From Phyllobacterium phragmitis (GTDB taxonomy: Bacteria; Pseudomonadota; Alphaproteobacteria; Rhizobiales; Rhizobiaceae): a DNA stretch of 64,000 bases. A model generated the notes under the pieces. The model was given only the letters and a program-made list of their open reading frames with translations. It made no database searches and had not been told where the DNA came from. This document shows positions 1-64,000 of this stretch, one piece after another. The position numbers and the translations under genes were made by a program. Where the stretch lies: NCBI RefSeq assembly GCF_002980495.1, contig NZ_PVBR01000011.1:1-64000 (forward strand), written 5' to 3'. Every line of letters begins with the position of its first letter. Position 1 is the first letter of the stretch.

Positions 1-127
1 CTGGAGCCTGCATTGGTCTGCGCGCCCTGGTTCAGTTCGTCCTTGGTCTTTTTCGCACCGATGCCAACGGAGAAGCCGCTGCCGCTCGAACCGAACTGGA
101 TGCCGAACCCGGATTTCTCTTCCTTCT
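1..127 (-). pseudogene. Fragment of filamentous haemagglutinin / CdiA-type repeat protein
   Basis: Read on the minus strand, this stretch translates without a stop into a glycine/serine-rich segment containing KEEKSGFGIQFGS, then GFSVGIGAKKTKDEL and NQGAQTNAGS. This pattern (short beta-type SGSGFSVGIG turn, KK-T-KD, then N-G-S) matches the haemagglutinin repeats of CdiA/FhaB two-partner-secreted exoproteins. The 3' part lies beyond the window edge. On the N-terminal side the resemblance stops where the first CRISPR repeat begins, and no start codon or further repeat protein is seen upstream. It is therefore a truncated remnant, or less likely the internal piece of a gene interrupted here. Only about 42 residues are visible, so the family call is tentative. 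Confidence 0.45.
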
Positions 128-278
128 GTCTCCCTCGCACACGCGGGGATAGACCCAGCCAAGGCCAGTCGAGATAACATCCGCGCCGGTCTCCCCCGCA
201 CACGCGGGGATAGACCCGACGCCCCGGCCCCCTTTCAGGTCGATCACTTGTCTCCCCCGCACACGCGGGGATAGGCCC
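128..278 (+). CRISPR. Short type I-E-like CRISPR array, 3 repeats / 2 spacers
   Basis: Three 29-nt repeats start at 128, 189 and 250, with an exact 61-nt period (29-nt repeat plus 32-nt spacer), the geometry of type I-E arrays. The core is an inverted repeat, CCCCGC-ACAC-GCGGGG, followed by ATAGACCC, resembling the Escherichia-type I-E repeat in the same orientation. Repeat 1 has one change in the left arm (CCCTCGC) and repeat 3 has ATAGGCCC near its end, so repeat 2 is the best copy. Spacers are 157-188 and 218-249. No AT-rich leader lies on the 5' side, which is coding-like sequence, and no cas gene is present in the window. The array looks orphaned or truncated. Confidence 0.85.
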
Positions 279-308
279 CAAGTCAAGTCAAAGCGGGCTT
301 TTTCGCGT

Positions 309-477
309 GGGGAGAGGATTCGAACTCGTGAAACCCGATGAATATGATCGCCATGCCCATGCCCGAGAACCGAAGCCTGAACGCAAAGCGACCGCTAGTT
401 GGCGGCCTAAGCGCTTGTTATATATGCACGATCAACGACTTATGTTTGAATTGGTTGCGGGGGCGGGATTTGCACCT
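309..477 (-). other. tRNA 3'-end remnants (probable integration scar)
   Basis: Minus-strand 477-452 reads as a T-arm and acceptor end with an encoded CCA, including GCAAATCCCGCCCCCGCAACCA minus its first bases; it closely resembles the 3' end of initiator tRNA-Met, with a mutated T-loop. No anticodon or D arm precedes it. A second TTCGAATC T-loop-like motif lies at about 317-325 on the same strand, followed by a short GC stem and A/T run near 290-302, but its T-stem does not pair. Such partial tRNA ends are commonly left by tRNA-targeting integrases. The gap from 279 to 786 holds no convincing gene. Apart from a small ATTTTC-N4-GAAAAT inverted repeat at 569-584 and AT-rich DNA I see nothing else in it. 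Confidence 0.4.
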
Positions 478-786
478 ACCAGTATCGCCTACTAATCGGT
501 GAACCCTCCTCAGCACATAAATTTAGTCGACGCCCTGTACTGGCGGTAGCCTTCCTCCGCTATCACCTATTTTCATAAGAAAATCAATATATTAACAGGT
601 GGACCGGCATGGCATGCGGTTCATTTTTTGTCGCGTCATGCTGCAACTGACAATTATTGATTTTAAATGATATTTTCTGATGCGCGGCCAGTAGACGCGA
701 CACAGCAACCGCCCAGGCACGAGGCTGAAGAAGGATTGACGACGGCCGACGGTTGAGTGATGTTCCCCACAACAAAGGGGCATCTT

Positions 787-1044
787 ATGAAATTCCTTAT
801 TTCCACCCTGGGCGGACTGCAGATGCTTGGAGGCATCGCAGTCCTGATCACTGCAGCTTCCTCTATTCATGAGATCTTAGGTGCGGTTGCCTTTGGTCTA
901 GGCGTGATTTGCCTCGCGCTCGGCGCTGTAATTGATCGGCTGGAATCGCTGTTGCCAAAGTCCGAGCAAAAATCAAGGAAAGTGCCCCCGGTGGCCACGA
1001 TTGAGATGCCGACAATGAACGAGCGTGGTTGGTCGAGCCAATGA
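787..1044 (+). CDS. Small hypothetical membrane protein (85 aa)
   Basis: The start ATG at 787 is preceded by AAAGGGG ending 6 nt upstream, better placed than an ATG ten codons earlier. The protein has two hydrophobic segments, about residues 2-24 and 31-52, then a short charged tail rich in Lys/Glu/Pro. This implies a two-TM inner-membrane hairpin. I do not recognise a family. Its surroundings are AT-richer than the rest of the window, in keeping with acquired DNA. Function unknown. Confidence 0.5.
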   Translation: MKFLISTLGGLQMLGGIAVLITAASSIHEILGAVAFGLGVICLALGAVIDRLESLLPKSEQKSRKVPPVATIEMPTMNERGWSSQ

Positions 1045-1095
1045 ATGAGATTTCTCCCGAATTGAGAACTCAGCGGCAACGCTCCGGGCAAATGT

Positions 1096-1635
1096 ATGAC
1101 TACCGCTGATTAGGCCTTTGTAATAAGCCTTTTCTCTGTCGCAATTTCCCTTGCTGGTTTCATCTGGAATGTGTGGTCGAAATTCATCTACCCAAAACCG
1201 AAGGTACGCACGACGTTCCAGGTAATGACGGTCGTAGGGGACGATGAAGGCACCCAAGTGATTTCGCTAAGTGCTACCAACTATGGACCGGGGGCGGTCA
1301 CTCTTCATTCTTCTGTCGGGCGCCCTAAACACTCAACGCTGCGACGTCTCATGAAGAAATCGCAAACCTGGGCCATCTTGAATCCGCTGCACAATTTTCC
1401 ATCTGAAATGAACCTCACCAAAGGGCCATTTAGCGGCGGACTTCCGAAGAAAATAGAGGTGGGTGAGGAATTTCGCGTCTATTTTCCCCTTAATCATGGG
1501 GGGCTACGGGATAGCAAAATTATTGACGTTGGTTTCCATGATACCTTCGGCCGTTATAATTGGGCACCACGGAAACACGTCGCAGCCGTAATCAATCAAA
1601 TCCGCAAGCATTTTCCGAAAACATCGGAAACATAA
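1096..1635 (+). pseudogene. Hypothetical membrane-anchored protein with in-frame amber codon
   Basis: From GTG 1171 the frame encodes a 154-aa soluble domain (WSKFIYPKPKVRTTF onward) that I cannot assign to a family. The same frame continues upstream: codons 1114-1170 encode a hydrophobic helix (FVISLFSVAISLAGFIW), and an ATG at 1096 would start MTTAD, but codon 1111-1113 is TAG. The natural protein was probably an N-terminally anchored protein of about 179 aa. The amber codon either inactivates it, leaves only a shortened product from GTG 1171, or is a sequence error. No good ribosome-binding site precedes GTG 1171. Confidence 0.45.
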
Positions 1636-1672
1636 AACAACTGCCAATCAGCATACCCCCTCATTCGGCGAT

Positions 1673-2242
1673 CTATTCGCCCCACGCCTTGGGAGGCTTC
1701 ACCTCGACCGGCCGGACGTTCGCGCCTCGGATGCGCGCCACCTTCTCGTCAGCGAGGGCGAGCTCCCGCTCTTCTGATTCCTTCGATGCAGCGCCGTCAA
1801 TCAGGCGCTTCTGCAAGCGGACAATGTCGATGTCCCGCCACACCACGTAGGCCATGCGAGCGGCGCATAGGGTGACAACGCCGCCCACGACACCGGCGAC
1901 GGTCCGGCGGGCATCTTCCGGCCACAAGGCGGCATCCTCCGCCCCGATCACCGACAGCGTGACCAGTCCAACCAGCGCAGCCGCGTTGATGCCGATGATC
2001 CAGCCGTACTCGGTCGTCACGCTTACGATAGAGGCGGTCAGGTCCTTGCGCTTATCAGGATCAAGGCTCTTCCACTCGAGCGTGGGCATTCCGCGATTGA
2101 GGCGGACGAACACCGCCGCAACCATGATGGAGAGGGCGACAATGAGCGGCTGGAACGCGCCGAACAGGCGCACGAGCGGGACCGCCCACGCAAACAGACC
2201 GGCGACAATCAGGGTAACAACAATGGTCGGCGCTCTGGCCAT
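1673..2242 (-). CDS. 4-TM membrane protein, RexB-like partner
   Basis: A 189-aa protein with four predicted membrane helices at about residues 6-25, 30-47, 80-100 and 113-133, followed by a charged cytoplasmic tail of about 55 residues rich in Glu/Arg/Lys. Its ATG overlaps the stop of the upstream gene (TGATG at 2240-2244), so the two are translationally coupled. Four TM helices, a polar loop between helices 2 and 3 and a charged end after helix 4 are also the layout of phage lambda RexB, a membrane ion channel that depolarises infected cells. Sequence identity is too low to claim homology by eye. The RexB-like role is an inference from topology and gene order. Confidence 0.5.
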   Translation of the reverse strand: MARAPTIVVTLIVAGLFAWAVPLVRLFGAFQPLIVALSIMVAAVFVRLNRGMPTLEWKSLDPDKRKDLTASIVSVTTEYGWIIGINAAALVGLVTLSVIGAEDAALWPEDARRTVAGVVGGVVTLCAARMAYVVWRDIDIVRLQKRLIDGAASKESEERELALADEKVARIRGANVRPVEVKPPKAWGE

Positions 2243-3279
2243 CAGGCCTTGATCTTTCCATCCTTAACGAAGCGAGAATATACCTCTTGGAGCTGGTCCG
2301 AGACGTTGTCGAACTCCAGAAGATTGCTCCCTTCATGGGGCATGTGGAACGGCATACGGGTCCGCAGAATGGCATCGCCATCCCTTATCTGGCCGTCCTT
2401 GCCCTCAATTTGCACTTGGGCGTCTGATTCGTCCGCAAGATCATTCGCAATGGCTTGGAACTTCTTGCGTGATTCCTCGGTCCGGCGTCCCCGGACCTTC
2501 ACCGACGCTTCAACAGCAAGATACTCCTCGGGACCGAGACTTTCAATGAGCGACGCAGCCTGCTTGTCGCCAAACAGCGCCTTCACGATTGGCACCGCCT
2601 GCTGCATCTGGGCAAATTTGTCCGCAACGCGCCGGGAGGTCTTGACTTCGCGCTTCTCGGCCTCGCCTTCAAAGTTGATGACCTGCGGCACCGATTTTCC
2701 CGCCACCCGGAGGTTGCGTATCTCGCCAATGTCTCCCGCCGTCGCGGTCTTGTCGAACTCGGCATTGAGGGCGAACGACATGGCCGGATCCACCACAGCC
2801 CCGCGCGATTTGAGCAGCCAATCGAGGTACAGCCGCACGAACTCCGGCGTCATGGAGTGTGTCTTCAAAAAGAGGACGTGATTGCCGATTGCGATCCAGT
2901 AGGCCAGTCCCCGGATGAACTGAGACCCCTTTGGTGCCACCCGCTCGTCAAGGTCATAGACTGTCGCCGTGGTCAGGTCCGACAATTTCACCTGCGAGGG
3001 CTTCATGTTCAGGAGCGCCTGCATGTCCTTTTCCTGTGCGAGGCACATCTCACCGAACACGGCATCGGACAGGTCAGCGACCTTGTTCAGGAATATCTTG
3101 CGGCCATCACCGTTGCCCACGTCGAATACTCGGTCCTCCGGCCGAGCCCACAGCTTCGATTTGTCGTTCTGAGTATTGAGGGCCTCGCGGCAGAGGACCT
3201 CGATCGTCTTGCCCTTCGGCGCCTTCGCGTCCGCCTCAAAGCGGCGATAATGCACCATGTGGTACGCTGTGCTCATCAT
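2242..3279 (-). CDS. Soluble 345-aa protein, RexA-like first gene of a two-gene unit
   Basis: A soluble, charged protein without signal peptide or TM segment. An N-terminal part (residues ~1-160) has short beta-rich stretches ending in GLAYWIAIGNHVLFLKTHSM and PEFVRLYLDWLL. A middle part has AVPIVKALFGDKQAASLIESLG followed by VEASVKVRGRR. The C-terminal part has AQVQIEGKDGQ and SDQLQEVYSRFV. Lambda RexA shows the same order: beta segment, DFLIG-type helix, FGDILKVLGA-like motif, IKPKFKRD strand, then a final strand and helix. The start is either of two adjacent ATGs (3279 or 3276), with a GGGGGG Shine-Dalgarno tract at 3281-3286; 3276 has the better spacing. It heads an operon with the overlapping 4-TM gene. 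I would test it as a RexA-type phage sensor; no enzymatic motif is visible. Confidence 0.5.
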   Translation of the reverse strand: MMSTAYHMVHYRRFEADAKAPKGKTIEVLCREALNTQNDKSKLWARPEDRVFDVGNGDGRKIFLNKVADLSDAVFGEMCLAQEKDMQALLNMKPSQVKLSDLTTATVYDLDERVAPKGSQFIRGLAYWIAIGNHVLFLKTHSMTPEFVRLYLDWLLKSRGAVVDPAMSFALNAEFDKTATAGDIGEIRNLRVAGKSVPQVINFEGEAEKREVKTSRRVADKFAQMQQAVPIVKALFGDKQAASLIESLGPEEYLAVEASVKVRGRRTEESRKKFQAIANDLADESDAQVQIEGKDGQIRDGDAILRTRMPFHMPHEGSNLLEFDNVSDQLQEVYSRFVKDGKIKA

Positions 3280-3334
3280 TCCCCCCGTCCAATGTCATTC
3301 AGACCTTTGGCTTTATCGCCCGGTGAGGGGAAAA

Positions 3335-3376
3335 TGCCAAGTGAACTTGCGCGTTCGTGCCAACTGAAATTGCGCG
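3335..3376. repeat. Tandem 19-nt repeat at island boundary (possible IS end)
   Basis: TGCCAAGTGAACTTGCGCG at 3335-3353 is followed after 4 nt by TGCCAACTGAAATTGCGCG at 3358-3376, 17 of 19 positions identical, period 23. Tandem internal repeats near an end are typical of some insertion sequences, notably the IS21 family. The array lies immediately downstream of the stop of the damaged peptide-binding-protein gene, so it may be the scar of an element. No transposase gene is present here. Confidence 0.45.
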
Positions 3377-4957
3377 CTACACGATCTTAGCGCCTTCAAC
3401 GTTGATGCGCTTGTCGATCTCGATCATGATCTGAACGCGCAGCGTTGCCCTCACCGGCCACGGCCTGAGCGCTACAGCGGCTTCCCAGCTATTGGCGAGG
3501 AAGAACAGTGGGATAACACCCAGATCGTGCATGGCGATTTCAGTTGCTTTCTGCAACAGCTTCTCGCGTTTCGCATCATCCAGCGTCTTGCGCGCCTCTT
3601 CGAGAGTCTTGTCGAATTCCGGATTGGTATAGCGGCCGCGATTTCCCTGACCGGCATTGTCGCCATAGGTTTCGAAGATAGGGCCAAGCACGCCTGAAGC
3701 CTCGCCGGTTTCAACCGCCGCGCCCCCCATGATGAGGCTGAATTCAAGAGCCGATGCACGGGTGAAGTAGACGCTTCCCGGCAAGGTCGTCACATCGGTC
3801 TTGATGCCGATCCGGCTGAAGAACTGGCCGATAGCCTGTGCAACCCTCGAGTCATTCGGATAGCGGTCGTTGGAGGCATGGACGGTCAACGCAAATCCGT
3901 CGGGATAGCCTGCCTCTGCCAAAAGTTGCTTGGCCTTTGCGGGATCATAAGGGTCGACCTTGAGTGCCGGATCATAGCCGAAATAGCCTTCGGGTACGAC
4001 TTGCCCTGCGGGCGTCCCCTGCCCGTCCATCACGCGATCGACAATTGCCTCACGATTGATCGAAAGTGAAAGAGCGCGGCGCACCTCCGGCTTCAAAAGC
4101 GGGTTCTTGCCATCCGCTCCTTTGGCAAAGGGAGACACCTCACGGTCCTGATCCATATGCAGATACATCAGGCGATTGCCGGTGACCTCGATCACATTGA
4201 TCGCATCGGAGGATTCCAGCCGGCGCGTATCGGCCGTGGGAATGTTTTCGATGAGGTCTACATCACCGGAAAGGATCGCCGCAACGCGCGCGCTGCTGTT
4301 CTTGAAAATGCGGAAAGTGACCTTTTCCCAGGGCGCCTTTCCGCCCCAATAGTCGTCATTGCGGGCGAGCACGATATTGTCGTCCGGCGTCCAGGAGACG
4401 AACTTGAACGGGCCGGTACCGATCACGCCATTGCCCTTGTTCATTTCCGCCGTCGTCGTCTTCCCCTGCGATGCCGGCAGAATGGCAATCCGGGTCAGAT
4501 TGTTGAGCAGAAGCGGTGTTGGACCATCGGTCTTGACCTGCACCGTCAGCGGATCGACAGCGACGACATCCTTGATCGCCTTTACATAGGGCGTAAAGGA
4601 ACTCGGGCTGTTGGTCGCCGCAAACGGCACGCGCTTGATGCTGGCGACGACATCCTGTGCGGTGAAATCGCTGCCATCATGGAACTTGACGTTCGGCCGC
4701 AGCTTGAACTCCCAGGTCGTATCATCGATCCGGCGCCAGGATTGCGCCAGCGCAGGCTGAATCTGCTGCTTGGCATCCTGGTTCACCAATCCGTCGAAAA
4801 TATTGCGCGCCATGGCGCTGTTGGGACCCACCACATAGAATTGCGGGTCCATCGACGTCGTTGATGCCGACAATCCGACGGTCAGATCCCTGGCAAACGA
4901 CGATGCAGGGAAAAGAGCGACAGACGCAGCCAAAACCGCGTAAGCGAAACGCTTCAT
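3377..4957 (-). CDS. Peptide ABC transporter substrate-binding protein, C-terminus replaced
   Basis: A periplasmic binding protein of the DppA/OppA family (SBP_bac_5), 526 aa. It begins with a signal peptide (MKRFAYAVLAASVALFPASSFA), then shows TTSMDPQ, the WEFKLRPNVKFHDGS signature near residue 85 and the YDPAKAKQLLAEAGYPDGF motif near 345. The family normally ends with a YTPR...YTLA-type strand, as the second binding protein at 12457-14031 does. Here the sequence departs after NSWEAA into an unrelated tail ending KRINVEGAKIV. The junction near 3480 coincides with the island boundary. It is probably a 3'-truncated gene fused to foreign DNA. It is divergent from the LysR gene at 5092, and no permease genes adjoin it. 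Confidence 0.8.
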   Translation of the reverse strand: MKRFAYAVLAASVALFPASSFARDLTVGLSASTTSMDPQFYVVGPNSAMARNIFDGLVNQDAKQQIQPALAQSWRRIDDTTWEFKLRPNVKFHDGSDFTAQDVVASIKRVPFAATNSPSSFTPYVKAIKDVVAVDPLTVQVKTDGPTPLLLNNLTRIAILPASQGKTTTAEMNKGNGVIGTGPFKFVSWTPDDNIVLARNDDYWGGKAPWEKVTFRIFKNSSARVAAILSGDVDLIENIPTADTRRLESSDAINVIEVTGNRLMYLHMDQDREVSPFAKGADGKNPLLKPEVRRALSLSINREAIVDRVMDGQGTPAGQVVPEGYFGYDPALKVDPYDPAKAKQLLAEAGYPDGFALTVHASNDRYPNDSRVAQAIGQFFSRIGIKTDVTTLPGSVYFTRASALEFSLIMGGAAVETGEASGVLGPIFETYGDNAGQGNRGRYTNPEFDKTLEEARKTLDDAKREKLLQKATEIAMHDLGVIPLFFLANSWEAAVALRPWPVRATLRVQIMIEIDKRINVEGAKIV

Positions 4958-5023
4958 AATGGGAACTCCTCCGAATGCTCCGATTTCCGCGCCTCTCCGC
5001 GGATCAGCTCACAGAACTAGCCC

Positions 5024-5041
5024 TTTCATGCATGCATGAAA
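5024..5041. promoter_or_regulatory. 18-nt perfect palindrome, candidate LysR operator
   Basis: TTTCATGCATGCATGAAA is perfectly self-complementary and lies in the 134-nt divergent gap between the peptide-binding-protein gene (start 4957) and the LysR gene (start 5092). Position and symmetry suit a regulator binding site controlling both promoters. Which protein binds is inferred from adjacency only. Confidence 0.4.
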
Positions 5042-5091
5042 AATTGTATTTGGTACTATATTCATGTCTTGATGTTATGGGTTGATGGACG

Positions 5092-5997
5092 ATGCGTCTG
5101 AAATCGCGACAGGTTGAAGCTTTTCGAAGTGTCATCATGACAGGTGGAATTACAGCTGCGGCCGAAGCGATGAATATCACGCAGCCAGCCGTCAGCCGCT
5201 TGATCAGAGATCTTGAGGAAGCCGTTCAAATCAGCTTGTTCGAGCGTCAGGGCACCCGCCTTGTGCCAACCCTGGAAGCGACATTGCTGTTCCATGAGGT
5301 CGAGCGCCTTTATATCGGCCTGGATCAGATCGCGCGCGCGGCAACCGACATAAGGCAACACAAGAACATCGTCTTACGCATAGCCAGCGTGACGTCCCTG
5401 GTGCGACCTTATCTTCAGCAGGCAATCATCGAAGTCGTCGGCAACAGGATCGACCTGCCACTTGTCATCGATGTCGAAAACAGCCGCCATATCTGGGATA
5501 TGGTCGAGAATAATCACTATGATCTCGGCTTCGTGTTTGGCTCTCCACGCAGGGGCGACCACAATGCCGTTTTGCTGCATAGCTCACATGCGGTGGCAGC
5601 CATGCAGCCCGATCACCCTCTTGCCTCACGCGAGGTCATTACACCGGCCGATCTCTATGATTATCGCGTCCTGACAGCCGGACGGAATTCTCCGCTAAGG
5701 CTGGCGCTGGATCGTGCATTTGCAAGTGCCGAGCATGCCCCTATCAGCACGATGGAAACTTCGATGCTCAATTGCTGCCATTTCGCCGCCGCTGGCATGG
5801 GGATAGCGATTGTCGATCAGACGACAATCCGCGCCGCTGGAACAAACATAACGAGCGTTCCGTTCCTCCCTGCTATCGATGTGTCCTATTTCGCCATTCG
5901 CCCTTCGGGCAGCCGGCGAATTGCAGTGCTGGATGAAATCGTAGCGAGAATGGGTGACTTGATGTCCATGAACGTCGGCCACACCTGCAGGGATTGA
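5092..5997 (+). CDS. LysR-family transcriptional regulator
   Basis: A 301-aa LysR-type regulator. The N-terminal winged HTH (residues ~1-60: LKSRQVEAFRSVIMTGGITAAAEAMNITQPAVSRLIRDLE, in two halves) is canonical, and the rest is a periplasmic-binding-like effector domain. It is divergent from the peptide-binding-protein gene and convergent with the ATPase gene ending at 6050. By position it probably controlled peptide or amino-acid uptake through the palindrome at 5024-5041. The ligand cannot be told from sequence. Confidence 0.9.
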   Translation: MRLKSRQVEAFRSVIMTGGITAAAEAMNITQPAVSRLIRDLEEAVQISLFERQGTRLVPTLEATLLFHEVERLYIGLDQIARAATDIRQHKNIVLRIASVTSLVRPYLQQAIIEVVGNRIDLPLVIDVENSRHIWDMVENNHYDLGFVFGSPRRGDHNAVLLHSSHAVAAMQPDHPLASREVITPADLYDYRVLTAGRNSPLRLALDRAFASAEHAPISTMETSMLNCCHFAAAGMGIAIVDQTTIRAAGTNITSVPFLPAIDVSYFAIRPSGSRRIAVLDEIVARMGDLMSMNVGHTCRD

Positions 5998-6049
5998 GTT
6001 GCCGCGGCGGAACTCTTGTTTGAAAGCGTGTCGTTCGTAAGCGTCAGGA

Positions 6050-7063
6050 TTAGACCGTGGGTTGGTCGTTCAAGTGGCAGGCTGACAAATGTCCGGGCGC
6101 TACTTCACGCTTCAGAGGCACTTCAATCCGGCATCGATCCATCGCAAACGGACAACGCGGATGGAAATGGCATCCATTCGGAGGATTGAGCGGGCTTGGC
6201 AGTTCACCTTCCACCGCTTTGAAGCGGCGCTTGGTCAGTTCGATGCGAGGCACTTCAGCCAATAATGCCTGAGTATAGGGATGATTGGACCGTAGGAAAA
6301 CCTCTTCAACCGGCGCTTCTTCGACGATGCGGCCGAGATACATGATTGCCACCCGGTCGGAGATGTGTTCGACGACGCCAAGATCATGGCTGACGAAGAG
6401 ATAGGTGAGATCGAGCCTCTCCCGCAACTCCATGAAGAGGTTGATGACCTGTGCCTGGATCGAAACATCAAGTGCGGCGACGCTTTCGTCGCAGACGAGG
6501 AAGTCGGGCTGCACGGCGAGTGCCCGCGCGATGTTGACGCGCTGCCGCTGGCCGCCTGAGAATTGGTGCGGGTAGCGTCCCTTCATCGTCGGATCGAAGC
6601 CCGCAAGGCGCAGATAGCGATCGACATAGTCCTGCCGGCCGCCCTTGGGCACCAGGCCATGGGTGCGTGGCGCCTCGGACACGATGTCCTCGATGCTCAT
6701 CCGGGGATTGAGCGCTGCCATCGGGTTTTGGAAGATCATCTGCGTGGCGAGCGCCGCCGCATGACGCTCCTTCGGGTTCAGGCTTTCGCGGTCCCTGCCC
6801 TGCCAGATCACCTGGCCCTCGCTCGGCGGAATGATCCCGGCAATAACCCGCCCCAAGGTGGATTTGCCGCAACCGCTTTCTCCGACAAGACCCACGACCT
6901 CGCCCCTGCGGATGCTCAAGCTGACATTGTCGATGGCGTGTACGATCGGCTGCGGCTTGGCGAGGCCCAGGCGCAGCGCGATTTTTGCCGCCAGATCCGG
7001 CTTCGATCCGAAGCGGCGTGATATGCCGCGGGCTTCGATGAGAGGGGGTGTCAGGTCGCGCAT
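6050..7063 (-). CDS. Peptide ABC transporter ATPase (DppF/OppF type)
   Basis: A 337-aa ATPase with Walker A GESGCGKST, Q-loop MIFQNP, signature [14 protein letters not shown], Walker B FLVCDESVAALD, H-loop VSHD, and the C-terminal oligopeptide-transporter extension with CHFHPRCPFAM. The start ATG 7063 overlaps the stop of the upstream ATPase gene (TGATG), giving MRDLTPPL; a longer reading upstream lies inside that gene and is not used. It is the last gene of the seven-gene minus-strand peptide operon and powers import together with the partner at 7063-8034. Confidence 0.93.
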   Translation of the reverse strand: MRDLTPPLIEARGISRRFGSKPDLAAKIALRLGLAKPQPIVHAIDNVSLSIRRGEVVGLVGESGCGKSTLGRVIAGIIPPSEGQVIWQGRDRESLNPKERHAAALATQMIFQNPMAALNPRMSIEDIVSEAPRTHGLVPKGGRQDYVDRYLRLAGFDPTMKGRYPHQFSGGQRQRVNIARALAVQPDFLVCDESVAALDVSIQAQVINLFMELRERLDLTYLFVSHDLGVVEHISDRVAIMYLGRIVEEAPVEEVFLRSNHPYTQALLAEVPRIELTKRRFKAVEGELPSPLNPPNGCHFHPRCPFAMDRCRIEVPLKREVAPGHLSACHLNDQPTV

Positions 7064-8034
7064 CAGGCGTCTATCCTTGCCACAGGATGGAAACAGCGGA
7101 AGGCGCGGCTGCCTTCCGACATCAGGTCGGGCATCGCCGCGCAAGCGTCGGTCGCCTGTTCGCACCGCGTGCGAAAACTGCATCCCGGCGGCAGACGATT
7201 GATAGCCGGCGTCATGCCCGGGATCTGCCGCAGGGGTTCGCCGCGATGGTTCTGCGACGGCACGGACATGATCAGCCCCCTTGTATAGGGGTGCCGTGGG
7301 TCCCCGAGAACCTCCTCGACGCTGCCCGTCTCCACCAGCCGCCCGGCATACATTACCGCGATATCATCGGCGAGCCGCGAGACAATGGCCAGATCGTGGG
7401 TGATCCAGATCACGGCCGTGTTCGACTGTTCGGCAAGCTTTTGAAATTCCGAGATGATCTGGCTCTGGATCGTGACGTCAAGCGCCGTCGTCGGCTCGTC
7501 GGCGATGATCAGGTCGGGATGGTGGAGAAGCGCGATGGCGATCGCCACGCGCTGGCGCATGCCGCCGGAAAATTCGTGCGGATAGGCGGAAAGCCTCTCG
7601 TCAGGACTGGGAATGCCGACGAGGCCGAGCGCATCGCGCGATCGCTGGCGAGCGACGTCCTTCGACACGGGATCATGTGCCCGCACAGCCTCGATCATCT
7701 GCGTGCCGACGGTCAGCACCGGATTGAGGGTCATCATCGGATCCTGGAAAACCATGGCGATCCGCTTGCCGCGCAGCCGGCGCATCTCGGCGTCGGAAAG
7801 CGTGGCGAGGTCGGTCCCGTCAAACAGGATCTGGCCGTCGACCACACGCCCCGGTCTGTCGAGCAGGCCCATGATCGAGAACCCGGTCACGGACTTTCCC
7901 GAGCCGGACTCGCCGACCAGGCCAAGCACCTTGCCGCGCTCAAGCCGGAAGGAAACGTCGTTGACCGCGCGCAGTCCGAGCTTGGCGCCGAATTCCGTGG
8001 CGAGATTGCGGACCTCTAGGAGAGCAGACATCAC
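7063..8034 (-). CDS. Peptide ABC transporter ATPase (DppD/OppD type)
   Basis: A 323-aa ATPase: Walker [11 protein letters not shown]-loop [12 protein letters not shown], signature [14 protein letters not shown], Walker [14 protein letters not shown]-loop WITHD. The C-terminal CSFRTRC...C cysteine segment typifies OppD/DppD-type subunits, some of which carry an Fe-S cluster. Its start overlaps the end of the permease gene by 4 nt and its stop overlaps the next ATPase start, so the operon is tightly coupled. Confidence 0.93.
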
Positions 8035-8942
8035 GTATTCCTCGGATTGAGGACATCGCGCAGCCGGTCACCCACGAGATTGATGGAAACGATGGTGACC
8101 AGCAATGCTATGCCGGGGAAGAAGCTGATCCAGTAGAGCCCGGTGAGCAGATATTGATAGCCGTTGGAGATCAACATGCCCAGCGATGGTTCGGTGACCG
8201 AGGCGCCCAGCCCGAGGAAGGACAACGTCGCCTCGAGCCCGATGGCGCGAGCGACCTGCATGGTGGCGATGACGATCACCGGCGCGAGACAGTTGGGCAG
8301 GAGATGCCTGAACAGGATACGCCAGCCGGGCAGCCGGAAGGAGCGGGCCGCCTCGATATATTCCTTCTCGCGCTCGACCAGGGCTGTCGCCCGAACGGTC
8401 CGCGCATAGGTCGCCCATTCGGCAATGATCAGGGCGATCACGACGTTGAGGACGCCTTTGCCGAGAATGGCCAGCATCATGAGCGCCATCAGGATCGTCG
8501 GGAAGGACAGCTGCAGGTCCACCAGACGCATGAGCGCATTCTCGGTGCGGCCGCCGATATAGGCAGCGATCAGGCCCACCGTCGTACCGATGATCGCAGC
8601 CGCGAAAGCCGAAAGAATGCCCACGGTAAGCGACGTTCTCAGGCCGTAGAGAATGCCGGACAGGATGTCCCGCCCCTGGCTGTCGGTCCCCAGATGGTAG
8701 ACGAGGCCTGAGAAGGATTCAGACCCTGGCGGCAGACGGCCGTCGAGGATGTCGAGCTGCGTCAAATCATAGGGATCCTGCGGCGAGATGACCGATGCGA
8801 AGACCGCCAGCACAATGATGATGATGAGGACGGCGAGACCGGTCACCGCCCCTGGCGATCGGGAAAATTCCTGCAGTTGCCGGCGTAGCCTGCCCGGCTC
8901 CGGCGGGGCTTCGGGCATTACTGGGAGAGGGGCAATAGTCAT
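8031..8942 (-). CDS. Peptide ABC transporter permease (DppC type)
   Basis: A 303-aa inner-membrane permease. The first TM helix is at about 34-54, a periplasmic loop contains HLGTDSQGRDILSGILYGLRTSL (N-terminal OppC region, in two parts), and the binding-protein-dependent transport domain follows. The EAA loop near residue 200 (EAARSFRLPGWRILFRHLLP) contacts the ATPases. It overlaps the downstream ATPase gene by 4 nt and follows the DppB-type gene after 3 nt. Confidence 0.92.
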   Translation of the reverse strand: MTIAPLPVMPEAPPEPGRLRRQLQEFSRSPGAVTGLAVLIIIIVLAVFASVISPQDPYDLTQLDILDGRLPPGSESFSGLVYHLGTDSQGRDILSGILYGLRTSLTVGILSAFAAAIIGTTVGLIAAYIGGRTENALMRLVDLQLSFPTILMALMMLAILGKGVLNVVIALIIAEWATYARTVRATALVEREKEYIEAARSFRLPGWRILFRHLLPNCLAPVIVIATMQVARAIGLEATLSFLGLGASVTEPSLGMLISNGYQYLLTGLYWISFFPGIALLVTIVSINLVGDRLRDVLNPRNT

Positions 8943-8945
8943 GTC

Positions 8946-9920
8946 TCAAGCCCTCGCATCGAGCCGGACGCGCGGGTCCAGCAGCGTGTAACAGACATCG
9001 ATGAGGAAGTTCAGGGTGACGAACAGCAGCACCATCATCATCAGATAGGCGACGATGACGGGCCGATCGAGGAGATTGATCGAGTCGATAATGAGCTTTC
9101 CCATGCCCGGCCAGGCGAAGATGCTCTCGGTTACGACCGAGAACGCGATCAGCGACCCGAATTCCAGGCCAATGATGGTCACGAGCGGGATCATCAGGTT
9201 CTTCAGCACATGCACGAAGATGATGCGGCGTTCGGGCAGTCCCTTGGCGCGGGCAAACTTGATGTAGTCCTGCGGCAGCACTTCCTGGACCCCGGCGCGC
9301 GTCAGCCGCAATATGAGCGAGGTCTTGAACAGGGCAAGATTGAAGGCCGGCAAAAGCAGATGGACCAGGCCGTCTTTCGTAAGAAAGGACCATTGCGCAC
9401 CGAGGAATTCCGCCGTGACGCCTCGCCCGTTGGTGGGCAACCAGCGCAGTTCGACCGAAAACACCATGATCAGCATGAGCCCGACCCAGAAGGTCGGCAG
9501 GGAGAAGCCGAGGATGGAACCGCTCATGATGATGCGGGACGACAGGCGGTTCGGATAGAGTCCGGCATAGAGCCCGAGCGGCAGCCCGATGACGATCGCG
9601 ATCAACAATGCGGAGATCGCCAGTTCGAGGGTGGCCGGCAGTCTTTCGAGGATCAACCCCAATGCCGGACGGCCATAGACGAAACTGTCGCCGAAATCAC
9701 CATGCGTGAGCCCTTGGAGAAATAGCAGATATTGTTTCCACAAGGGTTGGTCGAGACCGTAATGCGCGATGACGCGCAGCCTCTCAGCCTGGTTTGCATC
9801 GGGATTGATCAGGATGTCGACCGGGTTGCCGATGACGCTGACGCCGATGAAGACGATCACTGTCATGGCGAGGATCACGAACAATGCCTGGATCAGCCGC
9901 CGTATCAGGGAGATGGCCAT
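8946..9920 (-). CDS. Peptide ABC transporter permease (DppB type)
   Basis: A 324-aa permease beginning MAISLIRRLIQALFVILAMT, the typical DppB N-terminal helix, with the GDFGDSFVYGRP periplasmic segment and about six TM helices. The EAA-type loop reads YIKFARAKGLPERRIIFVHV. It pairs with the DppC-type permease three bases downstream to form the peptide channel. It lies 15 nt after the gamma-glutamyltransferase gene, linking uptake to hydrolysis. Confidence 0.92.
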   Translation of the reverse strand: MAISLIRRLIQALFVILAMTVIVFIGVSVIGNPVDILINPDANQAERLRVIAHYGLDQPLWKQYLLFLQGLTHGDFGDSFVYGRPALGLILERLPATLELAISALLIAIVIGLPLGLYAGLYPNRLSSRIIMSGSILGFSLPTFWVGLMLIMVFSVELRWLPTNGRGVTAEFLGAQWSFLTKDGLVHLLLPAFNLALFKTSLILRLTRAGVQEVLPQDYIKFARAKGLPERRIIFVHVLKNLMIPLVTIIGLEFGSLIAFSVVTESIFAWPGMGKLIIDSINLLDRPVIVAYLMMMVLLFVTLNFLIDVCYTLLDPRVRLDARA

Positions 9921-9935
9921 GATGCCTTTCCTTTC

Positions 9936-11546
9936 TCACGCCACCGACAGCGAAAGCCCGTCGCGTTGGGGATCCGCGGCGCCGCGGGATACCCCGTCCT
10001 CGATCTTGATCGCATGGAGGGCAGCGAAGGCATAAGTCTGCGGCGAACGGGCAACGTCGTAGCCTTCGTTGCGAAGCTCCTTCTCAACGGAACGGCGAAT
10101 GCGGTTGCAGATATCGATTTTGTTCGACACGCCGACAACGCGTGGCGCCATCACCGCCTCGAGAACCGACATATCGAAGTCGATGATGTTCATCAGGCAT
10201 TGCGCCACCGTCGGCGCAATATAGCTGCCGCCAGGTGCGCCGACCACCACATAGGGATCGTCGCCGTTGAAGACGATGGTCGGAGCGGCCGAACTCGGGC
10301 GACGCTTGCCCGGCGCGATCGATCCGGGTTTGCCGGGGTATGGATTGAAGCGGCTCATCGTGCCGTTGTACATGAAGCCGAGCCCGTCGGTGATGGCGCC
10401 CGACGGACTGCCGAGCGTATGGGTCATCGCCACCGCGTTGCCATGCTTGTCGATGACGGAGACGTGGGTCGTCTCGCGCTGCGAACGGTCCATCCGGCGG
10501 ACATCGGCCCGCTCCCCTGCCCTGATTGCCTGCGCATGGGCGGCCACGTGGGATTTCGATATCAAGCGTTCGAACGGGACATCGACATATTCGGGATCGC
10601 CCATATGGGCGTCCTTGTCGATGGTCATGCGCTTCATCGCCTCGAACAGTGTCCTGACATGCTCTGTCCCGCCGTGCTGCATGGTGCGGACGTTGAAATT
10701 CTCCATGATGTGGAGGATTTCGAGCATCGGGAAGCCGGAACCCGGCGGTGGCGAGGTGGCGATGCGGTGCCCGCGATATTCGCCCCAGATCGGCGAGACT
10801 TTCGAAAGTTCGTATTTCGCCAGATCATCGCGGCCGATGAGACCGCCGTTTGCAGCAAAATCGTCGGCGATCCGCTCTGCAAGCTCACCGTGATAAAATA
10901 TGTCGGAGCCGCCGCTCCTGGCGATAAGCTCCAGCGTGTCGGCCATGTCGCGATTGACGAGTGTTTCGCCGACATCGCGCAGCGACCCGTCATCGCGGAA
11001 ATAGACCTTCCGGCCGGTCGACGAGAAGCGCAGCTTGTCCTGCGTGTTGGCGAAACCATCGTCGGACTGATCCTTGGACCAGTACCAGTGCATGTGGTTG
11101 CGGATCATCAAGCCATTGCGGGCATAGTCTATCGCAGGCGCGATCAGGTCGGCCCAGTCAAAGCTGCCATAGTCACGCAGTGCCGTTTCATAGCCTTTCA
11201 AGGAACCTGGCGTGCAAACGGCGAGATAGCCGATATCGGAGATATTGCCGTCGAGAATATAACCGAAACCGTCGCGGCTCTCGCCCTGGACCTTGTCGAC
11301 CCACATGTCGGGCGTCGCGGCCAATGGCGCGCGGGCATAGAATTCGAGAATGTCGTGAACGCCCTTTGACGGCATATAGACATGCATTGAGCCAAAACCG
11401 CCGATGCCCGCCATCTGCGGATCGACCACGCCCTGGACAAACGCGCAGGCGAGTGCGGCGTCGACCGCATTGCCGCCGCGCTCAAGCACGGCGGCCCCGG
11501 CTTCCACCGCCTCCGGCTGCGGCGCCACGATCGTCGCATTCTTCAT
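9936..11546 (-). CDS. ggt: Gamma-glutamyltransferase family protein
   Basis: A 536-aa Ntn-hydrolase of the gamma-glutamyltranspeptidase family. The self-processing site ETTHVSVIDKHGNAVAMTH is visible; the nucleophile is the first Thr (about residue 359), which becomes the N-terminus of the small subunit after autocleavage. The GGNAVDAA motif near residue 24 and the GSPSGAITDGLGFMYN and GAPGGSYIAPTV motifs also fit. There is no signal peptide, so unlike the periplasmic E. coli enzyme it should act in the cytoplasm on imported substrates. Its start overlaps the hydrolase gene stop by 4 nt, and it sits in an operon with a peptide importer. Likely substrates are gamma-glutamyl peptides or glutathione-type compounds. 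Family members also include cephalosporin acylases. Confidence 0.88.
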   Translation of the reverse strand: MKNATIVAPQPEAVEAGAAVLERGGNAVDAALACAFVQGVVDPQMAGIGGFGSMHVYMPSKGVHDILEFYARAPLAATPDMWVDKVQGESRDGFGYILDGNISDIGYLAVCTPGSLKGYETALRDYGSFDWADLIAPAIDYARNGLMIRNHMHWYWSKDQSDDGFANTQDKLRFSSTGRKVYFRDDGSLRDVGETLVNRDMADTLELIARSGGSDIFYHGELAERIADDFAANGGLIGRDDLAKYELSKVSPIWGEYRGHRIATSPPPGSGFPMLEILHIMENFNVRTMQHGGTEHVRTLFEAMKRMTIDKDAHMGDPEYVDVPFERLISKSHVAAHAQAIRAGERADVRRMDRSQRETTHVSVIDKHGNAVAMTHTLGSPSGAITDGLGFMYNGTMSRFNPYPGKPGSIAPGKRRPSSAAPTIVFNGDDPYVVVGAPGGSYIAPTVAQCLMNIIDFDMSVLEAVMAPRVVGVSNKIDICNRIRRSVEKELRNEGYDVARSPQTYAFAALHAIKIEDGVSRGAADPQRDGLSLSVA

Positions 11547-12397
11547 TTCATGCGCCTTTCAGCCAGGACCTTGGCGAGGAAGGCTTTCACATGGCCGAGC
11601 ACCTTCATCCGGTCATGGGAAACGCCCGCCACCTTGTCGAACGTCACATCGACGCCGGCGGCGCGAAAGGATGCGGCCAGAGCCTCGAGCCGTGCCGGGC
11701 GGGTTTCGCCGGCGTCGTTGGCGCCTTCCATATAGTAGACGCTGCTGGGCTTGTGGGTGATTTCCCAGGTTTCCAGATCGGCATCGCCGACGACCATATG
11801 AACGGGAACCTTGGCCAGCGTCTCGGGATCGAACCGCTTGCCGAAGCGCGCCTCGATATCGCGAATACCCACCCACCAGTCGCGGTTCGGATCGAGAAGC
11901 GTGACCGAACCCGGCGCACCGATGGAGGCCGCCCACAGCTTCCCGGGATGCAGGATCGCGAAGCGATGCGCGAAATGTCCACCGCCGGAGAAGCCGAAGA
12001 TCGCGAACTTGGACCAGTCTTGACCGTATTTCGCCGCCATCTCCTCCACCATGGCAAGCACAGCGCGATCATAGCGAAGGTCGCCTTCCTGCATGTATTT
12101 GTAGCCGGACCGCGCACCGTCACCCATGACGTTCACCGGAAAGATCGGACAAAGGACGGCGCAATCATTGTAGAGACCGAATTCGGCGAACCCGTCGCGA
12201 AATTCGATCGCCGAAGTCCGACCGGTGCCATGCACCGCAACCAGAAGGTCGATCTTCCGACCGTCCGCGGCGGTCGGCGGAATGTAGAGAAGAAGGTGGA
12301 GCCTGGGATCGATCGTCGAGGCGAAGATCGCCGTCTGTCCATAGTCGTAGACTGCCCGTGCCCGGGCGGCTGCGCCGCTCGTACCGAGTTCCTGCAT
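11543..12397 (-). CDS. Alpha/beta hydrolase (esterase/peptidase-like)
   Basis: A 284-aa alpha/beta-hydrolase fold protein. The nucleophile elbow is GFSGGG (Ser near residue 145, in FAIFGFSGGGHFAHRFA), the likely acid lies in VVGDADLETW and the His in GVSHDRM near the C-terminus. An HGTGRT oxyanion-type motif lies near residue 58. The start ATG 12397 has an AGGAGA ribosome site 6 nt upstream; a longer frame upstream overlaps nothing plausible. No signal peptide is seen, so it is cytoplasmic. Being between the binding-protein and GGT genes, it probably processes the same imported compound (ester or amide), but the substrate is unknown. Confidence 0.75.
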   Translation of the reverse strand: MQELGTSGAAARARAVYDYGQTAIFASTIDPRLHLLLYIPPTAADGRKIDLLVAVHGTGRTSAIEFRDGFAEFGLYNDCAVLCPIFPVNVMGDGARSGYKYMQEGDLRYDRAVLAMVEEMAAKYGQDWSKFAIFGFSGGGHFAHRFAILHPGKLWAASIGAPGSVTLLDPNRDWWVGIRDIEARFGKRFDPETLAKVPVHMVVGDADLETWEITHKPSSVYYMEGANDAGETRPARLEALAASFRAAGVDVTFDKVAGVSHDRMKVLGHVKAFLAKVLAERRMK

Positions 12398-12456
12398 GCT
12401 GGTCTCCTGGAGAAAAAATGGACGGGTGGCCTGATGCCTCCCGTCCTTTGCCGTGC

Positions 12457-14031
12457 TTATTGTGCGGGCTCGACGAAATAGGCGAGCGTATATTTGTCGC
12501 CGCGCGGGGTGTAGCGGACGGTCTTCTTGGCACCGAGCACGACGTTCTCGTAATGCATCGGCAGCAGCCACAGCTTGTTGAAGGTCAGTTCTGACAACTT
12601 TCCGAGCAGCGGGAGCCGTTCCGTCTCATCGAGCGTAGAGCTTGCTTTTGCCAGCACTTCGTCGATTTTCGGATCCGAGATGCCGCCGCCATTATAGCGG
12701 CCGGTTCCCTTTTCCTCGTTGCGCGTGGCGACCAGAGCGACGGTGGGATTGGTCGTCTCCCCCGTGTTCACGCCCCACGATCCGAGGAAGAGGCTGAACT
12801 TGCCGTCGGGATAGGCTTCCGAATACATCGACCATGGCTGGACTTCGACCTGCGTCTGGATACCGATGCGCGCCAGCATCTGGCCAACCGCCTGGACGAT
12901 CTCGCTATCCTTCACATAACGCCCCGAAGGACCATGCAGCGTCAAGCGGAAGCCATCTGGATACCCAGCCTCCGCAAGAAGGGCCTTTGCAGCCTTCGGA
13001 TCATAGGAGACGGGCTCCACCGCTTCCGAATGCCCCATATAGCCCTGGGCGACGAACTGATCGGCAACGGTACCGTTCTTCTGCATGACGCGCTCGACGA
13101 TGGCCGGGCGATTGATCGCCATCAGGATGGCGCGGCGCACGCGCTCGTCCTTCAGCGGGTTCTCGCTCAGCGCCGAACCGTCGGCCGCCTTGATGAAGGG
13201 CGATACGTCATTGCTGACATCCATGCCGAGATAGACCAAACGCGACGACTGGCCGTTGATGACCTGGAGATCCTCGCTCCCCTCGACACGCGCCATTCCG
13301 TCAGCCGGCAAGGCTTCGATGATATCGATCTCGTTGGACAACAGCGAAGCCAGACGCGCGCCGTCGTCCGGCAGGAAGCGAAGCGTGACGTCGGACCAAT
13401 GTGAGGCGCCGGCGAAATAATCGTCATTGCGCTTCAGGACAAGCCGGTCGCCCGGCGAAAAGGAGGAAAAGGTGTAAGCGCCAGTCCCGATGGCGCATTT
13501 GCCGTTGTCGAAATCCTGGACAGGAGCCTCGGCGCAATCGGCGCTGATGATGCGGATGCGGCTGATGGAATTCAGGAGCAGCGGATCGGGCACGCTGGTT
13601 TCGACAATCACCGTCATCGGATCCTTCGCGGTGACCTTGACGATGTTGCGGGTATAGGAGGCGAAACCCTGGCTCGGCTTGTCGCGGGCACGAAGCAAGG
13701 AGGCGACCACGTCTTCCGCATCGAAAGTGCTGCCGTCGTGGAATTTCACGCCCTCGCGCAGCTTGAACTCCCAATGGGTTGGATCCACCGTCTTCCATTC
13801 CGTGGCCAGTTCGGGCTGGTTGGTCGAGACGCCCGTCAGGTTGATCAGGCTGTCCCATATATGGCGAGAGGTCGCATTGTTCGGCGCCGAGCTGTCCTCG
13901 TGCGGATCGAGCGTGGTGGGCGTGGTGGACATGCCGATGATAAGCGGTGCGGCCTGCGCCAAGCCGGGTGTCGGGATCGCCGCGGTTGCAAGCAGCATCA
14001 ACGCCGCCGATTTCAAGAATGTTTTTGTCAT
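12457..14031 (-). CDS. Peptide ABC transporter substrate-binding protein
   Basis: A 524-aa DppA/OppA-family (SBP_bac_5) periplasmic protein. MTKTFLKSAALMLLATAAIP leads a signal peptide ending near GLAQA. The HWEFKLREGVKFHDGSTF signature lies near residue 80, YDPKAAKALLAEAGYPDGF near 340, and the complete RYTPRGDKYTLA C-terminus is present, unlike in the damaged copy at 3377. The start 14031 follows a GAGAGGAA ribosome site. It is the first gene of the operon, 59 nt ahead of the hydrolase, and supplies substrate to the DppBCDF-type transporter five genes away. The nearby IclR regulator probably controls it. Confidence 0.92.
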   Translation of the reverse strand: MTKTFLKSAALMLLATAAIPTPGLAQAAPLIIGMSTTPTTLDPHEDSSAPNNATSRHIWDSLINLTGVSTNQPELATEWKTVDPTHWEFKLREGVKFHDGSTFDAEDVVASLLRARDKPSQGFASYTRNIVKVTAKDPMTVIVETSVPDPLLLNSISRIRIISADCAEAPVQDFDNGKCAIGTGAYTFSSFSPGDRLVLKRNDDYFAGASHWSDVTLRFLPDDGARLASLLSNEIDIIEALPADGMARVEGSEDLQVINGQSSRLVYLGMDVSNDVSPFIKAADGSALSENPLKDERVRRAILMAINRPAIVERVMQKNGTVADQFVAQGYMGHSEAVEPVSYDPKAAKALLAEAGYPDGFRLTLHGPSGRYVKDSEIVQAVGQMLARIGIQTQVEVQPWSMYSEAYPDGKFSLFLGSWGVNTGETTNPTVALVATRNEEKGTGRYNGGGISDPKIDEVLAKASSTLDETERLPLLGKLSELTFNKLWLLPMHYENVVLGAKKTVRYTPRGDKYTLAYFVEPAQ

Positions 14032-14155
14032 TGTTCCTCTCTCGTGGTTTCGAGTCGTTGGCCGATCTTTTTGCCGGCTTCCACGAACGGGAGCAGCCCC
14101 GTTTCTCCTCAATGCTTAGAATTCTGTCACAAAGCTGTCAAACCAAAATCAGGCG

Positions 14156-14174
14156 TGTTACATTGCATGTAACA
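14156..14174. promoter_or_regulatory. Inverted repeat, candidate IclR operator
   Basis: TGTTACAT-TGC-ATGTAACA is a perfect 8+8 inverted repeat in the gap between the binding-protein gene (start 14031) and the IclR gene (start 14238). It is the most symmetrical element in this intergenic region and is well placed to regulate both divergent units. Binding by the IclR protein is inferred from position. Confidence 0.5.
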
Positions 14175-14237
14175 GTAAAAACAGCCACTTTTTGGCCTGT
14201 TCATTTCAATCGTTCACCGCACGGAGAGGGGTAAGCC

Positions 14238-14990
14238 TTGCAGGAAAATTCATTTTTGGTTCAATCTGTTGACACAGCAATATCCGTCCTTATGGCGGTT
14301 GCCAAAACGCCGGATGTCCGCTTGTCCGACATAGCCCGAAATCTCGGTGAAACAAAACCGCGTGTCCTTCGAATGTTACGCACACTGGAACACCGAGGAA
14401 TGGTGCAAAAGACCCAGAAAGGCGGATTCCGCCTCGGCAATACCATTATTGTCTTGGGAACAGCTGCATCGACGCAGGTCGATCTCGTCAGGATTGCCAG
14501 CCCGATCATGGAAGATGTCGGGCAGAAGGTGAACGAGACTGTGCAGCTTCGCATAATCGATAATTCGGAAGCTCTTTGTATCGCCAAATTCGAGCCGTCC
14601 CGGGATCTAAGGGTGCATGCTATGATTGGCCGCCGCCGCCCCCTTTATGCCGGATCAAGGAAGGTCCTGCTGGCATTCCTCCCGCCGCAAGTTCAGCAAC
14701 AGATGTTACCCGAAAAACTCGATCGCTTCACGCAGCGAACCACAACTGACCGCTCAAGGCTTGCCGCACAGCTTCAGGCCGTTCGGAAGACCGGTCATTG
14801 CATCACCCGTGGTGAGGTAAGTGAACAGATCGTTTCAGTAGCGGTCCCGGTCCTCGCCTTTGACGGTTCGGTGATCGCCGCCCTGAACATTGCAGCTCCA
14901 GCCTTTCGCACACAGGAAGATGACCTTCGGCGTTTTACAACACTCCTGAAAGATGCGGCCCAGCAGATCTCCAAGGGCCTCGGCTGGTAA
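14238..14990 (+). CDS. IclR-family transcriptional regulator
   Basis: A 250-aa IclR regulator. The N-terminal HTH (residues ~8-60: VQSVDTAISVLMAVAK, then SDIARNLGETKPRVLRMLRTL) is followed by the IclR effector domain with the conserved TVQLRIID, GRRRPLYAGSRKVLLAFLP and ITRGEVSEQIVSVAVPVL segments. The start is TTG at 14238, supported by GAGAGGGG at 14224-14231; no in-frame ATG lies ahead of the HTH. It is divergent from the peptide/GGT operon and is its likely regulator, with a gamma-glutamyl compound or breakdown product as a plausible ligand (inference). Confidence 0.9.
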   Translation: MQENSFLVQSVDTAISVLMAVAKTPDVRLSDIARNLGETKPRVLRMLRTLEHRGMVQKTQKGGFRLGNTIIVLGTAASTQVDLVRIASPIMEDVGQKVNETVQLRIIDNSEALCIAKFEPSRDLRVHAMIGRRRPLYAGSRKVLLAFLPPQVQQQMLPEKLDRFTQRTTTDRSRLAAQLQAVRKTGHCITRGEVSEQIVSVAVPVLAFDGSVIAALNIAAPAFRTQEDDLRRFTTLLKDAAQQISKGLGW

Positions 14991-15159
14991 GAATCATACC
15001 CTGACAACCAACGGAACACGGATGCGCTCCATTTTTCCGGGCGTCAGCGGAGCAGCGTCCGGGCGGGGCCCTGAGCCGCGAGATGTGATACGCGATCCAT
15101 CTATCTAGGAAGCCCGCGCCGGCCAGCCAGGCGTCCTGTTCCCCGGCCGACGATGAAAT

Positions 15160-16017
15160 CTAATGCAGATGCCTCAGCTTGTCAGGGTTTCGCACCACAT
15201 AGATTGCTGAAACCTTTCCGTCCTTGATTTCGAGCGCGGTCGTCTGGAGTTCACCATCGGCCTCTAGCGTGATGAAACCGGGCAATCCATTGACGAATCC
15301 AGCACGAACAAGCGTCGAGCCATTCTTCTGGAACAGAGCCGCCAAATGTTCGTGCACCTTCATGACGGCATCGAACCCGACAATGGGCTCCATGGCTGCT
15401 GAACGCTTGCCGCCACCGTCGGCATGGACACTGACTTCGGCTGCCAACATCGCACCAAGCGCCTTCATATCGCCGCTGCGGGAGGCGGTGAAGAACGCTT
15501 CGGCAAGCTCGACGCCACGTTGCTTGTCCACCTCAAAGCGAGGCCTCGCCTCGCGGACATGGGTGCGGGCGCGGCTGGCGAGCTGGCGGCATGCAGCCGG
15601 ATCACGCTGGATGGTCGTAGCGACGTCCTCGAAACTGAGCCCGAACACGTCGTGCAGCAGGAAGGTCGCCCGCTCGAGCGGCGAAAGCCGCTCCAATGCA
15701 CGCATCAGCGGCAAGGTGACGTCTTCGTCTTCCTCCTCCTCCATGACGGGATCGGGAAGCCAAGGACCGATATATGTTTCACGCTGGCGTCGCGCTGATT
15801 TGAGCTGATCGAGGCAGAGCCGCGTGACAATGCTGCGCAAGAACGCTTCGGGCTCACGCACTTCGCCACGGTCCGCTCCTATCCAGCGGATGAAGGCCTC
15901 CTGTACAACATCCTCGGCGTCGGCCACGCAGCCCAGCATGCGGTAGGCGATGCGCATGAGCTTTGGACGCAGCGGGCTGAAACTCGCCGCTGCGTCCTCG
16001 GACCTGGCGTCCACCAT
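15160..16017 (-). CDS. ECF41-family sigma factor (SigJ-like, SnoaL C-terminal domain)
   Basis: A 285-aa extracytoplasmic-function sigma factor. Region 2 spans residues ~15-80 and region 4 ~110-160 (LSPLERATFLLHDVFGLSFEDVATTIQ). They are followed by a SnoaL/NTF2-like extension. The three marks of ECF41 are all present: WLPDP in the linker, DGGGK in the extension and NPDKL at the C-terminus. In this family the extension replaces an anti-sigma factor and modulates activity. The start ATG 16017 overlaps the upstream decarboxylase stop (TGATG). The gene is co-transcribed from the ECF41 promoter at 16508-16534, so it should autoregulate. Confidence 0.93.
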   Translation of the reverse strand: MVDARSEDAAASFSPLRPKLMRIAYRMLGCVADAEDVVQEAFIRWIGADRGEVREPEAFLRSIVTRLCLDQLKSARRQRETYIGPWLPDPVMEEEEDEDVTLPLMRALERLSPLERATFLLHDVFGLSFEDVATTIQRDPAACRQLASRARTHVREARPRFEVDKQRGVELAEAFFTASRSGDMKALGAMLAAEVSVHADGGGKRSAAMEPIVGFDAVMKVHEHLAALFQKNGSTLVRAGFVNGLPGFITLEADGELQTTALEIKDGKVSAIYVVRNPDKLRHLH

Positions 16018-16475
16018 CAGGCGGCGGCCTTCGCGGCCGCCGGATCGACCCACAAGCCGAAGCCGATCGCGATCCGGTTCCACCCGTTGATGACATTGAT
16101 CATCAATGTGAGGTTGACCTGCTCCTCCTCCGTGAACTGAGCCTTCACGGCTTCATAGGCACTTTCGTGCGTATGTCCTTCGGAAAGCCGCGTCAGAGCC
16201 TCGGTCCAGCCGAGCGCTGCGCGTTCGCGATCGGTGTAGCAAGGGGCCTCGCGCCAGGCCGACAGCAGGTAGATGCGCTGCTCGGTCTCTCCCTTCGCGC
16301 GCGCCTCCGCTGTATGCATATTGATGCAGTTGGCGCAGGCGTTGATCTGGGAGGCACGGATCTTAACGAGTTCGATGAGGCTCGGCTCGAGGCTGGAAGC
16401 GATGGCCATCGATGTACCGGTCCAGCTCTTCATGAGTGAAGGGGCTGCGGCGAAAGGATCAAGTTTGGCAGTCAT
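16017..16475 (-). CDS. Carboxymuconolactone decarboxylase / AhpD-like protein
   Basis: A 152-aa all-helical protein of the CMD/AhpD family with a redox CxxC-plus-His motif (NACANCINMHTAEARAKG, residues ~46-63). Proteins of this type act as peroxidase-linked disulfide oxidoreductases or decarboxylases. CMD genes are the classical neighbours and targets of ECF41 sigma factors. The start ATG 16475 (MTAKLDPF) has AAGGAAA about 9 nt upstream; a longer reading into the promoter region is rejected because it would include the promoter core. It is the first gene of the unit with the sigma factor. Confidence 0.88.
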   Translation of the reverse strand: MTAKLDPFAAAPSLMKSWTGTSMAIASSLEPSLIELVKIRASQINACANCINMHTAEARAKGETEQRIYLLSAWREAPCYTDRERAALGWTEALTRLSEGHTHESAYEAVKAQFTEEEQVNLTLMINVINGWNRIAIGFGLWVDPAAAKAAA

Positions 16476-16507
16476 GATTCGTTTCCTTCTGTTGGTTGCA
16501 ACATCAT

Positions 16508-16534
16508 GACGAGTGAGAATCTGCCAGTGTGACA
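16508..16534 (-). promoter_or_regulatory. ECF41-type promoter
   Basis: On the minus strand TGTCACA (16534-16528) is followed by exactly 16 nt and CGTC (16511-16508), the published ECF41 consensus TGTCACA-N16-CGTC. It lies about 33 nt upstream of the decarboxylase ATG at 16475. The sigma factor encoded as the second gene should recognise it, giving an autoregulatory loop. Confidence 0.85.
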
Positions 16535-16976
16535 TACACGCCGATTTTTTTGTTCGATGCATGCAACCAACCCCGACGGCCGTCTACGGCAGGGATTTCG
16601 TTCGCGGGGAATCGTTAATCCATGGCCTCAAGCCAATATTCCACCCATGACCGCACATATCGCAATCTGCTCAATTACCGCGAATGCGTCCATATCTTAT
16701 TTGAAAGCCTTGGCCCGGATGACCGTCCAAGCGTCCTGCACAGGGGCTGGTCCGGATCAGGGCGAGCAGCGGCATGGGTGCGGCAACAGCCCTGTTTCCT
16801 GACCTTCAACAAATTTTCTCCCGAATTGTGTAAATTATTAATATTGTGTTAACCACAGTTTGTTGCAATATGTAATATGCTGTTACATAGCTGGCGAAAC
16901 GAGGTGTGGATTGCAGAGAAACCGGCACATCGCACAACATTCCTTTCAGGCAAGGAAGCGGTCTGCCGTATCGCGG
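16535..16976. other. Intergenic region upstream of the ABC exporter
   Basis: No convincing gene. The 3' half is AT-rich (16809-16890) and probably holds the promoter of the ABC exporter. An inverted repeat ATGTAA-N7-TTACAT lies at 16870-16888. Short open frames here have no ribosome site or recognisable sequence. Confidence 0.4.
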
Positions 16977-18818
16977 ATGACATCGTTTCGGGGCTTGATG
17001 GGTGCCTACTGGGTGTCCGATCGCTGGCGGGAAGCCTGGACCCTCACCATCGCGATCTTTCTTCTGACGGCATTTGTCAGCAAGACGACCGTCTGGGTAG
17101 CGGTAGCTTCCGGCCATCTGATGAATTCAATCGTAAACGTCAAAGGTGCGACGGTGCAGGACCCCCTCCTGGGGATCGTGACCAATGCCGGCCTCCTGAT
17201 CCTGCTGATGCTCACGAAAGATGTGCTGCTTGTCGGATTTCGACACCTCCTGTCCACGACCTTGCATCGCAAATGGCGCAAATGGCTGAACGATAGCTTT
17301 TCCGAAGCGCTGCTCGACCGCAATCACACGCACTTCCATCTGCAGCAGGGCAAAGGCAGAGACCTGCCCGACAATATCGACCAACGCCTGCAGGAATCGA
17401 TCAAAGGCATGACCGGCGGGGCAATCGGCCTCGTCATGGGTGTGGTCGGCGTCTTCATGTCCGCTTTCTTCATCGGCCAGAAGCTGATCGAAATCTCTAC
17501 GGAAGTCGGCGGGCTCGAATTTTTGGGCTCTTATGGCGGTGCGGTTCTGGCATTCACCGCCATCGCGATCTATGTGCCGCTCGGAACGCTGGTCGCGATC
17601 AAGATCGGTCGCAGGCTGGAAAGGCTCAATCTCGGCATTCTGAAGGCGGAAGGCTCGTTTCGTGGCGAATGGACCACGCTTTTACGCCGCAGCTTCCAGA
17701 TTTCGGCATCGCAAGGCGAAGCCGTGCAACGCGCGGTTAACAACCATCTCTACAGAGATGTCGACAGCACCTGGAACCATCTCAACTGGTTCGCCGCGGC
17801 CTATCTCGCCTTCTCTTCGGCCTACGGTTTTCTTTCCAGTCGCATCATTGCCTATATTCCCGGCCTCCTGCCCTATATGAGCAATGCGGTTAGCTTCCGC
17901 AATTATGTGACCGGCGCGGAACTGGTCGCGGCGATGATCAACGACTGCTCCTGGTTCATTCAGGTCATGCCGGACATTGCCAATCTGCGGGCCAATGCAA
18001 ACCGCGTGACCGGTCTCGCGCAAGCCATCGAGAATGTGCAGGAGCCGGCCGCGTTTTATGCCCGCTCCGGCGTAAACCGTTTCGCTTTCGCACGCCAGCA
18101 TCCCCGTTTCGGGCTGACGGTCCGCAATCTGACCCTCATGAAGGGGCCGGATTGTGAGGCGCCATTCCTGCGCTCCGGCGTTATCAATATGCGCAGCGGC
18201 GACTGGGTCTATATGCGCGGCGAATCCGGTTCGGGCAAAACCTCCTTCATCAAGGCATTGAACGGTCTTTGGCCCTACGGCACCGGCGATATCGTCTATC
18301 CGCAAAACGCAACGTCCATCTACGCCCCACAGGAGGCGAAATTTCCCTCGGTCTCATTGAAGCAACTCGTCTGTCTGCCGGGAGACGAGACCGGGTTCAG
18401 CGATCTTTCCATTGCCGCCGTTCTTCATGAAGCCGGCCTCGGCGAGTTCATCGAACGCATGAACGATGACGCCGCCGGCGGCTCTCCCTGGGACATGGTG
18501 CTGTCGGGCGGACAGAAACAGAAAATCGTACTGGCCCGCATCCTGCTGCACAAGCCGTCCATCATCTTCCTCGATGAAGCGACCGGGGCGCTTGACCCCG
18601 CCTCCAAGAGGCGGTTCCACGCGGCGCTGAAAGCACGCTGCCCGGATGCCATCGTCATCAGCATCATGCATGAAGAAAAGCTGCCCACACTCGAAAACGG
18701 CGAGAACGTCTATTCGCACGTGCTCGATATCCGCGATGGGTATGTTTCAATGCGGCCCCTCCATTTCAAGACGGTGGCCGGCGCAGAGCCAGGCATATCG
18801 CTCCTGGCGGCCGAGTAG
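16977..18818 (+). CDS. SbmA/BacA-type ABC transporter (fused membrane and ATPase domains)
   Basis: A half-size exporter-fold protein of about 613 aa of the YddA/BacA-related group (ABC_membrane_2 plus ABC ATPase), associated with uptake of peptides, cobalamin or very-long-chain lipids. The membrane domain has about six TM segments up to residue ~330. The ATPase domain has Walker A GESGSGKTS near 416, signature LSGGQKQK near 510 and Walker B IIFLDEATGALD near 530. I chose ATG 16977 (MTSFRGLMGAYW) because family members start shortly before this YW segment. An upstream TTG near 16911 with a GAGG tract is possible and would add 22 residues. It is a single gene, not clearly in an operon. The substrate is unknown. 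Confidence 0.85.
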   Translation: MTSFRGLMGAYWVSDRWREAWTLTIAIFLLTAFVSKTTVWVAVASGHLMNSIVNVKGATVQDPLLGIVTNAGLLILLMLTKDVLLVGFRHLLSTTLHRKWRKWLNDSFSEALLDRNHTHFHLQQGKGRDLPDNIDQRLQESIKGMTGGAIGLVMGVVGVFMSAFFIGQKLIEISTEVGGLEFLGSYGGAVLAFTAIAIYVPLGTLVAIKIGRRLERLNLGILKAEGSFRGEWTTLLRRSFQISASQGEAVQRAVNNHLYRDVDSTWNHLNWFAAAYLAFSSAYGFLSSRIIAYIPGLLPYMSNAVSFRNYVTGAELVAAMINDCSWFIQVMPDIANLRANANRVTGLAQAIENVQEPAAFYARSGVNRFAFARQHPRFGLTVRNLTLMKGPDCEAPFLRSGVINMRSGDWVYMRGESGSGKTSFIKALNGLWPYGTGDIVYPQNATSIYAPQEAKFPSVSLKQLVCLPGDETGFSDLSIAAVLHEAGLGEFIERMNDDAAGGSPWDMVLSGGQKQKIVLARILLHKPSIIFLDEATGALDPASKRRFHAALKARCPDAIVISIMHEEKLPTLENGENVYSHVLDIRDGYVSMRPLHFKTVAGAEPGISLLAAE

Positions 18819-18911
18819 CGCTCCTTAACCCCCTGCTTACGAAGCCATGCCGTCCATCTAGCGCATGGATGATGGCTGCCGCTTGACATGCGCCTAATGA
18901 TCTTTTACGAA

Positions 18912-18933
18912 TGACGAAATACGAAATTCGTCA
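18912..18933. promoter_or_regulatory. Inverted repeat, candidate TetR operator
   Basis: TGACGAA and TTCGTCA form 7-nt arms separated by 8 nt, ending 16 nt before the TetR start at 18950. The element overlaps an alternative ATG at 18911, which argues for the downstream start and for autorepression of the tetR-efflux operon. Confidence 0.45.
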
Positions 18934-18949
18934 CAATTCAGAGGCATCA

Positions 18950-19573
18950 ATGACCGATCCTTCAATATCGAGTGATCCTTCGGCATCGGAGATCATTGGC
19001 CGGCAGGAGAATATCATCCGAATTCTGGACACGGCCGAACGGCTGTTCCGGCACTTCGGCTATGGCAAGACGACAGTCGCCGACATCGCCCGCGAGTTGG
19101 GGATGTCTACCGCGAACATTTACCGGTTCTTCGGTTCCAAGGTTGAGATCCATCAGGCGATCTGCGCGCGCATGCTGGCTGGAAGCTACCAACTCGCGCT
19201 CCAGACGGCGGAACTGCCGATAAGCGCGACGGAACGGTTGCGCCGCTACGCGCTCGATCAGCATCGCCTCACCGTCGAAACGATGATGGACGAGGAGAAT
19301 GTCCACGAGATGGTCATCGTCGCCATCGAGCGTGACTGGCACGTCATCGACAAACATATCGACCGGCTGCACGAAGTTCTCGAACGCATCATCGCCGATG
19401 GGATCAAAGCCGGCGAGTTTGTGGATCGGGACTCGGGCGTGGCCTCGAAGTGTTTTGGCGCCAGCATCGCCACGCTATGCCATCCTCAACTGGTCGCCCA
19501 GTGCGCCCTTAAAGATAACCGGGCTCGTCCTGAAGACCTGGTCGATTTCGCGATCCGGGCGCTGAAGGCATGA
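18950..19573 (+). CDS. TetR-family transcriptional regulator of RND efflux
   Basis: A 207-aa TetR repressor. The HTH is at residues ~25-70: ILDTAERLFRHFGYGKTTVADIARELGMSTANIYRFFGSK (read in two parts) is canonical. The C-terminal ligand domain contains EMVIVAIERDWHVIDKH. The ATG at 18950 follows an AGAGG ribosome site; an in-frame ATG at 18911 lies within the probable operator. It is followed by the adaptor and RND pump genes on the same strand, so it most likely represses them until a toxic ligand binds. Confidence 0.92.
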   Translation: MTDPSISSDPSASEIIGRQENIIRILDTAERLFRHFGYGKTTVADIARELGMSTANIYRFFGSKVEIHQAICARMLAGSYQLALQTAELPISATERLRRYALDQHRLTVETMMDEENVHEMVIVAIERDWHVIDKHIDRLHEVLERIIADGIKAGEFVDRDSGVASKCFGASIATLCHPQLVAQCALKDNRARPEDLVDFAIRALKA

Positions 19574-19644
19574 GCGCGACTCTGTTCCGATCCGGGTACC
19601 GGCAATTCATCGGCGCTCGCATGAGCGCAGCGGGAAGAAATCTC

Positions 19645-20778
19645 ATGAAACATTCGCTTGTCACATCGATACTGCTGTCTTCGGCGCTCTTCCTCTCAGG
19701 TTGTTCGGAAGAAAAAAACGAGACGGTGACGGAGACGGTTCGGCCCGTGAAGGTGATGGAAGTCGCTGCGACCCAGACAAGCCGGGCGCTGGACTATTCC
19801 GGATCCGTGCGGGCCCGCAGCGAGATGGCGCTCGGCTTTCGCGTGACCGGCAAGATCACCGAAAGGCTCGTCGATATCGGCGACCGCGTGGAGGCGGGCG
19901 AGCCGGTGGCGCGGATCGACACCACCGATTATGCACTTTCCGTGCGCTCCGCCGAGGCAAGCCTTGCCTCCGCCGAGCGGCAGGTTGAAACGGCCGCGTT
20001 CTCGCGCAAACGGGCCGAGGAGCTTTTCGCCAGAAAATTTGCCCCCAAATCGCAGCTCGAACAGGCGGAACTCAGCTACAATCAGGCGGTCTCGACCAGG
20101 GACGCGGCCCGATCGGCGCTCGAACAGGCCCGAAATCAGGTCGCCTATGGCACACTGCACACCGACAGGACCGGTATCGTCACTGCGGTAAACGCCGAAG
20201 TCGGGCAGGTCGTGGCCGCCGGCAGTCCGGTGATCACCATTGCCGCCGACGGTGAAAAGGAAGTGGAAATCGCGGTGCCTGAAACCGACATCTTCGCCTT
20301 CAAGCCGGGCAAGACGGTTCAGGTGACCATCTGGTCGAACGATGGCCTGATATTGCCCGGAAAGGTGCGTGAAGTCTCGGGCAGCGCCGATCCGCGCTCG
20401 CGTACCTTCGCCGTGCGCATCAGCCTGCCCGAGAACGACCGCGTGCTGCTCGGCATGACGGCATCGGTCTCCACATCCGCTGAGATCGGCCCTTCCCTCG
20501 TTTCGGTGCCGCTCAGCGCTCTTGCAAAGGATGGCGCAAGCGCACTCGTCTGGACGGTCGACCGTATGAGCGAGACGGTGCATGCCCGCCCGGTGAAGAT
20601 CGAGGATTTCGACGGCACTCAAGCGCGCATCGCCAACGGGCTGCGGCCCGGCGATATTGTCGTGACGGCCGGCACGCAGTTCATGCGCGAGGATTTGAAG
20701 GTCAAGCTGCTGCAAAACGCGCCTGACCAGCAAGAGCATGTTGCCGAAAGCAGCGTTTCCAGCAACCTGACCCGCTGA
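19645..20778 (+). CDS. RND efflux periplasmic adaptor (MFP) lipoprotein
   Basis: A 377-aa membrane-fusion protein of the AcrA/MexE family. It starts MKHSLVTSILLSSALFLSGC with lipobox LSGC (lipidated Cys20). Then come the barrel-sandwich region with DIGDRVEAGEPVARID, a coiled-coil hairpin at about 95-165 (SAEASLASAERQVETAAFSRKR) and the beta-barrel domain. I prefer ATG 19645, which gives a normal lipoprotein signal; ATGs at 19570 and 19621 would give an unusually long n-region. It links the RND pump 26 nt downstream to an outer-membrane channel, which is not encoded nearby. Confidence 0.9.
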   Translation: MKHSLVTSILLSSALFLSGCSEEKNETVTETVRPVKVMEVAATQTSRALDYSGSVRARSEMALGFRVTGKITERLVDIGDRVEAGEPVARIDTTDYALSVRSAEASLASAERQVETAAFSRKRAEELFARKFAPKSQLEQAELSYNQAVSTRDAARSALEQARNQVAYGTLHTDRTGIVTAVNAEVGQVVAAGSPVITIAADGEKEVEIAVPETDIFAFKPGKTVQVTIWSNDGLILPGKVREVSGSADPRSRTFAVRISLPENDRVLLGMTASVSTSAEIGPSLVSVPLSALAKDGASALVWTVDRMSETVHARPVKIEDFDGTQARIANGLRPGDIVVTAGTQFMREDLKVKLLQNAPDQQEHVAESSVSSNLTR

Positions 20779-20804
20779 CTGGCATTCGAGAACGGAACGA
20801 CGCG

Positions 20805-23800
20805 ATGACCACCCCCACATCAGGCCCATCCACCGACCATCCCTCGAAAGCCCCGGAGACCGGCGGCTCACCCGGCAGCAAGCGTCCGTTCAATCTTTCG
20901 CGCTGGGCGATCAGTCATCCCAGCATCGCGCGCTTCCTGTTCGTCCTGATCATTCTGGCCGGAGCCTTTGGCCTGATGAACATGGGGCAGAAGGAAGACC
21001 CCGACTTCACCTTCCGCATCATGGTGATCCAGGCAGCGTGGCCGGGCGCGTCGATGGAGGAAATGCAGGATCAGGTCGTCAACAAAATCGAGCGCAAGCT
21101 GCAGGAAACGCCGCATCTCGATTTCGTGCGCTCCTATACCCGCGCCGGCACAGCGACCATCACGCTCCAGATCAAGGGCGACACCAATGCGCAGGACGTG
21201 GCGGATGCCTTCTATCAGGTCCGCAAGAAGATCGGCGACATCCGGGCCGAACTGCCATCCGGGCTCTACGGCCCCTATTTCAACGATGAGTTCGGCGATA
21301 CGTTCATCACGCTGCACTCCCTGACCGGACAGGGCTTCAGTTATCCCGAGTTGAAGCGCTACGCCATTCAGGCCCGTGACATGCTGCTGGCGACGCCGGG
21401 CGTGGAAAAGGCCGTCATCATCGGCGACCAACCGGAAAAGATTTTCATCGACGTATCGTCCAAGGCACTGGCCGAGCGCGGCCTGACGCTCAATGATTTA
21501 CGCGATACGCTGGCCGGCCAGAACAATGTCGACCCGGCCGGCAGGATCGATACCGGCGAGCGTTCCGTGCGCATCTCGGTGGAAGGCGGCGTCGATAAAG
21601 TCGCGGATATCCGCGAATTGCGGCTGCGCTCCGGCGACCGGGTCACGCGGCTTGGCGATATCGCTGATGTGACCGCCGGGCTTGAAGACCCCGTCGCCCG
21701 CAAGTTCCGCTTCAATGGCCAGGACAGCGTCCAGATCGGCGTCGTCATGGCCAAGGGGTTCAACGTCATCGATGTCGGCAAGGCGGTGGAAGCGACCTAT
21801 GAGCGGTTCGAAAGCACCCTGCCCCACGGCGTCGAGATCAACCAGATCGCCAACCAGCCGGAAGTCGTGACCGAGGCCGTTGGCGAGTTCATGAAGGCGC
21901 TGGGCGAAGCTCTCATTATCGTCCTCGTCGTGTCTTTCCTGTCGATCGGCTGGCGTTCCGGCCTGGTCATCGCCATCACCATTCCGCTCGTCCTCGCCGC
22001 CACCTTCGCCGTGATGTATGAGCTGGGCATCGACCTGCAGCGCATTTCGCTGGGGGCGCTGATCATTGCGCTCGGCCTTCTCGTCGACGATGCGATGATC
22101 GTCGTCGAGATGATGGAGCGCAAGCTGGAAGAAGGGCTCGTCAAGATCGATGCAGCGAGCTTTGCCTATACCTCCACCGCCTTCCCCATGCTGACCGGCA
22201 CGCTGATCACCACCGCCGGCTTCATTCCGGTCGGCTTTGCCGCCTCCGACGCCGGCGAATATGTCCGTTCCCTGTTCTACGTGGTGGGGATCGCGCTGGT
22301 CATATCATGGTTTGTCGCCGTCTATTTCACCCCCTGGCTCGGCAACATGATCCTGAAGCAGCGCCAGCACAATGGCGCCCATCATGACGCCTTCGACACC
22401 CGCTTCTACCGCCGCCTGCGGTCTACGGTCGGATGGGCGGTGCGCCATCGCATTATCGTGATCGCTCTGACGCTCGGCACCTTTTTCGGCAGTTTCTGGG
22501 CATTCCAGTTCATCCCGCAGAACTTCTTCCCGCAATCGTCGCGCCCGGAAATCCTCGTCGATCTCTGGCTGCCGGAGGGCACCAGCATCGGCCAAGTCGA
22601 GACGCAAGCGAAGAAGTTGGAAGCCCGCATGATGGACGATCCGGACAAGCGCTTCATCGCCACCTATATCGGCGAGGGCGCGCCGCGCTTCTTCCTGCCG
22701 CTCGACCAGCAACTGCCCAATTCCAACTTCGCCCAACTCCTGATCATGGCGAAGGACGAGCCAGCCCGCGAGCGGCTGATCGTCAAGCTGCGTAGCGTGC
22801 TTGCCGACGATTTTCCGTCGATCCGCTCCAAGGTCGACCGGTTGTTCCTCGGGCCGCCGACCGGCTGGCCCGTGCAGATGCGCATCACCGGGCCGGACCG
22901 CGCCGAAGTCCGCCGCATCGCCGACCAGGTGAAGCAGAAGTTCCACGAGACCCCGATGCTCAGCGCGATCCATGACGACTGGCTGGAGCCGGTCCCGGCC
23001 ATGAAGCTGGTCATCGACCAGGACCGCGCCCGTGCGCTCGGCGTGACCTCGCAGCGCATCCGCCAGATGCTGCAGGCTGCCACCACAGGCGCGCCGCTCG
23101 GCGATTTCCGTGACGGCGAGGAAACCGTCTCGATCGTTGCCCGCGAGCCTGACGCGAACCGCCGATTGCTGTCGGCCATCAACGCGCTCTACATCCCGAC
23201 CGATTTCGGCGGCTTCATTCCACTGTCGCAGATCGCCAAGGTGGTTCCCGTTCTGGAACAGGGCGTGGAATGGCGGCGCAATCGTCTGCCGACCATCACC
23301 GTTCGCGCTACGGTGCCGGACAGCGTCCAGCCCAATGATGTGGCGCTGAAGCTCGATCACGAGTTGCAAGCGTTGCGCGCCGGGCTTGCCCCCGGCTACC
23401 GCGTGGAAATACAGGGCGGCCTGGAGGACAGCGCCAAAAGCCAGGCGTCGATCGCCGCCAAGGCGCCGATCATGCTCCTTGTCATCGTTCTCCTCCTGAT
23501 GGTGCAGTTGCAGCATTTCGGCAAGGCGATGCTGGTGCTGGCAACCGGCCCTCTCGGCATCATCGGCGCCGTTGCCGCACTTCTGATCAGTGGCGCTCCC
23601 TTCGGCTTCGTCGCCATTCTCGGCGTCATCGCCCTGCTCGGCATCATCATCCGCAATTCGATCATCCTGATCGACCAGATCGATCAGGATATCACGGCCG
23701 GCATGCCCAGGCAGGAGGCGATCGTCGGCGCGGCCGTGCGCCGCTTCCGCCCGATCATGCTGACCGCGCTGACGGCCGTGCTGGCGTTGATCCCCATCTC

Positions 23801-23999
23801 GCGCGGCGTCTTCTGGGGCCCGCTCGCTTATGCCATGATGGGCGGCATTCTGGTCGCGACGGTTTTGACCATCCTCGTGCTGCCGGCGGCCTATGCCCTT
23901 TTCTTCGGCCGCGAGCCGAAATCTCGCTCAGCCGATGAATCTCCATTGCCGAACCGGCCGGAGGAAGAACCTTATCAACAGGCGCTGGCCGCGGAGTGA
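20805..23999 (+). CDS. RND efflux permease (AcrB/MexF superfamily)
   Basis: A 1064-aa HAE-type RND transporter with the usual 12 TM helices and two large periplasmic loops. A hydrophilic N-terminal extension of about 30 residues precedes FNLSRWAISHPSIARFL. The proton-relay Asp pair is visible in ALGLLVDDAMIVVEMM near residue 425. The RND signature GTLITTAGFIPVGFA follows. It forms an operon with the TetR and adaptor genes. The loop motifs do not identify a substrate; it belongs to the drug/solvent subgroup rather than the heavy-metal one. Confidence 0.93.
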   Translation: MTTPTSGPSTDHPSKAPETGGSPGSKRPFNLSRWAISHPSIARFLFVLIILAGAFGLMNMGQKEDPDFTFRIMVIQAAWPGASMEEMQDQVVNKIERKLQETPHLDFVRSYTRAGTATITLQIKGDTNAQDVADAFYQVRKKIGDIRAELPSGLYGPYFNDEFGDTFITLHSLTGQGFSYPELKRYAIQARDMLLATPGVEKAVIIGDQPEKIFIDVSSKALAERGLTLNDLRDTLAGQNNVDPAGRIDTGERSVRISVEGGVDKVADIRELRLRSGDRVTRLGDIADVTAGLEDPVARKFRFNGQDSVQIGVVMAKGFNVIDVGKAVEATYERFESTLPHGVEINQIANQPEVVTEAVGEFMKALGEALIIVLVVSFLSIGWRSGLVIAITIPLVLAATFAVMYELGIDLQRISLGALIIALGLLVDDAMIVVEMMERKLEEGLVKIDAASFAYTSTAFPMLTGTLITTAGFIPVGFAASDAGEYVRSLFYVVGIALVISWFVAVYFTPWLGNMILKQRQHNGAHHDAFDTRFYRRLRSTVGWAVRHRIIVIALTLGTFFGSFWAFQFIPQNFFPQSSRPEILVDLWLPEGTSIGQVETQAKKLEARMMDDPDKRFIATYIGEGAPRFFLPLDQQLPNSNFAQLLIMAKDEPARERLIVKLRSVLADDFPSIRSKVDRLFLGPPTGWPVQMRITGPDRAEVRRIADQVKQKFHETPMLSAIHDDWLEPVPAMKLVIDQDRARALGVTSQRIRQMLQAATTGAPLGDFRDGEETVSIVAREPDANRRLLSAINALYIPTDFGGFIPLSQIAKVVPVLEQGVEWRRNRLPTITVRATVPDSVQPNDVALKLDHELQALRAGLAPGYRVEIQGGLEDSAKSQASIAAKAPIMLLVIVLLLMVQLQHFGKAMLVLATGPLGIIGAVAALLISGAPFGFVAILGVIALLGIIIRNSIILIDQIDQDITAGMPRQEAIVGAAVRRFRPIMLTALTAVLALIPISRGVFWGPLAYAMMGGILVATVLTILVLPAAYALFFGREPKSRSADESPLPNRPEEEPYQQALAAE

Positions 24000-24012
24000 T
24001 CATTCAATGAAT

Positions 24013-24504
24013 TCACCCGCCGCCTGCAATCTCGATCAATCCGGTTTCGATGCCGAGCCCGGTGCGGTCGGCGACCTCGCGCAGGGCGAAGGACGAATTG
24101 ATCTTGGTCACATGCGGCATGGCGGAAAGCCAGAATTTATGGATGCGCTCGTAATCCTCGAGATCCTTGGCGGCAATGCGTAAGAGGTAATCATACTCCC
24201 CCGACATCAGATAACAGACGAGAACATTGGGGCAGCGCCGTACCGCAGTCTCGAATTCGCGCAATTGCTTGTCCGCCTGGCCGGAGAGCGACACGTTGAC
24301 GATGACGGTAACCGGATGGCCGAGCATCTTGTTTGACAATCGCGCATGATAGCCGCGAATGACGCCGGATTTCTCCAACATGTCGAGCCGGCGCGAACAG
24401 GCGGATTGCGAGAGACCGACTTTCTCCGCCAGGGTCGCATTGGACATGCGGCCATCCTTCTGCAGATTGCCCAGAATAGCGACATCGATCTTGTCCAGCG
24501 GCAT
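24013..24504 (-). CDS. Lrp/AsnC-family regulator, probable activator of ald
   Basis: A 163-aa Lrp-type regulator: N-terminal HTH (MPLDKIDVAILGNLQKDGRM, then NATLAEKVGLSQSACSRRLDML) and C-terminal RAM ligand-binding domain (VLVCYLMSGEYDYLLRIAAKD). The start is ATG 24504; a longer frame to 24543 would run into the promoter region. It is transcribed divergently from alanine dehydrogenase. This arrangement is common in alphaproteobacteria, where the Lrp-type protein activates ald in response to alanine. Confidence 0.9.
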   Translation of the reverse strand: MPLDKIDVAILGNLQKDGRMSNATLAEKVGLSQSACSRRLDMLEKSGVIRGYHARLSNKMLGHPVTVIVNVSLSGQADKQLREFETAVRRCPNVLVCYLMSGEYDYLLRIAAKDLEDYERIHKFWLSAMPHVTKINSSFALREVADRTGLGIETGLIEIAGGG

Positions 24505-24653
24505 TATTGAAGGTTTTCCTCGAAATTCCCCGATTTTACGCAAGAATACGCGAAAATCTCCCTACCGTCGAGGGGATTTGGCAAGGACATGCGAATTGAT
24601 CTGTGGTGTTATCTTGCCTCAATCCAAACACCACCAAGCGAGGAGGAGGCATT

Positions 24654-25769
24654 ATGCGTGTTGGCTGCCCCAAAGAAATCAAAAACCATGAATATCGCGT
24701 CGGTCTCACTCCGGGGGCCGTACGCGAATATGTTGCCCATGGCCACGAGGTCATCATTCAGTCCGGAGCTGGCATAGGAATTGGCGCTGACGATGGAGCC
24801 TATCAGGCCGCGGGCGCAAGGGTGGTCAAGTCCCCCGAGGACGTTTTTCAGCAGTCCGACATGATCGTCAAGGTCAAGGAACCGCAGCCGTCTGAATGGA
24901 CGCAGCTGCGCGAGGGACAGCTACTTTACACATATCTGCATCTTGCCCCGGATCCCGAACAGACCAAGGGTCTGCTTGCATCGGGCGTCACGGCCATTGC
25001 CTACGAGACTGTGACCAACGATCGCGGCGGCCTGCCCTTGCTGGCGCCCATGTCCGAAGTTGCCGGACGTCTCGCGATACAGGCAGGCGCGACGGCATTG
25101 CAGAAGGCCGATGGCGGACGCGGCCTGCTGCTCGGCGGCGTGCCGGGCGTTCTCCCGGGCAAGGTAACAATCATCGGCGGCGGCGTTGTCGGCATCAATG
25201 CTGCCATGATGGCCACCGGCCTTGGCGCGGATGTCACCATTCTCGACCGTTCGATACCGCGGCTGCGTCAGCTTGACGATCTCTTCCGCGGCCGTATCCA
25301 TACCCGCTATTCGACCATCGAGGCGCTTGACGAGGAGGTTTTCTCGGCAGACGTCGTTGTCGGCGCGGTACTGATCGCCGGCGCCGCGGCGCCCAAGCTC
25401 GTCACGCGCGAAATGCTTTCGGGAATGAAAAAGGGGGCCGTCATCGTCGATGTCGCCATCGACCAGGGCGGGTGCTTCGAAACATCCCATGCGACGACGC
25501 ATTCCGAACCGACCTATGAGGTCGATGGCGTCATCCATTATTGCGTCGCCAATATGCCGGGCGCGGTACCGGTAACCTCGGCCCATGCCCTCAACAATGC
25601 CACATTACAGTATGGGTTGCAGCTTGCAGACCGCGGCGTCAAGGCGCTGATCGACAACCCGCACCTGCGCAACGGTCTCAACGTGCATAGGGGCCGCATC
25701 ACCAGCCGTCCGGTGGCGGAAGCGCTCGGCCTTGAAATGGTGGAAGCCAAGGCGATTCTGGCCGCCTGA
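24654..25769 (+). CDS. ald: Alanine dehydrogenase
   Basis: A 371-aa NAD-dependent L-alanine dehydrogenase interconverting L-alanine and pyruvate plus ammonia. The N-terminus [20 protein letters not shown] is diagnostic. The catalytic Lys is in VKVKEPQ (about 74) and the His in YLHLAPDPE (about 96). The Rossmann motif is [12 protein letters not shown] near 172, and the family signature [12 protein letters not shown] lies near 270. An AGGAGGAGG ribosome site lies directly upstream of ATG 24654. It is divergent from the Lrp regulator. Length is standard. Confidence 0.97.
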
Positions 25770-25791
25770 CCGGCGCGTGTTCCTTGCGGAC

Positions 25792-25821
25792 CTTCGGCGG
25801 TTCATCACAGACCCGCCGAAG
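25792..25821. terminator. Stem-loop between convergent ald and csbD-type genes
   Basis: CTTCGGCGG and CCGCCGAAG form a 9-bp stem with a 12-nt loop in the 67-nt gap between two convergent genes. There is no T-run on either strand, so this may be a weak bidirectional terminator or an mRNA end stabiliser. Confidence 0.4.
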
Positions 25822-25836
25822 ACCATGAGGGGCATG

Positions 25837-26034
25837 TTATGCGTGTCGGGACCACTCTTCCACCTGACGTTGAGCTTCCTCCTTCGCGATCCCATATCGT
25901 TCCTGAATCCGACCAACCAATTGATCGCGGCTGCCTTCAGCCCTGTCGAGATCATCGTCGGTCAATTCACCCCACTGCTCCTTGGCCTTCCCCTTCATCT
26001 GCTTCCACTGTCCTTTGATTTGATCCCAGTTCAT
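25837..26034 (-). CDS. CsbD-family stress protein
   Basis: A 65-aa CsbD-like protein: MNWDQIKGQWKQMKGKAKEQ, then GELTDDDLDRAEGSRDQLVG and IQERYGIAKEEAQRQVEEW, a complete and typical sequence. The start at 26034 follows CAGGAGA. CsbD proteins are abundant general-stress proteins of unknown biochemical role. A GGAAC-N16-CGTT promoter directly upstream places the gene under the alphaproteobacterial general-stress sigma factor EcfG. Confidence 0.93.
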   Translation of the reverse strand: MNWDQIKGQWKQMKGKAKEQWGELTDDDLDRAEGSRDQLVGRIQERYGIAKEEAQRQVEEWSRHA

Positions 26035-26069
26035 AGTCGTTCTCCTGTTCAAGAGTTCCTACCGCAAGG

Positions 26070-26094
26070 AACGGCTTGAAGGACCATGGGTTCC
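26070..26094 (-). promoter_or_regulatory. EcfG-type general stress promoter
   Basis: On the minus strand GGAAC (26094-26090), 16 nt, then CGTT (26073-26070) match the EcfG (SigT/RpoE2) consensus GGAAC-N16/17-CGTT. The -10 element ends 36 nt before the CsbD start. CsbD genes are established members of EcfG regulons. Confidence 0.8.
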
Positions 26095-26283
26095 ATAGAG
26101 GAATTCCAGGCCGCCAACGGCGGTCCGCGACCATCTTTGCCACTGTGCTCTCTCCGCAACGCTCGCTCGGATTGCCGCTTCCCGGTCGTTATTCGCCGCC
26201 TTTTAAGGACACTATTAACCTTCATTTTCTATTTCCTTGAGCAGGCCCACAGGGCGAGATCATTTATACGGGTTGCAGGTGCC

Positions 26284-28941
26284 ATGCGTATCCAGAGAAC
26301 GAATTTTCCAGCAAAATCAGACAATTGCAATGAAGCGCCCGAAGATTGGGAGCACATGCCGGCAGCCGAGTATGGCTCTGTTGCCGCCGATTCTCCCGCC
26401 CCCGTCGAGCCTTTCCATGGTCACCGCAATCCGACGGTCGCCCCGGTATCCATACCCGGCACCGCTTATCAGCCTTTACGCCCCACCCGGCTTCAGCCGC
26501 CGGCCACGTCGAAACCAATTTCATCCGCCGGGAGCACCATGAAATCCAACCCTGCACCAATGACGGCGTCGATCGTGCACCAGTCGGAAGCCAGTGAAAC
26601 CGGCTATCCCACAGTGTGGAAACACGCCTTTTCGCTGGCCGAAAATGTGCGTTTCACACGTACGCCTGACTGCGAGCTGACGAAATCGAACGAATCTCCG
26701 TCGGCTGAGACCAGTGATCCCCACCAAAACGACCTCGTGCGCCCAAGGAAAGCGGCCCGGGAAACACCGGCAGCGAGTGCAACGGTCGGAACGGTCTCTG
26801 CGCCTCGGCAGGCCGGGCATGTATCGCCAGATACAGACAGGCTTCAAAAAAGCGGCGGCCAGATACCGTCAAGTTTCCCGACCAGGGAAATCAAGGCGAT
26901 TCCGTCACGTGCCCAAAACGCGGCATCGCCGGCCAGAGAACAGGACACGCCTTTCGCCAATTTGTCCGACTTCGCCTATTGGGAAACGATGGAGTTGCAT
27001 GGTGAAGTGCCTCCGGCGCCGGCCATAACGCCTGCGGCCATGCCCCCTTCCCGGCCAAAGTTGCAGAGTGCGCCCGGCGCGATCACCGCCATGTTCCGTG
27101 TCGTGGAGTTGAGGCTGCCGGGTGAGCCGGATGCCGGAATGCCGACACCGCCATTGGCTGATGCCGATCTCGGTGCAGCTGCGGCACGGCCCGAACCGAT
27201 TGCGCATGGGCAGGACGACAAGGCGGAGCAGAGCGCTGCTCAGCAGCCGGAGATCTCAAAAACCATAGCCGCGCCCAGCGATAATAACAGCCCGCGAAGA
27301 GCCGTACCGGTTTCTCCTGTCGCCACGGTGCGGAAGGAGTCTTTCGTCCCCGCTCGCATGGAGCTTCGCCTCAATAGCGCCGCAGAACAGCACGGCTATG
27401 AATTGCCGTCGGTTTCGCTGTTGCAGGAGCCTGTGGAGCAGACGGGAGAGGTCATCACGCAGGAGATGCTCGAGCGCAAGGCCGGGCTTCTGGAAAACGT
27501 TCTGGAAGATTTCGGCATCAAGGGCGAAATCATCCACGTCCGTCCGGGCCCCGTCGTAACGCTTTACGAATTCGAGCCGGCACCAGGCGTAAAATCCTCG
27601 CGCGTCATCGGTCTTGCCGATGATATCGCCCGCTCGATGTCGGCATTGTCGGCGCGTGTCGCGGTGGTTCCCGGCCGCAACGTCATCGGCATCGAACTGC
27701 CCAACGCCACCCGGGAAACCGTCTATCTGCGCGAGATGATCACCTCGTCGGATTTCCAGCGTTCCGGCTTCAAGCTCGCGCTGTGCCTCGGCAAGACCAT
27801 CGGCGGCGAACCCGTCGTCGCGGAACTCGCCAAGATGCCTCATCTGCTCGTCGCCGGCACCACAGGCTCAGGCAAATCCGTCGCCATCAACACCATGATC
27901 CTGTCGCTGCTCTATCGGCTGAAGCCCGAGGAATGCCGCCTGATCATGGTCGATCCGAAGATGCTGGAACTGTCGATCTACGACGGCATCCCGCATCTCC
28001 TGACACCCGTCGTCACCGACCCGAAGAAAGCCGTCATGGCGCTCAAATGGGCGGTGCGCGAGATGGAGGATCGCTACCGCAAGATGTCGGCGGTCGGCGT
28101 GCGCAATATAGACGGCTTCAACAGCAGGCTCGCTTCGGCAAGGCAGAAGGGCGAAGCGCTGGTACGCACCATCCAGACCGGTTTCGACAAGAACACCGGT
28201 GAAGCCCTCTACGAGCAGGAGGAGATGGATCTCGTGCCGATGCCCTATATCGTCATCATCGTCGACGAGATGGCCGATCTCATGATGGTCGCCGGCAAGG
28301 AGATCGAAGGCGCGATCCAGCGCCTGGCCCAGATGGCCCGCGCCGCCGGCATCCACCTGATCATGGCGACGCAGCGTCCCTCCGTCGATGTCATCACCGG
28401 CACCATCAAGGCGAATTTCCCGACGCGCATCTCCTTCCAGGTCACGTCGAAGATCGACAGCCGCACCATCCTGGGGGAACAGGGCGCCGAACAACTGCTC
28501 GGACAGGGCGACATGCTCCACATGGTCGGCGGCGGGCGCATTTCGCGCGTGCACGGCCCCTTCGTTTCCGACGAGGAGGTCGAGAAGGTCGTCACGCACC
28601 TCAAGGCGCAGGGTCAGCCGGATTACCTCAACACAGTCACGGCGGATGAGGAGGAAGAGGTCGAAGCGGAGAATAGCGCGGTATTCGACAAGGGTGCCAT
28701 CGCGGCCGAGGATGGCGACGACCTTTTCGAGCAGGCCATCAAGGTCATCATGCGTGACAAGAAATGCTCCACCTCCTATATCCAGCGCCGCCTCGGCATC
28801 GGCTATAACCGTGCCGCTTCGCTGGTCGAGCGCATGGAGAAAGAAGGCCTCGTCGGCCCGGCAAACCATGTCGGCAAGCGCGAAATCCTCTCGCAAAACC
28901 GCGACCGGAGCGTTTCACACAGCGAGGATGAGGGTATCTGA
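26284..28941 (+). CDS. FtsK/SpoIIIE-family DNA translocase lacking N-terminal TM domain
   Basis: An FtsK-type ATPase of about 885 aa. The first ~390 residues are a low-complexity Pro/Ala/Ser-rich linker (with [13 protein letters not shown] near 115). The motor follows: alpha part with [21 protein letters not shown], Walker [14 protein letters not shown] near 524, Walker [15 protein letters not shown] near 655 and [13 protein letters not shown]. The C-terminal gamma winged helix ([20 protein letters not shown], ~830-850) is the DNA-sequence-reading domain. Canonical FtsK begins with four TM helices; none is seen here. The exact start is uncertain: ATG 26284 has a weak AGGTG tract, and an upstream ATG at 26086 would add 66 residues with one short hydrophobic stretch. 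It is probably a paralogue acting beside a membrane-anchored FtsK elsewhere. Confidence 0.85.
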
Positions 28942-28966
28942 GCGTCCTTCGAACTCCTGCCTAACC

Positions 28967-29009
28967 CATAGGCCCGAAAACCCGCTCCGGTTTTCGGGCC
29001 TATGTTTTT
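28967..29009 (+). terminator. Strong Rho-independent terminator after the ftsK-like gene
   Basis: A perfect 16-bp stem (28967-28982 with 28989-29004; arm core GGCCCGAAAACC) with a 6-nt loop is followed by TTTTT. It terminates the ftsK-like transcript and overlaps the stop of the convergent xylB gene, so it may stop the long polyol operon as well, although the minus side lacks a T-run. Confidence 0.88.
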
Positions 29010-30478
29010 GCCGCGGCGGGATACATGCCGAGATAGCGTTCCCGGCGTTCGGCAAAGATCGGCGCCTTTTCGGGATCGGTCTCGAAGCGCGCCCGGATGG
29101 AAGGTTTATGGCAGATCGCCTCTACAGTCCCCGCCCCAGCCGCGACCATTCCGAGGCGCGCGGCGCCGAAGGCTGCGCCGATCTCGGCCCCCTCGGGCAG
29201 ATCGAGCGACAGGCCCAGCACATCGGCCAGAAGCCCGTTCCAATAGGCGCTGCGCGAGCCGCCGCCCACCAGCATGCAGGAACGCGGTGCCGCATCTGCC
29301 GCTTTGAGCACGTCGAGACCATCGGCCAACGCAAATGCCACCCCTTCCAGCACAGCATAGGCAAGCGCCCCGGCATCGTGCTCGGCTCGAAGACCGCTGA
29401 ACCCGGCGGTGGCGTTGGGATCATTATGCGGCGTCCGCTCGCCCGTAAGGTACGGAAGGAAGACCGGCGCCGCCTCGCGCCGTCCGGGATCGGAGGCGAA
29501 GTGCTTGGCCTTTTCAATCAGGCCCGCCACATCGTGCTGATGCCCGGTCAGCCCAGCGAGCCATGCCAGCGCCGAAGCCGCCGAAAGCGCCACCACCATG
29601 CCGTGCCAGCGCTGCGGCAGCGCATGACAGAAGCCATGCAGCGTCCGCTCAGGCAGCGAGACGAGCCGATCGGTCGAAACGAACAGCACGCCCGATGTTC
29701 CAAGCGACAGGAAACCATCACCAGGGCCGATAGCGCCGATGCCGACCGCCGAGGACGCATTATCGCCCCCGCCGCCCGCAATGGGAATTTTTCTGCCCTT
29801 GAGGCCCCAGACCGCTGCCACATCGCTGGAGAGATAGGCCGATATCTCCGCCCCCTCGACCAGATCCGGCATCTGCGCGCGCTTCATGTCGCATGCTTGG
29901 AGAAGCACATCGTCCCAGCATCGCCGGCCGACATCGAGCCATAATGTCCCCGCCGAATCCGACATATCCGACACATAATCGCCCGACAGTCGATAGCGCA
30001 GATAATCCTTGGGCAAGAGCACCTTGGCGACATTCCCGAAGATTTCCGGCTCGTGCCGCGCCACCCAGAGAAGCTTCGGCGCGGTGAAACCGGGCATGGT
30101 CGTGTTCGACGAACGGACCATGAAATCCGGAACCCGCTCCAGCAACTCGCCGCATTCGCGCCCGCAGCGCCCGTCATTCCACAGGATCGCCGGTCGCAGC
30201 ACCGAACCATGCCGGTCAACTAATGTCGCGCTGTGCTGCTGGCCGGAAAGGCCAATACCCTCCAGCTGTGAAAAGGCTTGAGGCGCGAGACTACGCACCT
30301 GAGCCACGGCCTTTTGCGCGGCCTGCCACCACTCCTCCGGATCCTGCTCCGACCACATCGGCCGCGGCCGCAGCACCTCGACCGGAGCGGACCCCTCGGC
30401 GATCAGCGCCTGATCCTCGTCGAGAAGAACGGCCTTTACGGAAGAGGTCCCGACATCGATACCAAGATAGGTCGCCAT
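29000..30478 (-). CDS. xylB: Xylulokinase
   Basis: A 492-aa FGGY-family kinase that phosphorylates D-xylulose to xylulose 5-phosphate. It opens with the ATP-binding YLGIDVGTSSVKAVLLDEDQ, has IGLSGQQHSATLVD near residue 78 (XylB-type substrate motif), LWNDGRCGRECGEL and the C-terminal FGGY signature region ending MLVGGGSRSAYWNGLLADVL. Length matches XylB. It is the last gene of the polyol operon, its ATG overlapping the stop of the ATPase gene at 30478. Confidence 0.93.
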   Translation of the reverse strand: MATYLGIDVGTSSVKAVLLDEDQALIAEGSAPVEVLRPRPMWSEQDPEEWWQAAQKAVAQVRSLAPQAFSQLEGIGLSGQQHSATLVDRHGSVLRPAILWNDGRCGRECGELLERVPDFMVRSSNTTMPGFTAPKLLWVARHEPEIFGNVAKVLLPKDYLRYRLSGDYVSDMSDSAGTLWLDVGRRCWDDVLLQACDMKRAQMPDLVEGAEISAYLSSDVAAVWGLKGRKIPIAGGGGDNASSAVGIGAIGPGDGFLSLGTSGVLFVSTDRLVSLPERTLHGFCHALPQRWHGMVVALSAASALAWLAGLTGHQHDVAGLIEKAKHFASDPGRREAAPVFLPYLTGERTPHNDPNATAGFSGLRAEHDAGALAYAVLEGVAFALADGLDVLKAADAAPRSCMLVGGGSRSAYWNGLLADVLGLSLDLPEGAEIGAAFGAARLGMVAAGAGTVEAICHKPSIRARFETDPEKAPIFAERRERYLGMYPAAAKT

Positions 30479-31563
30479 CAGATCGCCAGCCCCTGCTGGT
30501 CGAAGAGATAGACATGTTCCGAGGCAATGCCGACCGCCATATCCTCGCTCTTGGCGATACTGAGGCGGCCGGGAGCAACGATGGTCATGACAGGACCATC
30601 TACCGGCTGGGCGTAGATCTGGCTGGCGCCGCCGAGATATTCGGTGAAATCAGCCTTCATTGTCAGTACCGGACGGGCGGAGCGCACTTCCAGATGTTCC
30701 GGCCTCATCCCCACCGTCACGCTGTCGCCAACCTTCACCTGATGCGGATGTTTGCTGGCGATCTCAAATTCGCCGCCGACGAAAGCCGGACTGGACACGG
30801 TCAATTGCCGCTCCGCCACGGCGGTCACCGTAGCCGGCAGGAAATTCATCTTCGGCGAACCGATGAAGCCGGCGACGAACATATTGGCCGGATTGTCATA
30901 AAGTTCGGTCGGCGTGCCGATCTGTTCGACGCGCCCCGCCCGCAGAACGACGATGCGGTCGGCTAATGTCATGGCCTCGATCTGGTCATGCGTGACATAG
31001 ACCATAGTGACGCCGAGCGCGCGATGCAGCTTGGCGATCTCGACACGCATCTGCGTGCGCAATTCCGCATCGAGATTGGACAGCGGCTCATCGAACAGGA
31101 AGAGCTTGGGATTGCGGACGATCGCCCGGCCGATCGCCACGCGCTGGCGCTGCCCGCCCGAGAGCTGGCGCGGCTTACGCTGTAAAAGCGACTCGATCTG
31201 CAAGATGCGCGCCGCCTCCGTCACCCGCTTCCTGATCTCCTCCTCGCTCGTCTTTACCATGCGAAGCCCGAAGGCGAGATTGTCGAAGACGCTCATATGC
31301 GGATAGAGCGCATAGGACTGGAACACCATCGCCACTTCGCGCCGCGCCGGCTCCACATGGGTGACGATCTTCTCGTCGATGAGAACATTGCCATCGCTGA
31401 TCTCTTCCAGGCCGGCGATCATGCGTAGGAGGGTCGACTTGCCACAGCCGGACGGGCCGACGAAAACGACGAATTCGCCCTTTTCCGCCGAAAGGCTCAC
31501 GCCTTGGACGGCAAAATGCTCGCCATAGCGCTTGACCACATTGTCGAGACGAAGAAATGACAT
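30478..31563 (-). CDS. Sugar/polyol ABC transporter ATPase (MalK/UgpC type)
   Basis: A 361-aa MalK-type ATPase: Walker [15 protein letters not shown]-loop [12 protein letters not shown], signature [19 protein letters not shown], Walker [14 protein letters not shown]-loop [15 protein letters not shown], then the C-terminal OB-fold regulatory domain with [12 protein letters not shown] and GMRPEHLEV. It lies between the two FGGY kinase genes and energises the permeases encoded upstream. Confidence 0.94.
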
Positions 31564-31564
31564 A

Positions 31565-33172
31565 TCAGATAGCTCCAGACGGTTCCGCCGGCGACAGGGC
31601 TTCGAGCGCCCGCCCGGCGATTTCTATCTCGTTTCTGGTTTTGAAAAGCGTGAGGTAGATGCGGTAGGCGGCATCGTGCGCCCGCTGCCAGTAAGGATCG
31701 GCATCGAGCACCGTTTGCCCGGGCGCCATCGCCTCCAGGCTGGCGAACAGATCGGCATGAAAGCCGGCGGCGACCGCCGCGACCATCGCCGTGCCGAGAA
31801 GCACCGGCTCCTTGGCATCGCTGACGATCAGCCTCGCGCCGATCACATCCCGATAGAGACGGACGAGGAGCGGATTGTGCAGATGCCCGCCGGCCAGCGC
31901 GACGCTGTCGAACGCATAATGGCCATTGACGTTCAAGTGCTCGAGTATCTGCCGGGTCTGCAGCGCCAGCGCCCGCGCCGTGGCGTAATAGGCCTCCAGA
32001 AAGGCGCGCTCGCCCGTCTCCGGGCCGATGCCGGTTGCCAGCGCCCGTACCCGCCCGTCGCCGAGCGGCGCGCGGTTGCCGAGCCAGTCCGGCACGATGT
32101 GACGGGTTGCGGCGAAGGCTGCCCCCTCCGCGTCCAGCAGCTTCAGGATCCGTTCGGCGGTCTGGAGATGCAATGCGCTCGATGCCCTGCCGGGGCTCGC
32201 CGGATGATGGTTGAGCACGGCATCGAGCGCCGTGCCGGAAAGGCTCTGACCGGCCTCATGCATCCAGTAGCCGGGAAACACCGCATCCTTGAACGGACCC
32301 CATACGCCGGAAACATGGCGCGCGTCGCGGGCAAAGGGCATGTAGCAGGTGGACGAGCCTCCGATCATCGGCAGGAGATTGTTCATCCGCGCGGGAAAGC
32401 CGCGCCCGAGAACGCCGAGCGCGCCCGCTTCCGCATCGATCAGCCCGATGGCGACGGGAATGCCGGCGGGAATGCCGAGCGCCGCGCCGGCGGATGCGGT
32501 CACCCTGCCATGCATCTCGCCAACCCTTCCCGGCTTCTCCTTCAGATGCCCGAGCGCCGTCAGATCGCCGATGCCGATTTTCTCCAGCAGATCCTGGCAC
32601 CAGGGCTCCGCCTCATTGGGGAGATAGGGCCACTTGCAGCCAAGCCCGCAGACCGAATGCCGGTCCGTATCCGTCGTGCACCGCGCAAGCTCGTCGCAAA
32701 GGTCGCGTGCGCCCGTCACCCGCGCCCAGACCGCCGGGCGATGCCGTTTCAGCCACAGGAGTTTCGGAAGATTGGTTTCCGGTGAGAGCGAGCCGCCGAC
32801 ATGATCGAGAAAACGGTGGCCTGTCGCATCGATTTCCGCTGCCTCCGCCTCGCCGCGATGGTCCATCCAGCACATCACATCGCCGCCGCCATCGAGCGGT
32901 GCTCCACCCTCCGCTTCGATATAAAGCGATGACGTGGCGTCGAAAGCCAAGCCCGCGACCGAGGGAGCAAGTTCTGGATGCTGCGCCAGGCACTCCGTCG
33001 AGGCGTGGCAGACGGCCTGCCAGATATCGTCCATCCGGTAGACGGCATGATGCTCCGCCGGCGTCAGCAATTCGAAAGAAGCCGATGCCGCCGCCAGCAA
33101 TCGTCCTTCAAGGTCGAAGAGACCGGCCCGCGCGGAAAGCGTCCCGACATCGATCGCAAGCAGATGGCTCAT
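31565..33172 (-). CDS. FGGY-family carbohydrate kinase, D-ribulokinase-like
   Basis: A 535-aa FGGY kinase. N-terminal ATP-binding [37 protein letters not shown] and [16 protein letters not shown] are typical of the ribulokinase-like (YpCarbK/FGGY) subgroup, as are [18 protein letters not shown] and [15 protein letters not shown]. The start is ATG 33172 with GAGGA 5 nt upstream; a start at 33193 would be badly spaced. It follows the SorC regulator by 17 nt. Together with xylB it suggests that the pathway handles two ketoses or a ketose mixture. The substrate is inferred, not read from sequence. Confidence 0.87.
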
Positions 33173-33189
33173 TGCGTCCTCATCATGCG

Positions 33190-34158
33190 TCAACCCTTCA
33201 AAATGGCTTCGGCTACGTCTTCATCCGTGACGAGGCGGTTGACATAGCCGGCCTTGAGCACCGCGCTGATGATCGGCACCTTGTGCATGCCGCCCGATGC
33301 GAGGATCGATGACGGGATCAGCTTCAAATCCGAGGGCTGCATCGCCATGACCCGCTGGTTCAGCGGATGATCGACGGGCTTGCCATCCTCATTGAGAAAC
33401 ACACCGAGAATATCGCCAACGGCACCCGCCGCCTTCAAAGTCGGCAGATTTTCGGTCACGATCTGGGTCTTCGCCAGAAGTGAATGGCTGGAGAGATCGC
33501 CACAGGCGATCAGCGCCACCGCCGTCCTGCGGCCGCGCTCCATCGTCTCCGCAAGGCCGTAATGGGTAAGCAAGGTGGTGCGGCTTTCGCTCGACGGGCA
33601 ATAGATCGGAGCCGCCACGTAATAGCACTCGGCGCCCAGCATGCGGGCGAACTCCGTCGATACCTCGAATGTGTTCGTACCCGATCCGCGCGTCAGCCCG
33701 CCCATCAGCGCCGCAACCCACGCATTGGGAAGGCGGCGCGGCGTCAGATGCCGCCTCGCCGCCGAAAGCGTCTGGCCCCAGCCGATGCCGAACCCCTTGC
33801 CGTCGACAAGCAGCGGATCGAGCATCGCAGCCGTCGCGCGACCAAGCACGCGATGCAGATCCTCCAGATTGGAAACCGAAGGCACCACGGAACAATCGAC
33901 AAGGCCGAACCGCTCCTTCAGCTTCTCCTCGAGCACCACGCAATGCGTAAGCGGCATCTTTATGTCGACACTGACCAGACCGTCGCTCCTCGCCTGGACG
34001 ACGATCTTGTTCACCCGCAGGCGGGTGATGTGCAATTTGTCGGCGATCTCCTGCTGGGTGAGGCCACCGACATAATAATACCAGGCGACGCGCGCGCGGA
34101 TCTGGTCCGTATCGCCTGACATATTGGACTGTGCTTCGTTTGCGGTGAATTCGTTCAA
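33190..34158 (-). CDS. SorC/DeoR-family sugar-binding regulator
   Basis: A 322-aa SorC-type regulator. The HTH is at residues ~20-60 (ARVAWYYYVGGLTQQEIADKL, then ITRLRVNKIVVQARSDGLV). The sugar-phosphate-binding domain shows GIGWGQTLSAA, GGLTRGSGTN and the C-terminal GGMHKVPIISAVLKAGYVNRLVTDE. Brucella EryD belongs to the same family. It is encoded inside the operon it probably controls and overlaps the isomerase gene by 4 nt. The palindromes at 39901-39947 in front of the operon are its likely operators, with a phosphorylated sugar as inducer. Confidence 0.92.
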   Translation of the reverse strand: MNEFTANEAQSNMSGDTDQIRARVAWYYYVGGLTQQEIADKLHITRLRVNKIVVQARSDGLVSVDIKMPLTHCVVLEEKLKERFGLVDCSVVPSVSNLEDLHRVLGRATAAMLDPLLVDGKGFGIGWGQTLSAARRHLTPRRLPNAWVAALMGGLTRGSGTNTFEVSTEFARMLGAECYYVAAPIYCPSSESRTTLLTHYGLAETMERGRRTAVALIACGDLSSHSLLAKTQIVTENLPTLKAAGAVGDILGVFLNEDGKPVDHPLNQRVMAMQPSDLKLIPSSILASGGMHKVPIISAVLKAGYVNRLVTDEDVAEAILKG

Positions 34159-35096
34159 TGGTTCTCTCTCAGGCCCTCTTGGGCAAAAGCCGGTTTGAGC
34201 ATCGATATCGAATGCTTCAACGCCTTGAGTATCGACAGATCGTCCCGCTCGAAAGGATAAAACACTTCCAGGAAAGCCGGCCTGTCGGCAAGCCCGAACC
34301 GCCGCTGCAAGGCTGCCGCCTCACCGGGATCGACCGCGCCGCTCTCGCTGAAATCCCAATGGCGGTCATACTGGAAATCGGTTTGCTGCAGATGAACCAT
34401 GCCTATATCAGGCGCGAGCGCTTCGAACCATTCCGCCATTCCCGCGCGATCACGCCCGTAAAGCGGCTCGAAGGTGGCGTGTCCCCAGTCAACGCAATAT
34501 TTCCACGGCACGGGCGACCCCGCCAGATCGGCAGCCATGCGCTTGGCCTGCGCCACCGTCCACGGCCATTCGCGGCGCATCGGCGTCGGCTCGACATAGA
34601 GCTCGACGATCCCGCACTCCTTCGCGGTCCGCGAAAGCCGGCCCATGCGGGCGATCAGATCGTCATACTCCGCCGCCGGGATGCTATCGAGCTCCTTGCC
34701 ATCTATCCCAGAAGCGACCGCACCCAATGGCCCGCCGACACGATAAATCCCGGCATCTGCCGCGAAGCGATAAGCCTTCTTCATCCACTCCTCGGCGATA
34801 TCACGAAGCCGGGGCTCGGGATGAAGAAGCTGATTGAACGTATAGTGGGCCAGGCCGATGAAGGCGCTGTGGACCGTGATCCCGTACCGCTCCGCAGCGT
34901 TGCGGATGTCCTTGGCGCAATCGGCCAGTACATCCTCCGGCCAGGTCGGATCGACGAGATCGAACGAAAGCTGCACCAGATCGAGGCCCAATTGCTCGCG
35001 CACGATCGGCGCCCACAGATCGGGCGTCACCCATCGCTTCACGCAGAAGGAGAGATTGATCCCGAGCGGAATGGATGCCGGCTGCTTCTCCGTCAT
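34155..35096 (-). CDS. Sugar phosphate isomerase/epimerase (TIM barrel)
   Basis: A 313-aa xylose-isomerase-like/AP-endonuclease-2 TIM barrel. Metal-binding residues are plausible in ELYVEPTPMR (Glu), KYCVDWGHAT (Asp, His) and MVHLQQTDF (His). EryC of the erythritol pathway, a sugar-phosphate epimerase, has a similar size and fold. No signal peptide. It overlaps the permease gene (stop/start ATGA) and the regulator gene. It probably isomerises the phosphorylated ketose made by one of the two kinases. Confidence 0.85.
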   Translation of the reverse strand: MTEKQPASIPLGINLSFCVKRWVTPDLWAPIVREQLGLDLVQLSFDLVDPTWPEDVLADCAKDIRNAAERYGITVHSAFIGLAHYTFNQLLHPEPRLRDIAEEWMKKAYRFAADAGIYRVGGPLGAVASGIDGKELDSIPAAEYDDLIARMGRLSRTAKECGIVELYVEPTPMRREWPWTVAQAKRMAADLAGSPVPWKYCVDWGHATFEPLYGRDRAGMAEWFEALAPDIGMVHLQQTDFQYDRHWDFSESGAVDPGEAAALQRRFGLADRPAFLEVFYPFERDDLSILKALKHSISMLKPAFAQEGLRENH

Positions 35097-35911
35097 TTGG
35101 TCGCGCCCATGGTAAGCCCGCGGACCATATGCCTGGAGACCAGCAGCGCGAAGATCGTCACCGGCAGCACGATCACCGTGCCCGTCGCCATGATCTTGCC
35201 CCAGGGCAGTTCATAGCCGGACATGAAGCTTGTCGCCATGACGGGAGCGGTCTGGACGCTGCGCCGCGTCAGCACCAGCGCATAGAGAAGTTCGTTCCAG
35301 GAGAAGATGAAGCTGAAAATGGCCGATACCGCGATACCGGGTAATCCCAACGGGACATAGATCTTGCGGAAGATCGTGAACTGGTCCGCGCCATCGAGGC
35401 GCGCCGCCTGTTCGAGTTCGATCGGAATGGAGCGGAACTGGTCGGTGCAGATCCACACCACGATCGGCAGGTTGAAGGTGAGATAGATCAGGATCAGCAC
35501 CAGATGCGTGTCGAGGATGTTGAGTTGCAGCGCCAGGAGATAGACCGGCAGCGCCAGCACGATCGGGCTGATCATGCGGTTCGAGATGAACCAGAACCAC
35601 AGATCCGACTTGCCGCGGAACTCGAAACGGGCCAGCGCATAAGCCGCCGGCGCGCCGAGTAGCACGGAGAGCGCCGTCGTCAGCGTCGCCACGATCATTG
35701 AATTGACGATCGAGCCGAACACTTTTTCGTCCGCGAAGATATCGGCGTAATTGGCGAGCGTCGGCGTGAAGAACCACACCGGCGGCGATGCCAGCAGATC
35801 GCTCTGGTCCTTGAAGCTGGAGGACACCATCCAGTAGAAGGGAAAGAGCGTGAAGCAAAGGACGGCGACCAATCCCGCCCCGTGCAGCACCCGGCGAAGC
35901 GTCATGGACAT
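35093..35911 (-). CDS. Sugar/polyol ABC transporter permease (MalG type)
   Basis: A 272-aa permease with six TM helices. It starts MSMTLRRVLHGAGLVAVLCF at 35911, overlapping the stop of the first permease. YWMVSSSFKDQSDLL is the usual MalG-type N-terminal motif and the EAA loop reads EQAARLDGADQFTIFRKIYVP near residue 180. A longer frame upstream is only a shadow of the partner permease. Confidence 0.93.
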   Translation of the reverse strand: MSMTLRRVLHGAGLVAVLCFTLFPFYWMVSSSFKDQSDLLASPPVWFFTPTLANYADIFADEKVFGSIVNSMIVATLTTALSVLLGAPAAYALARFEFRGKSDLWFWFISNRMISPIVLALPVYLLALQLNILDTHLVLILIYLTFNLPIVVWICTDQFRSIPIELEQAARLDGADQFTIFRKIYVPLGLPGIAVSAIFSFIFSWNELLYALVLTRRSVQTAPVMATSFMSGYELPWGKIMATGTVIVLPVTIFALLVSRHMVRGLTMGATK

Positions 35912-36855
35912 CACTCGATCTCCTTGTAGATCAGCCTGATATAGAGACGGCTCAGCACGATGGTCACGATCAGGAGCAGGATCGCCTGAGCCGAGGCCGT
36001 GCCCATGTCGAAAATGCGGAAACCGACGCGCTGGATATAGATCGAGACGAGATCGGTGGCAGCGCCCGGTCCGCCACGCGTCATCACGAAGACCATGTCG
36101 AAGAGCTTGAGAATATCGGCCGAACGCAGGATCAGCATCGCAGTGAGGCCGGGCAGCAGATAGGGCAATTGCACATGGCGCAGCAGCGCCGTCTTCGAAC
36201 TCGTCTCCAGCCGCGCCGCCTCCTCGATCTCGACCGGCACCATGGACAGGCCGGCGAGGAAGATCAGCGCACAGAACGGCGTCCATTGCCAGATATCCAT
36301 GATCGCGATGGCGATGAACGCGCCGGTCGGCGAGCCGAGCCAGTCCATGCCGCCGATCCCGATGGCATTGAGAAACTGGTTGGCGACGCCGAAATCCCGG
36401 TTGAAGATCAGCCGCCCGATCAGGCCGACGACGGCATAGGTCGTCGCCAGCGGCACGACGAGCGATATGCGCGCCAACGCCCTGAGCATTCCGAGGCCGG
36501 GCCGATGCAGAAGCAGGGCGATGCAGATGCCGAAGAAGAGCTGGAAAGGCAGGACCGTCACGAAGAAACGCGCCGTCAGTCCCATCGACTGCCAGAAGGT
36601 CTGGTCGGAAAGGACATTGATGTAATTTTCGAACCCGACAAAGGGAAAGCCCTCGCGCGGACGAGTGATATTGTAGCGCCGGAATGACGTGACCAGCGCC
36701 GAGATCACCGGATAGATGCCGATGCCGAGCAGCGCGAATACGGCGGGTGCCAGAAACCAGAATGGTGTCCAGCGTCCATAACCCGGATTAAGCCTCGTCT
36801 CTGTCCGTTCCACCAACTCTCCTCCTCTCAGCGTCCGATTCAAGCTGCCGCTCAT
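35911..36855 (-). CDS. Sugar/polyol ABC transporter permease (MalF type)
   Basis: A 314-aa permease with about six TM helices; the EAA loop EIEEAARLETSSKTALLRHV near residue 210 is typical. The N-terminus carries about 30 polar residues before FWFLAPAVFALLGIGIYPV. It overlaps the SIS gene upstream by 4 nt and the MalG-type gene downstream by 1 nt, and forms the channel heterodimer with the latter. Confidence 0.93.
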   Translation of the reverse strand: MSGSLNRTLRGGELVERTETRLNPGYGRWTPFWFLAPAVFALLGIGIYPVISALVTSFRRYNITRPREGFPFVGFENYINVLSDQTFWQSMGLTARFFVTVLPFQLFFGICIALLLHRPGLGMLRALARISLVVPLATTYAVVGLIGRLIFNRDFGVANQFLNAIGIGGMDWLGSPTGAFIAIAIMDIWQWTPFCALIFLAGLSMVPVEIEEAARLETSSKTALLRHVQLPYLLPGLTAMLILRSADILKLFDMVFVMTRGGPGAATDLVSIYIQRVGFRIFDMGTASAQAILLLIVTIVLSRLYIRLIYKEIE

Positions 36856-37424
36856 TCCAGATTGGTATGATTGGCGCGCATCGCCTCGGCCGAAATGCCA
36901 AGCCGCTCCCGCAGCTTCAGGACCATCACCTCGAAGAGAATGTATTGCGCGCCCTCGTAGAGCGAGCCCATCGGCAGAACCGACACGCCAGTTCCAACAT
37001 CATCCGCCATCGTCTGAGCCGGAATGGTCAGCATATGATCCGCACGCTTTGCCGCCTCGCCATTCGGCTGTGCAGTGACGACAAGCGTTTTCGCGCCGGC
37101 TGCCTTCGCCTCTCCCATCAGTCCCAGAACGGTCGAAAAGCTGCCGGGTCCGGCGGAAACGATCAGCAGATCGCCCTCGCCCACCGGCGGCGTCGTCATG
37201 TCGCCGACGACGGCGGCCTCGAGGCCCAGATGATGGAGCCGCATGGCAAAGCCCTTGATCTGCAATCCTTCACGGCCGACCCCGTAAAGCACGATGCGCC
37301 TGGCACCGGCAATCACGGCGACGGCATCATCAACCGCCTGCTCGTCGATACGCTCGAAAACCGCGCCAAGCTCCGCAAGCGCCTGATCGTATAGCTTCAA
37401 GAACGCCTCCTCCCCAGGATACAT
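36852..37424 (-). CDS. SIS-domain sugar isomerase (6-phospho-3-hexuloisomerase-like)
   Basis: A 190-aa single SIS domain with GARRIVLYGVGREGLQIKGF, MRLHHLGLEAAVVGDMTTPP and LLIVSAGPGSFSTVLGLMGE, close in layout and length to HxlB (PHI), which isomerises a 3-keto-hexose 6-phosphate to fructose 6-phosphate. No HxlA-type aldolase/synthase is encoded here, so a ribulose-monophosphate pathway is unlikely. A role in a C6 polyol branch is more plausible. It sits between the binding-protein and permease genes and overlaps the permease by 4 nt. Confidence 0.82.
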   Translation of the reverse strand: MYPGEEAFLKLYDQALAELGAVFERIDEQAVDDAVAVIAGARRIVLYGVGREGLQIKGFAMRLHHLGLEAAVVGDMTTPPVGEGDLLIVSAGPGSFSTVLGLMGEAKAAGAKTLVVTAQPNGEAAKRADHMLTIPAQTMADDVGTGVSVLPMGSLYEGAQYILFEVMVLKLRERLGISAEAMRANHTNLE

Positions 37425-37475
37425 GCCTATGCGGCGACCGGTCGGGTGGGGAGGTTCCCACCCGCCGATTTCAGA

Positions 37476-38819
37476 CTATTGCAGCAATTCCCGCTTGCCG
37501 TCGTAATAGCCTTCCTTGCTCAGAATATCCTCCATGCGGGTTCCGATCTCCTTGGCGCCGGCCTCGGTCGAGACCTCTCCGAGCATCATCTTGGTTCCCC
37601 ATTCCGCGATGATTTCCGAGATGGCCGGCCAGGCCGGGAAACGCGGACGGAATTCCGGCACGCCCTTCTGCCAGGAGGCGACCATCGGCTCGACGAATTT
37701 GTATTTCGCCTTGATGTCGGCATCCTCATAGATCGATGTGCGGCCGGATACGCCGCCGGCTTCCACGTAAGGACGCGCGATTTCTTCCGACGTTGCCCAT
37801 TGGATGAAAAGCCAGGACGCCTTCTTCAGATCATCGGGAGCCTGTTCGGCAACGGCAAGCGAGAAGCCGCCCAGCGCCGGCAGGCGTCCCGCCGGACCGG
37901 CCGGTTCCGGCGCGACGGCAAGGCAATCGCCGAGCTTGGAGGTCGCCGGATCGGTCAATGTGCCATAGAAGGCCGACCATTCGGTGATCATCGACACCTG
38001 CCCTTGCGCCAGCGCATTGACGGCTTCCGCATGGTCATAGCTGACGATGCCCGGAGGCATGTACTTCATCAGGTCCTGACGGAATGTCAGCCCCTTCTGG
38101 CTGGCTTCGCTGAGGAGGTTCGACTTGAACTCCTCGTTCAGGAGCGAACCACCGAAAGGCCAGAGCACACGCATGAAACTGTCCGCCGACTGGGTTTCGC
38201 CGCGCCGCGACTGCAGCGCGAAGGCATACTGGTTCTTGCTCGCATCCGTCAGCTTCGGCGCATAATCCTTCAACAATGCGTCCCAGGTTTCGGGCGGCTT
38301 GTCGAAGCCCGCTTCCTTGAGTTGGCAGGAATTATAGAACAGCAGCCCCGAATAATTGTCGAAGGGAAGGCCGTAGGTCTTACCGCCCCAGGAGCCGAAC
38401 GCCTCGAGCAGCAACGGGAAAAAGCCCTCCAGCTTCAGATTGGGATCGGTGATCGATGGATCCGAGGTGAATTCGTCGATCGGCACGATCCAGTTGTTCT
38501 CCGCAAATTCTCCGATCCAGACGAGATCGACCAGCGCAATGGTCAGATCGCCGTTCGAGGTGAAGTTGAGCACCTGCCTTTCGCGGCTGTTCTCATAGGG
38601 CACGATCTCGTAATTGACCTTGATCCCCGTCTTCTTCTCGAATTCCGGCAGGAGCTTGATGATCGCGCGATAACCTGGACGGTCCAGGAAAACCACATTG
38701 ATCTCCTTGCCTTCAAAGGGCTTTCCGGCGGTCTCCAGCCAATCCTGGGCCAAAGCCGCCGACGCCGCGCCGGCCATGAGCGCCAGCGCGCTCAGCGATG
38801 CATACAGAAATTTCCTCAC
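37476..38819 (-). CDS. Sugar/polyol ABC transporter substrate-binding protein
   Basis: A 447-aa extracellular solute-binding protein, family 1. I read the start as GTG 38819 ([20 protein letters not shown]), preceded by GGGAGG; it gives a normal signal peptide cleaved after ALA. Landmarks are [37 protein letters not shown] and [16 protein letters not shown]. The cargo is presumably the polyol oxidised by the dehydrogenase encoded one base upstream (38821). Confidence 0.92.
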
Positions 38820-38820
38820 G

Positions 38821-39861
38821 TCATCCTCCCTGTTTTGGTATCCCATTCGGATAGATCAGGCTCTTGATGTAGCCCGGCGCGTTGTCCGCATGGTTGCGGA
38901 ACGTGTCGGGTGCCTCGTCCAGGCCGACCTGATGCGTCACGAGCGACGCGACATCGACCTTTCCTCCAGCGACGAGTTCGATGGCGCGCGGATAGACCTC
39001 CCCCATCCGGCGTGCGAATTTGATCTTCAGCCCGCGGCGGCGGGCCTCGGCGGCAGGCAATGTGTAGACATCCCCATCGGGAATGCCGACCAGAACGACG
39101 CGGCCGCCGATTTTCGCGGCAATGACGGCATCGCGGAAGCCCAGCGGCGAATTCGTCGCCTCGATGACCAGAGGCGCGCCCTCGCGCCTGGTCCACTCGC
39201 GGATGTCGTCCACAGACTGCCCGGTCCGCGACGCGCCAAGCCTGGCTGCCATGATTCGCCGGTGCTCAAGCGGATCGACCGCCAGAACCTCGCCCGCGCC
39301 TGCCGCCTTCAGAACCTGCAGAATGAGCAGCCCGATTGGCCCGCATCCGATCAGCGCCACCTGCTCCAGCAGTCGCGGCTTTGCCAGATCGACGGCGTGA
39401 ATGGCCACCCCGAGCGGCTCGAGCATCACCGCCTCCAGCGGGCCGAATTGCCGAGGCAGTGGCACGATCTGCGATTTTGGCACCCAGATGCGCTCCGTCA
39501 TCGCTCCGTCGAAGGGCGGCGCACCGATGAACTCCACATTCGGGCAGAGATTGGGATGCCCGCGTTCGCAGAACTCGCAATGGCCGCAGGCCTTGTTCGG
39601 ATCGATGGCGACAAGCGCGCCGCGCGAAAGCCCCAGCTCGTCGAGATCCTCGCAGAGATAGCCGCCGAATTCGTGCCCCGGCACGAATGGCTCCTTCACC
39701 ACCGCCGAGCCGATACCGCCATCCTTGAAATAGTGGAGATCCGAACCGCAAAGCCCCACGGAAGCGACATCGATGAGCACTTCGCCCGTCTGCCCCTCAC
39801 GGAGATTGAACGGGGCGACATAGGCATCGTGGGCTCCACGAATGAAAAGGGCACGGCTCAT
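38821..39861 (-). CDS. Zinc-dependent polyol/alcohol dehydrogenase (MDR family)
   Basis: A 346-aa medium-chain dehydrogenase of the sorbitol/xylitol/threonine dehydrogenase type. Catalytic Zn ligands are in GLCGSD (Cys38) and PGHEFGG (His63, Glu64). Structural Zn cysteines are in [15 protein letters not shown], and the cofactor motif [10 protein letters not shown] lies near 170. First gene of the ten-gene operon. It probably oxidises a pentitol or hexitol to the ketose that XylB or the ribulokinase-like enzyme phosphorylates. Confidence 0.9.
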
Positions 39862-39900
39862 CTGGCTTCCGGAAACAGCGTCTAAAATAGGATTTCAGCG

Positions 39901-39947
39901 GCACGATACAAATGTAAATTACATTTTTCAAGTGTAATATATCGTGC
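39901..39947. promoter_or_regulatory. Nested palindromes, candidate SorC operator of polyol operon
   Basis: GCACGATACA at 39901 and TATATCGTGC ending 39947 form outer arms (9 of 10 complementary). Inside lies the perfect 17-nt palindrome AAATGTAAATTACATTT at 39910-39926, followed by a half-like AAGTGTAATAT. The cluster lies about 40 nt upstream of the dehydrogenase start at 39861. SorC-family proteins are tetramers that often bind paired sites, which fits this arrangement. Confidence 0.5.
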
Positions 39948-40162
39948 GAAATCCGGAAATGGCTGGCGCGGATGACCCGCCATATTCTGGCCGGCCAGAA
40001 ACGATATGCTGGAAACGATGAAGGCAGAAATCTTGCTTCGATGCCTGAAAGGCCCGGTCGATGGTCATATCGATTTCGATAACCATGCCGGGCGACGATC
40101 GCCCTGCCAGGATTGCCGACCGGCACCTGACGCTCCATATCTCATTCTTTGGAGGTAGAACC

Positions 40163-40552
40163 ATGTCGATGAAATCCTTGGCTATAGCCGCAATGGTCGG
40201 TTTTGCCGGCCTGTCGCTCTCCGGGTGCATGTCCGAAGGCGGATCCTATTATGGCGGGTACGATGGACCGGGCAGGTATTATGGCCGCGACTACGACCGC
40301 AGCTATTATGGCGGCGGCGCGGGCATCTATGATCGTGATTATTATCGCGGCAGGCGCCACCATCGTCGGGACCACCGCCCCGATCGGCCCGATTATAACC
40401 GGCCTGATCGTCCTGATCGGCCTGATCGTCCCGATTATCGAAAGGACCGCCCCGGCCGGCAGATCACCCGCCATACTGATCGGCCGATCAGATTCGAGGT
40501 CCCCACGAAGGGCGGCGGTCGCCGTGTGATCGTTCCAGGCGCCAACAATTAG
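40163..40552 (+). CDS. Small Tyr/Gly/Arg-rich lipoprotein with DRPD repeats
   Basis: A 129-aa protein: signal MSMKSLAIAAMVGFAGLSLS then lipobox Cys22. The mature part has Tyr/Gly repeats (YYGGYDGPGRYYGRDYDRSYY), a His/Arg patch, tandem PDRPDRPDRPD units encoded by a 9-nt DNA repeat around 40380-40440, and a C-terminal RPIRFEVPTKGGGRRVIVPG strand. GGAGG lies 8 nt before ATG 40163. It is probably envelope-located. No function can be assigned. Confidence 0.8.
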   Translation: MSMKSLAIAAMVGFAGLSLSGCMSEGGSYYGGYDGPGRYYGRDYDRSYYGGGAGIYDRDYYRGRRHHRRDHRPDRPDYNRPDRPDRPDRPDYRKDRPGRQITRHTDRPIRFEVPTKGGGRRVIVPGANN

Positions 40553-41135
40553 GCCTGGCTGGCTGGGATTGCGGCGCAGAACGCGACATGCGGCTGCCGG
40601 AGGCTATGCTTTCGCCCGGTGACCCGGCCATGGAGCGGCTCGTTGCGAGCTCGTCATTCATCACCTTCGCGGGCGTGCTTTTATTCGCGCCGATCATTTT
40701 CTCGGGCAAGGAAACAGCGGCCCTTCCGGCTTCGCCAGCAATTTCATGAAGAATTCATGCCAGACAGAAACGTCAATGTTTGAAAATACTTTCAAATACG
40801 CATGAAGCACTGAATATACTTTATACTTTTATCCGGGAAATAATCTTTGGCACTCCTATTATTCGGGTGCCAAAGAGCGTATATAAGGATGCGCGCTTCA
40901 TTTGTTGGCCGCAGAAAGAACTGCAATGAAATTCCGGCCACACCACGACCGCGTACAATTTAGGGCGCGGAAGGCGCAATAATCACCGCCGGCCTACGCA
41001 TTCGCGACCAGGAAGTTTAAATGGTTCGCCACCGAACCACCGCTTCGGCCTTGCGCGAGAGCATCGAACTCGCAGCCGGTGCACCCGAAGCATCGCTCGT
41101 TTCAGGCAATATTTTTAATCAAGGGAGATTTCGCA
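40553..41135. other. Intergenic region with AT-rich segment and hairpin
   Basis: About 580 nt without a credible gene. An AT-rich tract runs from about 40760 to 40880. CTTTGGCAC (40845-40853) and GTGCCAAAG (40867-40875) form a 9-bp hairpin with a 13-nt loop and no T-run. The region may carry the promoter and leader of the small-gene cluster at 41136-41886, but I see no clear sigma-70 or EcfG promoter. A small RNA cannot be excluded. Confidence 0.4.
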
Positions 41136-41279
41136 ATGGCGAAAGGACAACAACGCAGCAACCGCGAGGCCAGAAAACCGAAAAAGGAAAAGACGGCTCC
41201 AAAGGTCGAAACGCCCTTCGGTTCGCAGGTCAAGCAGGCCAACAGTGCCATCGACGCGCGCCGCAAACCCAAGGGCTGA
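41136..41279 (+). CDS. Small basic protein, 47 aa (rhizobial conserved type)
   Basis: MAKGQQRSNREARKPKKEKT followed by PFGSQVKQANSAIDARRKPK: a highly basic, unstructured-looking protein. AAGGGAG ends 8 nt before ATG 41136. Tiny proteins with this start are familiar in Hyphomicrobiales genomes as conserved hypotheticals, but no function is established that I know of. Basic composition suggests nucleic-acid or ribosome association (inference). Confidence 0.7.
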   Translation: MAKGQQRSNREARKPKKEKTAPKVETPFGSQVKQANSAIDARRKPKG

Positions 41280-41317
41280 GTGTGGAAACCATTGCATTCA
41301 TTCAAAGGAGCTTTTTG

Positions 41318-41500
41318 ATGATCCGCTTCAAAAAAGACATTGCAGACCCGAAGCCGGTTCGGGCTCCGCAGAATTCATCCGCCGACAGCGCCCCCAATCC
41401 CGAGCGCGAAGAAGCCAAAGCCGTCAAACGAAAGACTGCCGATAGCGACGGAAAATTACGGCGTGCCCGTCGAACGGTAGAGGACAACCGGCTACTTTAG
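41318..41500 (+). CDS. Small hypothetical protein, 60 aa
   Basis: MIRFKKDIADPKPVRAPQNS, then Pro/Glu/Lys-rich residues and an Arg-rich end (GKLRRARRTVEDNRLL). AAAGGAG lies 7 nt before ATG 41318. It is 38 nt after the preceding small gene, same strand, so probably co-transcribed. No family recognised; likely intrinsically disordered. Confidence 0.6.
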   Translation: MIRFKKDIADPKPVRAPQNSSADSAPNPEREEAKAVKRKTADSDGKLRRARRTVEDNRLL

Positions 41501-41605
41501 AGCGCCGCGCGTCCAATTGGACGCGCAAAGGACGCTCTAACACTTTGAAATGCTGCGTAATTTTATTCTTAATCAATTCCGATTTAAGGAATTATCCAGC
41601 AAGTG
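41497..41605. repeat. Palindromic dispersed intergenic repeat
   Basis: Outer arms TTAGAGCG (41497-41504) and CGCTCTAA (41533-41540) enclose a perfect 20-nt palindrome GCGCGTCCAATTGGACGCGC (41507-41526). The following CACTTTGAAATGCTGCG and ATTCCGATTTAAGGAATTAT segments resemble the tail of a short interspersed element common between genes of rhizobia and Brucella relatives. It may also act as the transcription end of the small-gene pair. The identification is from memory of such elements; no second copy is seen in this window. Confidence 0.5.
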
Positions 41606-41622
41606 GCTGCAAGGAGCTTATC

Positions 41623-41886
41623 ATGGCGCTTACTTTTCCCAATCGGAGCCGGAGTTACGATGACGAGCGACAGCGCGTCCGCTTCCTTGGCCACGATGGC
41701 ATGTTCGAAGTTCCGTTTTTCATCGAAGTCGACGCCTTTTCCAAGCCGTCATCCTCACCCTCTGCCGAAGCGGAATATCTGAAGGCCTTCGATGCATCGT
41801 TAAGTTCAATTCACGATGTTGCGCGGGAAGCCTACTCCCACGCCCGCAAGAACATCTATGTACTGACATCGGACGATTTTCGATAA
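41623..41886 (+). CDS. DUF1488-family protein, 87 aa
   Basis: MALTFPNRSRSYDDERQRVR then FLGHDGMFEVPFFIEVDAF is the hallmark start of DUF1488 proteins. The C-terminal half is helical and ends AREAYSHARKNIYVLTSDDF. The start ATG 41623 has AAGGAG about 7 nt upstream; a frame beginning at 41545 has no ribosome site. Function unknown. Such genes are common in alpha- and betaproteobacteria. Confidence 0.8.
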   Translation: MALTFPNRSRSYDDERQRVRFLGHDGMFEVPFFIEVDAFSKPSSSPSAEAEYLKAFDASLSSIHDVAREAYSHARKNIYVLTSDDFR

Positions 41887-42151
41887 GATCTATGCCGTTT
41901 ATATCACGCTGGCCTCGCCTGCTGCCGGCGATGCCGGACATTGCCCACGAATTCGACATTCACCTCGCAAACGATGGAGAGCGGGTGAAGTCGACCACCT
42001 GATTCAGCATCAACGCAATATGACTTGAATTCGGCATCGCTACGGGAACACAATCCCGGCCGGCGGATTTGGTTTTGTGATCGAAATCATTCAAGATATT
42101 TCCAAGGCACCCCCAGAAGACCCAAAGCCATCGAGGAAAGGTATCCGAGCC

Positions 42152-43027
42152 ATGTCAATACCCACGGCAGCCAAATCCGGAACATTCGAAATCGGCGAAG
42201 ACATCAGGATCAATCGGCTTGGCTTCGGCGCCATGCGCGTCACCGGCCGGGGCATATGGGGTGAACCGGAAAACCGGGCGGAGGCGATCCGAACGTTGAA
42301 GCGCCTTCGCGATCTCGACGTCAATTTCATCGACACCGCCGATTCCTATGGTCCCGATATCTCCGAAGAATTGATCCGTGAGGCGCTTCACCCCTATGGC
42401 GATATACTCGTCGCGACAAAAGGCGGGCTAACACGCACCGGACCGGATCGATGGATCCCGCTCGGACGCCCGGAATATCTCATCCAGCAGGCGCACAAGA
42501 GCCTTCGCCGTCTGGGCCTCGAACAGATCGGCCTATGGCAGCTTCACCGGATCGACCCGAAGACGCCGCGCGACGAACAGTTCGACGCCATCAAATCGCT
42601 TCTCGATGACGGCATCATCCGCCACGCCGGCTTGAGTGAAGTCTCCGTCGCCGATATCGAGGCTGCCTCCAAGGTCTTCAAGGTAGCGACGGTGCAAAAC
42701 CGCTACAATCTCGTGGACCGCACCAGCGAAGATGTGCTCGACTATTGCGAAAAGCAGAATATCGGCTTCATCCCCTGGTATCCGCTCGCGGCCGGCGATC
42801 TCGCCAAGCCGAATTCTCTGCTGGATACGATCGCCAGAAAGCATGGCGTGGCGCCAAGCCAGATTGCGCTCGCATGGGTGCTCAAACGCAGCCCGGTCAT
42901 GCTGCCCATCCCGGGCACGTCGAAAGTCGCGCATCTGGAAGAGAATGTCGCCGCCGCTGACATCACGCTATCGGACGAGGATTTCCAGGCCCTCGACCGC
43001 GAAGGCAAGGCGCAGTTCAACGGCTGA
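42152..43027 (+). CDS. Aldo/keto reductase
   Basis: A 291-aa AKR-superfamily oxidoreductase (NADPH-dependent carbonyl reduction). The catalytic tetrad is visible: Asp in FIDTADSYG, Tyr in the same motif, Lys in [12 protein letters not shown] and His in [28 protein letters not shown] at the start and [19 protein letters not shown] at the NADP site resemble the YakC/Tas-like bacterial group. The start ATG 42152 has GAGGAAAGG upstream. Single gene; substrate unknown. Confidence 0.9.
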
Positions 43028-43138
43028 CTGCCGCAGATATCATCCCCTCGGTTTTCCCGAGGCATGCACCCTCAAGCATAAGCCTTGCGATCGCCCAGGT
43101 TGGTGCAGCGGAATTTCTGGAAAAAAACCGCGCCGGCC

Positions 43139-43176
43139 GGGAATAAACGCGCGCGAAAGCTGTTCTTTCTTTCGCG
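43139..43176 (+). promoter_or_regulatory. Leader hairpin and possible ECF -35 box before the ECF operon
   Basis: GGGAATAAAC at 43139-43148 resembles a GGAAT-type ECF -35 element. It is followed by CGCGAAAG (43152-43159) and CTTTCGCG (43169-43176), an 8-bp stem with 9-nt loop. Both lie upstream of the secreted-repeat gene at 43210. The promoter reading is tentative; the inverted repeat is plain. Confidence 0.3.
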
Positions 43177-43209
43177 GGGCCAGGAATTAGCCAACCCAAG
43201 GAGACACCG

Positions 43210-43602
43210 ATGTTTATTCGTTCCATGCTTTTCACCGTTGCAGCCCTCACACTTGCAATGCCACTCGCGCACGCCGACGATTATGCCGGCGGTGCGATCA
43301 AGTCGATGAAGACGGACAAGGGAGAGGTGCTGACCGATGCCAAGGGAATGACGCTTTATACCTTCGACAAGGACACGAAGGACATGTCGAACTGCTATGA
43401 TCAATGCGCCGCGAAATGGCCCCCGCTCGTAGCCGCCGAAGGCGCTTCGCCGGATGGAGATTACACCCTCGTCGAGCGCAAGGACGGCACCATGCAATGG
43501 GCGTATGAAGACAAGCCCCTCTATCTCTGGGAAAGTGACAAGAAGCCCGGTGATACGACCGGTGACGGCGTCGGCGGCGTCTGGCACGTCGCGACAGAAT
43601 AA
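43210..43602 (+). CDS. Secreted-repeat (COG4315) protein, YxFxxD motif
   Basis: A 130-aa exported protein with an N-terminal signal (MFIRSMLFTVAALTLAMPLAHA). It has two copies of the secreted-repeat domain (PF03640 type): TLYTFDKDTKDMSNCYDQCA with KWPPL, and PLYLWESDKKPGDTTGDGVG with GVWHV. There is no lipobox Cys, so it is probably soluble in the periplasm. Genes of this type are regularly found directly upstream of ECF sigma/anti-sigma pairs in rhizobia, as here. Biochemical role unknown. Confidence 0.88.
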   Translation: MFIRSMLFTVAALTLAMPLAHADDYAGGAIKSMKTDKGEVLTDAKGMTLYTFDKDTKDMSNCYDQCAAKWPPLVAAEGASPDGDYTLVERKDGTMQWAYEDKPLYLWESDKKPGDTTGDGVGGVWHVATE

Positions 43603-43610
43603 CCACGCCG

Positions 43611-44116
43611 ATGTCCCGGTTCCTGGACGAGATCGAGACATGCGTTCCGGCGCTCAGGCGCTATGCGCGGGCATTGACCCATGATGCGGACATTCCGACG
43701 ATCTCGTCCAGGACTGCCTGGAACGGGCAATCCGAAAAAGCGGGCTTTGGCGCCCCTCGGGGCCGTTGAAGGCATGGCTCTTCAGAATCCTCCTGAACAT
43801 ATATCGCAACGATCTGAGGCGTCGCCGTCGCACGCCCGCTCCTGTTCCGCTCGACACGCTGCCGAGCGAACCGCAGGGACTTGCCGCCCAGCCCGGCCGC
43901 CTCGCGCTTGCCGAAACGGCAAAGGCGATGCAGGCGCTGCCCTCCGAACAACGCGAGGCGCTGCTTCTCGTCGTGATCGAAGGCCTGAGCTATGCCGACG
44001 CCGCTTCATTACTCGGCGTCCCGATCGGCACGCTGATGTCGCGGTTGGGCCGGGCGCGCGCAACGCTCCGCCATCTGACCGAAACAGGTGCATCACGATT
44101 GAGGACCGTGAAATGA
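43611..44116 (+). pseudogene. ECF sigma factor with apparent 1-nt frameshift
   Basis: From ATG 43611 the frame reads MSRFLDEIETCVPALRRYAR then ALTHDAD, the start of ECF region 2. After codon 43689-43691 the reading shifts: from 43694 another frame continues SDDLVQDCLERAIRKSGLWR, then LKAWLFRILLNIYRNDLRRR and the region 4 HTH (LPSEQREALLLVVIEGLSYA, DAASLLGVPIGTLMSRLGRA) to the stop at 44116. A single missing base near 43692-43694 explains this. Without it the product would be a normal ~168-aa ECF factor. A start within the second frame (TTG 43766) would lack region 2. The gene is coupled to the anti-sigma gene (ATGA at 44113). Real inactivation and sequence error cannot be told apart. Confidence 0.8.
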
Positions 44117-44886
44117 GCCGCGAGAAGTACCCCGTAACGGACGATGCTCTCCACGCCTATGTCGACGGCGTTCTGGAAGCGCGCGATCGCGCCGTTGTCG
44201 AGAACCATCTCGCGAGCAATCCGGCGGACGCCGAAACCGTCGAAAGCTGGTCTCGCCAGAACGAGGCGCTGCGGGCGCTCTACGGCCATGTGGGAGAGGA
44301 GCCTGTGCCGGAGCATTTAGGGGCATATCGCATCGCGGATGACCGAAAGACCGCATCACGCAATTGGCAGCGCATGGCCGCCGCCGGCATTGTGCTTTTC
44401 GCCATGGGTGCCGCAGGCGGCTGGTTTGGGCACAATCTGACGAATTCCACGCGTTCGGCACCGATGCCGCTGGTCGAGGAGGCCGTCGCCGCCCACAATC
44501 TCTACGCGAGCGAGATCATCCACCCGGTCGAGGTGCGCGCCGACCAGAGCGCCCATCTTGCGGCCTGGCTGTCGAAGCGCCTCGATCGGCCGCTCGACAT
44601 TCCCGACCTTCGGGCGCTCGGCTTCGATCTGGTCGGCGGCAGGCTCCTGCCCGCAGGCGGCAGGCCGGCCGCCCAGTTCATGTACGAGGACAAGACCGGA
44701 CGCCGCGTGACGCTTTATATCGTGCCGACGTCGAACGGGCCGGAATCGTCCTTCCACTACACCACCCTCGACGGGCTGGAAGCCTTTTTCTGGCGGGACG
44801 AAACGATCAACTGCGCCCTGGTCGGCGGGCTGCCACGTGCGGAACTCCGCCAGATCGCAATGCAGGCCTATAAAGAGCTTGGTTGA
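44113..44886 (+). CDS. Anti-sigma factor, membrane-anchored
   Basis: A 257-aa anti-sigma protein. The N-terminal cytoplasmic domain has DDALHAYVDGVLEARDRAVV and ENHLASNPADA, the anti-sigma binding fold of the RsiW/ChrR-like type without the zinc HxxxCxxC motif. One TM helix lies at about residues 92-110 (MAAAGIVLFAMGAAGGWFG). The periplasmic domain contains HPVEVRADQSAHLAAWLSKR and a DUF-like region ending AMQAYKELG. The start overlaps the sigma gene stop by 4 nt. If the sigma gene is truly broken, this protein has no partner. Confidence 0.88.
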   Translation: MSREKYPVTDDALHAYVDGVLEARDRAVVENHLASNPADAETVESWSRQNEALRALYGHVGEEPVPEHLGAYRIADDRKTASRNWQRMAAAGIVLFAMGAAGGWFGHNLTNSTRSAPMPLVEEAVAAHNLYASEIIHPVEVRADQSAHLAAWLSKRLDRPLDIPDLRALGFDLVGGRLLPAGGRPAAQFMYEDKTGRRVTLYIVPTSNGPESSFHYTTLDGLEAFFWRDETINCALVGGLPRAELRQIAMQAYKELG

Positions 44887-45101
44887 AAGTTCAGCCGATG
44901 TGACGCAACGCCAGAGCGCCGCTCATTCAAATGAATGCTCTCATGACGCTCGCGGCGCGCTCACGAAAATTTCATGCATCGGAACACCCGGCGTAACGCC
45001 GATAACGCCAATGCGGACACAATCTGCCCATAGCCTTCAACATGTAGTATAATTGTTGTTCCTGGTCCGAACAGGCAACCGATCGTTCAGGAGTTGGAAA
45101 C

Positions 45102-45401
45102 ATGAATGACGCAACATTCTCCGAACTGGATGCAAAGCTTGACGAACTGACAAGAAAGCTGGGGAGTTTCGCCAGCTTGCACACAAGCAGCACCCTGACC
45201 TCGGCGCAGACCACGGAATTCACAAAACTCGACGAGAGGGCAAGGCAGCTTCAGGCAAGACTCCGCGTGAAACTCGACAATGCCCATGGCGTCGACTGGG
45301 AACTCCTCAAGCTCGAATTGCAGAACGACCTCGTGCTCCTCACCAACAGTTTCCGGCATTGGGCGGAGCATTTGGACAAGCGGTTCAACAAGACACAGTG
45401 A
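45102..45401 (+). CDS. Hypothetical 99-aa helical protein
   Basis: A soluble, mostly helical protein with heptad-like charged stretches (NDATFSELDAKLDELTRKLG; ELLKLELQNDLVLLTNSFRH), likely coiled-coil. ATG 45102 is preceded by CAGGAG about 10 nt upstream. Single gene, no recognised family. Codon use matches the neighbourhood, so I consider it real. Confidence 0.65.
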   Translation: MNDATFSELDAKLDELTRKLGSFASLHTSSTLTSAQTTEFTKLDERARQLQARLRVKLDNAHGVDWELLKLELQNDLVLLTNSFRHWAEHLDKRFNKTQ

Positions 45402-45484
45402 CCGGCCTCAAACCTGCTGACGAGGATCGGCCCGAAAATAGCTGTCTCCCCGCCTTCCCTAGCGCATGACGCTCCGCTATTCCT

Positions 45485-45545
45485 AGAGCGAGATTAAGAA
45501 CAATTCTGTTTCCATCTGGTCTCATCTCGTTTTAGCTGATCATTC
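45485..45545. repeat. Possible short intergenic repeat element
   Basis: TAGAGCGAGAT near 45485 and ATCTCGTTTTAGCT ending near 45537 form imperfect arms around an AT-rich centre. The TAGAGCG start is shared with the palindromic repeat at 41497, suggesting a related dispersed element just before the aminotransferase gene. Weak evidence. Confidence 0.3.
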
Positions 45546-45565
45546 AAAATCGCAGGTGCAACACC

Positions 45566-46936
45566 GTGTCCTATCAGCCTAATTCCACCGAAGCTCGAGA
45601 TATCGCCTATCAGCTCCATTCCTATACCAACGCCCGCAAGCATGAGGCCGAAGGGCCTCTGGTCATCGAGCGGGGCGAAGGCATCTATGTCTTCGACAAC
45701 AATGGCAAGCGCTATATCGAGGGAATGGCCGGGCTTTGGAGCGTCGCCGTCGGCTTTGGCGAGAAGCGCCTGATCGAGGCCGCAACGCGCCAGATGGCCA
45801 AACTGCCCTATTATCATACTTTCACGCAGAAGACGCATGGGCCCTCCGTCGACCTGGCGGAAAAGCTGATCGCCATGGCCCCTGTGCCGATGTCGAAGGC
45901 CTATTTCACCAATTCCGGCTCGGAAGCCAACGACACGGTGGTCAAGCTGGTCCGCTATCGCTCCAACGCGCTCGGCAAGCCGGAAAAGAAGAAGATCATC
46001 TCACGCTTCAAGGGCTATCATGGCGTGACGCTTGCCAGCGCCAGCCTGACCGGCCTGCCCAACAATCACCGCTCCTTCGATCTGCCGATGCCGGGCATCC
46101 TGCACACCACATGCCCGCACCACCGTGCCGGCGCCGTCCCCGGGGAGAGCGAAATCGAATTCTCCAGGCGCTGCGCCAAGGATCTCGAAAATATGATCCT
46201 GAGCGAGGGCCCGGAAACGGTCGCCGCCTTCATCGGCGAGCCGGTGATGGGCGCCGGCGGCGTGATCGTGCCGCCTACCGGCTATTGGCAGGCCATCCAG
46301 GCGGTTCTCAAGAAATATGACATCCTGCTGATCGCCGATGAGGTCATCTGCGGCTTCGGACGCACGGGCGAGATGTTCGGCTCGACAAAATATGGGCTCG
46401 AACCCGATATCATGACGCTGTCGAAGCAGCTGTCTTCCTCCTATATGCCGATCTCCGCCGTGCTCATCAATGATCGGGTCTACCAGCCGATTGCCGATGA
46501 ATCAGCTGAAATCGGCACCTTCGGCCATGGCTATACCGCCAGCGGCCACCCGGTAGCCGCTGCTGTCGCCCTGGAAAACCTCGCCATCATAGAGGAACGC
46601 GACCTGGTCGGAAACGCACGAACACTGAGCCCGCATTTTCAGGCGCGCTTGCGTTCGCTGGAGGCCCACCCGCTCGCCGTGGAGGCACGTGGCGTCGGAT
46701 TGATCGGCGCGCTTGAGGTCTATCACGCAGCATTCGCCGATGAACCCGGCGTTCTCGGCGCAATGATGAACCGCGCGATGCATGAGCGCGGCCTGATTGC
46801 CCGCAATATGGGCGATGCGATCGCCTTCTGCCCGCCGCTCATCATCACCAAGGCTGAGATCGACCAGATCTTCGATATCACCGCGGCATCACTCGATGCA
46901 GTCAAGGCGATGGTCGACAATAGAGGGGCTGGCTGA
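45566..46936 (+). CDS. Class III omega-aminotransferase
   Basis: A 456-aa PLP-dependent aminotransferase of the class III (omega-transaminase) family. Markers are GIYVFDNNGKRYIEGMAGLW, YFTNSGSEANDTVVKLVRY, AFIGEPVMGAGGVIVPP and LLIADEVICGFGRTGEMFGS; the PLP lysine is Lys287 in LSKQLSSSYMPISA. The start is GTG 45566 with CAGGTG upstream. Members act on putrescine, beta-alanine, taurine or aryl amines with pyruvate as acceptor; the exact donor is not readable here. It is not obviously in an operon. Confidence 0.9.
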   Translation: MSYQPNSTEARDIAYQLHSYTNARKHEAEGPLVIERGEGIYVFDNNGKRYIEGMAGLWSVAVGFGEKRLIEAATRQMAKLPYYHTFTQKTHGPSVDLAEKLIAMAPVPMSKAYFTNSGSEANDTVVKLVRYRSNALGKPEKKKIISRFKGYHGVTLASASLTGLPNNHRSFDLPMPGILHTTCPHHRAGAVPGESEIEFSRRCAKDLENMILSEGPETVAAFIGEPVMGAGGVIVPPTGYWQAIQAVLKKYDILLIADEVICGFGRTGEMFGSTKYGLEPDIMTLSKQLSSSYMPISAVLINDRVYQPIADESAEIGTFGHGYTASGHPVAAAVALENLAIIEERDLVGNARTLSPHFQARLRSLEAHPLAVEARGVGLIGALEVYHAAFADEPGVLGAMMNRAMHERGLIARNMGDAIAFCPPLIITKAEIDQIFDITAASLDAVKAMVDNRGAG

Positions 46937-46962
46937 TCCGCCTGCCCCGTCGCTTCGTTTTA

Positions 46963-47997
46963 TCACACCGCCGGGGGATTGAGCCTGGCGAAGCCCTCCT
47001 GACGGCGATAGGGGAAATACGGATAAGCTGCGGTGACCTCGCTCGCCGCATCGAGTTTGGCGACCTGTTCAGGTGTCAACGCCCAGCCGACGGCACCGAG
47101 ATTCTGGCGTAGCTGCTCCTCGTTGCGTGCGCCGATGATGACCGAGGAGATGGACGGACGCCGTAGCAGCCAGTTGAGCGCGATCTGCGGAACGGTTCTG
47201 CCGGTTTCCTCGGCAATCGCATCAAGCACATCGATGATATCGAATAGCCTTTCGTCATCCACCGGCGGACCGAATTCGGCGGTCTGGTGCAACCGGCTCT
47301 GTTCCGGCAAGGGCTGGCCGCGGCGGATTTTGCCGGTGAGCCGCCCCCAGCCAAGCGGGCTCCACACCAGCGCGCCGACGCCCTGATCCAGACCGAGCGG
47401 CATCAACTCCCATTCATAATCGCGCCCGACCAGCGAATAATAAACCTGATGCGCGACATAGCGAGGATTGCCGTGCTTATCCGCCGCTGCCAGTGACTTC
47501 ATCATTTCCCAGCCGGAGAAATTGGAAGCGCCCACATAGCGGATCTTTCCGGCACGCACGAGATCGTCGAGCGCCGACACGACTTCTTCTACAGGTGTCT
47601 CCGCGTCGAAGGCGTGCAGTTGCAGGAGATCGATGTAATCCGTACCCAGCCGACGCAGCGCATCTTCGACAGCCCTGATCAGCCTTGGCCGCGAGGTGCC
47701 CGCATCGTTCGGCCCATCGCCCATCGGCAGGCCTGTTTTGGTCGAGATGATCACCTGATCGCGGCGGCCCTTGATCGCCGCGCCCAGCACCTCCTCGGAA
47801 GCGCCGTTCGAATAAACGTCGGCGGTGTCGAACATATTCACGCCCGCCTCGAGGCAGATATCGACCAGCCGCCGCGCCTCGCTCGCGTCCGTACTGCCCC
47901 ATGCGCCGAAAAGCGGCCCCTGCCCGCCGAATGTTCCCGCGCCGAAGCTGAGAACCGGAACCTTCAGGCCGGCTGCACCCAGATGTCTGTATTCCAT
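46963..47997 (-). CDS. Aldo/keto reductase
   Basis: A 344-aa AKR of the YajO/AKR9-13-like group: MEYRHLGAAGLKVPVLSFGA at the start, FDTADVYSNGASEEVLG with the catalytic Asp and Tyr, VIISTKTGLPMG (Lys), LLQLHAFDAETP (His), and the NADP-binding PSISSVIIGARNEEQL. The true start is ATG 47997; upstream in-frame sequence overlaps the MFS gene and is not coding. It is 35 nt after the MFS exporter gene, same strand, so probably co-transcribed with it. Confidence 0.92.
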   Translation of the reverse strand: MEYRHLGAAGLKVPVLSFGAGTFGGQGPLFGAWGSTDASEARRLVDICLEAGVNMFDTADVYSNGASEEVLGAAIKGRRDQVIISTKTGLPMGDGPNDAGTSRPRLIRAVEDALRRLGTDYIDLLQLHAFDAETPVEEVVSALDDLVRAGKIRYVGASNFSGWEMMKSLAAADKHGNPRYVAHQVYYSLVGRDYEWELMPLGLDQGVGALVWSPLGWGRLTGKIRRGQPLPEQSRLHQTAEFGPPVDDERLFDIIDVLDAIAEETGRTVPQIALNWLLRRPSISSVIIGARNEEQLRQNLGAVGWALTPEQVAKLDAASEVTAAYPYFPYRRQEGFARLNPPAV

Positions 47998-48032
47998 GAT
48001 TTTTCTCGCTTGTTGCTGTTGGTCGATATTGT

Positions 48033-49214
48033 TCAGGCGTTGCCGGTTGCCACGGAGGTCAGCGCCGGCTTCTGGTCGAGACGAATGCTCAAGATCGCGA
48101 CGGCAAGGCCGCCCAGGGTGATGAGCGCGGCAACCAGCGGGATCGCGCCGAGGCCCGCTCCATGCGTGATCACCGCGCCGCCGGCCCAGGCGCCGAGCGC
48201 ATTGCCGAGATTGAAGGCGGCGATGTTGAAGCTGGAGGCAAGGCTCTGCCCCGCGCCCTCCGCCTTCGACAGCACCCACATCTGAAGCGGCGCGACGGTC
48301 GCGAAACCAGCAGCGCCCAGCAGTCCGACAAAGACGACGGCGGCGATCCTGTCATGCAGCGCGAAGGTCATCAGACCGAGCACGCCGGCAAGCACGATCA
48401 GCGTGCCGATCACGGTACGGACGAGATGCCGGTCCGCCAGACGCCCGCCGATGAGATTGCCGGCGATGAGCCCGCCGCCGAAGACCAGCAGGATCGGCGA
48501 AACGGCGCTCTCGGTAAAGCCGGTGATCTGCGTCAGCGCCGGGGCGATATAGGTGAAGACCGCGAAGACGCCGGCATAGCCCAGCACCGTCGTCAAAAGC
48601 CCGAGCAGCACCGGCCGTCGCGCCATCGCCTTGAGGTCGGCACGCCAATCCCCGGCTTCAGGCGCAGCCTTGTCCTTCGGTACGAGCAGCGCGATGACGG
48701 CGAACGCCACGCTTCCGACGATCGCCACCGCCCAGAAAGTCGCGCGCCAGCCGAATTGCTGGCCGAGCCAGGTGCCGAAGGGAACGCCGAGGATATTTGC
48801 GACGGTGAGGCCGGTGAACATGATGGCGATGGCCGAGGCCCGTTTGTCCGGGGAGACGAGGCTGGTAGCGACCACCGATCCGACGCCGAAGAACGTGCCG
48901 TGGGCAAAGGCGGTAAGCACCCGCGCCGCCATCAGGAAGCCGTAGTCCGGGGCCAGCGCGCAGGCAGCATTGCCGATGGTGAAGATCACCATCAAGCCGA
49001 GCAGCACAGCCTTGCGCGGCCAGCGGCTGGTCATAGCGGTCAGAACCGGCGCACCGGCAACGACGCCGAGTGCATAACCGGAGATCAGAAGGCCCGCGGA
49101 TGCAATCGTGACGTGGAGATCGGCGCTGACCTCCAGCAACAGGCCCATGATGACGAATTCAGTGACGCCGATGCCGAATGCACCAGCCGTCAAGGCATAG
49201 AGAGCCAAAGGCAT
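48033..49214 (-). CDS. MFS transporter (DHA1/AraJ-like exporter)
   Basis: A 393-aa major facilitator with 12 TM helices. MPLALYALTAGAFGIGVTEF and VIMGLLLEVSADLHVTIASA mark the AraJ/YdhP-like drug and sugar exporter subgroup; the loop 2-3 motif is in GAPVLTAMTSRWPRK. The start ATG 49214 has GAGG upstream. It is divergent from a LysR gene, and the aldo/keto reductase follows downstream. The unit looks like an inducible detoxification pair. Confidence 0.9.
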   Translation of the reverse strand: MPLALYALTAGAFGIGVTEFVIMGLLLEVSADLHVTIASAGLLISGYALGVVAGAPVLTAMTSRWPRKAVLLGLMVIFTIGNAACALAPDYGFLMAARVLTAFAHGTFFGVGSVVATSLVSPDKRASAIAIMFTGLTVANILGVPFGTWLGQQFGWRATFWAVAIVGSVAFAVIALLVPKDKAAPEAGDWRADLKAMARRPVLLGLLTTVLGYAGVFAVFTYIAPALTQITGFTESAVSPILLVFGGGLIAGNLIGGRLADRHLVRTVIGTLIVLAGVLGLMTFALHDRIAAVVFVGLLGAAGFATVAPLQMWVLSKAEGAGQSLASSFNIAAFNLGNALGAWAGGAVITHGAGLGAIPLVAALITLGGLAVAILSIRLDQKPALTSVATGNA

Positions 49215-49302
49215 GATAGCCGCCTCTTCAAGATGATTCCAATTCACTGGACTATGGACGAATGCCGTACGATGATATAGAGAGCGCACAGGAACATCAT
49301 TT

Positions 49303-49317
49303 ATGAATTGAATTCAT
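49303..49317. promoter_or_regulatory. 15-nt palindrome before LysR gene
   Basis: ATGAATT-G-AATTCAT is a perfect 7+7 inverted repeat ending 1 nt before the LysR start codon at 49319, in the divergent promoter region with the MFS gene. It occupies the place of a ribosome-binding site. It is the best candidate for the LysR operator here. Confidence 0.45.
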
Positions 49318-49318
49318 C

Positions 49319-50224
49319 ATGAGCCGCATGGACGTCAATCGCTTCGGCGAAATGGAAGTCTTCGTGAGAGTGGTCGAAATGGCCGGCTTCTCCGCCGCCG
49401 CACGCGCCTGCCGGATGACGCCATCGGCCGTGAGCAAACTGATCACCCGGCTGGAAACGCGTCTCGGAACAAGGCTGGTCAACCGCTCGACGCGAAAACT
49501 CCAGCTTACGCCGGAGGGCTGCGCCTTTTACGAGCGCAGCACGCGCATCCTTGCCGATCTCGACGAGGCGGAACGCAATGCCTCGTCAGGCGAAAAGCCC
49601 GCCGGGCGCATTCGCCTCAACACCAATGCCTCGTTCGCCACCCATATCCTGGCGCCATTGGTGCCGGAGTTCCTTGCGCGTTACCCCGATATCGCGCTCA
49701 ACATCGTGCAGACGGATGCGGTGATAGACCTTCTCGAGGAACACACCGATGTCGCGGTGCGTGCCGGTCCGCTGAAAAGCTCCAGTCTCGTCGCCCGCAA
49801 GCTCGGCGCGACGCGTATGATGATCGTCGCGTCACCGGATTATCTCAAGCGGTTCGGGCATCCAAACACCGTTCCCGAGCTCGAAAAGCACAACCGCCTT
49901 GGCTTCTGCTACGCCAGGACTATCGAGGGCTGGCCGCTCATCTATGAGGGTGAGGCCGTCACGCTTCCCGTCATCGGCAATGTCCAGGTCAGCGACGGCG
50001 AAGCCATGCGGCAATTGGCGCTCGCAGGCGCAGGCCTTGCCCGGGTCGCCGCATTCACCGTCCGAGACGACATCAAGGCAGGCCGCCTCGTGACCGTCCT
50101 CGAAGACTGCAACCCTCGCGATCTGGAGGAGGTGCACGCGGTCTATCTCGGCCAGGGCGGCCCCCTGCCTGCCCGCATACGCGCCCTGCTCGACTTCCTC
50201 GCCGAACGCGAACGCGTCGGGTGA
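49319..50224 (+). CDS. LysR-family regulator of the MFS/reductase unit
   Basis: A 301-aa LysR-type protein of the CrgA-like group: HTH MEVFVRVVEMAGFSAAARAC with RMTPSAVSKLITRLETRLGT, and effector domain with ASFATHILAPLVPEFLARYP and GDGEAMRQLALAGAG-like segment (SDGEAMRQLALAGAGLARVA). ATG 49319 has no visible Shine-Dalgarno sequence, and ATG 49328 is an alternative three codons later. It probably controls the divergent exporter through the adjacent palindrome. Confidence 0.9.
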   Translation: MSRMDVNRFGEMEVFVRVVEMAGFSAAARACRMTPSAVSKLITRLETRLGTRLVNRSTRKLQLTPEGCAFYERSTRILADLDEAERNASSGEKPAGRIRLNTNASFATHILAPLVPEFLARYPDIALNIVQTDAVIDLLEEHTDVAVRAGPLKSSSLVARKLGATRMMIVASPDYLKRFGHPNTVPELEKHNRLGFCYARTIEGWPLIYEGEAVTLPVIGNVQVSDGEAMRQLALAGAGLARVAAFTVRDDIKAGRLVTVLEDCNPRDLEEVHAVYLGQGGPLPARIRALLDFLAERERVG

Positions 50225-50232
50225 TCCCCAAA

Positions 50233-52773
50233 TCAGCTCGCAGGCTTGCTCCGGAACAGGCTCCAGCGCGACTGATTGGGACGTTTGCCGTTGCCGTTCA
50301 TTTCCGGCTCAGGCGCATGGGCCTGTATGGAGCCTTCCGGCGGATAGGAGAGCGTATCACTCATCTTCGCCTTGTCCGCTATGGTGAAATCGGGGAACGG
50401 AAGCTTTTCCTCACTGCGCCATGCCGCGACCCTCTTTTCCGCTTCCTCGCGTTTTTCCTCATCGATCGGGATATCGTTGCCCCTGTATTCAACCGATGAC
50501 GGGAATGCGAACTGGACGCCGGCATCGTCCATGACCTTTATTATGCGCAGGAAAATGTCCTCGCGTATGGCGAGAAACTCGGAATGATCTGACGTGCTGA
50601 TATAGGTGAATATCTCGACATCAAGCGAATATTCGCCAAAATTGACGAAACGGACGCGGCAGGGATCTTCAACGACGCCGGGATGAGCGATCAGCAATTG
50701 GCGCAATTCGGCAAGCACGTAGCGCAACTGATCGGCGGTCGTCTCGTAGCGCAATTGCAGCGTAGTGGTGAAACGGATGCGGTCGCGCCTTGCATAGTTC
50801 TCGATCTTCATATTGGCGAAATCCGAGTTCGGCACGGAAATCACGGTACGGTCGAGCGAGCGCACCCGCGTGGAACGCATGCCGATATGCTCGACGGTGC
50901 CGAGCATATCGTCGAATTTGCAGAAATCGCCGACGCTGACCGGCCTGTCGGCATAGAGCGTCAGGCCTGAGAGAAAGTTCTGCAGCGTCGGCTGTGCGGC
51001 AAGCGCCACCGCGAGGCCGCCAATACCGAGTCCCGCCAGCACATGCTGGTAGGGAATGGAGAACACCTTGGCAAGAAGCAGGAAGGCCACCACGATGATC
51101 GCGACGCGGGCAACACCGGTGAGCAGCGCAATCAGCGTCTCGTGATAACCGGGCAACACCCAGCGCCCACGATAGCTGTCGGCGATCACGCCGATGAGAT
51201 GCCAGAGGATCGGAACGGCGCCGATCAGGATCGCCGTCCAGGCCAGGGCCTTGACCGGCGCGGCGACGACGTCGGGCAATCCCAGCATGCGCTCCGCAAG
51301 GAGTAGAAACAGGCCGAAAACGATGGCCCGCGTCGACCATTCGAGCACCCGCATGAACGGTGCCGACCGGCTGGACCAACTGCCGGAAACGGCTGAAGTC
51401 ACGGCGTTCACGAGGAAGCCGCACAAAATGCCGAGCACACCGAAAACGCCGAGCAGCAACCATTGCCAGCGATCGATAGGGCCGGCGCGCTTGAGCAGGT
51501 CCGGATTGATCGAACGGGCAAGCGAACGGGCTTTGAAATAAGGATCATCCGATGCGAAAGCCGCGAATTCCGGCGCAACCGGCGTATCCTCGACAGCAGC
51601 ATAAAGGGCGCGAATATGGTGCAGCGTCTGCGGCGTGAACTGCCAGATCACACCGTCATCGGTTTCGACCGGACCGATGACGATGTTGCCAGCTGGATGC
51701 TGAAAAAAGACGAAAGGCGTCTTGCTCTTGGGATCATCTGGGATCTCCTGCCAATAAACATAACCGATCCGGTCGATCACCTTCTTCAGATAGCGACCGA
51801 GCAACCGGGCATCGTCATCGCGGACAGCCGCACTGAAATCACGCATGTTGAGCGTGGTATCGGCTGGTAGATCGCTGTTGCCGGAAAAACCGCTGAGCAG
51901 CATCTTGAAGGTGTCGCGCGGCGTCCTGAGCTTTGCCGGTTCGGTAACGGCATCCACCGGCTCTCCCCGTGCATTGGCGAGTTCCGTGTTCTTGGCCTGC
52001 AGCGCGGCAAGCGGCGGCCCCACGATAAACCACTTATCGCCCTTGCGCCGGAAGGTGATGTCGAATGTCACGTCGGTATCGAACTGACCAAGCTTCGCTG
52101 TCACCTCGTCGCCTGAAATCTGCCCGTGCGGGATGTTCCAGAGGCGGAAGGTCAGCTTGTCTATCACTGAAAAAAGCTCATGCACATAGTTGCCGATGTT
52201 GAGGCCGCCGCGATCGGCTTCACTGACATCGACGAGACCAGCGGCCTTGCTGACCAACGCCATGCCGCCGCCTGCGCCCCGCGAGATATTATCGGCGCCA
52301 CTTTCGTTCATCGCCTGCAGGAACGTGCGCATGGTCGTCATCGGGCTCGACTGATCGATCTGTATGCTCTGATATTGCGACGCATCGACGCGAACCCCGG
52401 TCCACCATTCCGCTGTGGCATAATCGAAGCGTCCCATGAAGCTCGAACCGTCCTGCGATTGGACAAAGAGAAATTCGCCCTGCCGATCGCCTTCAAACCA
52501 GCGGCCGATGAGTTTCTGGCCATCCGCCTTGCCCTCGATACGACCATTGTAGAGCGAATAGCGGCCGGTTACCTTCGTGCCGTTTTGCTCGAATTCGACC
52601 TGCGCACCGCCCCCGGTCCACTTCGTATCCCATACGCCCGACCAGTTGGCGGTCGCCTGTGACTGGGCTACCGACACGGAAAAGCCCAGGGCAAGAAGTG
52701 AAAAAACCAGTAAAAGAAAAGTGGAACGCCGCGCCAAGAACAGGAATTCCCAAAAACACTCGATCATGCGCAT
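50233..52773 (-). CDS. Large MscS-family mechanosensitive channel
   Basis: An 846-aa channel. The signal/anchor helix is at residues ~14-36. A large periplasmic domain of about 430 residues follows, with an N-terminal beta segment (WSGVWDTKWTGGGAQVEFEQ) and a DUF-like region. Then come four or five TM helices from about 440, and the MscS core GLGIGGLAVALAAQPTLQNF with GLTLYADRPVSVGDFCKFDD near 585-620. The C-terminal cytoplasmic domain is followed by a 60-residue polar tail. The start is ATG 52773 with GAGGGG 7 nt upstream; a longer frame to 52839 is not supported. The periplasmic half is much longer than in MscS and comparable to YbdG/MscK-type relatives. It should release solutes on osmotic downshock. 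Confidence 0.9.
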   Translation of the reverse strand: MRMIECFWEFLFLARRSTFLLLVFSLLALGFSVSVAQSQATANWSGVWDTKWTGGGAQVEFEQNGTKVTGRYSLYNGRIEGKADGQKLIGRWFEGDRQGEFLFVQSQDGSSFMGRFDYATAEWWTGVRVDASQYQSIQIDQSSPMTTMRTFLQAMNESGADNISRGAGGGMALVSKAAGLVDVSEADRGGLNIGNYVHELFSVIDKLTFRLWNIPHGQISGDEVTAKLGQFDTDVTFDITFRRKGDKWFIVGPPLAALQAKNTELANARGEPVDAVTEPAKLRTPRDTFKMLLSGFSGNSDLPADTTLNMRDFSAAVRDDDARLLGRYLKKVIDRIGYVYWQEIPDDPKSKTPFVFFQHPAGNIVIGPVETDDGVIWQFTPQTLHHIRALYAAVEDTPVAPEFAAFASDDPYFKARSLARSINPDLLKRAGPIDRWQWLLLGVFGVLGILCGFLVNAVTSAVSGSWSSRSAPFMRVLEWSTRAIVFGLFLLLAERMLGLPDVVAAPVKALAWTAILIGAVPILWHLIGVIADSYRGRWVLPGYHETLIALLTGVARVAIIVVAFLLLAKVFSIPYQHVLAGLGIGGLAVALAAQPTLQNFLSGLTLYADRPVSVGDFCKFDDMLGTVEHIGMRSTRVRSLDRTVISVPNSDFANMKIENYARRDRIRFTTTLQLRYETTADQLRYVLAELRQLLIAHPGVVEDPCRVRFVNFGEYSLDVEIFTYISTSDHSEFLAIREDIFLRIIKVMDDAGVQFAFPSSVEYRGNDIPIDEEKREEAEKRVAAWRSEEKLPFPDFTIADKAKMSDTLSYPPEGSIQAHAPEPEMNGNGKRPNQSRWSLFRSKPAS

Positions 52774-52980
52774 CAAAGGCCCCTCGTGAACTTCGACGCT
52801 GCCGCGTCCAACCGATAACCTGATGATATAACAGGCCATGGAACATCCGCCTGGACGACCGCCGTCGCGGTGATATTAGCGAACCTCTCCGTATTTCCTA
52901 TAACGATAATATATCTTTCCTAACCAGAAGTATCGGATCAAGGAAAGGACGAAAAAAAGCGATACGGAACCTTTATCCTA

Positions 52981-55900
52981 TCACGTCGACAGGCGTTCTT
53001 CTGTATTCTTCTCCGGTTCTTTGATGCGGAACCATGCAACGTAAAGCGCGGGAAGGAACAGGAGCGTGATCGCCGTACCGGCGATAATGCCGCCCATCAT
53101 CGCGTAAGCCATCGGCCCCCAGAACACCTCGCGCGCAATCGGGATCAACGCCAGGCTTGCCGCCGCCGCCGTCAGCGCGATCGGCCGCATGCGATGCTGC
53201 GTCGCCTCGATGACCGCGTTCCAGGGATGCACGCCCTCCCCGATCAGGTCCTCGATCTGCACGATGAGGATCACCGAATTGCGGATCAGGATGCCGATCA
53301 GCGCCAGGACGCCGAGAATGGCGACGAAGCCGAGTGGCGCGCCGCTTGGCACAAGTGCCGCGACGACACCGATCAGGCCGAGCGGCGCCACGGCAACCAC
53401 CAGGAAGAGCCGCTGGAAGCTCTGAAGCTGGATCATCAGGATCGTTGCCATGACGAACAGCATCAAAGGCACGACAGCGATGATCGGTCCCTGGCTCTTG
53501 GCGCTTTCCTCGACCGTACCGGCAGTCGCAATGGAATAGCCGGCGGGCAACTTTTCGGCAAAGGCCTGGATATCGGGCGCGAGTTCTTCAACGACCGTCG
53601 CCGGCATTACGGCATTGTTGATGCCTGCCGCAACCGTGATCGTCGGAATGCGGCCGCGCCGCCAGACCACGGGCTGCTCGAGTTCGTAACGGAAATTGGC
53701 GATCGACGCGAGCGGTATGGATTCGCCCGTCCCGGTCGCGATCTGCAGATCCCGCAAGGTTTCGATCGAGCCTCTCTCCTTGGCATCGGCCCGCGCGATC
53801 ACGCTGACGAGATAGGTCGCGTCGCGGACCTGCGTGATGGTGACGCCGCCGACGACGCTGTTGAGCGTCGTCGCAATGGCCTTGGATGTGACGCCGAATT
53901 GCCGGGCCTTGTCCTGCATCACGTCGACCTTGACCACTCGGCCCGGCTCGTTCCAGTCATAGGTCACGATCCCCAGATGGGGATTGGCGCTCATGATTCC
54001 GGCCAGGTCCTGCGAAAAGCCGCGCAAGGCCTGGATGTCGGGTCCGCTGATGCGGTATTGCACCGGCCTGCCGACAGGGGGTCCGAGCTCCAGGAGCTTC
54101 ACATAGGTGTCCGTCCCGACGAAATCCTTCCAGAGCACGGTTTCGAACGCCGCCCTCAGCCGGTTTCGCGCCTCTATACTTTTCGAGACGATGATCATCT
54201 GGCCGAAATAGGGATTGGCGGGCTGAACGTCGAAAGTCAGCACGAAACGCACGGCACCCTGGCCGATATAGCTGCTCCAATGCTCGATATCCGGATTGCC
54301 CACGAGCATCGTCTGCTCGAAACGCTCCATCTCGGCCTTCGTTTCGGCGATGGAGCTGCTTTCCGGCAGTTTCCAGTCGATGACCAGTTCCGGCCTGTCG
54401 GACGAGGGAAAGAACTGCTGTTCGATGAACCGCAGGCCGAAGACGGAAAGCGCGAACACCAGCACGGTGGCGATGATGGTCAGCCGGTGATGGCGAACCG
54501 CCAGGCGCAGCACACGCGAAAACACCAGGAAGAACCGGCGCGGCTTTTCCTCGTGATGGGGCATTGTAGCAGGCAGGAACGTCACGCCCAGAAGCGGCGC
54601 GAAGAGAACAGCCACGATCCACGACACGATCAGCGAAACCGCGATGACGACAAAGAGCGTAAAGGTATATTCGCCCGCCTGGCTGGAATTGAGGCCGATC
54701 GGCATGAAGCCGGCGATCGTCACCAGCGTTCCCGTCAACATGGGAAACGCCGTATGGGTGTAGACATAGGTCGCGGCCTTGTTGAGAGGATCGCCCCTCT
54801 CCAGCCGCGCCACCATCATCTCGACGGCGATCATCGCGTCGTCCACCAGCAGCCCGAGCGCGATGATGAGAGCGCCCAGCGAAACGCGCTGCAGCGAAAT
54901 ATCGAGATAGCTCATCGTCAGGAACGTGATGGCGAGCACCAGCGGGATGGAGAGCGACACCACGAAGCCGGCCCGGACCCCGAGGCTGATGAAGCTCACC
55001 GCAAGGACGATGGCGACGGCTTCGAAGAGCGCGCGGGTAAAGCCCGACACCGCCTCCTCGACCACCACGGGCTGGTCAGCGACCAGATGCACGCCGACGC
55101 CGACTGGCAGCTCCGCCACCACCTTTTTCATCGTCTCGCTCAGCGCCTCGCCGAACTCCAGGAGATTGCCGTTCGGCTTCATGCCGATGGCGAGCCCGAT
55201 GGCGTCCTGCCCGTTGACGCGGAAAATCGATGTGGGTGGATCGATATAGCCGCGGGTGACGGTCGCCACATCCGTCAGCCGGAAAAACCGGTCGTTCACC
55301 CGCAAATTGATGGCGCGAAGGCTGTCTTCGGAGGTGAACTGCCCGTTCACCCGCACGCTCACCCGTTCCGGTCCCGCTTCGACGACGCCTGATGGCGTGA
55401 TGGCGTTCTGATCCTGGAGGCTCTGCATGATGGCCTGCTCGTCGAGGCCGAGCGCGGCCAGCTGCCGTGTCGAGAACTCCAGATAGATGGCCTCGTCCTG
55501 CGCGCCGACCAGGTCGACCTTGCCGGCATTGGGAACGGTCAGGATTTTCGTGCGGGCATCCTCGACATAATCGCGCAATTGCCGCTGCGTCAGCCCGTCG
55601 GCGGTGAAGGCGTAGATATTCCCGTAAACATCGCCGAAACGGTCGTTGAAATAGGGACCGAGGACGCCATCGGGAAAAGACGTCCTGATATCGTTCAGCA
55701 TATTGCGGACGCGCACCCATGTCGCCTCGACATTGCGCCCTTGGGTGGTGGCCTTCAGATTGACGAAAACAATGGTCTTGCCGGCTGTCGTGACACTCCG
55801 GGTGAAATCGAGATCGTCGAGTTCTTCGAGCTTCTTCTCGATACGGTCTGTGACCTGGTTGATGGTTTCATCCACCGAGGCGCCCGGCCAGTTAGCCTGC

Positions 55901-56049
55901 ACCAGCATGGTCTTGATGGTGAAGGCCGGATCTTCCTCACGGCCAAGATCGATATAGGAGAACGCGCCGGCAATCAGGAAGACCAGCATGAAATACCAGA
56001 CGAGCGAGCGGTGGTTCAAGGCCCAGTCGGAGAGATTGAAACCTTTCAA
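52981..56049 (-). CDS. RND efflux permease (TriC-like)
   Basis: A 1022-aa HAE-type RND transporter starting MKGFNLSDWALNHRSLVWYF. Motifs: REEDPAFTIKTMLVQANWPG, proton-relay pair in IALGLLVDDAMIAVEMM near residue 400, GTLVTIAGFMPIGLN and the final LLFLPALYVAWF helix. It closely parallels the RND protein at 20805 in motif order but lacks that protein's N-terminal extension. Its start overlaps the second adaptor gene by 4 nt. Two adaptor genes plus one pump is the layout of the TriABC triclosan pump of Pseudomonas. No outer-membrane channel gene is adjacent. Confidence 0.93.
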   Translation of the reverse strand: MKGFNLSDWALNHRSLVWYFMLVFLIAGAFSYIDLGREEDPAFTIKTMLVQANWPGASVDETINQVTDRIEKKLEELDDLDFTRSVTTAGKTIVFVNLKATTQGRNVEATWVRVRNMLNDIRTSFPDGVLGPYFNDRFGDVYGNIYAFTADGLTQRQLRDYVEDARTKILTVPNAGKVDLVGAQDEAIYLEFSTRQLAALGLDEQAIMQSLQDQNAITPSGVVEAGPERVSVRVNGQFTSEDSLRAINLRVNDRFFRLTDVATVTRGYIDPPTSIFRVNGQDAIGLAIGMKPNGNLLEFGEALSETMKKVVAELPVGVGVHLVADQPVVVEEAVSGFTRALFEAVAIVLAVSFISLGVRAGFVVSLSIPLVLAITFLTMSYLDISLQRVSLGALIIALGLLVDDAMIAVEMMVARLERGDPLNKAATYVYTHTAFPMLTGTLVTIAGFMPIGLNSSQAGEYTFTLFVVIAVSLIVSWIVAVLFAPLLGVTFLPATMPHHEEKPRRFFLVFSRVLRLAVRHHRLTIIATVLVFALSVFGLRFIEQQFFPSSDRPELVIDWKLPESSSIAETKAEMERFEQTMLVGNPDIEHWSSYIGQGAVRFVLTFDVQPANPYFGQMIIVSKSIEARNRLRAAFETVLWKDFVGTDTYVKLLELGPPVGRPVQYRISGPDIQALRGFSQDLAGIMSANPHLGIVTYDWNEPGRVVKVDVMQDKARQFGVTSKAIATTLNSVVGGVTITQVRDATYLVSVIARADAKERGSIETLRDLQIATGTGESIPLASIANFRYELEQPVVWRRGRIPTITVAAGINNAVMPATVVEELAPDIQAFAEKLPAGYSIATAGTVEESAKSQGPIIAVVPLMLFVMATILMIQLQSFQRLFLVVAVAPLGLIGVVAALVPSGAPLGFVAILGVLALIGILIRNSVILIVQIEDLIGEGVHPWNAVIEATQHRMRPIALTAAAASLALIPIAREVFWGPMAYAMMGGIIAGTAITLLFLPALYVAWFRIKEPEKNTEERLST

Positions 56050-57134
56050 CGCTGGATTCCTTCTTGCGCAATCTTGACCTTCTGGCCCGCTTGCAGGCTA
56101 TGGACGCCTGCCGTCACGACGTAGGTACCCGCAGTGATATTGCCCGCGGTGAAGCTATATGCGTTGCGCGCCACGATGCTCACGTCCTGTGTGCGAACGG
56201 TTTGCGTAGCTGGATCGACGACCCACACCGATGTCTTGCCGTTTTCTTCCAGGAGCGCCGAGATGGGCAGGATCACCGAGGGCTGCGTCGGCACATGGCG
56301 CGTCGCCGTGATCGTCGCGCCCAGCCGGAAAGCGGCTTGCGGCTTGTCCAGCGTTATGCGGACGCGCCGCGTTCTCGTGGCCGCGTCGGATTGCGGTGCG
56401 ATCTGCCGGACACGCCCGGCCGTACGAATGGAAGGAGCCGACTGCAGGATGACATTGAATGCCGTTTCAATCGAGATATCCCCGATCAGGCTGTCGGGAA
56501 TATCGACGACCGCTTCCCGTATGTCGGAACGTGCAACAGTCAACACCGTCTGTCCGGCGCCCACCACCTGCCCCACCTGCGCACTCACCGACGACACGAC
56601 GCCATTGAAATCCGATCGCAGTTGCGCATAGCCGCGCTGATCCTCGGCCTTGTTCAACGCCGCTTGCGCCTTTTCCACCCCGGCACTCGCTGCATCCCGC
56701 GCCTGCAGGGCCGCATCATAGATGGCTTCGGCTATGTTGCCCTGCTGGAGAAGCGTGCGCTGCCGTTCCTCGCTCGCCGAGGCATTGGCGAATTGCGCCT
56801 GCGCGCTCGCCAGGTCGGCGCGCGCCGCCTGAACGCCGAGATCGAGCGCGGTCGGATCGATGGTGGCGATCGTCTCCCCCTTCTTGACGAGGTCGCCGAC
56901 ATCCACATCGCGGCTCACGATGCGTCCGAGTACGCGGAAGGCAAGGCTCGTGCTGTAGCGCGGCTCGACAGTCCCGACGAACCCATATGTACGCTGCACC
57001 TGTGGCTCCGCCTTCACATAGAGGACTGGGCGGATCGCAACCGCATGCTCCTCGTGCTGTTCGCTGCAACCAGCGATCAGCAGCGCGGCGAGCCCTAAAG
57101 ACCACCAGCAGCGTGTTCCGGCAATACGCGTCAT
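56046..57134 (-). CDS. RND efflux adaptor (second MFP), lipoprotein
   Basis: A 362-aa membrane-fusion protein. The signal ends at lipobox LIAGC (Cys23). TYGFVGTVEPRYSTSLAFRV opens the mature fold, DVGDLVKKGETIATIDPTAL is the lipoyl half-motif, and the hairpin coiled coil runs at ~95-165. The beta-barrel carries ATRTRRVRITLDKPQAAFRL. It overlaps both neighbours by 4 nt (ATGA). In TriAB-type pumps two non-identical adaptors are both needed, which the tight coupling here supports. Confidence 0.9.
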   Translation of the reverse strand: MTRIAGTRCWWSLGLAALLIAGCSEQHEEHAVAIRPVLYVKAEPQVQRTYGFVGTVEPRYSTSLAFRVLGRIVSRDVDVGDLVKKGETIATIDPTALDLGVQAARADLASAQAQFANASASEERQRTLLQQGNIAEAIYDAALQARDAASAGVEKAQAALNKAEDQRGYAQLRSDFNGVVSSVSAQVGQVVGAGQTVLTVARSDIREAVVDIPDSLIGDISIETAFNVILQSAPSIRTAGRVRQIAPQSDAATRTRRVRITLDKPQAAFRLGATITATRHVPTQPSVILPISALLEENGKTSVWVVDPATQTVRTQDVSIVARNAYSFTAGNITAGTYVVTAGVHSLQAGQKVKIAQEGIQR

Positions 57135-58264
57135 TGCCCCGTCTCCTCGACGATATCGACCACCTCACCGGCACGAAGCAATTGCGTACCTCTCGTCACG
57201 ACACGCTGCCCCTCCTCGAGCCCGCTTTCGATGACGACACGCTCACGTTCGTAGGAGAGAATTTTTACCGGGGCGAGCGTCGCGACATTGGCATCCCCCG
57301 CGATCACCCAGACCGCGGGCTGCCCCCCGTTGGAAGTGAGCACGCTCCACGGCAGAATTGCCGCGCGCTGAGGCTTCATCCGCATGGAGCCGGTCACCGT
57401 CGCGCCAAGCGTCATCTGGGGCGGTGTGTCGGCTATGCTGACCTTGACGCGGACCGTACCGGTCGCCGGGTCGATGGCGGGAGAAACCTCGCGCACCCGC
57501 CCCTGCGCTTTGATCAGAGGATTGGAGAGAAGCGTGACGGTGACGACAGGATCGGTCTTGGTATCGGCCACCAGCGTTTCCTGAACGTCGAATACGGCAT
57601 CTCGTGGCCCGTCCTCGGCAATGGTGAAAACCGTCTCTGTCGCCTGTACGACCTGGCCCACCTCGATATTGCGTGCCGTTACGATCCCCGAAATATTCGC
57701 CCGCAGTTCCGTGAACGAAAGCTGGTCACGGGCATTGGCGAGTTGGCTTTTCGCCACTGTCAGCGCGCTTTGTGCGGTACGCAGTACTTCCTGCGCCGCG
57801 TCATATTGCCGGCGCGTGGTAAAGCCCTGGGCGAGAAGCGTCTTTTGCCGATCGAATGCCGATGATGCCTGCACGACCTGCGAGTTTGCGGCGTCTACAG
57901 AGGCCTGGGCTGTCCGGATATTAACCTGCTGCTCCACCGGATCTATGCGCGCCAGGACGTCCTGCGGCATGACATGCTGTCCGACATCGGCCTCGCGTTC
58001 GATGATCTGGCCACCGACCCTGAAGGAAAAATTGGCAAGGGTGCGTGCGGCGATCGCGCCGGTAAGCGAAAGTCCGGGGGCAAATTCTGAGTATTTGACG
58101 CGTTCGACGGCAACCGCGACGCTGTCCTCGCCTTTCGCGATATCATCATGCCTGTGACACGCGGAGACTGCAATCGCAAGGATGCCGATACCGGCAAATC
58201 GTCTCCAGCCGACCGCCGCCGGATGCCCGCGCGTACCGCCTTCCCTCCGCTTCGTTCCCGCCAT
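57131..58264 (-). CDS. RND efflux adaptor (first MFP), lipoprotein
   Basis: A 377-aa membrane-fusion protein. The N-terminus is unusually long and basic (MAGTKRREGGTRGHPAAVGW) before the hydrophobic core and lipobox AVSAC (Cys36). GAIAARTLANFSFRVGGQII and DVGQHVMPQDVLARIDPVEQ mark the lipoyl region, followed by a coiled coil and beta-barrel. ATG 58264 follows GAGGGGGAAGA, supporting this start. First gene of the three-gene pump operon; no regulator gene adjoins it. Confidence 0.9.
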   Translation of the reverse strand: MAGTKRREGGTRGHPAAVGWRRFAGIGILAIAVSACHRHDDIAKGEDSVAVAVERVKYSEFAPGLSLTGAIAARTLANFSFRVGGQIIEREADVGQHVMPQDVLARIDPVEQQVNIRTAQASVDAANSQVVQASSAFDRQKTLLAQGFTTRRQYDAAQEVLRTAQSALTVAKSQLANARDQLSFTELRANISGIVTARNIEVGQVVQATETVFTIAEDGPRDAVFDVQETLVADTKTDPVVTVTLLSNPLIKAQGRVREVSPAIDPATGTVRVKVSIADTPPQMTLGATVTGSMRMKPQRAAILPWSVLTSNGGQPAVWVIAGDANVATLAPVKILSYERERVVIESGLEEGQRVVTRGTQLLRAGEVVDIVEETGQ

Positions 58265-58393
58265 TCTTCCCCCTCACTTCTTCCACCGCGGAACTGATAT
58301 GTCATCTACTGTAAGATGCAATCGCAAATAGTTGCCCCTCGGCAGTTCACCTCCCCATCCTTAACAAACAGCCATATGAAAACCGACAGTTCT

Positions 58394-59653
58394 TCAAAGG
58401 TGAGGCTGCTGCAGTGGCAATTCTATACGTTCGGGTCGGAAGCCCAGGCCGATCAGGCGTCCGGCAACATGCGCCAGCCACGGCCGACGCGCGATCTTCT
58501 GCATGACGCCTGAGGTCTGCGTCCGCTCCGCCGCATCTGTCCCACCCCTGCGCCGCCGCTTGCGCATCATCAGTTGCAGACGCTGCGTCGCCCAGGTCGG
58601 GAATGACCGGCGGCGCTGCACCCGAGCCAGATGTCTTGCCGTAAGACGCTTCTCCCTCAACGGCCCCGCAAGGATATTGGCAGCGGCCACCGCATCCTGA
58701 ACGGCAAGATTGACCCCGATGCCGCCGATGGGCGACATCGCGTGCGCGGCATCGCCGATGCACAGGACACCCGGCTTCCACCATTGTTTCAGCCGGTCGA
58801 CGCGCACGCTCAGGAGATGCACCTGATCCCAATCGGTGATCTCCTCGAAACGCTGCGCAGGAAACGGCGCTGCCTCGGCCAGGAGCTGGCGGAATCTCGG
58901 CAGGCCCTGCGCTTTCAGATCATCGAAGGACTGTTTGCGGATGATATAGCCGCACTGCCAATAATCGTCCCGGTCGATCATCACGAAGCCCTGCTTCGGA
59001 CCGACATGTCCCATCGCCTGGACGGGATCATCAGGCAGATGCGTGAGCTTCATCCACAGGACATCGGTCGGCGTGCCGAAGGACTGGACGGGCATTGCCG
59101 CCTTCTGCCTGACGGTGGAATTGCGCCCGTCGGCACCGACGACAAGATCTGCCCTGACGGTGAAAGGTCCCTCCGCCCCGCATGCGACGATGCCTTTTAC
59201 AGCACCGTCTTCGCGCACGAGATCGTTGATCTCGGCATCCATAATCAGACGAAAATTGGAAAATTCTGCTGCCTTTTCGGCCAGAAAATCGAGGAAATCC
59301 CACTGCGGCATGAAGGCGATGAACTTTGCCTTGCAAGGCAGGCGGGAGAAATCGGCGATGGTGACGCTGCGGCCGCCAATTTCCGCATGCAACTGATACG
59401 CCTTTTGATGCGGAAGCTGAAGGAACGCCTCCAAGAGTCCGAGTTGATTCATAATTTCGAGCGTCGAGGGATGGATCGTATCGCCCCTGAAATCGCGCAG
59501 GAAATCCTCGTGCTTTTCCAGGACGACGACATCGACGCCCGCCCGCGCCAGCAGATATCCGAGCATCAATCCAGCCGGCCCGGCGCCGACGATGCAGCAT
59601 CTCGTTTCAAGCAAAGGGGCGATCAGATCGGCTGATGGAACTGCGTCGGTCAT
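58394..59653 (-). CDS. FAD-dependent monooxygenase (UbiH/PHBH-like)
   Basis: A 419-aa flavoprotein hydroxylase. The GxGxxG FAD motif is in CCIVGAGPAGLMLGYLLARA with the Glu of VVVLEKHEDF, the DG motif is in LVVGADGRNSTVRQKA, and the GD motif is in GVLCIGDAAHAMSPIGGIGV. Proteins of this subgroup hydroxylate aromatic rings using NAD(P)H and O2. The C-terminus carries a basic Arg/Lys patch (RKRRRRGG). Single gene, divergent from the FMN dehydrogenase at 59833. Substrate unknown. Confidence 0.88.
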   Translation of the reverse strand: MTDAVPSADLIAPLLETRCCIVGAGPAGLMLGYLLARAGVDVVVLEKHEDFLRDFRGDTIHPSTLEIMNQLGLLEAFLQLPHQKAYQLHAEIGGRSVTIADFSRLPCKAKFIAFMPQWDFLDFLAEKAAEFSNFRLIMDAEINDLVREDGAVKGIVACGAEGPFTVRADLVVGADGRNSTVRQKAAMPVQSFGTPTDVLWMKLTHLPDDPVQAMGHVGPKQGFVMIDRDDYWQCGYIIRKQSFDDLKAQGLPRFRQLLAEAAPFPAQRFEEITDWDQVHLLSVRVDRLKQWWKPGVLCIGDAAHAMSPIGGIGVNLAVQDAVAAANILAGPLREKRLTARHLARVQRRRSFPTWATQRLQLMMRKRRRRGGTDAAERTQTSGVMQKIARRPWLAHVAGRLIGLGFRPERIELPLQQPHL

Positions 59654-59832
59654 GATACCTCCTCAGGCTATTCCCGGAGGCCGGAACTGCCGGCTAAAAC
59701 ATGAATTCAAAAGTAATCTTATTGTCGTCCAACACAAGATACGTATAGAAGAATGGCGCTTCGCGAGGCTTGATTCCAGCGCCGCAATCCGCCATGCGGA
59801 AAGACGCAACAGAATGCCGGGAAAGGGCGGGG

Positions 59833-60975
59833 ATGACGACGATCAACGAAATTGCAGAACTCAAGGAACTGGCCCGCCGACGCGTTCCGAAGATGTTTTT
59901 CGATTATGCCGATTCAGGCGCCTGGACGGAAAGCACCTATCGCGCCAACGAAGACGATTTCAAGAAGATCAAGCTGCGCCAGCGCATCCTGGTCGATATG
60001 ACCAACCGCTCGCTGGAAAGCACGATGGTCGGGCAGAAGGTTTCGATGCCGGTCGCCCTCGCCCCAACCGGCCTGACCGGCATGCAGCACGCCGATGGCG
60101 AAATGCTGGCGGCGAGGGCCGCGGAGGAATTCGGCGTTCCCTTCACCCTTTCCACGATGAGCATCTGCTCCATCGAGGATATCGCTTCCGTCACCACAAA
60201 GCCGTTCTGGTTCCAGCTCTATGTCATGCGCGACCGGGATTTCGTGATCAACCTCATCGACCGCGCCAAGGCTGTCGGGTGCTCGGCCCTCGTCCTGACA
60301 CTCGACCTGCAGATCCTCGGTCAGCGCCACAAGGACCTTCGCAACGGCCTCTCCGCCCCGCCGAAATTCACGCCGAAGCACATCTGGCAGATGGCGACGA
60401 GACCGGGCTGGTGCCTCGGCATGCTCGGTACCAAGCGCCGTACATTCCGCAACATCGTCGGCCACGCCAAAGGCGTGGGCGACATTTCCTCGCTTTCCGC
60501 CTGGACCGCCGAACAATTCGACCCCAGGCTCAATTGGAGCGATGTCGAATGGATCAAGCAGCGCTGGGGCGGGCCGCTTATCCTCAAAGGTATTCTCGAC
60601 GTGGAAGACGCAAAGATGGCGGCGCAATCAGGTGCCGACGCGCTCATCGTGTCCAATCATGGCGGACGGCAGCTCGACGGCGCCCCCTCCTCCATCTCGG
60701 TCCTGCCCAGGATCGTCGAGGCGGTCGGCGACAAGATCGAGGTGCACATGGATGGCGGCATCCGCTCGGGCCAGGATGTGCTGAAGGCGCTCGCCTATGG
60801 CGCCAAGGGCACCTATATCGGCCGTCCGTTCCTCTATGGGCTGGGAGCGATGGGCAAGGAGGGCGTGACGCTCGCCCTCGACATCATCCGCAAGGAACTC
60901 GATACCACCATGGCGCTCTGCGGCAAGCGGCGCGCCGTCGATATCGGCCGGGATGTCCTCTACACCGAAAAATGA
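59833..60975 (+). CDS. FMN-dependent alpha-hydroxy-acid dehydrogenase (LldD-like)
   Basis: A 380-aa enzyme of the L-lactate dehydrogenase/glycolate oxidase family. FMN-binding MPVALAPTGLTGMQHADGEM, WFQLYVMRDRDF, the Lys in PLILKGILDVEDAKMA, and the catalytic site SNHGGRQLDGAPSSI with His near 277 and Arg two residues before the Leu. VHMDGGIRSGQDVLKALAYG and GRPFLYGLGAMGKEGV complete the phosphate site. The start ATG 59833 (MTTINEIAELKEL) follows AAAGGGCGGGG. It oxidises an L-2-hydroxy acid to the keto acid; L-lactate is likely but not certain. Confidence 0.9.
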   Translation: MTTINEIAELKELARRRVPKMFFDYADSGAWTESTYRANEDDFKKIKLRQRILVDMTNRSLESTMVGQKVSMPVALAPTGLTGMQHADGEMLAARAAEEFGVPFTLSTMSICSIEDIASVTTKPFWFQLYVMRDRDFVINLIDRAKAVGCSALVLTLDLQILGQRHKDLRNGLSAPPKFTPKHIWQMATRPGWCLGMLGTKRRTFRNIVGHAKGVGDISSLSAWTAEQFDPRLNWSDVEWIKQRWGGPLILKGILDVEDAKMAAQSGADALIVSNHGGRQLDGAPSSISVLPRIVEAVGDKIEVHMDGGIRSGQDVLKALAYGAKGTYIGRPFLYGLGAMGKEGVTLALDIIRKELDTTMALCGKRRAVDIGRDVLYTEK

Positions 60976-61027
60976 TCGCGGATCATTTCGGTCGAGGGGC
61001 TGCGGAGCCAAAACATGGAAACCATCC

Positions 61028-61576
61028 TCAAAACGTCGGCGGCGTGCAGGCGCTGACGACCTCGCACGGCACGGGCCCGACGCAACGGAAGCGGTGCGGG
61101 CGCCTGCTTTCGAAATAATAGGCGTCTCCCGGTCCCAGAATCCGGCGTTCGCTCCCGACCGTTACCTCGATGCGCCCACTGATCACCACGCCGCCCTCCT
61201 CGCCTTCATGCACCAGCGGCACCCGGCCCGTATCCGCACCCGGCTCGTAGCGCTCCTTCAATATCTGCAGCGAGCGGGCGAAAAGGTTGTCGCCCACCTG
61301 CAGATAGGAAATCTTGCCCTTGCCGATCTCGACGAGTTCGTCCGCCTGATAAAATGCTTTCAGCGGCGCGTCCGGCTCGATCGCGAAGAATTCCGACAGG
61401 CCGATGGGGATGCCGTCGAGAATGCGCTTGAGCGCCCCGACCGATGGATTGGTCTGGTTGGATTCAATCAGCGAGATGGTGGAATTGGTCACCCCGGCCC
61501 GTTTTGCCAGTTCGCGCTGCGAGAAATTGTGCCGCATGCGGACAAAACGCAGCCTGCCGCCGATATCGATGCCCAT
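61028..61576 (-). CDS. XRE-cupin transcriptional regulator (PuuR-like)
   Basis: A 182-aa regulator. XRE HTH at residues ~5-62 (IGGRLRFVRMRHNFSQRELA, then KRAGVTNSTISLIESNQTNP) and a C-terminal cupin at ~105-175 (GEEGGVVISGRIEVTVGSER). The same architecture as PuuR, which controls polyamine catabolism. It is divergent from the class III aminotransferase gene at 61726, so it probably controls amine or omega-amino-acid breakdown. The start ATG 61576 is preferred; an upstream ATG at 61642 lies in the promoter region. Confidence 0.92.
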   Translation of the reverse strand: MGIDIGGRLRFVRMRHNFSQRELAKRAGVTNSTISLIESNQTNPSVGALKRILDGIPIGLSEFFAIEPDAPLKAFYQADELVEIGKGKISYLQVGDNLFARSLQILKERYEPGADTGRVPLVHEGEEGGVVISGRIEVTVGSERRILGPGDAYYFESRRPHRFRCVGPVPCEVVSACTPPTF

Positions 61577-61725
61577 GACCGTGCTGCGCTCCGGTGTTGT
61601 TGATGTTCGATATACGGTAAATCCCGTGTATGGTATAAGCAATATCAGTTATTTATGAACGGCTAGAAAAGGACTTGTTGCCTCTAAGCGAAGCGTGTCC
61701 TCTTCATCGGAAAGGGAGTTCCGCC

Positions 61726-63057
61726 ATGCTGACCAAAGCCAACACGCCGAGCCTTGAGAACTATTGGATGCCGTTTACCGCCAACCGGCAGTTCAAGGCC
61801 GCCCCGCGCCTGCTCGCCAGCGCCGAGGGCATGTATTACACCGATGTCGACGGCGGAAAGGTTCTGGATGGAACGGCGGGCCTGTGGTGCGTCAATGCCG
61901 GCCATGCCCGCAGGCGCATCGCCGAGGCAGTGGAACGCCAGCTCACAACCATGGACTTCGCCCCCTCCTTCCAGATGGGGCATCCCATCGCCTTCGATTT
62001 CGCCGAAAAGCTTGGCCAGCGGGCACCCGGCGGCGCGGACGCCAAGCTTGACCGGATATTCTTCACCGGGTCAGGTTCGGAATCCGTCGATACCGCGCTC
62101 AAGATCGCCATCGCCTATCAGCGCGCCATCGGTCAGGGAACGCGCACCCGCGTCATCGGCCGTGAGCGCGGCTATCATGGCGTCGGCTTCGGCGGCATCT
62201 CTGTCGGCGGCCTCGTCAATAACCGCCGCGTATTCCCACTGCTCCCTGGCACGGACCATCTGCGCCACACCCACGATCCCGAGCGCAACGCCTTCGTCAA
62301 AGGCCTCCCCGCCCATGGCGCGGAACTCGCCGACGATCTGGAACGGCTCGTCGCACTGCATGGTGCCGAGACGATCGCCGCCGTCATCGTCGAGCCCGTC
62401 GCCGGATCGACCGGCGTCCTGCTGCCGCCAAAGGGCTATCTGGAACGGCTGCGCGCCATTGCCGACAAGCACGGCATCCTGCTGATCTTCGATGAGGTCA
62501 TCACCGGCTTCGGTCGCCTCGGTACGCCTTTCGCCGTCGACTATTTCGGCGTCGTCCCCGATCTCGTCACCACCGCCAAGGGGCTCACCAACGGCGCTAT
62601 CCCAATGGGCGCCGTCTTCGCCAGTCGCAATATCTATGACGCGCTGATGCAGGGGCCGGAAAGCCAGATCGAGCTTTTCCACGGCTACACCTATTCCGGC
62701 CATCCCGCGGCCTGCGCGGCGGGACTGGCCACGCTGGAAATCTACGAGGAAGAAGGGCTACTCACGCGCGGCGCGGAACTCGCCCCTTACTGGCAGGACG
62801 CGATCCATTCGCTGAAGGGTCTGCCCAACATCATCGACATCCGCACGATCGGCCTCGTGGCCGGCATCGAGCTTGCCTCGCGCGACGGGGCCGCCGGCGC
62901 GCGCGCCTACGAGATCTTCACCGATTGCTTCAAAAAAGGCCTGCTCATCCGCGTCACCGGCGACACCATCGCCCTCTCGCCGCCGCTGATCGTCGAGCGG
63001 GAGCAGATCGACACGATGGTCTCCATGCTCAGTGAAAGCATCAAGCAAGCAGCGTAA
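61726..63057 (+). CDS. Class III aminotransferase (omega-amino acid:pyruvate type)
   Basis: A 443-aa PLP enzyme. ENYWMPFTANRQFKAAPRLL with GTAGLWCVNAGHARRRIAEA is characteristic of the beta-alanine/omega-amino acid:pyruvate aminotransferase group. IFFTGSGSESVDTALKIA and LLIFDEVITGFGRLGTPFA follow. The PLP lysine is Lys285 in TTAKGLTNGAIPMGA. The start ATG 61726 has AAAGGGAG upstream. It should move the terminal amino group of beta-alanine or a similar donor to pyruvate. Controlled presumably by the divergent PuuR-like gene. It is clearly different in sequence from the aminotransferase at 45566. Confidence 0.93.
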   Translation: MLTKANTPSLENYWMPFTANRQFKAAPRLLASAEGMYYTDVDGGKVLDGTAGLWCVNAGHARRRIAEAVERQLTTMDFAPSFQMGHPIAFDFAEKLGQRAPGGADAKLDRIFFTGSGSESVDTALKIAIAYQRAIGQGTRTRVIGRERGYHGVGFGGISVGGLVNNRRVFPLLPGTDHLRHTHDPERNAFVKGLPAHGAELADDLERLVALHGAETIAAVIVEPVAGSTGVLLPPKGYLERLRAIADKHGILLIFDEVITGFGRLGTPFAVDYFGVVPDLVTTAKGLTNGAIPMGAVFASRNIYDALMQGPESQIELFHGYTYSGHPAACAAGLATLEIYEEEGLLTRGAELAPYWQDAIHSLKGLPNIIDIRTIGLVAGIELASRDGAAGARAYEIFTDCFKKGLLIRVTGDTIALSPPLIVEREQIDTMVSMLSESIKQAA

Positions 63058-63072
63058 ATAGCTTGAAAAGAC

Positions 63073-63819
63073 TCATCCCTGCGCCGGTGTAAATCGGGCA
63101 ATGAGCGCGTGATTGTCGCCGGAATAGGTCAGCCGCACATGGGTTATCGGCTGGCCGGCATTCCAGGTGCGCCGTTCGACGACGAGGCACGGCGCACCCT
63201 CGGGAATGGCCAGCGCTTCCGCCGTTTCATGTTCCGCGGCGACGGCGCGAATGTTGTGCTCGGCATTGCTCCAGGGCACGCGGTCGAGAAGCCAGGGACC
63301 GGGAGCGACCTGCCGGAAATCCTCGCCGCTCGCCTCCGGCACGGAACTGAGATTGATGATGCGCTCCTCCAGGCAGAAAGGGCGCGGTCCGGCGAAATGC
63401 CGGCATGAAAGATCAAGCAGCGAAGCGTCCGTTCCAACATCCAGACGCTTGCGATCCGACGCACCGGCTTTTCGCTTGCGCATCTTCACCAATTCGTAGC
63501 GGTAGGGCAGCCCGAGTTGCTGCACCTCTTCCCGTATATCGTGGATTTCCAGGATCGCAGCCTGCGACTGCGGCTGGGCGACGAAACTGCCGGAGCGCCG
63601 CTTACGCTCGATCAGCCCCGCCTTGGCAAGCTGCGTCAGCGCCTTGTTCACCGTCATCCGGGAGCAGCCATACTGCTCGGTCAGCTCATGCTCGAATGGG
63701 ATGCGGTAGCCGGGCGGCCAATCGCCGGAGAAGATATGCGCCTCGATATCCCCGAGGATGCGTTGATGCAGCGAGGGCGGGCTCTCGCTTCCATTCCGGT
63801 CATTGGAATTGTGCACCAT
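63073..63819 (-). CDS. hutC: Histidine utilization repressor
   Basis: A 248-aa GntR-family regulator of the HutC subfamily. The winged HTH is at residues ~17-80 (LHQRILGDIEAHIFSGDWPP, YRIPFEHELTEQYGCSRMTV), followed by the UTRA ligand domain (CLVVERRTWNAGQPITHVRL, LIARFTPAQ). HutC binds urocanate and represses histidine catabolism. The start is ATG 63819; a GGGGTG tract lies very close upstream. The next gene upstream on the same strand is a probable HutF, in keeping with a hut locus continuing beyond the window. Confidence 0.92.
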   Translation of the reverse strand: MVHNSNDRNGSESPPSLHQRILGDIEAHIFSGDWPPGYRIPFEHELTEQYGCSRMTVNKALTQLAKAGLIERKRRSGSFVAQPQSQAAILEIHDIREEVQQLGLPYRYELVKMRKRKAGASDRKRLDVGTDASLLDLSCRHFAGPRPFCLEERIINLSSVPEASGEDFRQVAPGPWLLDRVPWSNAEHNIRAVAAEHETAEALAIPEGAPCLVVERRTWNAGQPITHVRLTYSGDNHALIARFTPAQG

Positions 63820-63905
63820 TCACCCCGTCCATTCGAATCGACACCTCACTGCAACCCTGGATAGGGTGCATACGCTAGGGTAAAAATACAAACTCCACCG
63901 ATCGC

Positions 63906-64000
63906 TCATCCCTGAAGAAGTTGCTTCAGCACAATATCGAATGCCCGCGCCGACTGGTCGCGCAGGCGATGCCGGCCGCCTTCCACCTGCTTCACGCCGC
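63906..64000 (-). CDS. C-terminal end of a probable formimidoylglutamate deiminase (HutF)
   Basis: Only the last 31 codons are inside the window. They read VKQVEGGRHRLRDQSARAFD and IVLKQLLQG before a TGA at 63906-63908. A V-x-x-GRH pattern followed by a helix is the usual end of amidohydrolase-family deiminases such as HutF, and the adjacent HutC gene supports this. The identification is tentative because the catalytic part is missing. Confidence 0.45.
   Translation of the reverse strand, partial: GVKQVEGGRHRLRDQSARAFDIVLKQLLQG

What the first reader, a model, noticed from the sequence alone, without database searches (positions are those of the whole stretch)
1673..3279. Two-gene unit with the layout of phage lambda RexA/RexB, beside a CRISPR remnant
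Seen directly: a soluble 344-345-aa gene followed by a 1-nt overlapping gene for a 4-TM, 189-aa protein, in a gene-poor island next to a CRISPR array and tRNA-end remnants. Known: lambda RexA (soluble sensor) and RexB (4-TM channel) form a phage-exclusion system in the order rexA-rexB. Inference: the soluble protein has the same order of segments as RexA, including an FGDK...LIESLG motif followed by a basic VKVRGRR strand where RexA has FGDILKVLGA and a KPKFKRD strand, plus a final beta strand and helix. This would be a divergent chromosomal Rex-type abortive-infection system.
Basis: partly seen in the sequence, partly recalled or inferred. Interest (0 to 1): 0.75.

Follow-up and report, generated by a model that had tools for sequence, protein, structure and literature searches.

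The report
Divergent RexAB-type phage-exclusion gene pair
A two-gene unit in a Rhizobiaceae-type bacterium encodes a protein with the predicted fold of phage lambda RexA plus a four-helix membrane partner, and relatives in some phages sit just after the lysogeny repressor as rexA-rexB do in lambda, so it is probably an unrecognised branch of a classic phage-exclusion system.

Summary
In detail: 2242-3279(-) encodes a 345-aa soluble protein, 1673-2242(-) a 189-aa 4-TM protein, overlapping by 1 nt. The soluble protein matches phrog_3482 (phage family, function unknown) over its full length, E 5e-59; no Pfam or NCBIfam model passes its cut-off. The Rex reading is supported by structure: against 350,542 PDB chains an AlphaFold2 model (pLDDT 78, pTM 0.74) finds only the two lambda RexA chains at E<=0.001 (5e-7, 1e-6; next E 0.04). 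In 38 of 39 non-redundant relatives the next gene is a 3-4 TM protein; in Escherichia phage Perceval and two Acinetobacter phages the pair lies downstream of CI, as in lambda. Against: profile comparison with lambda RexA and RexB finds no sequence similarity; the superposition is loose; the 'FGDK' motif is not conserved; the window copy has no CI upstream but an oligopeptide-transporter gene. A P. putida prophage RexAB-type system published in January 2026 shows that such pairs protect against phages; I could not obtain its sequence to test kinship. Verdict: probably a sequence-divergent variant of RexAB; mechanism inferred, not shown.

The parts
2242..3279 (-). RexA-like soluble protein, 345 aa (phrog_3482). 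In the 344-aa model numbering: split globular domain about 2-171 and 305-338, with an inserted strand-helix-helix-strand-helix-strand-strand domain about 186-303, as in lambda RexA
   Evidence: ORF; PHROG full-length E 5.3e-59; model; Foldseek best match 8TWQ E 5.2e-07; RexA domain limits from PMC11077077 section 18; the mapping of model elements to them is my inference
1673..2242 (-). RexB-like membrane protein, 189 aa, four transmembrane helices, long charged C-terminal helix; its start codon overlaps the stop of the upstream gene by 1 nt
   Evidence: ORF; hydropathy; model (helices 3-18, 22-48, 62-106, 109-173; pLDDT 84.7, pTM 0.64); 51% identical to the Azospirillum partner
128..278 (.). 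Three-repeat CRISPR remnant (29-nt repeats, two spacers); neighbour, not shown to belong to the system
   Evidence: the repeat core occurs only here in the assembly
452..473 (-). tRNA-Met-like 3' end fragment (possible attachment-site remnant)
   Evidence: 20 of 22 bases as in three tRNA-Met genes of the genome; no intact tRNA

Best explanation
The pair is a divergent RexAB-type phage-exclusion (abortive-infection) module. The 345-aa protein is a RexA-fold DNA-binding sensor, probably a dimer that clamps DNA and senses a phage replication or recombination intermediate; once triggered (or in excess) it activates the co-translated 4-TM partner, which assembles in the inner membrane, permeabilises it and stops growth before phage progeny are made. 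Shown here: gene layout, RexA fold of the sensor (by prediction), conserved pairing with a 4-TM protein, CI-adjacent position of some relatives in phages. Inferred from lambda and P. putida work: DNA binding, dimerisation, pore formation, growth arrest, phage exclusion. The window copy was probably brought in by a prophage or island, but it now follows a transporter gene and no CI.
Against: No profile-level sequence similarity of A to lambda RexA (hhalign probability at most 0.4) or of B to RexB (probability 1.4). The superposition with 8TWQ is loose (rmsd 16.8, TM 0.37/0.43), as expected if the two domains are differently oriented, but I could not test that. B's model has no match with E<=0.001 in BFVD. 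Upstream of the window copy is a transporter gene, not CI, and in Shigella phage SfIV A lies beside lysis genes. Only 9 of 34 upstream ORFs scanned in relatives carry HTH_3. One of 39 relatives (L175, Marinobacter) has no partner. In P. putida trans-expressed RexA did not restore phage defence and no RexA-RexB contact was seen in two-hybrid tests, so even the model system's mechanism is not settled. PADLOC has no model for the protein (best PDC-S16 at E 0.013, 41 residues).
Confidence: 0.72

Rival explanations
1. A lysogeny-switch regulator rather than a defence system: A, a RexA/RdgC-fold non-specific DNA binder, tunes the CI/Cro decision of its prophage, and B restrains A; phage exclusion is a side effect or absent.
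For: CI-adjacent position in three phages; lambda RexA biases the bistable switch and its exclusion activity does not follow DNA binding (PMC11077077; abstract and sections 18, 19, 24 read).
Against: Members occur away from CI (SfIV; the window copy; most upstream ORFs scanned are not HTH_3); in P. putida rexAB did not affect the CI-like promoter (PMC12894663).
Confidence: 0.12
2. A membrane toxin-antitoxin pair: B is a toxic membrane protein and A its cytosolic antitoxin; phage shut-off of A frees B.
For: Tight overlap and constant pairing of a soluble and a 4-TM protein are also usual in such pairs (recalled).
Against: A carries the RexA fold; in the closest tested RexAB-type pair, more A triggers B instead of neutralising it (PMC12894663).
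Confidence: 0.07
3. A dead prophage or island remnant: the pair is intact by chance but not expressed and has no function in this genome.
For: Near a 3-repeat CRISPR remnant and a tRNA-end fragment; not found in 5 other genomes of the genus or 35 other genomes of the family and order (1 of 41, the window's own).
Against: Both frames are open at full length; a homologous pair with the same 1-nt overlap persists at 55% identity in Azospirillum, which suggests selection on the unit.
Confidence: 0.08
4. B is a small transporter of the PnuC kind and A an unrelated neighbour.
For: Weak matches of B to PnuC models (phrog_1880 E 0.0099; TIGR01528 14.2 bits).
Against: TIGR01528 cut-off is 42.45 bits; the match covers part of the protein; the conserved pairing with A.
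Confidence: 0.01

Closest known systems
Phage lambda RexA/RexB (8TWQ for RexA)
   Same: Predicted fold of the soluble protein, order soluble then 4-TM on one strand, position after CI in three phage relatives, four TM helices
   Different: No detectable sequence similarity; A is 345 aa against 279, B 189 against 144; PHROG families differ (3482 against 12654 and 14878); the genes overlap by 1 nt instead of being 15 nt apart; the window copy is not beside CI
Pseudomonas putida prophage P1 RexABpp (PP_5643/PP_5644)
   Same: Recognised by structure and HHpred and not by BLAST; four-helix membrane partner; downstream of a CI-like gene, with two genes between (PMC12894663)
   Different: Sequence not at hand, so kinship untested; a seven-residue fingerprint of RexBpp taken from the paper never reached 5 of 7 in the proteins here (highest value printed 3)
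RexA-like proteins of actinophages (Sbash gp30, CarolAnn gp44, Toast gp42)
   Same: Dimeric DNA-binding RexA homologues near CI (PMC11077077 discussion); RexAB-type pairs in Sbash and CarolAnn (PMC12894663 introduction)
   Different: Not compared by sequence here; a 165-aa Sbash protein appears only as a non-significant match to B (E 1.6)
RdgC
   Same: Shares fold elements with RexA (PMC11077077); weak BFVD match of A to a phage 'Recombination-associated protein'
   Different: No RdgC family in the Pfam scan; no membrane partner is known for RdgC (recalled)

Membership tests
RexAB-type phage exclusion system (broad sense) | Soluble component with the RexA fold | tested here: met
   Foldseek PDB: 8TWQ_B E 5.2e-07, 8TWQ_A 1.1e-06, sole matches with E<=0.001; rests on a predicted model
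RexAB-type phage exclusion system (broad sense) | Adjacent downstream 4-TM membrane protein | tested here: met
   conserved in 38 of 39 relatives
RexAB-type phage exclusion system (broad sense) | Encoded in a prophage immunity region beside CI (usual, not required) | tested here: not met
   Window copy: the gene upstream is SBP_bac_5 of a transporter operon. In the family: yes for Perceval, phi1_092021, Ab1656-2 and L193, no for SfIV
RexAB-type phage exclusion system (broad sense) | A dimerises and binds DNA non-specifically | not testable with these tools
   -
RexAB-type phage exclusion system (broad sense) | Excludes phages; B perturbs the membrane | not testable with these tools
   -
lambda RexA sequence family (phrog_12654) | Sequence match to RexA | tested here: not met
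   PHROG scan gives phrog_3482 and three non-significant families, not phrog_12654; hhalign with 10 RexA sequences probability 0.1
lambda RexB sequence family (phrog_14878) | Sequence match to RexB | tested here: not met
   phrog_14878 not among the matches of B; hhalign probability 1.4
RdgC | Match to the RdgC sequence family | tested here: not met
   No RdgC family in the Pfam scan, limit E 10
PnuC transporters | Score over the curated cut-off | tested here: not met
   TIGR01528 14.2 bits against 42.45

The most novel reading that the evidence does not exclude
phrog_3482 (and its neighbour phrog_26543) form one large, so far unnamed branch of RexA/RdgC-fold infection sensors in proteobacterial prophages and islands, in which one sensor family is coupled to several unlike 4-TM effector families (phrog_4510, phrog_16807, and unassigned ones in the window and Azospirillum), so RexAB is a widespread modular defence class rather than a lambda speciality, with copies that have left the prophage immunity region.
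Probability: 0.5. Interest if true: 0.6.

Novelty: new variant of a known kind. Interest (0 to 1): 0.5.

Why it matters
RexAB was one of the first exclusion systems described, yet what triggers RexA is still unknown (PMC12894663 discussion). A sequence-divergent family with the same predicted fold, the same partner layout and many phage and bacterial members gives natural variants for finding the trigger and the A-B contact, and it gives a likely function to a PHROG family marked 'unknown' that occurs in prophages of Acinetobacter, enterobacteria, Pseudomonas and others.

Tried and rejected
Sequence routes to RexA: hhalign of three family alignments (A1, A2, A9) against RexA alignments of 4 and 10 sequences found nothing; phmmer of A against PDB sequences found nothing (best E 0.84). 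B against RexB by hhalign: probability 1.4; B against BFVD by fold: nothing significant; B against phages by tblastn: no match. The window protein alone found no relative in viral contigs.

Motif claim (FGDK...LIESLG as in RexA FGDILKVLGA): rejected as a conserved motif; a helix and a following basic strand do occur in that order in the model.

Other families: DUF2188 19.2 bits under its cut-off of 22, PDC-S16 E 0.013 over 41 residues, PnuC for B: rejected as partial and weak.

Checking strands showed this to be wrong: the upstream side is the assembled one, and its next gene is a transporter gene. Confidence was lowered from 0.75 to 0.72 for that.

Getting the P. putida RexABpp sequence: genome-contig scan (12 loci, two named Pseudomonas), 398 genomes of a Pseudomonas-like genus with A9 (8 hits) and with phrog_26543 (2 hits), 25 of another such genus with A9 (none). 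That these genera are Pseudomonas-like is inferred from strong OprF matches, and, for the first, from two proteins identical to those of the named Pseudomonas loci L169 and L170. A fingerprint of seven RexBpp residues from the paper never reached 5 of 7. Kinship with RexABpp stays untested.

Rows dropped: in the 39-locus count I left out relatives from the contig scans whose A ORF was shorter than 300 aa or not on the + strand, and kept one per 88%-identity group. One search also looked at five loci for which or 58 listed no partner: L056 and L115 end 128 and 456 bases after the gene, L090 has a shortened A frame with a 4-TM ORF further on, L113 has a 4-TM ORF overlapping by 80 bases, L175 has none. 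A9 holds 38 of the 39 relatives plus the window (L111 left out); A10 holds 36 of their 38 partners plus the window's (L105 and L111 left out). In the CI scan I passed 34 of the 40 upstream ORFs listed, one or two per locus; that call reports counts per family, not per locus. The scans kept the best 80 of 144 relatives each. The binomial P printed ignores shared ancestry and is not used. Zymomonas plasmid pZZ6.01 matched but gave no full-length A ORF and was not counted; A is also cut short in L016.

No search for cas genes was made. The mapping of elements to RexA is by eye from the DSSP string and the RexA paper.

Full report
Observation. One search gives the two ORFs as described: 345 aa at 2242-3279(-) and 189 aa at 1673-2242(-), sharing one base (TGATG). 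The smaller has four hydropathy peaks and its model four long helices (pLDDT 84.7). The three CRISPR repeats are there and their core occurs nowhere else in the assembly. tRNA remnants are only partly supported. The window starts at the first base of contig C11; the first 128 bases encode a piece that matches Rhizobium 'hemagglutinin repeat-containing' genes. That contig end lies on the downstream side of the pair. On the upstream side, 97 bases away and on the same strand, is an SBP_bac_5 solute-binding protein gene (3377-4957), followed by a LysR-type regulator, two ABC ATPases, two permeases and a gamma-glutamyltranspeptidase. The transporter part (from about 6067) matches Shinella, Rhizobium and Sinorhizobium replicons at 77-78%, so the host is of the Rhizobiaceae kind; whether the contig is chromosomal is open.

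What the soluble protein is. No Pfam or NCBIfam model passes its cut-off and PADLOC gives only PDC-S16 at E 0.013. PHROGs puts it full length in phrog_3482, E 5.3e-59, function unknown; lambda RexA is phrog_12654 and RexB phrog_14878. tblastn finds a 55.5% identical, full-length relative on the Azospirillum lipoferum 4B plasmid AZO_p1, with a 189-aa partner at the same 1-nt overlap that is 51% identical to the window's; a protein of the same sequence is held in IMG/VR on a viral contig (L181), and an integrase gene lies about 5 kb from the pair on the plasmid (L006:1915-2835).

Relatives in phages. Escherichia phage Perceval: CI, A (340 aa), 'transmembrane protein' (168 aa), then kil, gam, bet and exonuclease genes: the lambda order with this family in the place of rexA-rexB. 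Acinetobacter phages phi1_092021 and Ab1656-2: CI/LexA, a small ORF, A, then a 4-TM protein. Their A proteins are phrog_3482; in phi1_092021 it is annotated 'DefenseFinder protein'. Shigella phage SfIV is an exception: A lies beside lysis genes; the next ORF has 108 codons, matches only the first part of partner family phrog_16807, and is followed by an IS1 gene. A Pseudomonas-like relative close to the window's branch (L193) has an HTH/S24 repressor upstream of A and a 195-aa 4-TM protein downstream.

Pairing. Scans of viral contigs and genome contigs and genome searches gave relatives. Among 39 non-redundant loci from the contig scans, 38 have a 3-4 TM ORF of 159-294 aa at -41 to +67 nt from A. 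Of 309 other ORFs >=120 aa in these loci 10 have >=3 TM. All 10 hits L008-L017 and all 8 hits have the partner too; 3 and 2 of these are the same proteins as members of the 39. The partners fall into unlike PHROG families (phrog_4510, phrog_16807, none), while the sensors examined are in phrog_3482 with phrog_26543 as a weakly linked neighbour. The family is sparse: 4 of 385 genomes of the class and 10 of 398 of the phylum, both counts including the window's genome and sharing two more, 8 of 398 and 0 of 25 of two Pseudomonas-like genera, and 1 of 41 near relatives, the window's own genome. CI-type upstream genes are common but not general: 9 of 34 upstream ORFs carry HTH_3, 6 Peptidase_S24.

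Fold. An AlphaFold2 model from 39 sequences has pLDDT 78.0 and pTM 0.74. Foldseek against 350,542 PDB chains returns lambda RexA chains B and A at E 5.2e-07 and 1.1e-06, probability 1.00; the third match has E 0.041 and probability 0.05. The rmsd is large (16.8) and TM 0.37/0.43; RexA crystallised in a closed form and is proposed to open (PMC11077077), which could give such numbers, but I could not align the domains separately (the VIA-align library was not available). The order of elements agrees with the published RexA architecture (split globular domain with a beta sheet; inserted dimerisation domain of four strands and four helices): in the model, residues 2-171 with strand 305-312 and helix 322-338 would be the globular part, and 186-303 the inserted part with a low-confidence linker at 194-215. 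This mapping is mine.

Literature on novelty. Searches (PMC open-licence library only) listed the lambda RexA structure, the P. putida system and actinophage systems (Sbash, CarolAnn, Butters; listing and beginnings of abstracts only); among the titles listed I saw no paper that assigns proteins of this family from Acinetobacter, Escherichia, Shigella or alphaproteobacteria to Rex. Listings are short (one search showed 30 of 51) and other papers were not searched. Hence 'new variant of a known kind': it resembles RexAB by predicted fold and layout, but it is not a member of the lambda RexA or RexB sequence families.

Noticed in passing
window 1-128 (-): The contig begins inside a frame whose DNA resembles hemagglutinin-repeat genes of Rhizobium plasmids (79-82% over 86-88 bases), so a large exoprotein gene may lie next to the island on an unassembled stretch.
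   Followed up: partly
window 128-278: Three CRISPR repeats with a palindromic GC-rich core; similar stretches on Bosea, Pontibrevibacter, Paracoccus and Bifidobacterium plasmids; no other place with this repeat core in the genome. Presence of cas genes was not checked.
   Followed up: partly
window 757-1044 (+): 95-aa protein matching phrog_27345 (E 9.9e-14, unknown function).
   Followed up: no
window 1171-1635 (+): 154-aa ORF without any family match.
   Followed up: no
window 3280-4957 (-): The pair starts 97 bases after a solute-binding protein gene on the same strand, so it might be read through from that gene's promoter; no promoter-like site was found just upstream of the pair.
   Followed up: no
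L010, L017, L202, L203: A second phage family, phrog_26543, matches phrog_3482 weakly (L010, L017) and is likewise followed by a 3-4 TM protein; probably a sister RexA-like branch.
   Followed up: partly
L194 (Shigella phage SfIV) 2405-3827: A family member beside lysis genes whose downstream ORF matches only the first part of the partner family and is followed by an IS1 gene.
   Followed up: partly
L175 (Marinobacter bryozoorum) 4989-6041: Family member with a HTH-like 344-aa ORF 22 nt upstream but no 4-TM ORF downstream: a possible orphan RexA.
   Followed up: no
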